This document shows, one piece after another, positions 1-18,513 of a stretch of 18,513 nucleotides of DNA. A model generated the notes under the pieces. The model ran no database searches. It worked only from the letters and a program-made list of their open reading frames with translations, and was not told where the DNA came from. Each line of letters begins with the position of its first letter. Position 1 is the stretch's first letter. The position numbers and the translations under genes are program-made. This stretch comes from Blautia sp. (lineage in GTDB: Bacteria > Bacillota > Clostridia > Lachnospirales > Lachnospiraceae): the NCBI GenBank assembly GCA_017420455.1, contig JAFOJB010000588.1, positions 1-18,513 of the forward strand, given 5' to 3'.

Positions 1-1
1 G

Positions 2-118
2 GATCTGCTGGACTGCGGCTCCTATGCAGGCGCCAGGGAAAAGGGACTTGTAAGGATGGAAGGAAAGGACTATGTCGTGCAGGATGGAGATGTGATCCTT
101 TTCAGGTTTAATGTATAA
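2..118 (+). CDS. ychF: YchF/EngD family ATPase, C-terminal end (partial)
   Basis: Only the last 38 codons are inside the window; the gene enters from the left edge and stops at TAA 116-118. The tail contains [17 protein letters not shown] and ends F-R-F-N-V. This matches the TGS-like C-terminus of the YchF (Obg-related, redox-sensitive ATPase) family, whose members usually end in the same F-R-F-N-V sequence. YchF proteins bind ATP in preference to GTP and associate with ribosomes. The ATPase domain lies outside the window, so the assignment rests on the tail alone. lgt follows 15 bases later, so the two may be cotranscribed. Confidence 0.8.
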
Positions 119-133
119 GGCCGGGTGAAAAAC

Positions 134-1153
134 ATGACGATTTATTTTCCGAATCTGAATTTCCGGGTTGTCGATGTACCTCAGGGCTTCCGGATCTTCG
201 GCTTTCCCTTCTCCATGTTCGGAGTGCTTCTTGCCGCCGGAATCGTGCTGGGAGTGATCGTGACGCTCTTCCGCGCCCAGAGAAGAAATGTCAATCCCAA
301 CCATTGTCTGGGAATGATCATCTTTTCCCTGATCGGAGGCGTCATCGGAGGACGTGCCCTTTATGTAGCCTGCTACTGGGAGATGTTCCGGGATGATGTT
401 ATGAAGATCCTGGATATCCGGGGAGGCGGCATGGCATTTTACGGAAGCCTGTTCGGGGGGATCTTTTTCGGTCTCCTCTACTGTGCCTTTGCCGGCCAGT
501 CCTTCCTGGAGCTGGCCGATACCATAACGCCGGGGCTGGTTCTGGGCCAGGCGGTGGCGCGATGGGGAGATTTTTTCATGCTGCAGTCCTTTGGAGAATA
601 TACCAGCAGCCCTCTGGCAATGCAGCTTCCCCTTTCCGCGGTGCGTTCCGCAGAGGTGACGGATACCATGCGTGAAAAGCTGGTGACCATAGGAGGGGTA
701 TCCTATATCCAGGCTTCTCCGGTATTTCTGTATGAAAGCGCAGCCTGCCTCCTTCTGTTTTTCTTCCTTCTGGGGAAGAATCCCAGAAAGACCTTTACGG
801 GCGGGATCTTTTTCCGTTATCTGATGTGGTATGGGCTGATCCGGGCCCTGGTGGAATGGTTCCGGACAGACCAGCTGAAGGTGCCCGGCTTCCCCTACGG
901 CATTTCTTTCATCATCTCTGCAGGATTGTTTGTACTCTTCACCCTGGTGGTGCTGATCGAGAATGATATGTATAAAAAGAGATCTGCCCTCAGAAGAGAA
1001 CGGATAGAAAGGCATTATCAGGAGGACGGGCAGCAGGATCTGACCATGGACGAAGAGGAACGCCAGGAAGTGATCCGCGCCATCGGCGAAGAGAGGATGC
1101 GGCAGGAGGAAGGAAAAAAAGCAGCAGCTGATACAGGGAAGATACAATCCTGA
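134..1153 (+). CDS. lgt: Prolipoprotein diacylglyceryl transferase, divergent
   Basis: A polytopic membrane enzyme of about 339 residues. The Lgt family transfers diacylglycerol from phosphatidylglycerol to the lipobox Cys of prolipoproteins. Supporting features are several hydrophobic segments, the block G-G-G-M-A-F-Y-G-S-L-F-G-G (Y103, where E. coli has His103), R143 in A-R-W-G-D-F-F-M, and the late block R-A-L-V-E-W-F-R-T-D-Q. The family signature is G-R-x-(G/A)-N-F-x-N-x-E-x-x-G. Here the usual Gly, both Asn and the Glu are A142, D146, M149 and Q151, so the active site region is divergent. A charged cytoplasmic tail of about 60 residues follows the last membrane segment. ATG 134 is preferred, with weak GGGTGA just upstream; GTG 125 is an in-frame alternative adding three residues. 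It could be a specialised paralog. Confidence 0.85.
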   Translation: MTIYFPNLNFRVVDVPQGFRIFGFPFSMFGVLLAAGIVLGVIVTLFRAQRRNVNPNHCLGMIIFSLIGGVIGGRALYVACYWEMFRDDVMKILDIRGGGMAFYGSLFGGIFFGLLYCAFAGQSFLELADTITPGLVLGQAVARWGDFFMLQSFGEYTSSPLAMQLPLSAVRSAEVTDTMREKLVTIGGVSYIQASPVFLYESAACLLLFFFLLGKNPRKTFTGGIFFRYLMWYGLIRALVEWFRTDQLKVPGFPYGISFIISAGLFVLFTLVVLIENDMYKKRSALRRERIERHYQEDGQQDLTMDEEERQEVIRAIGEERMRQEEGKKAAADTGKIQS

Positions 1154-1202
1154 CATAAAAAACAGACCGAAGGGTCGGAAAAAATAGAGAAATTGCACAA
1201 TA

Positions 1203-1241
1203 AGCCGAAGTCTTTCCCCGCCGGAGGGAAATGCTTCGGCT
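1203..1241 (+). terminator. Hairpin terminator after lgt
   Basis: AGCCGAAG (1203-1210) pairs perfectly with CTTCGGCT (1234-1241). Inside it, CTTTCCC-type bases pair with GGGAAA around a CGCCGGA-type loop. A U-rich but interrupted tail (CTTGTTGTT) follows, so termination is likely but may not be complete. Confidence 0.6.
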
Positions 1242-1408
1242 CTTGTTGTTAGATTGACGAAAACAAGACGTTGCCGGAAAAAAAATCCTGTATACCATAT
1301 CTGGTAAAAATAACAGGAATCCTTTCTTTTTTTTTCGATTTTTAAGGAATGAGGTGAAAAATCATATTGTGTATTTCCACCGAAAATAAAAAAACTCCCC
1401 TATCAGCC
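1242..1408. other. Non-coding AT-rich spacer upstream of the mraZ promoter
   Basis: I see no credible gene in this stretch. It holds an imperfect hairpin in which TCCTGT (1286-1291) pairs with ACAGGA (1313-1318) and TACC (1293-1296) pairs with GGTA (1303-1306). A T-rich run follows at about 1321-1334, so it could act as a second terminator isolating the dcw cluster. A-tracts near 1370-1395 lie just upstream of the mraZ promoter and could act as an UP-like element. Confidence 0.4.
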
Positions 1409-1437
1409 TTGTTTTTTCCGGAGGGATGCGGTATTAT
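1409..1437 (+). promoter_or_regulatory. Predicted sigma-A promoter of the dcw cluster
   Basis: A weak -35 (TTGTTT, 1409-1414) and a good -10 (TATTAT, 1432-1437) are separated by 17 nt. Transcription would start near 1444, directly before the MraZ boxes and about 118 nt upstream of mraZ. The weak -35 would suit a regulated promoter. Confidence 0.55.
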
Positions 1438-1446
1438 TATTACACC

Positions 1447-1496
1447 AAAGTGGTAGAAAGTGGAGAAAAGTGGTGGCAAATGGAGGACTAGTGGAG
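1447..1496 (+). promoter_or_regulatory. MraZ box array, five decamer repeats
   Basis: Five direct repeats with GTGG-type cores lie at 1450, 1460, 1470, 1480 (ATGG) and 1491, a spacing of 10, 10, 10 and 11 nt. The units read AAAGTGGTAG, AAAGTGGAGA, AAAGTGGTGG, CAAATGGAGG and ACTAGTGGAG. MraZ family proteins are known to bind short G-rich direct repeats on a helical-turn spacing upstream of their own gene, and mraZ follows here. The array sits after the predicted -10, so bound MraZ would obstruct initiation or early elongation. Confidence 0.75.
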
Positions 1497-1561
1497 AAGA
1501 AAACCATTTTACACCCAGGGTGCGAAGGGGAGTTTCGCATACCGGAGAGTAGGTGAGTCAC

Positions 1562-1993
1562 ATGTTCATGGGGCAGTTCAGTCACTCGATCGATGCGAAG
1601 GGGCGTCTGATCATTCCGACCAGGTTCCGGGAGCTTTTAGGGGAAGAGTTCGTGATGACAAAAGGGTTGGATGGCTGTCTTTATATATTTCCCATGAACG
1701 CGTGGGAGGAATTCGAAACGAAACTGCGTAAACTGCCGCTTACCAACAAGGATGCGAGAGCCTTTTCCCGTTTCTTTGTGTCCGGCGCAACACCATGCGA
1801 GTTTGACAAGCAGGGAAGAATTCTGGTTCCGCAGCCATTGCGGGAGTTTGCCTGTCTGGACAAGGATGTTGTCGTGTCCGGAAACCTGGAGCGTATTGAA
1901 GTCTGGGACAAGGAAAAATGGATAGCTGCGGATGCTGCACAGGATATGGATAATGTTGCGGAGAATCTGCAGGGACTGGGAATCGATATCTGA
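1562..1993 (+). CDS. mraZ: Transcriptional regulator / division protein MraZ
   Basis: A protein of about 143 residues with two tandem AbrB-like SpoVT/MraZ domains. The first holds M-F-M-G and D-A-K-G-R-L-I-I-P near the N-terminus; the second holds D-K-Q-G-R-I-L-V-P, with A-R-A-F-S-R-F-F-V-S-G-A between them. The paired D-x-K/Q-G-R motifs are the family hallmark. MraZ assembles into rings and controls the dcw promoter through the decamer repeats upstream. ATG 1562 fits the usual M-F-M-G start and has AGGTGA (1551-1556) at 5 nt; GTG 1553 would add three residues. A small hairpin (TGCGAA 1521-1526 with TTCGCA 1534-1539) lies in the leader just before the ribosome site and might influence translation. 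It is the first gene of the cluster, followed by rsmH. Confidence 0.96.
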   Translation: MFMGQFSHSIDAKGRLIIPTRFRELLGEEFVMTKGLDGCLYIFPMNAWEEFETKLRKLPLTNKDARAFSRFFVSGATPCEFDKQGRILVPQPLREFACLDKDVVVSGNLERIEVWDKEKWIAADAAQDMDNVAENLQGLGIDI

Positions 1994-2028
1994 AACGCTA
2001 AGGAAAAGTGATCCAACAGGAGAATGAA

Positions 2029-2961
2029 ATGGAGTTCAGACACCAATCTGTACTGCTTGAAGAAACCATTCGCGGTCTTAGGATTAAGCCGGACGGTATC
2101 TATGTGGACGGCACTTTGGGAGGCGCAGGGCACGCATACCATGTATGCAGCCAACTTTCTGCCAGGGGGAGATTAATTGGCATAGATCAAGACCAGGACG
2201 CAATAATTGCTGCGGGTCAGAGACTGGCTTCTTTTACACAGGCCAAGATCGTCCGCAGCAATTATTGTTACATGGCAAGGGAGCTTTCGGCTCTGGGAAT
2301 CAAGAAGGTAGATGGAATCCTCCTGGACCTGGGGGTTTCCTCCTACCAGCTGGATAACGCTGAGAGAGGGTTCTCCTATCGGGAGGACGCCCCTCTGGAC
2401 ATGCGGATGGACCAGAGAAACAGCCGGACGGCTTACGATATCATTAATGAATATCCGGAATCTGAACTGTACCGGGTCATCCGGGACTACGGAGAGGACA
2501 GGTTCGCGAAAAATATAGCAAAACACATCGTCATGGAGAGGGAAAAAAAGCCGGTCGCTACCACAGGGGAGCTTTCGGAGATCATCTCCCGCGCGATTCC
2601 CAGGAAGATCCAGGCTACGGGAGGACATCCTGCCAAAAGGACCTTCCAGGCAATCAGGATCGAGCTGAACCAGGAGCTTACCGTGCTCCGGGAGTCCCTG
2701 GATACCATGATCGATCTTTTAAACCCGGAGGGAAGGCTGTGCATCATCACCTTTCATTCCCTGGAGGACCGGATCGTCAAGAACTGTTTTCGCAAGGCGG
2801 AATCGCCCTGTACATGTCCTCCGTCTTTTCCGGTCTGTGTGTGCGGGAATAAGCCGAAGGGAAGGGTGATCACGAAGAAACCCATCCTGCCCTCGGAAGA
2901 AGAACAGGAGAGGAACCCGCGGTCAAAGAGCGCGAAGCTGCGGATTTTTGAACGCATGTAG
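2029..2961 (+). CDS. rsmH: 16S rRNA (cytosine(1402)-N(4))-methyltransferase
   Basis: About 310 residues, the normal family length. RsmH (MraW) uses SAM to N4-methylate C1402 in the 16S rRNA decoding centre. Visible motifs are the SAM loop D-G-T-L-G-G-A-G-H (residues 27-35), I-G-I-D-Q-D following strand 2, [27 protein letters not shown], and [12 protein letters not shown]. The C-terminus has the usual Cys-rich C-x-C-P-P-x-F-P-x-C-x-C-G patch and basic tail. ATG 2029 is chosen for AGGAG (2018-2022) at 6 nt and the canonical M-E-F-x-H-x-S-V-L-L start; GTG 2008 would add seven residues. It lies 35 nt after mraZ, as in most dcw clusters. Confidence 0.97.
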
Positions 2962-3020
2962 GAAATAAAAGGGTTAAATGTCCTTTTACACGGGAATTCT
3001 ATATGGAAAGGAGCGGAGAG

Positions 3021-3557
3021 ATGTCGGTACAGAGCAGGACTTCCAACGGAAGAAAGAGCGCGAAAAGCAGAAGCGGAAGAGCCTCCGCTTCTTATGGGAG
3101 CAGGACATATCTGGAGGGAAATGCTGTCAGGAAGGTACGTGAGAGAACCATCTATGAGGATGCCCCCGGTACCAGGGAACCTGTCCTCCAGGAGGCAAAG
3201 CTCAGCGAGGCGGCAAAGAGAAACCGGGAAAGGGCGAACGGCATCGGCAGAGGGTTTGTACTGTTCCTGGTCGTCATCTCTGTCGCGATCTGCTTTTTCT
3301 GCATCAATTACCTGAAGCTTCAGACCCAGATCACCGCGTACAAAAAGACGGTCGCCCAGAAGGAGTCCGAACTGACCCAGATCAGGGAAGACAATGATGC
3401 ATATTACGGCCAGGTCATCTCAGGAGTCGACCTGAACGCCATAAAGAAGACCGCCATCGGAAAGCTGGGGATGCGTTACCCCCAGGAAAATCAGATCGTC
3501 TATTATGAGACGGAAGGCAGAAGCTACGTCCGTCAGTTCCAGGATATTCCGGATTAA
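3021..3557 (+). CDS. ftsL: FtsL-like septum protein
   Basis: A bitopic membrane protein of about 178 residues. A basic, Ser/Arg-rich cytoplasmic region of about 75 residues is followed by one transmembrane helix (about 79-98, F-V-L-F-L-V-V-I-S-V-A-I-C-F-F-C). After it comes an extracellular coiled-coil segment (K-L-Q-T-Q-I-T-A-Y-K...E-S-E-L-T-Q-I) and the late block L-G-M-R-Y-P-Q-E-N-Q-I-V-Y-Y. This architecture and the rsmH-ftsL-pbp position identify the FtsL/DivIC-type subunit that pairs with DivIB and activates the septal synthase. Sequence conservation in this family is low, so the call rests on topology and context. ATG 3021 has AAAGGAG (3007-3013) at 7 nt; ATG 3003 would add six residues. 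The cytoplasmic region is long compared with B. subtilis FtsL. Confidence 0.8.
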   Translation: MSVQSRTSNGRKSAKSRSGRASASYGSRTYLEGNAVRKVRERTIYEDAPGTREPVLQEAKLSEAAKRNRERANGIGRGFVLFLVVISVAICFFCINYLKLQTQITAYKKTVAQKESELTQIREDNDAYYGQVISGVDLNAIKKTAIGKLGMRYPQENQIVYYETEGRSYVRQFQDIPD

Positions 3558-3568
3558 ACGGAGGCTGC

Positions 3569-3596
3569 CTCTGTACAGAAACAGATCTGTACAGAG
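3569..3596. promoter_or_regulatory. 10-bp perfect inverted repeat upstream of the PBP gene
   Basis: CTCTGTACAG (3569-3578) and CTGTACAG plus AG (3587-3596) are exact inverted repeats around an 8-nt loop. No U-run follows, so it is not a normal intrinsic terminator. Each arm contains the palindrome CTGTACAG, which recurs upstream of ftsZ at 9942-9949. It may be an operator or an mRNA processing or stability hairpin. Confidence 0.5.
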
Positions 3597-3613
3597 CCTG
3601 ATCTGCCCCTGAT

Positions 3614-3641
3614 CTTCCATAGAAGTTCTTCCATAGAAGTT
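3614..3641. repeat. 14-bp exact tandem duplication
   Basis: CTTCCATAGAAGTT occurs twice head to tail (3614-3627 and 3628-3641), ending just before the ribosome site (GAGAGGG) of the PBP gene. It looks like a recent slippage duplication. Confidence 0.85.
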
Positions 3642-3654
3642 TTGAGAGGGAAAA

Positions 3655-5937
3655 ATGGATACCAGAAGAAAAAAGCTTCGAAAAAAACCCAGAAAAACAA
3701 ACAGGAAAGCAGTCAGCAAAAGAAACGCAGTCAGCAAAAGAAACGCTTCCACGGAGCGTGGATTCAACATGAGCATGAAAACAAAGCTGGTGGTACTATT
3801 TGTGATAGTGCTGCTGGCTTTAATCCTTTTGATGGGAAAGATCACCGTGATCATTTCCACGAACGGCGCCAGATACAAAAAACAGGTAATGAGCCAGGCC
3901 CAGCAGAAGTATGAAAGCCGGGTGCTTCCGGCCAGAAGAGGGGATATCTATGACCGGAACGGAAACATCCTGGCCACAAGCAATAAGGTATACAATGTGA
4001 TCCTGGACTGCAAGGTGGTAAACAGCGACCCGGATTTTGTGGAACCCACCATCCGGGCTCTGACAGAGGTCATGGGGATCAGCGAGGATGATATCCGGAA
4101 AAGGCTCACCGATGAGGATACCAGAAACAGCCAGTATCAGATCATCAAAAGACAGCTGTCCATGGATGACAAGCGTTCCTTCGAAGAATACTGCGATACT
4201 TCTCCGGAGAGCGGTCTTTCCGATACCCAGAAGGCGGAACGGAAAAACATCAAAGGAATCTGGTTTGAAGAGGATTATCTGCGCATCTATCCGTATAAGG
4301 AAGCAGCCTGCGATACCATTGGCTTTACCCTTTCCAGGGACACCGCGGACATCGGCCTGGAGAGTTATTACAACAGCACCCTTATGGGAATAGACGGCAG
4401 ACAGTACGGATATTTCAACGGGGAAGCGGATGTAGAACAGACCATCATTGACGCCACGAACGGCATGTCCATTGAGACAACGCTGGATATCGATATCCAG
4501 AAGATCGTGGAAAAATATGTGAACGCGTTCAACACCCGTATAGGAGCAAAGCATGTGGGAGTCATCGTGCAGAAGCCTTCTACCGGGGAAATTCTGGCCA
4601 TGGACGGCGGGGACAGGTACGACCTGAACGACCCGAGAAGGCTGGAAAGCCTTTATTCCGACGAAGAGATCAAAAATATGAACGACGCGGAGACGGTGGA
4701 AGCGCTGAACGAAATGTGGAGCAACTTCTGCGTGATGGAAGCATTTGAACCGGGCTCTGTCGTCAAACCGATCGTGATGGCCTCGGCGCTGGAAAAAGGA
4801 AAGATCGTGGAGTCAGATACCTTCGTCTGCGACGGCTTCCAGAATTACGGAGTAGAGGGGAGCGTAACTACCATCAAATGCGTGGTATATCCCGACTCCC
4901 ACGGGAACCAGACGCTTGGAGATGTGATCGCGAATTCCTGTAATGACGGGATGATGCAGATTGCCGAGAAAATGGGAAGGGAGCAGTTTATCCGGACCCA
5001 GAGCGTCTTCAATTTCGGCAGCAGGACCGGTATCGATCTTCCCAACGAGGCCACCGGCATTATTCATACCGCCGCCACCATGGGAGAGACAGAGCTGGCC
5101 TGCTCCGCCTTCGGGCAGGGCTTCACCTGTACCATGATCCAGGAGCTTAACGCGATGTGCTCCGTTATCAACGGGGGCTATTATTATCAGCCAAGACTCG
5201 TCTCCAGGATCAGGGATTCCAGCAAGGGCGTGGTAAAAACCTATTCCCCCATTCTGATGAAGCAGACCATCTCCGGGAATATTTCGGCAGATGTGCGCAG
5301 CTACATGCAGCTTTCCGTGGAACACGGAACCAGCGCCCAGTCGAAGGTAGAGGGCTACAGCTCCGGAGGAAAGACCGGAACCGCAGAGAAATTCCCCCGT
5401 GGAAACAATAAATACCTGGTTTCCTTTATCGGCTTTGCCCCGGTGGACAATCCGGAGGTCCTGATCTATGTAGTAGTAGACGAGCCCAACGTCGAAGAAC
5501 AGGCCAGCAGTGTTTTTGCCCAGTATATCGGACAGGGAATCCTGCAGGAGCTTCTTCCCTACATGAACATTGATCCGGACGAGGTCAGCGGTTATGTTCC
5601 CACCACGGAAATCTGGGAAGGCTTTCATGGCCTTGTTGACACTGCCAGGGATATTATCGTGGATGTGAACGGCGACCCGCTGGATATCAACGGAAACAGG
5701 GTAGACTGGAACGGGAACCGCATCGACGAAGAGGGTTACATCCTGGATGCCAATGGAAATTATGTATACGACGAGAACGGAATCTATATCAAATCCACGG
5801 CCATGGAAGGACTGGGGAGCCAGGCAGACGGAATCTCCGATACCAATGTTCCCGGCCCGCTGGAGGATGATTCCGACTGGGACGACGGAAATTATGAAAG
5901 TGAAGGCCTGACAAATGAAGAGGCGGGATTCGAATAA
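3655..5937 (+). CDS. Class B penicillin-binding protein, FtsI/SpoVD type
   Basis: A septal peptidoglycan D,D-transpeptidase of 760 residues. A very basic N-terminus of about 38 residues precedes one membrane anchor (about 44-65). The dimerisation domain begins near R-G-D-I-Y-D-R-N-G-N. The transpeptidase domain has S-V-V-K (catalytic S368, K371), S-C-N (428-430) and K-T-G (573-575). No PASTA domain follows. Instead a tail from about residue 640 has six 7-residue D-x-N-G repeats and an acidic end. ATG 3655 has GAGAGGG upstream; internal ATG 3769 would drop the basic region but lacks a well-spaced site. Its place between ftsL and mraY makes it the divisome PBP. Without PASTA domains it is closer to vegetative FtsI than to SpoVD, but I cannot decide from sequence alone, so no symbol is given. 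Confidence 0.93.
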   Translation: MDTRRKKLRKKPRKTNRKAVSKRNAVSKRNASTERGFNMSMKTKLVVLFVIVLLALILLMGKITVIISTNGARYKKQVMSQAQQKYESRVLPARRGDIYDRNGNILATSNKVYNVILDCKVVNSDPDFVEPTIRALTEVMGISEDDIRKRLTDEDTRNSQYQIIKRQLSMDDKRSFEEYCDTSPESGLSDTQKAERKNIKGIWFEEDYLRIYPYKEAACDTIGFTLSRDTADIGLESYYNSTLMGIDGRQYGYFNGEADVEQTIIDATNGMSIETTLDIDIQKIVEKYVNAFNTRIGAKHVGVIVQKPSTGEILAMDGGDRYDLNDPRRLESLYSDEEIKNMNDAETVEALNEMWSNFCVMEAFEPGSVVKPIVMASALEKGKIVESDTFVCDGFQNYGVEGSVTTIKCVVYPDSHGNQTLGDVIANSCNDGMMQIAEKMGREQFIRTQSVFNFGSRTGIDLPNEATGIIHTAATMGETELACSAFGQGFTCTMIQELNAMCSVINGGYYYQPRLVSRIRDSSKGVVKTYSPILMKQTISGNISADVRSYMQLSVEHGTSAQSKVEGYSSGGKTGTAEKFPRGNNKYLVSFIGFAPVDNPEVLIYVVVDEPNVEEQASSVFAQYIGQGILQELLPYMNIDPDEVSGYVPTTEIWEGFHGLVDTARDIIVDVNGDPLDINGNRVDWNGNRIDEEGYILDANGNYVYDENGIYIKSTAMEGLGSQADGISDTNVPGPLEDDSDWDDGNYESEGLTNEEAGFE
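3709..3744 (+). repeat. 18-bp in-frame tandem duplication in the PBP N-terminus
   Basis: GCAGTCAGCAAAAGAAAC occurs twice in tandem (3709-3726, 3727-3744), encoding A-V-S-K-R-N twice in the basic cytoplasmic tail. The exact identity of both copies points to recent duplication, with the frame kept. Confidence 0.9.
5659..5784 (+). repeat. Six 7-residue D-x-N-G repeats in the PBP tail
   Basis: Six 21-nt units start at 5659, 5680, 5701, 5722, 5743 and 5764. They encode VDVNGDP, LDINGNR, VDWNGNR, IDEEGYI, LDANGNY and VYDENGI. The pattern is (V/L/I)-D-x-(N/E)-G-x-x, with the last unit out of register by one residue. The DNA copies differ, so the repeat is old or selected at protein level. It lies after the transpeptidase domain, on the cell wall side of the membrane. 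Confidence 0.85.
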
Positions 5938-5976
5938 GAACGCCCCTTCTGAAGCTTTGGGCCGAAGGAGAAAAAA

Positions 5977-6933
5977 ATGGACAAAAGAGCAATTATATCT
6001 GCATTGATCGCATTCGTGGTGAGCGCCATGATCGGACCTGTAGTGATCCCCTTTCTCAGAAGGCTGAAAATGGGACAGACAGAGAGGGAGGACGGAGTGC
6101 AGGCTCATCTGAAGAAGGCAGGAACTCCCACCATGGGAGGAGTCGTTTTCCTTGGCGGAATTCTGGCGGCGTCTGCTGCAAGCGCCTTCTATGCGCCGAA
6201 AATCCTGCCGGTCCTTCTGCTGACCATGGGATTCGGCATCATAGGCTTTGTGGACGATTATCTGAAGGTGGTGAAGCACCGCTCGGACGGGCTGTACCCG
6301 CGGCAGAAATTCGCCCTTCAGGTGGCGGTGACCGCAGTTTTCGCCATCTACCTGATCTTCTTTACGGATGTACCCCTCACCATGAGGATCCCCTTTACCG
6401 GCGGCAGGATGCTGGATATCGGCTATGCAGCGGTTCCGCTTCTGTTTTTCGCAGTGATCGGTACGGTCAACGGGGTGAATTTCACAGACGGCGTGGACGG
6501 GCTTGCTTCCACCGTGACACTGGTGGTCTCTGTTTTCTTTACCATCGCTTCTGTGATACTGAAGGGCGGGATCGAACCCATCACCTGCGCCGTGGGCGGC
6601 GCGCTGCTGGGCTTCCTCTTATTCAACGCCTACCCGGCAAGAGTCTTTATGGGAGACACCGGATCTCTTGCTCTTGGCGGATTTGTGGCAGGAGCAGCCT
6701 ATCTGATGCAGCTGCCTCTCTTCATCCTGCTGATCGGGCTGATCTATCTGGTGGAGGTCCTTTCCGTGATCCTGCAGGTATCCTATTTTAAGGCAACACA
6801 CGGAAAGAGGATTTTCAAAATGGCGCCGATCCATCATCATTTTGAGCTTTCCGGTTTTTCGGAAACCCAGGTGGTAGCTCTGTTTTCCGTTGTCACCGCG
6901 GTTATGTGCATGATCGGGCTGCTGGCTCTTTAA
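5977..6933 (+). CDS. mraY: Phospho-N-acetylmuramoyl-pentapeptide-transferase
   Basis: A polytopic membrane enzyme of 318 residues that makes lipid I by moving phospho-MurNAc-pentapeptide from UDP to undecaprenyl phosphate. Family motifs are clear: H-L-K-K-A-G-T-P-T-M-G-G near residue 44, the Mg-binding aspartate pair D93-D94 in G-F-V-D-D-Y-L-K, N-F-T-D-G-V-D-G-L-A, N-A-Y-P-A-R-V-F-M-G-D-T-G-S, and the H-H-H-F-E-L-S-G loop near the C-terminus. Length and about ten hydrophobic segments are typical. Start ATG 5977 has GAAGGAG (5964-5970) at 6 nt. It lies 39 nt after the PBP gene and 16 nt before murD, so the three are almost certainly cotranscribed. Confidence 0.98.
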   Translation: MDKRAIISALIAFVVSAMIGPVVIPFLRRLKMGQTEREDGVQAHLKKAGTPTMGGVVFLGGILAASAASAFYAPKILPVLLLTMGFGIIGFVDDYLKVVKHRSDGLYPRQKFALQVAVTAVFAIYLIFFTDVPLTMRIPFTGGRMLDIGYAAVPLLFFAVIGTVNGVNFTDGVDGLASTVTLVVSVFFTIASVILKGGIEPITCAVGGALLGFLLFNAYPARVFMGDTGSLALGGFVAGAAYLMQLPLFILLIGLIYLVEVLSVILQVSYFKATHGKRIFKMAPIHHHFELSGFSETQVVALFSVVTAVMCMIGLLAL

Positions 6934-6949
6934 AGGGGGATTGGTCTAC

Positions 6950-8305
6950 ATGGAATTAAAAGGAAAAAAGGTACTGGTTTTCGGGGCAGGAAAAAGCGGA
7001 CTGGGAGCCGCGCTTCTTCTGGGAAAAGTCGGCGCGTTTCCCATCATCTTTGATGGGAATACAGCGGCAGACCCGGAGGAGATCCGGAAAAAGACAGATC
7101 CGGCCTGTCATGCCGCCGTATATACCGGGGAACTTCCGGAGGAAATCCGCAGCTCCCTGGATCTGGTGGTGACGAGTCCGGGGGTGCCCGTAGACATTCC
7201 CCTGGTACAGAGCTTTTACACGCAGGGAATTCCTGTCTGGAGCGAGGTGGAGCTGGCATATCAGACAGGAAAAGGAAGAGTCCTCGCCATCACGGGAACC
7301 AATGGGAAAACCACCACTACGGCCCTCACGGGAAAGATCATGGCAGATGCCTGTCCTTCGGTCTTTGTGGTGGGAAATATCGGAACACCCTATACCTCCA
7401 TGGCTCTGGAGATGAAGGAGGATTCTGTTACCGTAGCAGAGATTTCCAGCTTTCAGCTGGAGACCATCGATGAATTTGCGCCGCAGGTCAGCGCCATCCT
7501 GAATATCACAGAGGACCATCTGAACCGCCACCACACCATGGAGGAGTATATCCGGGTAAAGGAGCTGATCACGAAGAACCAGACCGCGGAGGAATTCTGC
7601 GTTCTGAACTATGAGGATGAGGTTCTCCGGGAATTCGGGAAAAATATCACGCCGAAGGTCATCTGGTTTTCCAGTCTGAGAAGGCTGGAGAGAGGAATCT
7701 TCCTGGAGGGAGACCAGATTATTCTGAAAACAGAGCAGGAGGAAATCCCGGTGGTGAAGACCACAGAACTGAAGCTCCTGGGAAGGCATAACCATGAGAA
7801 CGTCATGGCTGCCATTGCCATGGCCTTTGCAGCCGGAGTCCCCATGGACAGCATCAGAAAAAGCGTCTGCGAATTTACGGCTGTGGCTCACCGCATTGAA
7901 TTTGTCGAAGAAAAGAATCATGTGGCATATTATAACGATTCGAAGGGAACCAACCCGGACGCCGCCATCAAGGGGATCCAGGCAATGAACCGCCCTACAC
8001 TTCTGATCGGAGGAGGGTATGACAAGGGCTCCAGCTATGATGAATGGATCGAAGCGTTCGACGGCAAGGTCCGCTATCTGGTCCTCATCGGCCAGACCAG
8101 GGAAAAGATCCGCGACGCGGCGCACAGACTGGGATTCACCAATACGATCCTCTGTGAGGATCTGAAGGAAGCGGTGGAAAAATGCGCTTCCCTGGCCGAA
8201 CCGGGAGACGCGGTGCTTCTGTCGCCCGCCTGCGCCAGCTGGGGACAGTTCGATAACTATGAACAACGAGGGGATATGTTTAAGGAATTTGTCCATGCTT
8301 TATAG
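6950..8305 (+). CDS. murD: UDP-N-acetylmuramoyl-L-alanine--D-glutamate ligase
   Basis: A cytoplasmic Mur ligase of about 451 residues that adds D-glutamate to UDP-MurNAc-L-Ala using ATP. The N-terminal Rossmann-like domain opens with V-L-V-F-G-A-G-K-S-G-L-G. The central ATPase domain has I-T-G-T-N-G-K-T-T-T (K120), E-I-S-S-F-Q-L-E and I-L-N-I-T-E-D-H-L-N-R-H. The C-terminal domain has H-N-x-E-N, Y-N-D-S-K-G-T-N-P-D-A and L-L-S-P-A-C-A-S-W-G-Q-F, the last typical of MurD. ATG 6950 is preferred, with AAAGGGGGA ending at 6940; in-frame TTG 6941 abuts that site and would be too close. ftsW and murG, its usual downstream neighbours, are not here; divIB follows directly. Confidence 0.97.
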   Translation: MELKGKKVLVFGAGKSGLGAALLLGKVGAFPIIFDGNTAADPEEIRKKTDPACHAAVYTGELPEEIRSSLDLVVTSPGVPVDIPLVQSFYTQGIPVWSEVELAYQTGKGRVLAITGTNGKTTTTALTGKIMADACPSVFVVGNIGTPYTSMALEMKEDSVTVAEISSFQLETIDEFAPQVSAILNITEDHLNRHHTMEEYIRVKELITKNQTAEEFCVLNYEDEVLREFGKNITPKVIWFSSLRRLERGIFLEGDQIILKTEQEEIPVVKTTELKLLGRHNHENVMAAIAMAFAAGVPMDSIRKSVCEFTAVAHRIEFVEEKNHVAYYNDSKGTNPDAAIKGIQAMNRPTLLIGGGYDKGSSYDEWIEAFDGKVRYLVLIGQTREKIRDAAHRLGFTNTILCEDLKEAVEKCASLAEPGDAVLLSPACASWGQFDNYEQRGDMFKEFVHAL

Positions 8306-8330
8306 GCTTTGAAGACCGGGGGGTATCACC

Positions 8331-9809
8331 ATAAATAAAAGAGTTGTAATCTGGGTCATTACCGCAGTCTTCGGATTGCTGCTGGGAGCTTTGGCATTTA
8401 TCTTCGTTTTCTTTCAGGTGGCACACGTGGAGGTTCGCGGAAGTACCATGTATACAGAGGAAGAGATCAAACAGCTGGTGCTGAAAGGGGTATTCTCCGG
8501 AAATTCCGCCCTGGCTCCGATCTTCTGTTCCACAAAGGATTCCGATATCTATTTTGTGGACAGCATTTCTGTTACACAGCTTTCCCGGGACACCATCGTC
8601 ATCAGTGTGCGGGAGAAAAAGCCGGTGGGATGTATCCATTTCCTGGATTCCTATGTCTATTTTGACAGAACCGGAACCTTCGTAGGAGGCTCCAGGAACA
8701 GGGACGAAAAAATCCCCTTCTTCAACGGGATCGAAGTGGAAAAGGTGGTAGAGGACGAAAAGCTCCCGGTCAGGGGAAGCAATATCCTTTCCACGGCCGT
8801 AACGCTGGCTACCATCTTCCAGAAAGAGGAAAAACTGCCGGAATATGTAGAGTTCGACGAAAATTCCCAGATCCGGCTGAAATATGAAGACATCATCGTG
8901 AGTCTGGGAGAGGATAAGTATCTGGAGGATAAAATGGCAAGGGCAGACGCCATTTTGAAGCTGATCTCCGGAGAAAAGGGAATCCTTCATCTGGAAAGTA
9001 TTTCCGATTCCAACAAAAATGTGACCTTTGAGCCCAGGACAGGGGACGTTACCGCCGAAACCTGGAAGGGCGGTTATACTGCGGACGGAGAGTTTACCGG
9101 AGACGGGGAATACAATGCCAGGGGCATCTATGTCGGGCCGAGACCAAAGACTGAGCTGGAATACGCCCAGGAGGCATGGCCGGGCGGATATGATGAAGAG
9201 GGAAATTACACCGAGAGCGGCGATTACGATGTATATGGGAACTACGTAGGGGGCTGGCCGACCCAGGAGGAAATAGATTCCCACGGGGACTGGAAGGGCG
9301 GATATACCGAGGATGGTTCCTATATCGGCACCGGGGAATATGACCACAGCGGAAACTACGTGGGACCGCAGCCGGAGAAGAATGCGGCGGAGGAAGAAGC
9401 AAAGGAAGAAGCAAAGGAAGAAACCCGGGAAGAGAATCACGAAGAAGAAAGCGCCGGTTCCCAGAGCCAGGAGGAGAGCTCTTCCTACGACGAGGACTGG
9501 GAAGAGGAATCTCAGGACTGGGAGGACTATGAAGAGGAAGAGGAGCCTGAAGAGGAGACAGAAACCGGATGGCAGGAGGAAGAACTGGAATATGCCCTTC
9601 AGGTCTGGGAAGGAGGATATGACGAGGAGGGAGATTATACCGGAGCAGGAGAGTACGACGGCTACGGGAATTATGTCGGTCCCCGTCCCACCCTGGAAGA
9701 TATGTACGACCACGGAAGCTGGAGAGGCGGCTATAACGAATATGGCGCATATGACGGCGTAGGCCAGTTCGACCGCAACGGATATTACATGGGTCCGAAT
9801 CCCAACTGA
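8331..9809 (+). CDS. divIB: DivIB/FtsQ-type division protein with long repeat tail, probable AUA start
   Basis: A bitopic divisome protein of about 492 residues. The N-terminus reads N-K-R-V-V-I-W-V-I-T-A-V-F, a short basic region and a membrane helix. A POTRA domain begins near residue 33 (V-E-V-R-G-S-T-M-Y-T-E-E-E-I), followed by the beta domain with V-R-E-K-K-P-V-G and Y-F-D-R-T-G-T. No ATG, GTG or TTG lies between the stop at 8310-8312 and TTG 8376, which falls inside the helix. AUA 8331 sits 7 nt after GGGGGG (8318-8323) and gives an intact anchor, so I infer a non-canonical start; TTG 8376 is the first recognised start and gives 477 residues. From 9063 the protein is a repetitive Gly/Tyr/Trp tail with a Glu-rich insertion (9375-9605), unlike the short tail of standard DivIB. 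DivIB binds FtsL and DivIC and controls septal synthesis. Confidence 0.85.
   Translation: MNKRVVIWVITAVFGLLLGALAFIFVFFQVAHVEVRGSTMYTEEEIKQLVLKGVFSGNSALAPIFCSTKDSDIYFVDSISVTQLSRDTIVISVREKKPVGCIHFLDSYVYFDRTGTFVGGSRNRDEKIPFFNGIEVEKVVEDEKLPVRGSNILSTAVTLATIFQKEEKLPEYVEFDENSQIRLKYEDIIVSLGEDKYLEDKMARADAILKLISGEKGILHLESISDSNKNVTFEPRTGDVTAETWKGGYTADGEFTGDGEYNARGIYVGPRPKTELEYAQEAWPGGYDEEGNYTESGDYDVYGNYVGGWPTQEEIDSHGDWKGGYTEDGSYIGTGEYDHSGNYVGPQPEKNAAEEEAKEEAKEETREENHEEESAGSQSQEESSSYDEDWEEESQDWEDYEEEEEPEEETETGWQEEELEYALQVWEGGYDEEGDYTGAGEYDGYGNYVGPRPTLEDMYDHGSWRGGYNEYGAYDGVGQFDRNGYYMGPNPN
9063..9803 (+). repeat. Five 28-residue W-x-G-G-Y repeats in the DivIB tail
   Basis: Units of exactly 84 nt lie at 9063-9146, 9177-9260, 9291-9374, 9606-9689 and 9720-9803. 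Unit starts are 114 nt (38 residues) apart except between units 3 and 4, where a 77-residue linker with 33 Glu and 4 Asp intervenes. Across all five copies W1, G3, G4, Y5, G9, G15, G21, Y23, G25 and P28 are invariant. Inside each unit glycines recur every six residues, followed two positions on by Tyr or Phe. The 10-residue links are acidic (K-T-E-L-E-Y-A-Q-E-A and similar). The nucleotide copies have diverged. The tail is predicted to lie outside the membrane. Confidence 0.93.
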
Positions 9810-9864
9810 AAGAAAGCTGCTGTTCACAGCCCTCCACAACAAAAATATTTTTTTGAAAAAATAG

Positions 9865-9893
9865 TTGATTAATTGTTGAAAAAAACGTATTAT
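9865..9893 (+). promoter_or_regulatory. Predicted ftsZ promoter P1
   Basis: TTGATT (9865-9870) and TATTAT (9888-9893) are separated by 17 nt in a very AT-rich stretch, giving a start near 9900. The leader to ftsZ would be about 135 nt. This allows ftsZ to be expressed apart from the upstream dcw genes. Confidence 0.6.
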
Positions 9894-9939
9894 ATATCTA
9901 TATGTGAAAAAGCAGGGTTGGTCTGAGGATGCAAAAACG

Positions 9940-9975
9940 GCCTGTACAGGCAGCTGATCCGGTCAGACATATAAT
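9940..9975 (+). promoter_or_regulatory. Palindrome and second possible -10 upstream of ftsZ
   Basis: GCCTGTACAGGC (9940-9951) is a perfect 12-bp palindrome. A consensus -10, TATAAT, lies at 9970-9975, and its -35 position (about 9947-9952, CAGGCA, a poor match) falls inside the palindrome. This could be a regulated second promoter that needs or is blocked by a protein on the palindrome. A small inverted repeat, CTGAT/ATCAG (9996-10011), follows shortly before the ribosome site. Confidence 0.4.
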
Positions 9976-10034
9976 AAACCTTTGATAGTTGGATCCTGAT
10001 TTAAAGATCAGTCAGAGATAAAGGAGGAACCACG

Positions 10035-11252
10035 TTGTTAGAGATCATGACCAACGAGGCTGAGTCTGCCGCCAAGATAATCGTCATTGGCGTTGGTGGA
10101 GCCGGAAATAACGCAGTGAACCGCATGGTGGAAGAAGCCATCAGCGGGGTAGAGTTCGTAGGAATCAATTCAGACCAGCAGGCCCTGACGCTCTGCAAAG
10201 CTCCTACTGTGCTTCAGATTGGTGAGAAGATCACAAAAGGCCTTGGCGCCGGCGCGCAGCCGGAGGTGGGCCAGAAGGCAGCGGAAGAGAGCATAGAGGA
10301 TATCAAGCAGCTTATGGAAGGGGCAGACATGGTATTTGTCACCTGCGGTATGGGCGGCGGTACAGGTACCGGCGCGGCGCCTGTCATCGCTGCAGCAGCA
10401 AAGGAGATGGGCATCCTTACCGTCGGCGTCGTCACAAAGCCTTTCCGTTTTGAGGCAAAGACCCGTATGAATAATGCTCTTATGGGCATCGAAAACCTGA
10501 AGAAGGCCGTAGATACCCTTATTGTCATCCCGAATGACAAGCTCCTGGATATTGTGGACCGCCGTACGACCATGCCTGAAGCGCTCAGGAAGGCGGACGA
10601 GGTTCTTCAGCAGGCAGTGCAGGGCATCACAGACCTGATCAATCTTCCCGCCCTGATCAACCTGGACTTTGCGGACGTGCAGACCGTCATGAGCGACAAG
10701 GGTATCGCGCATATCGGAATCGGCGAGGCAAGAGGGGACGATAAGGCCATGGAAGCTGTCCAGCAGGCGGTTTCTTCTCCGCTTCTGGAGACTACCATCA
10801 AGGGAGCTACCCATGTGATCATCAATATTTCCGGAGATATCTCCCTCATGGACGCCAACGATGCGGCAAGCTATGTGCAGGAGCTCACCGGAGAAGAAGC
10901 CAATATCATCTTCGGCGCCATGTACGATGATTCCGTGGCGGATTACGCGCGCATCACGGTCATCGCCACAGGTCTTTCCGATTCTGTGCAGAACAACCAG
11001 CATAAAGCCCGTACTACGAGTACCATGTTCGGCGGCAGGAGGTCTGCAGGCAGTCTGGGCCAGAGGACGAACATTCCGTCCGGCACCGGCAGCGGAAACT
11101 ACAGCGGAGGCAGCAGTTCTTCCTCCAATCCGATCCCGGGCTTCACCCTTCCGAATATGACCCAGAATTCTTTCGGGCAGCAGCGGGAACCGTCCAGTAC
11201 TGTGCCGCAGAAGGATATCCAGATTCCGGATTTCCTCAAAAAGAGAAATTAA
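10035..11252 (+). CDS. ftsZ: Cell division GTPase FtsZ
   Basis: 405 residues, a tubulin homologue that polymerises with GTP into the Z-ring. Visible are [13 protein letters not shown] near the N-terminus, the tubulin signature G-G-G-T-G-T-G (107-113), T-K-P-F-R-F-E, the T7-region block [18 protein letters not shown], a Gly/Ser-rich variable linker (about 330-390), and the conserved C-terminal peptide I-Q-I-P-D-F-L-K-K that binds membrane tethers. Start is TTG 10035, with AAGGAGG (10021-10027) at 7 nt; ATG 10047 is too far from that site. No ftsA or sepF is in the window, so its membrane tether is encoded elsewhere. A strong terminator follows. Confidence 0.98.
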
Positions 11253-11280
11253 GAGAACTTACCAGGAAGCAGGAAAACAG

Positions 11281-11308
11281 GATCCCGGGGTATTCCCCGG
11301 GATCTTTT
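11281..11308 (+). terminator. Intrinsic terminator of ftsZ
   Basis: GATCCCGGGG (11281-11290) pairs perfectly with CCCCGGGATC (11295-11304) around a TATT loop, followed by a short T-run. It closes the dcw/ftsZ unit. Confidence 0.9.
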
Positions 11309-11320
11309 GCAGAATAAGGC

Positions 11321-11349
11321 TTGACAGTCCGCGAAGGATATGCTATTCT
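11321..11349 (+). promoter_or_regulatory. Promoter of the infC operon
   Basis: A consensus -35 TTGACA (11321-11326) and a -10 TATTCT (11344-11349) have a 17-nt spacer. Transcription would start near 11356, about 257 nt before infC, leaving room for a structured leader. Confidence 0.8.
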
Positions 11350-11355
11350 ACCCTG

Positions 11356-11498
11356 GTACGTAAGAAAACAAAGCAGAGTGTCCGCTCTCACCTCAGCACA
11401 ATCGCGTGACTCGGGTTCATATCGCAGAAGGAAACACCGCCGGGAGACCGGAGGCTGCCTGATGTATTATGATGCGGATTCTGTCCGCATTTTTTTTT
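11356..11498 (+). promoter_or_regulatory. infC-rpmI-rplT leader with attenuator, probable L20-type
   Basis: This leader ends in a strong terminator: ATGCGGA (11472-11478) pairs with TCCGCAT (11484-11490) around TTCTG, followed by nine T (11490-11498). It lies about 115 nt before infC, so the operon must be controlled by readthrough. An upstream TGTCCGC at 11379-11385 could pair with GCGGA of the terminator and serve as an antiterminator. In Bacillus and other Firmicutes the same operon has an L20-binding leader that works by attenuation. The position and layout fit, but I could not match the consensus by eye. No T-box core (GGTGGNACCGCG) is visible. Confidence 0.65.
11472..11498 (+). terminator. 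Leader terminator (attenuator) before infC
   Basis: A 7-bp perfect stem with a 5-nt loop and a nine-T tail. It is placed between a strong promoter and the first gene, the usual design of an attenuator. Confidence 0.9.
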
Positions 11499-11612
11499 GT
11501 ACAGAAATCAGGGGCCAGCCCCTGAGGGCAGCAGCAATCTGATAGTAGATCATGTATCAGAATGGAATCCGGGAATGGTTCCATGGTAATTTGGCAATGG
11601 AGGTGCACAGCC

Positions 11613-12119
11613 ATCAGTAATTTAATGATTAATGAACAGATCAGAGACAAGGAAGTACGTCTGATCGGAGCCGATGGGGCTCAGTTGGGAATTGTTTCTT
11701 CTAAAGAAGCGTATGCGAAAGCACAGGAGGCAGGGCTTGATCTGGTCAAGATCGCACCCCAGGCAAAACCGCCGGTCTGCAAGATCATCGATTATGGAAA
11801 ATACCGGTACGAGCTTGCAAGAAAAGAAAAAGAAGCAAAGAAGAAGCAGCGTATTATCGACATTAAGGAAGTGCGCCTTTCCCCGAATATTGATACAAAC
11901 GATCTGAATACCAAGGCAAACACTGCCCGGAAGTTTTTGACCAAGGGGGACCGGGTAAAGGTTTCTCTTCGGTTCCGCGGAAGAGAGATGGCGCATATGG
12001 CCGGCGGACGGAAAGTCCTGGACGACTTTGCCGCGCTCCTTTCGGATGTGGCAGTCGTGGAGAAGGCTCCAAAGCTGGAAGGCCGGAGCATGACCATGTT
12101 TTTAACTGAAAAACGTTAA
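11613..12119 (+). CDS. infC: Translation initiation factor IF-3, AUC start
   Basis: About 168 residues. IF3 binds the 30S subunit, blocks premature 50S joining and rejects non-canonical start codons. The N-domain has [13 protein letters not shown]; the linker has [16 protein letters not shown]; the C-domain has [26 protein letters not shown] and the late E-G-R-S-M-T-M-F-L. The best ribosome site, GGAGGTG (11599-11605), is 7 nt before ATC 11613. ATG 11625 lies 21 nt from the core of that site, and ATG 11562 would add a non-conserved extension across it. An AUU/AUC-type start is the known autoregulatory device of infC. rpmI and rplT follow at 32 and 37 nt. Confidence 0.95.
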
Positions 12120-12151
12120 GAGAAAATACGGATATCAAGGAGGAAACGAAA

Positions 12152-12349
12152 ATGCCAAAGATCAAGACCTGTAGAGCAGCAGCAAAGCGTTTTAAAAAGA
12201 CCGGAACCGGAAAGTTAATGAGAAATAAAGCTTACAAGAGCCATATTCTTACCAAGAAGTCTCAGAAGAGAAAGAGAAACCTGAGAAAATCTACTGTTGT
12301 TGATTCTACGAATGTAAAGAACATGAGAAAAGCCTTACCGTATTTATAA
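12152..12349 (+). CDS. rpmI: 50S ribosomal protein L35
   Basis: 65 residues, strongly basic, the normal size of bL35. It starts [20 protein letters not shown] and continues with the conserved block [16 protein letters not shown]. The ribosome site AAGGAGG (12138-12144) is well placed. It is the middle gene of the infC-rpmI-rplT operon and would respond to the same leader. There is nothing unusual in the sequence. Confidence 0.98.
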
Positions 12350-12386
12350 GAAGAGATCGAAGAAGACGAACAGGAGGATTTGAAAA

Positions 12387-12743
12387 ATGGCAAGAATCAA
12401 AGGCGGCTTGAACGCAAAGAAAAGACATAACCGTACACTGAAACTGGCGAAGGGATACAGAGGAGCCCGCTCCAAACAGTACAGGATCGCAAAGCAGTCC
12501 GTGATGAGAGCCCTTACCAGCGCATATGCCGGCAGGAAGCAGAGAAAGCGCCAGTTCAGACAGCTCTGGATCGCACGTATCAACGCGGCGGCAAGGATGA
12601 ACGGCATCTCCTACAGCCAGCTGATGCACGGCCTGAAGGTCGCCAACATCGATATCAACAGGAAGATGCTCGCCGAGATGGCAGTGAACGATGCAGAAGG
12701 CTTCAAGGCTCTGGCAGAGACAGCCAAGAACGCAGTGGCATAA
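12387..12743 (+). CDS. rplT: 50S ribosomal protein L20
   Basis: 118 residues, the standard length of bL20. The basic N-terminal extension begins [14 protein letters not shown], followed by [10 protein letters not shown] and the globular part with [12 protein letters not shown]20 is needed early in 50S assembly and, in bacteria with this operon, represses its own mRNA leader. AGGAGG is placed 8 nt before the ATG. It is the last gene of the operon; a long terminator hairpin lies 125 nt downstream. Confidence 0.98.
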
Positions 12744-12775
12744 AGTACAGGCACAGAGCGGACAGGACAGGCCTG

Positions 12776-12830
12776 CGGAATGAAAAGCCCGGGAACAGCA
12801 GTCCGGTCTTCGGAATGAAAAGCCCGGGAA
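12776..12830. repeat. 20-bp direct repeats downstream of rplT
   Basis: CGGAATGAAAAGCCCGGGAA occurs exactly at 12776-12795 and 12811-12830. Arms CCGGTCT (12803-12809) and AGACCGG (12835-12841) flank the second copy as an inverted repeat. The stretch between rplT and its terminator holds no gene that I can support. Confidence 0.85.
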
Positions 12831-12867
12831 GATCAGACCGGCCTGCAGCCTGAATACCAGAAGAAGG

Positions 12868-12904
12868 ACGGCTTCTGCGCGAAAACGCAGAAGCCGTTGT
12901 TACA
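12868..12904 (+). terminator. Terminator of the infC-rpmI-rplT operon
   Basis: ACGGCTTCTGCG (12868-12879) pairs perfectly with CGCAGAAGCCGT (12886-12897) around CGAAAA. The tail TGTTACATTT is only moderately U-rich, but a 12-bp stem at the end of the operon makes termination likely. Confidence 0.8.
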
Positions 12905-12920
12905 TTTCTGAAAAATGTTC

Positions 12921-12949
12921 TTGAAAGTCCCATGCTGTAATGCTATAAT
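12921..12949 (+). promoter_or_regulatory. Strong promoter of the liv operon
   Basis: TTGAAA (12921-12926), a 17-nt spacer and a perfect TATAAT (12944-12949) predict a start near 12956. This is the best match to a sigma-A consensus in the window. The leader to livJ is about 187 nt. Confidence 0.85.
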
Positions 12950-12992
12950 TACAACATTAAAGCACTGAAGGGTGAAAGTTATTGGGAAGCCA

Positions 12993-13022
12993 AAGCCGGC
13001 TGGGAATCCAGCGGGCTTTTTT
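12993..13022 (+). terminator. Leader terminator (attenuator) of the liv operon
   Basis: AAGCC-G-GCTGG-type bases (12993-13003) pair with CCAGC-G-GGCTT (13008-13018) around GAAT, with one G-G mismatch, followed by six T (13017-13022). It lies about 40-65 nt after the predicted start site and 120 nt before livJ. AGCC at 12988-12991 could instead pair with GGCT at 12998-13001 and disrupt it. I recognise no known riboswitch. Confidence 0.7.
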
Positions 13023-13142
13023 ACAAAGCGCCCGAAACGATCTGTCTGGTCCGGAATAGATCTTTTCCATACAGGAACTGTGCCGGGGAGGCTTCCGGAC
13101 ATCCTGCAGACAGATGCCCTGTGAAGAAAGAAGGAGGCTATT

Positions 13143-14303
13143 ATGATGAAAAACTGGAAACGCGCTCTTGGAATCACCGCCGCAGCTGCAATGGCAATGT
13201 CCATGCTTGCTCCTGTCACCGCAATGGCAGACGATACCTTTAAGATCGGTATGATCGGACCTCTTACCGGCGCTGCAGCCATCTACGGAAACGCAGTGGC
13301 AAATGCCGGAGAGCTGGCTGTAAACGAGATCAATGAAGCAGGCGGAATCAACGGATTCCAGATCGAATACAACCCGCAGGATGACGAGCACGATGCCGAG
13401 AAATCCGTAAACGCCTACAACACCCTGAAGGACTGGGGAATGCAGATGCTTCTTGGCTCCGTCACCTCCGCTCCCTGCATCGCAGTAGAGGCAGAGGCTG
13501 CCGGCGACAACCTGTTCCTTCTGACTCCCTCCGGCACAGCAGTAGACTGCATCACCGCCGGTGACAATGCCTTCCGTGTATGCTTCTCTGACCCGGCACA
13601 GGGAACTGCAGCCGCCAAGTGGATCGGCGAGCATGAACTGGCAAAGACCGTAGGTATCCTTTATGACAGCTCCGATGTCTACTCCTCCGGAATCTATGCA
13701 ACCTTCCGTGCAGAGGCACAGAACCAGCCGTTCGAAATCCCGGAGAGCGCCATCACCGCCTTTACCTCAGACAACAAGACAGATTTCTCCGCACAGCTTC
13801 AGACCCTGAAGGATGCAGGCTGCGACCTTGTATTTATCCCCTTCTACTACAACGAGGCTACCATCGTCCTGAAGTAGGCTTCCGATATGGGCTTTGAAAC
13901 CCAGTGGTTCGGCGTTGACGGTATGGACGGAATCCTTTCCATGGAAGGCTTCGATACCTCTCTTGCAGAAGGCCTGATGCTTCTTACACCGTTCTCCGCA
14001 ACCGCAGAGGATGAGCTTACCCAGAACTTTGTCGCCAAATACCAGGAGCTCTACAAGGATATTCCGAACCAGTTCGCTGCAGATGCCTATGATGGCGTAT
14101 ACATCATGAAGGCAGCCCTGGAGAAGGCAGGCGTTACCGCTGATATGGACTACAGCGCAGTATGCGATGCCATGAAGACAGCCATGACAGAGATCCAGTT
14201 CGAGGGTATTACCGGAGACATCACATGGACAGCAGACGGCGAGCCTACCAAGGATCCGATCGCTGTAGTGATCAAAGACGGTATTTATGAGATCATGGAA
14301 TAA
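13143..14303 (+). pseudogene. livJ: Branched-chain amino acid type substrate-binding protein, split by in-frame TAG
   Basis: One continuous reading frame of 387 codons is interrupted only by TAG 13875-13877 (codon 245); the second part restarts at ATG 13887. Family features are F-K-I-G-M-I-G-P-L-T-G-A near the mature N-terminus, A-V-N-E-I-N-E-A-G-G-I-N-G, a type I periplasmic-binding fold, and Y-Q-E-L-Y-K-D-I-P-N-Q-F-A-A-D-A-Y-D late. The protein would bind ligand outside the cell and deliver it to LivHMGF. The signal peptide ends A-M-A before D-D-T and has no lipobox Cys, unusual for a Gram-positive binding protein. Start ATG 13143 has AAGGAGG (13131-13137); ATG 13146 is equally possible. 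The sequence after the stop is well conserved, so the lesion is recent, a sequencing error, or suppressed. TAG ends several other genes here, so recoding is unlikely. Confidence 0.85.
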
Positions 14304-14334
14304 TCATTCCAAAAACTGTGCATATCGGACAAGC

Positions 14335-14364
14335 CAGGGGGTTGCTGTGACAACCCCCTGTTTT
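14335..14364 (+). terminator. Hairpin between livJ and livH
   Basis: CAGGGGGTTG (14335-14344) pairs perfectly with CAACCCCCTG (14351-14360), then TTTT. As in many ABC operons, a partial terminator here would lower permease and ATPase expression relative to the binding protein and would also protect the livJ mRNA 3' end. Confidence 0.75.
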
Positions 14365-14384
14365 CGGTACGAAAGAGGTGTCAT

Positions 14385-15269
14385 ATGAGTTTTCTTTCCT
14401 ATCTGATCAATGGCATCAGCCTGGGCAGCGTATATGCCATAATCGCTCTGGGATATACGATGGTTTATGGTATTGCCAGAATGCTGAACTTTGCGCACGG
14501 AGACGTGATCATGGTGGGCGGCTATGCGGCATTCACCTGTTCCATGACGCTGGGGATTTCTCCCGTCCTGTCTATCCTGGCAGCAGTGGTCGTCTGTACA
14601 TTGCTGGGCGTTGTCATCGAAACCATTGCATACAGGCCTCTTCTGGAAGCAGCTTCGCCTCTGGCAGTACTCATCACGGCCATCGGCGTCAGCTATTTCC
14701 TCCAGAACGCAGTGCTCCTGATCTTCGGTTCCAATCCCAAAAGCTTTCAGTCCCTGATCAGCATACCGGACCTGAAGCTGGCAGATGGCGCGCTGAATAT
14801 CAGCGGGGAGACCATCGTTACGATCATCAGCTGCATTGTGATCATGGTAGTACTGACTCTGTTCGTGAATAAAACAAAAATGGGCCAGGCAATGCTGGCT
14901 GTTTCGGAGGATAAAGGAGCTGCCCAGCTTTCCGGCATCAATGTCAACGGAACCATCGCGCTCACCTTCGCGATCGGATCCGGTCTGGCGGCCATCGCCG
15001 GCGTGCTTCTCTGCTCCTCCTATCCTTCCCTTTCCCCCTACACCGGAGCCATGCCCGGTATCAAAGCATTTGTCGCGGCGGTATTCGGCGGGATCGGTTC
15101 CATCCCCGGGGCTTTTCTGGGAGGTATCCTTCTGGGCGTCATAGAGATCATGGCCAAGGGATATATCTCTACGCAGCTTTCAGATGCCATTGTATTCGGC
15201 GTGCTCATCATCGTGCTGCTGGTAAAGCCTTCCGGACTGCTTGGAAAAAAGATTCAGGAGAAAGTGTAG
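14385..15269 (+). CDS. livH: Branched-chain amino acid ABC transporter permease LivH
   Basis: 294 residues with about eight hydrophobic segments. It opens with L-I-N-G-I-S-L-G-S-V-Y-A-I-I-A-L-G-Y-T-M-V-Y-G, typical of LivH, followed by M-L-N-F-A-H-G-D. The late loop A-F-V-A-A-V-F-G-G-I-G-S-I-P-G-A is the cytoplasmic EAA-type motif that contacts the ATPases. The family forms a heterodimeric channel with LivM. AGAGGTG lies 7 nt upstream of ATG 14385. Its TAG stop overlaps the region of the livM start, showing translational coupling. Exact substrate (Leu/Ile/Val or another amino acid or amide) cannot be read from the sequence. Confidence 0.93.
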   Translation: MSFLSYLINGISLGSVYAIIALGYTMVYGIARMLNFAHGDVIMVGGYAAFTCSMTLGISPVLSILAAVVVCTLLGVVIETIAYRPLLEAASPLAVLITAIGVSYFLQNAVLLIFGSNPKSFQSLISIPDLKLADGALNISGETIVTIISCIVIMVVLTLFVNKTKMGQAMLAVSEDKGAAQLSGINVNGTIALTFAIGSGLAAIAGVLLCSSYPSLSPYTGAMPGIKAFVAAVFGGIGSIPGAFLGGILLGVIEIMAKGYISTQLSDAIVFGVLIIVLLVKPSGLLGKKIQEKV

Positions 15270-15278
15270 GTGACCAGG

Positions 15279-16328
15279 ATGAAAAACAGAAAATTACGAA
15301 GCAATCTGATAACCTATGGGATCGTAATCGCGGCGTTCATTGCTGTGCAGGCCCTTCAGAGCGCCGGAAGGCTTTCCAGCCTGATGGCAGGGCTTCTGGT
15401 GCCGCTGTGCGTCTATGTGGTGCTGGCCGTTTCCCTGAACCTGGTGGTCGGGATCTCGGGAGAGCTGAGCCTCGGTCATGCGGGCTTCATGTGTGTGGGC
15501 GCGTTTACCAGCGCCTTCTTTACGAATCTTGTGAAGGATACCATCACCATCAGCGGCCTGCGTTTCTTTCTTGCGATTCTGATCGGCGCGGCCTTTGCGG
15601 GGATTTTCGGTCTGCTCATCGGTATCCCGGTCCTCCGCCTTCGGGGGGATTATCTTGCCATCGTCACCCTGGCTTTCGGCGAGATCATCAAGAATATCAT
15701 GAACCTTTTTTATATCGGAAAGGACAGCGCCGGATACCATATGTCCCTGAAGGACCAGTTCTCCATGGGAATGGAGCCGACCGGAAAAATGATCATCAGC
15801 GGTCCCATGGGGATCACCGGCACGCCGAAGGACGCGTCCTTCCTGGCCGGCGTGATCCTGATCCTGGTAACTCTCTATATTGTGCTTCACCTGATCGATT
15901 CCCGGGACGGCCGTGCGATCATGGCAATCCGGGATAACCGGATCGCCGCAGAGTCCGTAGGGCTCAACGTCATGAAATTCAAACTGATGGCCTTTACGGT
16001 ATCCGCAGGGCTTGCCGGAGCCGCAGGAGCGCTTTACGCCCACAACCTTGCGACGCTGCAGGCAAAGAAATTTGATTACAATACCTCTATCCTTACCCTT
16101 GTCTTCGTTGTGCTGGGCGGGATCGGAAATATCCGCGGCTCCGTCATCGCTGCCGTCGTACTGACGGCTCTGCCGGAGATGCTCAGAGGGCTCTCCAACT
16201 ATCGAATGCTGATCTACTCCATCGTGCTGATCGTAATGATGATCTTCAACTGGGCTCCCAAGGTACTGGAATGGAGAGAACGTCATCTGGGACGTTTCTT
16301 CAGGAGAGGCAGAGAGGAGGTTATGTGA
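15279..16328 (+). CDS. livM: Branched-chain amino acid ABC transporter permease LivM
   Basis: About 349 residues. After a basic N-terminus (K-N-R-K-L-R-S-N) come multiple membrane segments. Typical LivM blocks are S-L-N-L-V-V-G-I-S-G-E-L-S-L-G-H-A-G-F, R-L-R-G-D-Y-L-A-I-V-T-L-A-F-G-E-I, R-A-I-M-A-I-R-D-N-R-I-A-A and V-F-V-V-L-G-G-I-G-N-I-R-G-S. The last is the ATPase-coupling loop. ATG 15279 has AGGTGA nearby; in-frame GTG 15270, directly after the livH stop, has AGGAG at 9 nt and would add three residues, so either may be used. The short gaps on both sides indicate one operon with livH and livG. Confidence 0.92.
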   Translation: MKNRKLRSNLITYGIVIAAFIAVQALQSAGRLSSLMAGLLVPLCVYVVLAVSLNLVVGISGELSLGHAGFMCVGAFTSAFFTNLVKDTITISGLRFFLAILIGAAFAGIFGLLIGIPVLRLRGDYLAIVTLAFGEIIKNIMNLFYIGKDSAGYHMSLKDQFSMGMEPTGKMIISGPMGITGTPKDASFLAGVILILVTLYIVLHLIDSRDGRAIMAIRDNRIAAESVGLNVMKFKLMAFTVSAGLAGAAGALYAHNLATLQAKKFDYNTSILTLVFVVLGGIGNIRGSVIAAVVLTALPEMLRGLSNYRMLIYSIVLIVMMIFNWAPKVLEWRERHLGRFFRRGREEVM

Positions 16329-16329
16329 A

Positions 16330-17091
16330 ATGGCAGCGATTCTGGAAGTAAATAACCTGGGAATCTCCTTTGGCGGCCTCCATGCCGTTGACAATTTTCA
16401 TGTCACCATCAATCAGGGAGAGCTGTATGGCTTAATAGGGCCCAACGGTGCGGGGAAGACAACGATCTTCAACCTCCTTACCGGCGTCTATAAGCCGGAC
16501 GAGGGCATCATACGGCTGGACGGGCAGGATATCACCGGCAGGAAGACCATAGATATCAACAAGGCCGGCGTTGCCAGGACCTTTCAGAATATCCGGCTGT
16601 TCCACCAGATCAGCGTCCTGGATAATGTAAAGGTCGGCCTTCACAACCGATACAGTTACTCTACGGTGACAGGGATCTTCCGTCTGCCCGGATACAGAAG
16701 AACAGAAAGGCTGATGGACGAAAAGGCCATGGAACTGCTGAAGGTTTTCGACCTGGATACAAGCGCGGAGATCCTGGCCTCCAACCTTCCCTATGGAAAG
16801 CAGAGAAAGCTGGAGATCGCCAGGGCTCTGGCAACAGATCCGAAGCTTCTTCTTCTGGACGAGCCCGCGGCCGGGATGAACCCCAATGAAACGGCAGAGC
16901 TGATGGAGACCATCCGTTTTGTGCGGGAGCACTTCGGCATCACGATCCTGTTGATCGAACATGATATGAAGCTGGTGTCCGGTATCTGCGAAAGGCTGAG
17001 CGTACTGAATTTCGGGAAAATACTGTGCGAAGGGGAAACATCCGAGGTACTGCACGATCCGGAAGTCATCAAAGCATATCTGGGTGAGTAG
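16330..17091 (+). CDS. livG: Branched-chain amino acid ABC transporter ATP-binding protein LivG
   Basis: 253 residues. One of two cytoplasmic ATPases that power the LivHM channel. Walker A is G-P-N-G-A-G-K-T (K43). The signature appears in the LivG-type form L-P-Y-G-K-Q-R-K-L-E-I-A-R-A-L rather than LSGGQ. Walker B is L-L-L-L-D-E-P (D177, E178) followed by A-A-G-M-N-P, and the switch His is H211 in L-L-I-E-H-D-M. Region A-R-T-F-Q-N-I-R-L-F contains the Q-loop. The C-terminus ends Y-L-G-E. The start is one base after the livM stop and uses GAGGAGG inside livM, so it is coupled. All catalytic residues look intact. Confidence 0.96.
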   Translation: MAAILEVNNLGISFGGLHAVDNFHVTINQGELYGLIGPNGAGKTTIFNLLTGVYKPDEGIIRLDGQDITGRKTIDINKAGVARTFQNIRLFHQISVLDNVKVGLHNRYSYSTVTGIFRLPGYRRTERLMDEKAMELLKVFDLDTSAEILASNLPYGKQRKLEIARALATDPKLLLLDEPAAGMNPNETAELMETIRFVREHFGITILLIEHDMKLVSGICERLSVLNFGKILCEGETSEVLHDPEVIKAYLGE

Positions 17092-17102
17092 GGAGGAACA
17101 GC

Positions 17103-17813
17103 ATGGCTTTATTGGAAGTAAAAGACATCAAGGTCTATTATGGTATGATCCAGGCGCTGAAGGGCGTTTCCTTCGAGGTCAACGAGGGGGAAGTGGTAGC
17201 CCTTATCGGCGCCAACGGCGCCGGGAAGACAACCATACTGCATACCATCACCGGGCTCCTTCACGCAAAGAGCGGAAGCGTATTCTACAACGGGAAAGAG
17301 ATCACCCATACTCCCGCCCACAGGATCGTCAGCATGGGAATCGGCCATGTGCCTGAGGGACGGCGGGTCTTTTCGAATATGACTGTCCTGCAGAACCTGA
17401 AGATGGGAGCTTTTACAAGAAAGGACAAGGAAGAGGTCGCACAGACCCTGGAGAACGTTTATAAGCGTTTCCCACGTCTGGAGGAGAGAAAGAACCAGAG
17501 AGCCGGCACCCTTTCCGGCGGGGAACAGCAGATGCTGGCTATGGGCAGGGCGCTGATGAGCCGGCCGAAGCTGATCGTCATGGACGAGCCCTCCATGGGG
17601 CTTTCCCCCATCTTTGTCAATGAGATCTTTGATATCATCAAGGTGGTAAGCGAGAGCGGGACAACGGTTCTGCTGGTGGAGCAGAATGCGAAAAAAGCAC
17701 TGTCGATCGCAAATCGCGCCTATGTTCTGGAGACAGGAAATGTCACCATGAGCGGCATGGCCGCGGATCTTCTTCATGATGAAAAAGTCCAGAAGGCGTA
17801 TCTGGGTGAATAA
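17103..17813 (+). CDS. livF: Branched-chain amino acid ABC transporter ATP-binding protein LivF
   Basis: 236 residues, the partner ATPase of LivG. Walker A is G-A-N-G-A-G-K-T-T (K42); V-P-E-G-R-R-V-F-S-N-M-T-V is the LivF-specific block after the Q-loop; the signature is L-S-G-G-E-Q-Q; Walker B is L-I-V-M-D-E-P (D161, E162) followed by S-M-G-L-S-P. The usual switch His is replaced by Gln in L-L-V-E-Q-N-A, which is normal for LivF. GGGAGGA precedes ATG 17103 at about 5 nt. It is 11 nt after livG and closes the transporter set; no clear terminator follows, so the next gene may be cotranscribed. Confidence 0.96.
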   Translation: MALLEVKDIKVYYGMIQALKGVSFEVNEGEVVALIGANGAGKTTILHTITGLLHAKSGSVFYNGKEITHTPAHRIVSMGIGHVPEGRRVFSNMTVLQNLKMGAFTRKDKEEVAQTLENVYKRFPRLEERKNQRAGTLSGGEQQMLAMGRALMSRPKLIVMDEPSMGLSPIFVNEIFDIIKVVSESGTTVLLVEQNAKKALSIANRAYVLETGNVTMSGMAADLLHDEKVQKAYLGE

Positions 17814-17836
17814 AGCCTTCAGAAAGGAGACATCTC

Positions 17837-18481
17837 ATGAGCAGCAATTATGTGATAACGATAGCCAGAGAGTATGGAAGCGGAGGACGGACCATAGGAG
17901 AGATGCTGGCCAGAAAGCTGGACATTCCTTACTATGACAAGAATATCATCCGCATGGCCTCGGAGGACAGCGGGATCAACGAGGAGCTGTTCGGGCGGGT
18001 GGATGAATATACCAGCGCAAAGCCGCCGCTTTTCGGAGCAAACGGAATCTATACAGGAGAACTGCTGCCGCCGCAGAGCAAGGATTTCACATCAGATGAA
18101 AACCTTTTCAATTACCAGGCGAAGATCATCAGGGAGCTGGCAAAGAAGGAATCCTGCGTGATCATCGGACGGCTGGCCAATTTTATCCTGGAGCCTATGG
18201 AGTATCCCAATGTCCTTCGGGTCTACGTGCACGCCGCCTGGAATTTCCGGCTGACAGAAGCCATGAAGAAGATGTCCGGGACCCCCCAGGAGGTAGAGCG
18301 GTTCATGAAAAAGGACGACAGGCGCAAGATGGAATACTGCAGGCGCTTTGTAGGAAAGGAATGGACAGATCCCTCCTATTACGATCTGTACCTGGATACC
18401 AGTATCCTGGGCTATGAAGGCTGCTATGCACAGATTGAGAAGCGCTATGATATCATGAGAGGAAAAGTGATCTTACACTGA
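17837..18481 (+). CDS. Cytidylate kinase-like P-loop protein
   Basis: 214 residues. The N-terminus I-T-I-A-R-E-Y-G-S-G-G-R-T-I-G contains the P-loop variant G-S-G-G-R (residues 14-18), followed by L-A-R-K-L-D-I-P-Y-Y-D-K. The middle block S-C-V-I-I-G-R-L-A-N and the late D-L-Y-L-D-T-S match the cytidylate kinase-like family common in Clostridia. These proteins resemble CMP kinase, but the true substrate is generally unproven, so I do not call it cmk. The segment between residues 45 and 95 replaces the usual NMP-binding region. AAAGGAGA lies upstream of ATG 17837. It is 23 nt after livF, though a functional link to amino acid uptake is not evident. Confidence 0.85.
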   Translation: MSSNYVITIAREYGSGGRTIGEMLARKLDIPYYDKNIIRMASEDSGINEELFGRVDEYTSAKPPLFGANGIYTGELLPPQSKDFTSDENLFNYQAKIIRELAKKESCVIIGRLANFILEPMEYPNVLRVYVHAAWNFRLTEAMKKMSGTPQEVERFMKKDDRRKMEYCRRFVGKEWTDPSYYDLYLDTSILGYEGCYAQIEKRYDIMRGKVILH

Positions 18482-18482
18482 T

Positions 18483-18513
18483 ATGGATCTTTTTGAATAT
18501 GCAAAAACGAGGA
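18483..18513 (+). CDS. Start of a gene, possibly RarA/MgsA (partial)
   Basis: Only ten codons are present, reading M-D-L-F-E-Y-A-K-T-R before the window ends. Replication-associated recombination ATPases (RarA/MgsA) of Firmicutes often begin M-D-L-F-x-Y, which suggests that identity. The start is one base after the stop of the kinase-like gene, but the nearest AGAGG site is about 18-20 nt away, so the start itself is uncertain. Confidence 0.35.
   Translation, partial: MDLFEYAKTR

Follow-up and report, generated by a model that had tools for sequence, protein, structure and literature searches.

A conserved, clade-limited array of glycine- and aromatic-rich units in the C-terminal tail of a Blautia DivIB protein

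The divIB locus and its product

The stretch of DNA analysed here, referred to as the window, comprises 18,513 nucleotides from Blautia sp. and contains a divIB gene in the mra/fts operon, near murD and before ftsZ. The gene and the parts of its product are the following.

8331..9809, + strand: divIB (FtsQ/DivIB family), from the open frame and homologue alignment
8337..8411, + strand: putative N-terminal membrane helix, residues 2-26, helical in the AlphaFold2 model
8424..9050, + strand: canonical DivIB core (POTRA and beta domain), residues 31-239
9063..9146, + strand: unit 1, residues 244-271
9147..9176, + strand: linker 1, 10 residues, predicted short helix
9177..9260, + strand: unit 2, residues 282-309
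9261..9290, + strand: linker 2, 10 residues, predicted short helix
9291..9374, + strand: unit 3, residues 320-347
9375..9605, + strand: Glu-rich spacer, 77 residues (33 Glu, 4 Asp)
9606..9689, + strand: unit 4, closest to unit 2 of relatives (mean identity 0.78)
9690..9719, + strand: linker between units 4 and 5, resembling linker 2
9720..9803, + strand: unit 5, closest to unit 3 of relatives (mean identity 0.58)

The product consists of 491 residues after the start, followed by a stop (frame 8334-9806, corresponding to P0001). Translation probably starts at the ATA at 8331. The frame is open from 8313, and this ATA aligns with the TTG of L070 and with the beginning of P0011 (MNKK). The ATA is either the apparent start codon of divIB or an assembly error at 8331. 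The listed open reading frame of 477 amino acids begins at the TTG at 8376, a position inside the membrane helix; it thus truncates the helix, and since the real frame starts upstream, the tail makes up about half of the protein. Counted from residue 240 it comprises 252 of the 491 residues, which slightly lowers the share of over half that had been estimated from the sequence-only reading. That the helix spans the membrane is suggested by its hydrophobic sequence.

The earlier assignment of the protein to DivIB is borne out by the operon context and by the fold, as the top Foldseek/VIA matches of the model are FtsQ/DivIB entries. In a Pfam search on 58 aligned relatives (E ≤ 10), FtsQ_DivIB_C was found in 49 and POTRA_1 in 33; the window protein's own FtsQ_DivIB_C match is weak (E 0.12, below the cut-off). 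In the database, three named relatives are annotated plainly as 'cell division protein FtsQ/DivIB'. The window protein resembles DivIB/FtsQ in its single N-terminal membrane helix, POTRA and beta domains and place in the operon. Unlike the usual DivIB of the family, which ends after the last beta strand, it carries about 250 extra residues, and the tail is indeed additional, as had been supposed, because the other DivIB proteins of the family mostly end where it would begin.

In the window, murD adjoins divIB (8305-8331), as in 16 of the 57 congener loci that have both genes. The remaining 41 show a gap of at least 500 bases, presumably occupied by ftsW and murG. Elsewhere in the window, at 13143-14303, one gene is split into two open reading frames by an in-frame TAG (13875-13877); we take it to resemble a gene for a branched-chain amino acid binding protein.

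Anatomy, occurrence and evolution of the units

The five units begin at residues 244, 282, 320, 425 and 463 (nucleotides 9063, 9177, 9291, 9606 and 9720), i.e., at start-to-start distances of 38, 38, 105 and 38 residues. Ten positions are invariant in all five: W1, G3, G4, Y5, G9, G15, G21, Y23, G25 and P28. The sequence-only reading had described five 28-residue units with ten invariant positions, a spacing of 38 and a 77-residue spacer, and this is correct to the residue. When the tail was shuffled and read with the same spacing, more than one invariant position was obtained in none of 5000 shuffles. Pairs of units share 43 to 71% of their residues (12 to 20 positions), of which 6 to 13 are encoded by different codons, in agreement with the codon divergence noted before; the array is therefore no recently formed tandem repeat of DNA. 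Within the tail, which has a net charge of -60, Tandem Repeats Finder reported a 12-bp repeat in the acidic stretch and nothing else. The database cluster P0002 is identical to the window protein over its 460 residues and occurs on 3 contigs, the longest of 66,203 bases. As far as this cluster tells, the tail is not missing from an independent assembly; given these contigs and its presence in relatives, it is probably not an assembly fluke.

A protein search yielded 1044 relatives at E ≤ 0.001, the best-scoring 120 of which were examined together with the query. By a simple pattern, these 121 proteins have three units in 108 cases, two in 8, four in 3 (in P0094 through a spurious match) and five in 2, both of the latter being the window's own protein; P0003 and P0004 differ in their unit arrangement. 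Named relatives with a related DivIB include Blautia sp. MSJ-19 and Candidatus Blautia excrementipullorum. Within the genus (Blautia), a divIB match is present in 63 of 64 genomes. A fixed pattern was applied to 62 stretches plus the window, giving 63 DivIB sequences, and units were detected in 55 of them: three in 33, the commonest number, two in 10, one in 11 and five in the window. These numbers are lower bounds for L079, L094, L117, L120 and L125, whose sequences run into a contig end on their 3′ side, and the second unit match in L127 is spurious. The other 8 DivIB proteins (including that of L125, cut by the contig end) have no unit, and all 8 have an acidic tail nevertheless, so that the units appear dispensable.

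Outside the genus the picture is different. DivIB was found in 147 of 150 family genomes, and among the other family genomes with a listed match its frame is at most 300 residues long in 106 of 143 (median 262 residues, versus 422 in 61 genus sequences). Some extra tail occurs in 7 of the 29 best-scoring family loci, and the unit is absent from all 29 of these as read. A profile of the tail (E ≤ 0.01) matched in 5 of 397 family genomes, two of them of the window's genus, and in 1 of 391 class genomes. Because DivIB proteins of the family are mostly short and the unit is rare there, the unit array can be considered a mark of this genus. In the window's own genome, which is 78% complete, the unit profile matches the five units, with no further match below E 6.

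The evolution of the units was followed in 34 sequences that have three units spaced by 38 residues, with the core as reference. Units 1, 2 and 3 show mean identities of 0.775, 0.768 and 0.693, compared to 0.600 for the core, and pN is 0.127-0.209 in the units versus 0.253 in the core. Synonymous difference is similar throughout, as pS is near saturation in units, core and linkers (0.71-0.80). In 44 close pairs, the pN/pS ratios of the three units are 0.086, 0.091 and 0.115, below those of the core (0.152) and the linkers (0.150-0.165). By these sequence comparisons the units are under purifying selection stronger than that on the DivIB core, and the selection on the tail that had been proposed is thereby supported. 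Across species, units with the same number are 0.69-0.78 identical and differently numbered units 0.60-0.67. The orthologous units are thus closer than neighbouring ones, indicating a fixed array and no product of slippage, and since units inside one protein are no more alike than units across species, there is no sign of concerted evolution.

A tree of mraY, murD and ftsZ was built with a quick method as an unrooted reconstruction; support is below 80 at 17 of its 60 inner branches, and it contains long branches. Several deep branches of this tree include proteins with three units, and the number of units, ranging from 0 to 5, changes at least 15 times. Three units are probably the old state, with later losses. 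Units 4 and 5 of the window are each preceded by a linker that matches the one before units 2 and 3 of relatives. Together with the likeness of unit 4 to unit 2 and of unit 5 to unit 3, this indicates that a block of units 2-3 was probably copied behind an acidic stretch; the five units of the window probably represent the three of the genus plus this copy.

Predicted structure and possible role of the tail

Units 1-3 modelled alone with AlphaFold2 (51 rows) gave a pLDDT of 90.0 and a pTM of 0.75. The model contains two short helices, both in the linkers, and isolated single bridges that recur every six residues, at each of the four aromatic positions of a unit. For the solenoid suggested from the sequence, which would consist of regular stacked rungs, the model offers these isolated bridges. 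In the full-length model, block means of pLDDT are 83-95 over residues 241-350, and pLDDT is below 50 over residues 354-359 and 361-413. Units 1-3 are thus predicted to be folded and the acidic spacer to be disordered, as expected from its earlier description as flexible. For units 4 and 5 pLDDT is low, with few alignment rows reaching unit 4, so the structured tail proposed from the sequence is upheld for the first three units and stays at low confidence for the last two. Foldseek of the tail against PDB and BFVD gave no credible solved match, with a single chance match for the tail model (E 8.9) and two chains to align for VIA. As regular secondary structure is scarce in the model, the lack of a match argues weakly in favour of a new fold.

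The acidity of the tail is a general property. All 59 tails measured among the 63 genus sequences are acidic, with or without units (net charge -16 to -90, median -45), and the units themselves have a median charge of -5 each (102 units, the window's first three included). Other repeats occur in these tails as well. Four deep-branching congeners (L117, L127, L128 and L129) have repeats of the type DxDGDGxND. The tail of L127 gives a weak match to the calcium-binding Excalibur family (E 0.0019, under the cut-off), and three of the four DxDGDG tail pieces have no Pfam match at E ≤ 0.1. Low-complexity YDDGS/YDES stretches are common at the extreme C-terminus of DivIB in the genus. In L104, the DivIB frame is open over 802 residues, with three units followed by long NGTGSS and DYGTYQ repeats.

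A second acidic tail is found on the FtsI/SpoVD-type PBP of the same operon, which ends with seven-residue repeats of the type D-x-x-G-N (window 5620-5934, net charge -22). A tail of this kind, with a conserved terminus resembling ESEGLTNEEAG, was seen in 49 of the 52 congener loci that have a PBP match, and in the remaining 3 a second PBP had been matched; the last 100 residues of the PBP carry -17 to -40 in these 49 congeners. A search with the single tail sequence matched in 3 of 120 family genomes, the window's own included. In L121 and L123, two congeners with a DivIB that lacks units, the PBP tail includes a unit-like stretch with E-values of 0.003 and 0.005; one of the two was scored and reached 38 bits.

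In DivIB, the whole chain beyond the membrane helix is extracellular, and the protein acts at the septum. The tail would accordingly be a genus-specific extracellular extension beyond the beta domain, composed of a folded array of Gly/aromatic units (usually three, here five), short helical linkers and a long acidic disordered segment. A tentative reading, possible rather than probable in our judgement, is that it serves as a multivalent, low-affinity docking arm at the septum. The arm would hold the FtsL-DivIC-DivIB complex in place, the four aromatics per unit, at six-residue spacing, most probably binding glycan of the growing septal wall. The acidic segment would act as a flexible, mutually repelling stalk, and changes in copy number would tune reach and avidity. 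The position on the outer side of the septum, the docking and the ligand are all inferred. Such a wall-gripping arm has a precedent in kind, as S. aureus DivIB is described to bind peptidoglycan through its extracytoplasmic domain and DivIC to bind wall teichoic acid (PMC9652317). A docking arm is further supported by the predicted folding of units 1-3 and their conservation above the core, by the frequent changes in copy number, as expected of a multivalent module, and by the restriction of profile matches in the own genome to the five units. It is weakened by the dispensability of the units in the genus and by the lack of a confident fold for units 4 and 5. Docking on the outside is also weakened by the occurrence of YDENGNYIG repeats in NusA-like tails (see below), NusA being cytoplasmic, and the acidity of tail and units disfavours binding to an anionic wall.

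The acidity of tail and units, the loss of units and the acidic tail of the PBP keep two other explanations alive. The units could bind a protein instead of the wall, i.e., an FtsI-type PBP, DivIC, FtsL or a hydrolase regulator, and thereby gate septal synthesis. The conserved PBP terminus and the unit-like stretch in the PBP of two congeners without DivIB units point in this direction, and EAGR boxes, the nearest resemblance to the units, are described as apparently taking part in protein interactions (PMC9262362); the tails of DivIB and PBP are both acidic, though, and would repel each other, and on balance we consider this reading rather unlikely. Alternatively, a long acidic outer tail might be selected as a polyanionic brush that spaces the complex or holds Ca2+/Mg2+, with the units as one of several exchangeable building blocks. 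While the acidity of every measured tail and the DxDGDGxND-type repeats, with the Excalibur match of one congener, would suit such a role, it fails to explain the exact length, register, aromatics and above-core conservation of the units, and most of these repeat pieces are without a Pfam match; we regard it as unlikely. That the Gly/Tyr/Asp-rich tail merely grew by slippage and drifts without a specific function would agree with the common low-complexity C-terminal ends and the frequent changes in copy number, but the purifying selection on the units, the absence of concerted evolution and the high-confidence fold make this highly improbable. The docking arm at the septum is kept as the preferred, if tentative, reading.

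DivIB is an old component, compact as a rule, of the machinery that initiates septal wall synthesis. In one genus of gut bacteria, this protein and the FtsI-type transpeptidase next to it have acquired outer tails that have been overlooked in annotation. Since the units are conserved, predicted to be folded and without a credible solved match, they offer a short expressible domain for a direct ligand search, and the natural series of 0 to 5 units provides a way to ask what the outer side of DivIB holds.

Comparison with known repeat families

A Pfam scan of the tail gave no credible family match, and in the scan of aligned relatives no family fitting the tail was among the 25 of 31 families listed. 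Although the tail is common within one genus, no already described domain was found to match it; the known protein DivIB here carries a conserved, clade-limited module for which no description was found. The sequence-only reading had loosely compared the units to MORN repeats. The spacing of Gly and aromatics is indeed loosely similar, but the DivIB period is 38 residues whereas the MORN model (PF02493) has 23 positions, and the likeness is not sustained by the searches, as neither the divIB position of 6 genomes (E ≤ 10) nor the Pfam scan of the tail yielded a MORN match. Choline/glucan-binding repeats are another aromatic/Gly repeat used on surfaces. Choline_bind_1 (PF01473) is abundant in the window's own genome (G000, 36 matches); none lies in divIB among the matches listed (to E ~0.66), and none was found in the tail by the Pfam scan.

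The nearest resemblance is to the EAGR box (PF16713), a domain found in mycoplasma terminal-organelle proteins. The best PDB sequence match of the tail is the EAGR box of MG200 (4dcz), with an E-value of 0.32 for the full profile and of 0.11 for the unit profile, the latter not significant for a database-wide search; the next unrelated chain has 1.6. The three-unit profile A2 gave no EAGR match against PDB sequences at E ≤ 10. hhalign of unit against EAGR reports a probability of 85, as a pairwise value uncorrected for the database. The score of 16.2 bits was reached in none of 2000 shuffles (maximum 12.0), and constrained shuffles went up to 15.6 bits when Gly was kept and to 14.1 bits when Gly and aromatics were kept. 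Among the units tried, unit 1 of L116 is best, with 12 identities in 26 positions aligned without gaps to the 4dcz fragment. Above the Pfam gathering score, EAGR_box was found in none of 21 genomes, with the DivIB of one congener at E 0.019; the family is absent from the results of the tail's Pfam scan and from the 25 of 31 families listed for the relatives, and matches below the cut-off also occur in five control genomes.

Related motifs are seen in other proteins. In two other genera of the family (L025 and L066), proteins that we take to be NusA end in repeats of the type YDENGNYIG, which the DivIB unit profile also recognises. As these reach 27-28 bits, above the 16.2 bits of the EAGR box, the likeness to the latter is not special. 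In the own genome, a gene at L027 616-1569, presumably lipoprotein-like and located behind a glycerol-kinase-like gene, has motifs of the type NGYYDANGYWV; it gives the best EAGR_box match of this genome, with an E-value of 4.6e-4, below the cut-off.

The EAGR box is called Mollicutes-only and tied to gliding (PMC12323609), and is placed in an intracellular cytoskeletal protein, the exact significance of the motif being called unknown (PMC9262362). EAGR box and DivIB unit have in common four consecutive G-x-aromatic hexapeptides in register, which align without gaps, and D-E-x in the first and third hexapeptides; they differ in hexapeptides 2 and 4, where the EAGR box has Trp and the DivIB unit has Gly. 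It is conceivable, if doubtful, that both share a fold. A module regarded as restricted to wall-less Mollicutes and their gliding organelle would then occur as tandem copies on the outer face of the divisome in walled Clostridia, and would go back to an older Gram-positive module for docking in division and cytoskeletal assemblies. If this likeness is real, an unexplained mycoplasma domain gains a relative in walled bacteria.
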